Shown: one piece after another, positions 1 through 8,266 of the stretch
Position numbering within the stretch: the first letter of the stretch is position 1
How the letters are laid out: each line of letters opens with the position of its first letter
Assembly: GCA_013335275.1 (NCBI GenBank)
Contig: JAAXVX010000053.1
Location: 1 to 8,266, forward strand
Reading direction: 5' to 3'
Source: Bacteroidales bacterium
GTDB lineage: Bacteria > Bacteroidota > Bacteroidia > Bacteroidales > UBA932
DNA: 8,266 nucleotides
Position numbers and translations under genes: made by a program
The notes under the pieces: model-generated
The model's input: only the letters and a program-made list of their open reading frames with translations
What the model was told of the DNA's origin: nothing
The model's database searches: none

Positions 1-1
1 C

Positions 2-61
2 GGCATACTTGAAAAAGAATGCTCCGTAATTGTTAAAGATTTTTTCAAAAGTAAAAGGTAG
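2..61 (+). CDS. C-terminal tail of an unidentified upstream gene (partial)
   Basis: Frame 2 is open from the left edge to a TAG at 59-61 and gives 19 residues, beginning GILEKECSVIVKDFF and ending in a basic FKSKR tail. The other two plus frames close at 10-12 (TGA) and 27-29 (TAA). The stop lies 2 bases before the ATG of the next gene, the tight spacing expected inside an operon, and its last codons carry an AAAAGG that could serve as the ribosome binding site of that gene. The fragment is too short to name a family. It could also be chance open frame, so the call rests mainly on its position. Confidence 0.45.
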   Translation, partial: GILEKECSVIVKDFFKSKR

Positions 62-63
62 TT

Positions 64-534
64 ATGCTGGAGTTACTGCAGGATTATGGATTTATAGGAC
101 TTTTTATCGGGTCTTTTCTGGCAGCTACTGTAATCCCATTCAGCTCGGATGTGCTTCTTGTAGGGATGCTTCTGGCCGGAGTGGACCCCATTCTCTCTTT
201 CTTTTCGGCAACAATTGGCAACTGGCTTGGAGGGCTCACTTCCTACTATATTGGTCACATTGGAAAATGGGACTGGATTGAAAAGTGGTTTAAGATAAAG
301 GAAGAGAGTATGTTGAAGCAGAAACACTGGATTGACAAATATGGAAGTCTCATTGCATTTTTCAGCTGGATGCCTTTTGTTGGAGATTTTTTGGCAGTAG
401 GGCTTGGGTTTTACCGCGTGAACTTTACAAAGTGTGCAATTTATATGCTGGTTGGTAAAGCGGTGAGGTTTGCGTTCTGGGTTATCTTGTACCATTACTA
501 CGGAGAAACGGTCCTTCAATTCAAGTTTCTTTAA
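64..534 (+). CDS. yqaA: YqaA-type DedA/SNARE-associated family membrane protein
   Basis: This is a 156-residue polytopic inner-membrane protein of the DedA (SNARE_assoc) superfamily, YqaA branch. Hydrophobic segments lie at about residues 9-38, 44-64, 95-116 and 123-146. The diagnostic part is the re-entrant region FFSWMPFVGDFLAVGLGFYR (about 99-118), which matches the family's pattern of F-x-(R/W)-x-x-P-x-x-(G/R)-(D/x) followed by a Gly-rich turn. The N-terminal ATVIPFSSDVLL (about 21-32) is the matching first re-entrant segment. Some DedA relatives move undecaprenyl phosphate or phospholipids across the membrane; the substrate of the YqaA branch is not established, so transport is only inferred. 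The start at 64 is supported by AAAAGG at 53-58, five bases upstream. It probably belongs to an operon with the gene ending at 61. No clear terminator follows before the tRNA promoter. Length is normal for the family. Confidence 0.85.
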   Translation: MLELLQDYGFIGLFIGSFLAATVIPFSSDVLLVGMLLAGVDPILSFFSATIGNWLGGLTSYYIGHIGKWDWIEKWFKIKEESMLKQKHWIDKYGSLIAFFSWMPFVGDFLAVGLGFYRVNFTKCAIYMLVGKAVRFAFWVILYHYYGETVLQFKFL

Positions 535-538
535 AAAT

Positions 539-569
539 TTTGGACTTTTTAAAAAAAGCGATATATTTG
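539..569 (+). promoter_or_regulatory. Bacteroidetes-type promoter of tRNA-Gln
   Basis: TTTG at 539-542 and TATATTTG at 562-569 are separated by exactly 19 bases. This matches the known Bacteroidetes sigma-ABfr consensus of a -33 TTG-like element, about 19 bases, then TAnnTTTG at -7. Transcription would begin around 574-577, about 15 bases before the mature tRNA, leaving a short 5' leader for RNase P to remove. Confidence 0.8.
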
Positions 570-590
570 CACCCTCAAAAGTAAACCTAT

Positions 591-661
591 TGACCTATGG
601 TGTAATGGTAGCACTACTGATTTTGGTTCAGTCAGTCTAGGTTCGAATCCTGGTAGGTCAA
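591..661 (+). tRNA. tRNA-Gln (anticodon TTG)
   Basis: The 71-base sequence folds as a complete cloverleaf. The acceptor stem pairs 591-597 (TGACCTA) with 654-660 (TAGGTCA), seven perfect pairs, and the discriminator base is A661. The D stem pairs 600-602 with 612-614 and its loop contains GG. The anticodon stem pairs 616-620 with 628-632, and the seven-base loop TTTTGGT puts the anticodon TTG at 623-625. The variable loop is four bases. The T stem pairs 637-641 with 649-653 around a TTCGAAT loop. CCA is not encoded (CGT follows the discriminator), so it must be added after transcription. TTG reads CAA and, by wobble, CAG. It is a single gene with its own promoter and terminator. Confidence 0.96.
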
Positions 662-673
662 CGTAAATTGCTG

Positions 674-704
674 AGAGGCTGTCTAAAAGGGCAGCCTCTT
701 TTTG
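674..704 (+). terminator. Intrinsic terminator after tRNA-Gln
   Basis: A strong hairpin pairs 674-683 (core GAGGCTG at 675-681) with 690-699 (core CAGCCTC at 692-698) around a short A-rich loop. It is followed immediately by a T run (699-703, continuing as TGTTTTTA). It lies 13 bases after the tRNA and has the T tract only on the plus-strand side, so it ends the tRNA transcript and insulates the glycosyltransferase gene at 775. Confidence 0.88.
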
Positions 705-753
705 TTTTTATGTAATCCGTTATGCCGTATTAGAAAATGAACTCAAAATCCTC

Positions 754-761
754 TATCTTTA
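754..761 (+). promoter_or_regulatory. Possible -7 element for the GT2 gene
   Basis: TATCTTTA matches TAnnTTTG at all but the last base and is the best candidate in the 70 bases between the terminator and the GT2 start. No convincing -33 TTG lies 19 bases upstream; TTA at 730-732 is the nearest. If it is used, transcription would start only about 7-10 bases before the ATG, giving an almost leaderless mRNA. Weak support. Confidence 0.25.
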
Positions 762-774
762 TTGCAGCAAAATT

Positions 775-1803
775 ATGACAGAAAAAGATTTCAGCATATC
801 AGTTATAATGCCGGTATATAAAGTTTCCGGCTATATCGGGAGGTCGGTTGAATCTCTGGTTGCGCAAACGTATAAAAACTTTGAAATCATACTTGTAGAT
901 GATTGCGGGGGAGATGATAGCATTGAAAAAGCCATTAATGCGCTTAAGTATCATAAATACAGTAACAACAACGGAGTTGTTACTAATTATGCGAAAAGTT
1001 ACAAGGTAGTTACTAATACATGTAATCAAGGAGTTTCTCTTTCAAGGCAAAATGGTATGCTGGCTTCAGGCGGTGAGTTTATCATTCACCTTGATTCGGA
1101 CGATTACTTCGAACCGGATTTGCTGGAAAGACTTATTAACATAGCTAAAGCGTCTTCTTCCGATATGGTTATCTGTAATTTTTTCAAAGAGAGACCTTCC
1201 GGAAGTTCAAAAATTGAAACATCGTCAGCAGATCATCCATTGATTTCGGATAAAGATAAAACAGACTATGTAAAGGAAATGCTCCGGGGTGAAAGGCCAT
1301 CCGCTCTTTGGAATAAGCTTGTTAAAAGGGAGCTTTTTGACAGGGCAGGAATTCCGTTCGAAAGCAACCTTAGAGATGACCTTTCTGCTTCTCCTCTGCT
1401 TGTTTTACATGCAAAAAAAATAGATTTTGTAAGTGATGCCCTTGTTCACTATGTTTTGTATAATTCAAATTCGGAATCGGTAAGTTTTGGCCACCTGAAA
1501 CTTATCGCAAACACATTGAAAATGCTGGAAAGCCGTTTTGAAGAGATGGGAATTTCAATGGAAGATGAATTTCTGTCATACAAGACCATTACAAAAAGAA
1601 AAATGATTATTCATCCGGGTATATCCGGCAAAGAACTTGATATTGCATTGAGCCTTTTCCCGGAAATTAATTCTTCGATAAAAGACGGTAAAAATCCCGA
1701 GAAAAAGATTCAGTACAGAATACTCTTAAAACTTTCCACAAAAGGGAACACCCTCCTGTTCAGGCTTTACAGATTGCTTTTAAAATTTTTGTTATCTCTT
1801 TAA
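775..1803 (+). CDS. Family 2 glycosyltransferase (GT-A fold)
   Basis: This 342-residue enzyme has the hallmarks of GT2 inverting glycosyltransferases, which move a sugar from a nucleotide-sugar donor onto a growing glycan at the cytoplasmic face of the inner membrane. The N-terminal strand is ISVIMPVYKVSGYIGRSVES (about 8-27). The nucleotide-binding acidic pair is in ILVDDCGGDDS (39-49). The block NQGVSLSRQNG (84-94) leads to the DXD metal site LDSDD (106-110). WNKLVKRELF (179-188) and the acidic RDD (200-202) follow, where related proteins carry the catalytic base. The C-terminal 30 residues are basic and leucine-rich (LLKLSTKG to the end), which suggests a membrane-surface helix. Donor and acceptor cannot be told from the sequence. 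Between the second strand and the NQG block it carries an extra stretch of about 15-20 residues with a repeated VVTN (68-71 and 78-81). No Shine-Dalgarno is evident before ATG 775. Its last 12 bases overlap the end of the convergent GT4 gene. Confidence 0.92.
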   Translation: MTEKDFSISVIMPVYKVSGYIGRSVESLVAQTYKNFEIILVDDCGGDDSIEKAINALKYHKYSNNNGVVTNYAKSYKVVTNTCNQGVSLSRQNGMLASGGEFIIHLDSDDYFEPDLLERLINIAKASSSDMVICNFFKERPSGSSKIETSSADHPLISDKDKTDYVKEMLRGERPSALWNKLVKRELFDRAGIPFESNLRDDLSASPLLVLHAKKIDFVSDALVHYVLYNSNSESVSFGHLKLIANTLKMLESRFEEMGISMEDEFLSYKTITKRKMIIHPGISGKELDIALSLFPEINSSIKDGKNPEKKIQYRILLKLSTKGNTLLFRLYRLLLKFLLSL

Positions 1804-1819
1804 AAGGATATTTAAAAGC
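1776..1819. other. AT-rich inverted repeat across the convergent gene ends
   Basis: GCTTTTAAA (1776-1784) is perfectly complementary to TTTAAAAGC (1811-1819) with 26 bases between them, and it brackets both stop codons (GT2 at 1801-1803, GT4 at 1792-1794). A related CTTTAAAAG lies inside at 1798-1806. The symmetry could act as a weak bidirectional end signal for the two transcripts, because no other terminator is visible here. The stem is mostly A-T and the loop is long, so chance is a real alternative. Confidence 0.25.
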
Positions 1820-2808
1820 TCTTTCTCTCTAAGCTCAGCCGTAAATTTTTCTTCAACTCTTTCCCTGAATACACACGATGTATTCGATTCGATGGCCTCT
1901 TTTATTGCAGATGCCGTTTCGGCAACATCATTCCCTGAAACCGTTTTTCCAAGCCCTCCGGTAACCTCCGGCATGCCTCCGGTATTTGAAATGACAGGAA
2001 TACAGTCATGATACATTGCTTCGGCTAATGCGAGGGAAAAGCTCTCTTTTCGGGAAAGCTGACAGTAAACAGATGCTTTTTGATAATATGCTGCTAGTTC
2101 GCGATGTTCAACTTTTGGTATTATTTTCAGATTTGCCGGAACTTCGCCAATAAGATGGCTTAATTTTTCTCCGTTTATGCCAATAATTGTGAATGGAATA
2201 TCCGGAAGTGACTTTGCGGCATTAATGAAACGGTCCACTCCCTTAATAAAAAAGCTTTGAGGTGTTGAAGAGAGGGCAACACACAGAACCAGTCTCTCTT
2301 TTGAATCACAGGAATTTTCAGTGCCGTTTACGGAATCGCTTGAAAATACGATACCGTTGTAAAGAATTTCCCTTTTAGAAAACGGAGAAATAGCCCGGGC
2401 AACCCGCTCAATATATTGAGAGACGCAGAGATTGAGAGATGCATTGGTTATTGAGTAGCGGGTCATAAAGCCGCGGACAGGATTTGAAAAACTTCCGTAA
2501 CCCCATTTTTTTACACGGCATACATCATATCCTCCTATAACCAGATATACTTTTTTCCGAAATAGTTTTGAAAACAGGACAGGAAAGAATGAGTGATAGT
2601 CTGCAAACCATATATAGACTATGTCGTATCTTAAAATATTGAATAACAAATAGAAAAACTCGTTTGTTATGGAAATTGCCTGTTTGATTTTTGATGAATT
2701 GTCAACTACGAGAGAGGTTACCGGGAATTTTTTTCCCAGAATATCCAAATCGCCTTTTATAAAAGTGGAGATTCGGGTATAAATAAAAAGCACTCTCTCT
2801 TTTTCCAT
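1792..2808 (-). CDS. Family 4 glycosyltransferase (GT-B fold)
   Basis: This 338-residue protein is a GT4-type retaining glycosyltransferase, expected in the cytoplasm at the inner membrane, using a nucleotide-sugar donor. The N-terminal acceptor domain starts with RVLFIYTRISTF (5-16) and includes YDIVYIWFADYHSFF (61-75) and VIGGYDV (90-96). The C-terminal donor domain has the typical FxKGVDRFINAA (187-198), FTIIGINGEK (206-215) and the EX7E motif: E255 and E263 in RKESFSLALAEAM, followed by PVISNTGGMPEV (271-282). Length is normal to slightly short for the family. The sugar and acceptor are not predictable. It is the last gene of a three-gene operon: its ATG directly follows the TAA of the phosphodiester glycosidase gene with no base between them, so translational coupling is likely. 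It ends inside the 3' end of the opposite-strand GT2 gene. Confidence 0.92.
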   Translation of the reverse strand: MEKERVLFIYTRISTFIKGDLDILGKKFPVTSLVVDNSSKIKQAISITNEFFYLLFNILRYDIVYIWFADYHSFFPVLFSKLFRKKVYLVIGGYDVCRVKKWGYGSFSNPVRGFMTRYSITNASLNLCVSQYIERVARAISPFSKREILYNGIVFSSDSVNGTENSCDSKERLVLCVALSSTPQSFFIKGVDRFINAAKSLPDIPFTIIGINGEKLSHLIGEVPANLKIIPKVEHRELAAYYQKASVYCQLSRKESFSLALAEAMYHDCIPVISNTGGMPEVTGGLGKTVSGNDVAETASAIKEAIESNTSCVFRERVEEKFTAELREKELLNILLKR

Positions 2809-3681
2809 TTATTTTTTTGGACGGAACAGTAATATGGCATTTGCCACCTTTCTTTCCCCCTTATTGTCGAATAATTTGTTGTCGGTTGGATGATTGACAA
2901 CTCCGTTGTCGGAATATCCTTCGATATACATCGTAGTGGAACCGCCCCCGTCAAGATTGATTATATCGGAAGCTCCCATCCATCTTAATATACTCTGGAG
3001 CTCTTTGATTGATACGCCGTTTGATTTTTCGTTTCTTCCGTCAATGGTAACCAGCATTATTGTTCCGTCACCCCTTTTTGCAATTGCCGTTCTTGGGTGC
3101 CTGGTTGTGTAGAAAGAGGAACCGGAAAGTTTTTCGTCAACTCCTCCCACGCGAAGAATAGGACCGGTAGTTAAAACATCCTGCGCCTGAATATATTTCT
3201 CCCACTCCTTTATTTCGTCTGCTTTAATTATATACAGCTCCTTGTTGTAGAAAGCAAGGGCACCAAGCTGATGCATAGATCTTTGCTTGTTTACTATTGT
3301 ATTGGGAGCCAGGTTTTTCCCGTTCTTTCGGATATAATCTACAGAGTTATAGTCTTCGGTATTGTAATTATAGTTGAACTTAAAGAAAGATCCGTTTATT
3401 GCTGCCAGAGCACCGTTTTCGGCTGCCATTTTACTGGTCTCTTTCAGAACCGGACTTGGAAACAGTTCAAGAGTTGCCCCGGATGATTTTCCGATTTCAA
3501 TAATGGAAATATACTGGTTTGATTCAAACAACTCTTTGTTTTCAAAATGAATAAACTTGTAAATAACGCCGGTTGCAATTGTACTTTCTTTCCACTTGCC
3601 ATTTACGAGAGTTATTGAGTCGTTTTGGGAGTATCCTGCAAAAGAGGATGCAAGAAACAGTACAATAAAAAATTTTTTCAT
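2809..3681 (-). CDS. Secreted phosphodiester glycosidase, NAGPA/DUF2233 family
   Basis: This 290-residue protein matches the NAGPA domain (phosphodiester glycosidase, formerly DUF2233). The founding member, the mammalian uncovering enzyme, removes N-acetylglucosamine from a sugar-phosphodiester. Bacterial members are thought to cut related glycosyl phosphodiesters. The family signature blocks are present: AAINGSFF (93-100), TTGPILRVGG (171-180), HPRTAIAKRGDG (195-206) leading to VTIDGR (211-216), and INLDGGGSTTMYIEG (241-255), with the closing ERKVANAILL near 276-285. The chosen start at 3681 gives MKKFFIVLFLASSFAGYSQ, a signal peptide likely cut after Ser18, so the enzyme acts in the periplasm or at the surface. 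An ATG 48 bases further upstream would overlap the preceding gene and bury the signal peptide. It sits 1 base after the Na/Pi symporter stop and abuts the GT4 gene. Substrate unknown. Confidence 0.9.
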   Translation of the reverse strand: MKKFFIVLFLASSFAGYSQNDSITLVNGKWKESTIATGVIYKFIHFENKELFESNQYISIIEIGKSSGATLELFPSPVLKETSKMAAENGALAAINGSFFKFNYNYNTEDYNSVDYIRKNGKNLAPNTIVNKQRSMHQLGALAFYNKELYIIKADEIKEWEKYIQAQDVLTTGPILRVGGVDEKLSGSSFYTTRHPRTAIAKRGDGTIMLVTIDGRNEKSNGVSIKELQSILRWMGASDIINLDGGGSTTMYIEGYSDNGVVNHPTDNKLFDNKGERKVANAILLFRPKK

Positions 3682-3682
3682 T

Positions 3683-5368
3683 TTATTGAATTTCAATAAT
3701 TGCTTCTGAAACATTAATGATATAGTCACCGGTCATTTCACATTCGGCAACAACATCCATATAGTAGACACCTGTCTGGTAGTTGTATTTGTTATGCTCA
3801 AGGCTTAGAAGGTGCTCTTCTTTAAGAATGTTCCGGTACTCGTTTATCTCTTCCTCAGAGTCTACAGCTTTTGATATTCCTTCAATTTTTGTATATCCTT
3901 TATCCAGATTTTCAATCATATTGTCAAATGCCTTTTCAAGGATTACAAACATATGATCAAGCTTGTTAACCATGTCCGGGGTAAAGCTCTTTCCGTGTAT
4001 CTTTTTTCGATTGAGGATTCTGGCAATATTGTATCCGGAATCTCCTATACTCTCAATTTCACTGATTATAGTATACATTGCCTGAAGTCTTCTTGCACTC
4101 TCTTCGCTCAGTTGTCCTTCGGCAACATTGTTGAGGTAATTTGCAATCTCCAGTTCTACCTTGTCTGTTATTTGCTCATAATGCTCAAGCTTATTGTAAA
4201 GTTCTTCAAACTTATCCGTTTCACATACTTTCAGTGCCTCCCGGGCATAAACAAACTGCTGTTTGCTAAGTTTTGCAAAATCTACGATTTCGTATTTTGC
4301 CTGACTAAGGGATAGTTCGGCAGTACTTAAGACACCGCCCTGAATGTACTTAAGCCGAAACACCTCTTCGGCATCTTTAGACTTGATAACCTTGGTTACT
4401 AATTTCACTATTTGTGGTGTAAACCATACTAAAATAAGTGTGTTAGTTGTGTTGAAAAGAGTATGCAGGAATGATATCCCGTATAATATAGCCTCGGAGT
4501 TTGTATATGGGTCAATAGAGAAAACGGCTATTGTTATTTTGGCAACGACAAACATAACCGGCTTGTAAAGCGTGAGAACCCAGATTACCCCGAAAACATT
4601 GAAAACAGTATGCGCCAGTGCCGCTCGCCGGGCCGAGACATTAGCTACGGCGGCAGCAATATTTGCAGTTATTGTTGTTCCGATATTTTCCCCAAGTACC
4701 ATTGCAGCGGCCAGTTCGAAAGGAATCCATCCGTAGCTTGCCATAACAAGAGTAAGAGCCATTGTTGCACTAGAAGACTGCATAATCATTGTGAGGATAG
4801 TACCAATAAGCACAAATATCAATACTGAGCCGAAACCATAATTTGTCCATTGCTGTAAAAAGGCGAATATTTCGGGATTTGCCTTAAGGTCGGGAACAGA
4901 ATCTTTCAGAAAAGTAAGACCAAGGAAAAGCAGAGCAAATCCAATCACGAATTCTCCCATCGACTTTTTCTTCTTGGATTTGAACATCATCAAAACAAAT
5001 CCAACTCCCACTAATGGGATTGAAAACATGGAGATGTCAAATTTGAACCCAAGCAAAGATATAATCCATGCTGTGACTGTTGTTCCGATGTTTGCTCCCA
5101 TAATAACCCCGACGGATTGTGTGAGAGTGAGCAAACCGGCGTTTACAAAACTCACAACCATAACCGTAGTTGCACTGGAAGACTGAATAATTGATGTAAT
5201 GAAAAGCCCGGTTAAAACTCTTTTAAAAGAGTTTGAAGTCATCGCAGCAAGAACATTGCGCATCTTCTCTCCGGCAACCTTTTGCAGCCCTTCGCTCATA
5301 AGAGTCATGCCATAGAGAAAAAGGCCGATAGATCCGAGGAGTTTTAAAACCTGAAATACAATATCCAT
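3683..5368 (-). CDS. Na+/phosphate symporter with C-terminal PhoU-like domain
   Basis: This 561-residue inner-membrane protein belongs to the Na/Pi cotransporter family (PF02690, NptA/YjbB-like) and is expected to move inorganic phosphate with sodium. The two inverted transport repeats are plain: QSSSATT (62-68) with GANIGTT (91-97), and QSSSATM (197-203) with GENIGTT (226-232). The serine-rich and GxNIGTT motifs form the substrate site. Further membrane helices run to about residue 325 (FLHTLFNTTNTLILVWF). From about 350 to the end the protein is soluble and helical and resembles PhoU, with repeated E/D-rich helices such as IISEIESIGDSGYNIARI; PhoU-like tails are common in this family and may regulate transport. 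The start at 5368 gives MDIVFQVLKLLGSIGLFLYG, which agrees with the usual N-terminus; the alternative ATG at 5410 adds 14 atypical residues and lies upstream of the likely transcription start. It is the first gene of the operon with the NAGPA and GT4 genes. Direction (import or export) cannot be read from sequence. Confidence 0.95.
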   Translation of the reverse strand: MDIVFQVLKLLGSIGLFLYGMTLMSEGLQKVAGEKMRNVLAAMTSNSFKRVLTGLFITSIIQSSSATTVMVVSFVNAGLLTLTQSVGVIMGANIGTTVTAWIISLLGFKFDISMFSIPLVGVGFVLMMFKSKKKKSMGEFVIGFALLFLGLTFLKDSVPDLKANPEIFAFLQQWTNYGFGSVLIFVLIGTILTMIMQSSSATMALTLVMASYGWIPFELAAAMVLGENIGTTITANIAAAVANVSARRAALAHTVFNVFGVIWVLTLYKPVMFVVAKITIAVFSIDPYTNSEAILYGISFLHTLFNTTNTLILVWFTPQIVKLVTKVIKSKDAEEVFRLKYIQGGVLSTAELSLSQAKYEIVDFAKLSKQQFVYAREALKVCETDKFEELYNKLEHYEQITDKVELEIANYLNNVAEGQLSEESARRLQAMYTIISEIESIGDSGYNIARILNRKKIHGKSFTPDMVNKLDHMFVILEKAFDNMIENLDKGYTKIEGISKAVDSEEEINEYRNILKEEHLLSLEHNKYNYQTGVYYMDVVAECEMTGDYIINVSEAIIEIQ

Positions 5369-5396
5369 GTTGATAATTATATATGATATGCGGCAA

Positions 5397-5404
5397 CAAA
5401 TATA
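5397..5404 (-). promoter_or_regulatory. -7 element for the Na/Pi-NAGPA-GT4 operon
   Basis: On the minus strand this reads TATATTTG, a perfect match to the Bacteroidetes TAnnTTTG element. It lies 28 bases upstream of the chosen ATG, so transcription should start near 5389-5391 and leave a leader of about 20 bases with no Shine-Dalgarno. The expected -33 position (around 5424-5426) reads GCG rather than TTG, so the promoter may need an activator or be weak. Confidence 0.6.
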
Positions 5405-5417
5405 ATTCATAAATTGT

Positions 5418-5425
5418 TACCTTCG
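5418..5425 (+). promoter_or_regulatory. -7-like element for the metallopeptidase-barrel gene
   Basis: TACCTTCG differs from TAnnTTTG at one position and lies 19 bases upstream of the ATG at 5445. No TTG is found at the expected -33 spacing (around 5396-5398, which reads ACA). It overlaps the place where the -33 box of the opposite promoter would be. Confidence 0.45.
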
Positions 5426-5435
5426 CGACATAAAT

Positions 5436-5439
5436 AGGA
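5436..5439 (+). promoter_or_regulatory. Shine-Dalgarno-like AGGA supporting the start at 5445
   Basis: AGGA ends five bases before ATG 5445. It is one of the few recognisable ribosome binding sites in this window and supports the start that yields a good signal peptide. Confidence 0.5.
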
Positions 5440-5444
5440 AATAG

Positions 5445-8266
5445 ATGAACCGTAAATTAACGATTCTTGTTTCATTTTTGCTGATTTTACTCTCTGTTAA
5501 TACATCTTTTGCTCAATATTACTCATCCGGAAGTGATCCGGCGCGGGCAGAATGGCGGTATATTAAAACAGAATGGTACGATATTATTTATCCGCGGGAA
5601 GTAGATTCTCTTGCAAGAAGATATGCATTAATTCTCGAATCTTCCAGAGATGCCGTTAACCTTCCGCTGAGAGCCAAACCCAGGCGGATTCCTGTAGTGC
5701 TCCACCCGTACAGTGTTATGAGTAATGGTCTGGTTTCCTGGGCACCAAAAAGAGCAGAATTCATTACCCGTCCTCCTTCAATCGGCAGCTATTCTCAAAA
5801 CTGGGAGAAACAACTCGTAATACACGAAAGCAGGCACATTGCTCAAATGACAAAATTTGAAAGGGGTGTTTTCAAACCTTTGTCGTGGTTAATTGGTGAG
5901 CAGGCACAAGGTATTGGGGCCGGAATTTTTATAAACAAATGGGCTCTTGAAGGCGATGCTGTTGTATCAGAAACGGAATTGTCCTTCTCCGGACGGGGAA
6001 GAGACCCTCTGCATCTGGTATATTACAAAGCGGCTTTTTTGGAAGGAGATTACAGAAATTATCCACAATGGGCGTTCGGCTCATACAAAAAGTACACTCC
6101 GGACGAATATAGCCTTGGATATCTGATAAATTCTTCAATCCGGTTCCGGACATCCAAATATGATTTCATGGGGGAGCTGACAGAAAGCCTCGTTAATAAT
6201 TTTTACAATCCAAGAAACGCTTCAATATCATACAAGAAGGTAACCGGGGAAAAAATTGCAGGAAATTTAGAGGAGACAACCCAGTTGATGGTTCGTCACT
6301 GGAGAACGGAAGATTCTTTAAGAGCCCCGTTCACCGGCATAAAAGAGATTACAGGCAATAAAAATGAATATATATCTTACCGCTCGGCGATAATTCTTTC
6401 CAGAGATACAATTTTTGCAGTCAAAAGTGACTTGAACGAAACGAACCGCCTGATAAAAATAAACAGTTCGGGAGAAGAGGAGACAATCTCATTTTTAGGC
6501 ATTTTGAGCAGTGAATTGTCTTTTTGTAACGGCAAAATTTACTGGACAGAACAGATTCCTGCTCTGAGATGGGAACAAGAGAGCTTTTCCGATTTAATGG
6601 AATATGATATAAAAAGGGGAAAAATCAGACGACTTACAAATGGGTTGTCTGTTTTCAACCCGGTCGTATCAGCCTCCGGGCAGACGATAATTGCCGCGGA
6701 ATACCCTGTAACTGGTTCTTCCAGCCTTGTTCTTCTAGATGTAGAAAATGGCAACATTATCAAGAGATTCCGGGCACCTCATAACGGGCAGATTAAAGAA
6801 TCGGTTCAGATTGGGCAGATAATCTACTCGACTGTAATTACAGAAAACGGATTGGGAATATTTAAAATTGAACCGGATAAGGGGGTGTGGGAGCGTGAAG
6901 TTGACGAACAACACCAGAACATTACAAGACTTAGCCGCTTTAAAGAGAGCCTGCTTTTCGAAAGCGATATGGAAGGAGTGAACGAACTTTTCGAGTACGA
7001 CCCTCAGATAAAAATTCTGCGGCGTCTCACAAATTCGCCACTCGCGGCAATATCGCCTTTCTACTTTGCAGCAGAAGATGCTCTCTATTATTCCAATTTT
7101 TCCAAAACCGGATTTGGCCTGGTGTCTGTACCCGCCGACTCGCTGGAGTGGAAATTTGCATACTTTTCAAAACCGCACAGATATTTCCTTGCAGATGAAA
7201 TATCAAATCAGGCGAATTTTAATATTGATACAATCTCTTTTGCCGGAGTAGATAAATTTGCTTCAAGGCCATATCAGAAAGGCGACCATCTTTTCCGCAT
7301 TCATTCGTGGATGCCTGTATATTTTAACATTGACAACCTTAAAAATGTATCCTACGATAATTTCTATGAACTTGTTTCCCCCGGAGCAACTGTATATTCA
7401 CAGAATTCGCTTGGTACGGCTACTTCTATGCTTGGATATTCATACCATAACGGTTTTCATACGGGTCATGCAAAGTTTACATACAGCGGGCTCTATCCCG
7501 TTTTTGAGATAGAGGCAGATTATAACGACAGATTCAGGCAAAAAATAAGACTTATATCCGAAGATCCGTTTCACCCGGTTATGGTGGCTGATACAATAGC
7601 GGGTTCTCCTGTTTTTAACGCCTCGGTATTGGTCTATCTCCCATTTAATTTAAACAGGGGCGGATGGGTGCGCGGGATAATTCCAAGACTTGCCTGGCGT
7701 TATTCGACAGACTCCTATTATTCTCTTGAAAAAAGGAAATATCTCGATTATCAGCATTATGTGCTGGGAATACAGTATTATCAGATGCTCAGAATGACCA
7801 ACAGAAATATTTTCCCGAAATGGGGTTATGGGGTTAATGTCCAGTATAATTCCATGCCTTTTTCCGGTGAAAATTTCGGTTCAACTTTTTATGCAAATGT
7901 ATATTCTTATGTTCCGGGCCTTCTCAAGAATCAGGGATTAAAAATTTCAGCTGCCTTTCAGAGGCAGATATACAATGGCAAGAAATATCTTATGAAAAAC
8001 ATAGCTCCTTCTCCAAGAGGCTATGATACACATTTCAGCATAACTTATGCATCGGTATTTACAGATTATGCAATTCCGGTGAACCTTGGAAACGCTACTC
8101 TTTCCTGGCTCCTTTACCTTAAACGGGTACAGATTATTCCTTTTTTTGACTGGGCATACAGTCATGGAATGGACAGAAACAGACACATGATTTCGGGAGG
8201 AAGCGATATTCTGGTCGATTTCAATATTTTTAATATCTCACTGCCTCTTACGGCGGGAGTGAGGTA
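5445..8266 (+). CDS. Secreted metallopeptidase-like / beta-propeller / outer-membrane barrel protein (3' end missing)
   Basis: The frame stays open from ATG 5445 to the right edge: 940 full codons plus two bases, no stop. A signal peptide (MNRKLTILVSF to SFA, cut before Gln24) sends it across the inner membrane. About 30-250 resembles the peptidase MA (gluzincin) group: HESRH at 127-131 fits the zinc motif HEXXH, and WALEGDAVVSE (166-176) supplies the third zinc ligand, probably E169, in the usual EGxAxxxE form. About 310-590 resembles TolB/PD40 propeller blades, for example LMEYDIKRGKIRRLTNG (384-400) and LFEYDPQIKILRRLTNSP (515-532). From about 655 on, alternating polar and aromatic strands separated by turns (for example LGYSYHNGFHTGHAKFTYSG) look like an outer-membrane beta-barrel related to the D15/surface-antigen type. 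The role is unknown; a surface-anchored protease or a protein involved in outer-membrane assembly or uptake is possible. It is divergent from the phosphate operon. The gene call is firm; the barrel assignment is less certain. Confidence 0.85.
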   Translation, partial: MNRKLTILVSFLLILLSVNTSFAQYYSSGSDPARAEWRYIKTEWYDIIYPREVDSLARRYALILESSRDAVNLPLRAKPRRIPVVLHPYSVMSNGLVSWAPKRAEFITRPPSIGSYSQNWEKQLVIHESRHIAQMTKFERGVFKPLSWLIGEQAQGIGAGIFINKWALEGDAVVSETELSFSGRGRDPLHLVYYKAAFLEGDYRNYPQWAFGSYKKYTPDEYSLGYLINSSIRFRTSKYDFMGELTESLVNNFYNPRNASISYKKVTGEKIAGNLEETTQLMVRHWRTEDSLRAPFTGIKEITGNKNEYISYRSAIILSRDTIFAVKSDLNETNRLIKINSSGEEETISFLGILSSELSFCNGKIYWTEQIPALRWEQESFSDLMEYDIKRGKIRRLTNGLSVFNPVVSASGQTIIAAEYPVTGSSSLVLLDVENGNIIKRFRAPHNGQIKESVQIGQIIYSTVITENGLGIFKIEPDKGVWEREVDEQHQNITRLSRFKESLLFESDMEGVNELFEYDPQIKILRRLTNSPLAAISPFYFAAEDALYYSNFSKTGFGLVSVPADSLEWKFAYFSKPHRYFLADEISNQANFNIDTISFAGVDKFASRPYQKGDHLFRIHSWMPVYFNIDNLKNVSYDNFYELVSPGATVYSQNSLGTATSMLGYSYHNGFHTGHAKFTYSGLYPVFEIEADYNDRFRQKIRLISEDPFHPVMVADTIAGSPVFNASVLVYLPFNLNRGGWVRGIIPRLAWRYSTDSYYSLEKRKYLDYQHYVLGIQYYQMLRMTNRNIFPKWGYGVNVQYNSMPFSGENFGSTFYANVYSYVPGLLKNQGLKISAAFQRQIYNGKKYLMKNIAPSPRGYDTHFSITYASVFTDYAIPVNLGNATLSWLLYLKRVQIIPFFDWAYSHGMDRNRHMISGGSDILVDFNIFNISLPLTAGVR

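What the first reader, a model, noticed from the sequence alone, without database searches (positions are those of the whole stretch)
5445..8266. Metallopeptidase, beta-propeller and outer-membrane barrel apparently joined in one polypeptide
Seen: one uninterrupted frame of at least 940 codons with a signal peptide, an HEXXH domain, propeller-like repeats ending in RRLTN, and a long C-terminal stretch of amphipathic strands. Known: peptidase MA, TolB/PD40 propellers and surface-antigen barrels each occur widely, and TolB propellers often bind partner proteins at the outer membrane. Inference: a protease held at the outer membrane by its own barrel, with the propeller as a docking platform, could process or secrete envelope proteins. 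This would be a self-contained system that normally needs several proteins. I do not know of a characterised member with this exact order.
Basis: partly seen in the sequence, partly recalled or inferred. Interest (0 to 1): 0.72.

Follow-up and report, generated by a model that had tools for sequence, protein, structure and literature searches.

The report
Outer-membrane barrel carrying its own protease
This gene, with full-length relatives in many Bacteroidales genomes, encodes a protein predicted to join a zinc protease, a TolB-like propeller and an outer-membrane barrel of the kind used to insert membrane proteins, so it would likely cut envelope proteins right at the inner face of the outer membrane.

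The parts
5445..8264 (+). whole reading frame, residues 1-940 of about 960; cut by the contig end
5445..5513 (+). signal peptide, residues 1-23 (SFA/Q), no cysteine at the cleavage site
   Evidence: sequence; helix 3-17 in model; cleavage site is my reading
5514..6326 (+). gluzincin-type peptidase domain, residues 24-294
5823..5837 (+). HESRH, residues 127-131, inside helix 120-139
   Evidence: H127, E128, H131 invariant in 118 of 118; helix
5949..5972 (+). EGDAVVSE, residues 169-176, candidate third zinc ligand Glu169, and Glu176, inside helix 165-178
   Evidence: E169 and E176 invariant in 118 of 118; helix
6327..7169 (+). six-bladed TolB-like propeller, residues 295-575 (strands within 310-572)
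7170..7289 (+). short linker, residues 576-615; no POTRA domain
7290..8264 (+). Omp85-type 16-stranded barrel, residues 616-940 (strand 16 lies beyond the window)
8013..8024 (+). PRGY, residues 857-860, in the loop between strands 11 and 12 (loop L6): core of the first lid-lock motif
8064..8066 (+). Asp874 on strand 12, strongest statistical partner of Arg858
8142..8156 (+). FFDWA, residues 900-904, on strand 13: core (F-x-D) of the second lid-lock motif

Best explanation
This gene encodes a protein predicted to be a zinc peptidase that likely sits on the periplasmic face of the outer membrane, held there by its own predicted Omp85-type 16-stranded barrel, where it would cut envelope proteins that its TolB-like propeller may bring in. 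Shown by sequence or calls: the open frame, the invariant HExxH and EGxAxxxE-type residues, the lid-lock cores and their joint change, the wide occurrence of full-length relatives. Predicted: the folds of propeller and barrel. Inferred: export by the signal peptide, barrel insertion with both ends in the periplasm, zinc binding and cleavage, docking by the propeller. The working model is BepA-like control at the site of outer-membrane protein assembly: propeller and peptidase take the place that POTRA domains have in BamA, and the peptidase trims or removes envelope proteins near the membrane. In five Bacteroidales species a neighbouring copy that lost most catalytic residues may act as a partner of the active one.
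Confidence: 0.55

Rival explanations
1. The barrel is a working insertase or translocase of the Omp85 kind and the N-terminal domains serve it: propeller and peptidase prepare clients (chaperone-like or maturation role), so the main job is assembly, not proteolysis.
For: The lid-lock cores and their coupling are kept in most of the 118 relatives; all Omp85 proteins studied before PlpD assemble or move proteins (abstract of PMC11116518, seen).
Against: No POTRA domain; the peptidase domain has more near-invariant columns than the barrel; Arg858 and Asp902 are both lost in 21 of 118 relatives.
Confidence: 0.25
2. The peptidase-type domain is not catalytic: HExRH/EGDA bind a metal for structure or ligand recognition, and the protein is a binding or tethering outer-membrane protein.
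For: No activity is known; the domain matches no peptidase family in Pfam over cut-off; tandem copies without most of the residues persist in five species.
Against: All five residues are invariant in 118 of 118 aligned relatives, while tandem copies lose most of them and keep the rest of the protein, so they do not seem needed for the fold.
Confidence: 0.15
3. The N-terminal domains pass through or beside the barrel to the cell surface, as was once proposed for PlpD, giving a surface-displayed protease.
For: Such a topology was described for patatin-Omp85 and discussed for Metallo-Omp85 (PMC4104836 section 10).
Against: For PlpD the enzyme domain was later found only in the periplasm (PMC11116518, passages); a head of about 550 residues would have to cross a 16-stranded barrel.
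Confidence: 0.05

Closest known systems
WD40-Omp85 subfamily (Heinz and Lithgow 2014, PMC4104836)
   Same: TolB-like propeller placed before an Omp85 barrel, listed among non-POTRA architectures (section 10)
   Different: peptidase-type domain before the propeller; barrel not detected by PF01103; no peptidase mentioned for that cluster in the section read
Metallo-Omp85 subfamily (same paper)
   Same: an N-terminal metal-enzyme domain before an Omp85 barrel
   Different: its domain is PF00149, which Pfam names Metallophos, phosphoesterases as I recall; the window protein has HExxH and no PF00149 match
PlpD, patatin-like Omp85 (PMC11116518)
   Same: enzyme domain N-terminal to an Omp85 barrel; periplasmic in PlpD (passages)
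   Different: patatin domain and one POTRA in PlpD; peptidase-type domain, propeller and no POTRA here
BepA (M48 zinc peptidase acting at BAM; PMC8423444, passages)
   Same: proposed role only: zinc peptidase at the outer-membrane assembly site
   Different: BepA is a periplasmic M48 + TPR protein; no barrel and no shared family shown
Second HExxH + propeller family in the same genus (L017 type)
   Same: HExxH + EGxAxxxE head and propeller match, similar length; profile match probability 87
   Different: separate family with longer spacing between the motifs; its C-terminal part was not modelled here
TolB (PDB 2hqs and others)
   Different: TolB is a soluble periplasmic protein of the Tol-Pal system (PMC4104836); no peptidase or barrel

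Membership tests
Omp85 superfamily | 16-stranded C-terminal barrel | tested here: met
   16 strands in two models; the 50 Foldseek rows listed are Omp85/TpsB or SAM complexes
Omp85 superfamily | RG(Y/F) core in loop L6 paired with F/G-x-D on strand 13 (lid lock) | tested here: met
   RGY between strands 11 and 12 and FxD on strand 13 in the window; RG[YF] 76, [FY]xD 80 of 118; coupled; only 13 of 20 more distant loci show an RG motif
Omp85 superfamily | full motifs with V/I before RG and final Gly in (F/G)xDxG | tested here: not met
   Pro before RG in 116 of 118; final residue Ala in the window and in 69 of 118, Gly in 9
Omp85 superfamily | profile PF01103 | tested here: not met
   window gene not among the 2 matches in its genome; 0 of 88 barrel rows
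Omp85 superfamily (classical members) | at least one POTRA domain | tested here: not met
   only a 40-residue linker between propeller and barrel; the 2014 survey admits non-POTRA subfamilies
WD40-Omp85 | propeller N-terminal to an Omp85 barrel, TolB as nearest structure | tested here: met
WD40-Omp85 | clusters with that subfamily by sequence | not tested
   their sequence tables were not available
Metallo-Omp85 | PF00149 domain | tested here: not met
   no match
gluzincin zinc peptidases | HExxH and a downstream Glu ligand in E-G-x-A | tested here: met
   residues invariant in 118 of 118, both motifs in helices, pattern with EG.A in 117 of 118; the pattern itself is recalled
gluzincin zinc peptidases | peptidase fold | tested here: inconclusive
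   domain not searched alone; propeller rows fill the list for the whole model
Peptidase_MA_2 (PF13485) | profile match | tested here: not met
   no match for the window protein nor in its genome
gluzincin zinc peptidases | zinc binding and peptide cleavage | not testable with these tools
   needs protein
TolB | six-bladed propeller fold | tested here: met
TolB | Pal binding | not tested
   none

The most novel reading that the evidence does not exclude
A self-contained foldase-protease: an Omp85 barrel with a working lid lock in which a TolB propeller and a zinc peptidase replace the whole POTRA array, so that one chain recognises, inserts or rejects, and cuts envelope proteins; in one Bacteroidales lineage it runs as a pair of an active and a catalytically dead copy.
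Probability: 0.2. Interest if true: 0.85.

Novelty: new variant of a known kind. Interest (0 to 1): 0.57.

Why it matters
Omp85 proteins build the outer membrane. The 2014 survey left its WD40 and 'metalloprotease' subfamilies without tested function, and a 2024 paper still says they are not well characterised. This family would give a real protease-carrying Omp85-type protein, usually one per genome in the window's order and present in cultured Chitinophaga, so it can be tested. It would show that POTRA domains can be replaced by a propeller and an enzyme. The natural active/inactive pairs give ready controls. It also points out that the earlier 'Metallo' label rests on a Pfam family named Metallophos.

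Tried and rejected
Assembly or frame artefact: rejected, 118 aligned relatives have the same layout (118 of the 120 listed hits; P0011 and P0090 left out as likely partial).

Pfam and NCBIfam naming: nothing at E<=1 for the window protein; weak PD40 in 3 of 27 aligned sequences. 40 of the 120 listed hits carry PF26549 in a precomputed column (my count), and one of the 120 hits listed (P0122) also PF26550; PF26549 is not in the library here (PF26550 was not tried), so a newer Pfam may already name part of this protein.

Omp85 by sequence: not significant. In one search, 25 of 30 Omp85 loci formed the large set and 4 the small set; L120 was dropped as a fragment; the PF14905 control scored no lower than the Omp85 sets. 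Solved structures by sequence: none relevant for whole protein, barrel or peptidase profile. LptD was meant as a further control but rang in 0 of 9 genomes.

Genome neighbours: in the 80 named loci kept (of 564 confirmed there, a capped list) the Na/Pi transporter family occurs in 40, a 325-aa lipoprotein-like family in 39, a uvrC-like one in 38 (the names of most neighbours are recalled from their sequence); no functional partner inferred.

Phylum count: 95 of 198 genomes at E<=1e-15, but many rows match mainly the propeller part; by my reading of the table 33 genomes other than the window's own reach 1e-30.

Full report
WHAT IS THERE. The frame 5445-8264 (+) is open for 940 codons and ends with the contig. 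A protein search gave 137 homologues among 7,997 scored candidates, 120 listed, with P0001 97% identical and 960 aa long. L023, from the named metagenome genome Bacteroidetes bacterium CTSoil_029, encodes P0001 at 100% identity. The window and P0001 align without gaps until the contig end, so residue numbers agree.

OMP85 SIGNATURE. Published work names two signature motifs of Omp85 barrels, (V/I)RG(Y/F) at the tip of loop L6 and (F/G)xDxG on strand 13, joined by an Arg-Asp salt bridge, the lid lock (PMC4490367, passages). In the window PRGY (857-860) lies in the loop between model strands 11 and 12, which is L6, and FFDWA (900-904) lies on strand 13; the V/I and the final Gly of the published motifs are not kept. 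RG[YF] stands at 858-860 in 76 of 118 relatives and in none of the other 14 loops in more than 10. The RG lies most often 102-109 residues from the C-terminus, against 108-114 in six BamA-like proteins of related genomes ('BamA-like' is my reading). The pair changes together: Arg858 and Asp902 both present in 86, both absent in 21, one alone in 11 of 118. Shared ancestry inflates this, so I ranked it against other columns: Asp902 is 2nd of 336 columns for association with Arg858 and Asp874 on strand 12 is 1st; among 57,630 barrel pairs the pair 858-902 ranks 8th by corrected mutual information on all 118 rows. In 59 rows below 60% identity the association remains (42, 8, 9; p 1.6e-4; rank 4 of 315 columns, with 874 still first). 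From memory, BamA's L6 arginine also contacts an acidic residue on strand 12; the one paper I searched for those residues did not name them.

Against this: PF01103 does not ring for this gene, none of 88 barrel rows hits it at E<=10, and hhalign against relatives' BamA/TamL was not significant and no better than against control barrels. Of 20 more distant loci only 13 show RG[YFLVM] after residue 750, and of the 9 from outside the window's order only 4. POTRA domains are absent. I therefore call it an Omp85-type barrel by fold and by the signature core, and do not file it as a classical Omp85.

PEPTIDASE DOMAIN. H127, E128, H131, E169 and E176 are invariant in all 118. The pattern HE..H-(36-44)-EG.A...E fits 117; the exception, P0041, reads ESDA. 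Twenty of 20 further loci found with the family model, nine of them from outside the window's order, keep HExRH and EGDA...E. Both motifs sit in helices. The peptidase domain holds 29 near-invariant columns of 271, the barrel 21 of 345, the propeller none of 281. A second family of HExxH + propeller proteins in the same genus (L017 type) aligns with it over 229 columns, probability 87, E 3.8e-6; reversed controls give 0.1; with the motif columns masked the register stays but the score falls to probability 2.5. An earlier comparison that also held L162 gave probability 80. Against the two proteins over the Peptidase_MA_2 cut-off (L162, L163) the domain itself gave only probability 4.0, near its reversed controls (2.1, 1.8), while the second family matched them at 84.8. 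Members of the second family match Peptidase_MA_2 weakly (best E 1.5e-6, under the cut-off). No solved structure matches by sequence. So the gluzincin assignment is good at the level of motifs and indirect at the level of families.

A NATURAL CONTROL. In five named Bacteroidales loci (L082, L083, L090, L091, L098; a sixth, L096, partial) the gene is followed by a tandem copy of 988-1005 aa. All five copies have lost H127, E128, H131 and E176, and four of five E169, while the neighbouring main copies keep all; the copies keep the L6 RG, Asp874 and the strand-13 Asp. L182 (G257) holds the same pair as L082; there the stop-to-stop frames overlap by 23 bases, so the genes lie nearly end to end. 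Second copies elsewhere in G056, G345 and G274 keep the catalytic residues. So the residues seem dispensable for the rest of the protein but are kept in main copies, which argues for catalysis, and the pair resembles enzyme and pseudo-enzyme couples.

SPREAD AND SURROUNDINGS. In the window's order (Bacteroidales, to judge by the record titles), 92 of 149 genomes have a match at E<=1e-40, mostly one per genome. Relatives reach Chitinophaga and Thermoflavifilum, where sources call them 'TolB-like translocation protein', 'TolB family protein', 'PD40 domain-containing protein' or hypothetical. In the window the order is a VTT-domain (DedA-type) protein, two glycosyltransferases, NAGPA, a Na/Pi cotransporter facing away, then this gene; in the relative L021 a PnuC-type transporter follows it. 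In 80 named loci the Na/Pi family is the commonest neighbour, 40 of 80. None of these suggests a substrate.

WHAT IS KNOWN. The 2014 survey of Omp85 proteins (section 10 read whole; other passages) lists WD40-Omp85, likened to a BamA-BamB fusion, and Metallo-Omp85, said to carry a metalloprotease domain PF00149. Pfam names PF00149 Metallophos, so that label does not describe this protein. The PlpD paper (passages) says the metalloprotease and WD40 subfamilies are not well characterised and reports a periplasmic enzyme domain in PlpD. Term searches in the two 2025 Bacteroidota BAM structure papers turned up no such protein; the propeller subunit BamI of one is described with the extracellular part. 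Ten literature searches (83 was for the lid-lock motif) showed no description of a peptidase + propeller + Omp85 barrel; I judged most hits from the listing only, and the library lacks most subscription papers.

MECHANISM. Shown: sequence layout, invariant residues, coupled lid-lock residues, spread, tandem copies without catalytic residues. Predicted: folds. Inferred: outer-membrane location with a periplasmic head, zinc peptidase activity, docking by the propeller, and a BepA-like role in trimming or clearing envelope proteins near their assembly site (BepA from passages of PMC8423444). I put architecture at about 0.9, periplasmic head 0.85, peptidase activity 0.75, and the specific role in envelope protein control about 0.4.

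Noticed in passing
L082, L083, L090, L091, L098 (tandem copy after the main gene): Tandem copies that lost the HExxH residues but keep propeller, barrel and lid-lock residues: apparent pseudo-enzyme partners.
   Followed up: partly
L017:781-3729 (-), also L164, L166, L170: A second HExxH + propeller family of about 985 aa in the same genus with a strand-rich-looking C-terminus; L017 has no Pfam match at E<=0.1; possibly the same layout.
   Followed up: partly
PMC4104836, Metallo-Omp85: The 'metalloprotease' domain of that subfamily is PF00149, which Pfam calls Metallophos.
   Followed up: partly
39 of 80 named loci, e.g. L061, L101 (upstream neighbour): A protein of about 325-353 aa with a lipoprotein-like start and a C-x-x-C stretch recurs near the gene.
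   Followed up: no
window 2809-3729 (-): NAGPA phosphodiester glycosidase (E 1.5e-33) next to a Na/Pi cotransporter with PhoU domain at 3683-5410 (-); the listed frames overlap.
   Followed up: no
L013:2609-5698 (+): Propeller + S41 tricorn-type protease in the same genome, source of a weak propeller match.
   Followed up: no
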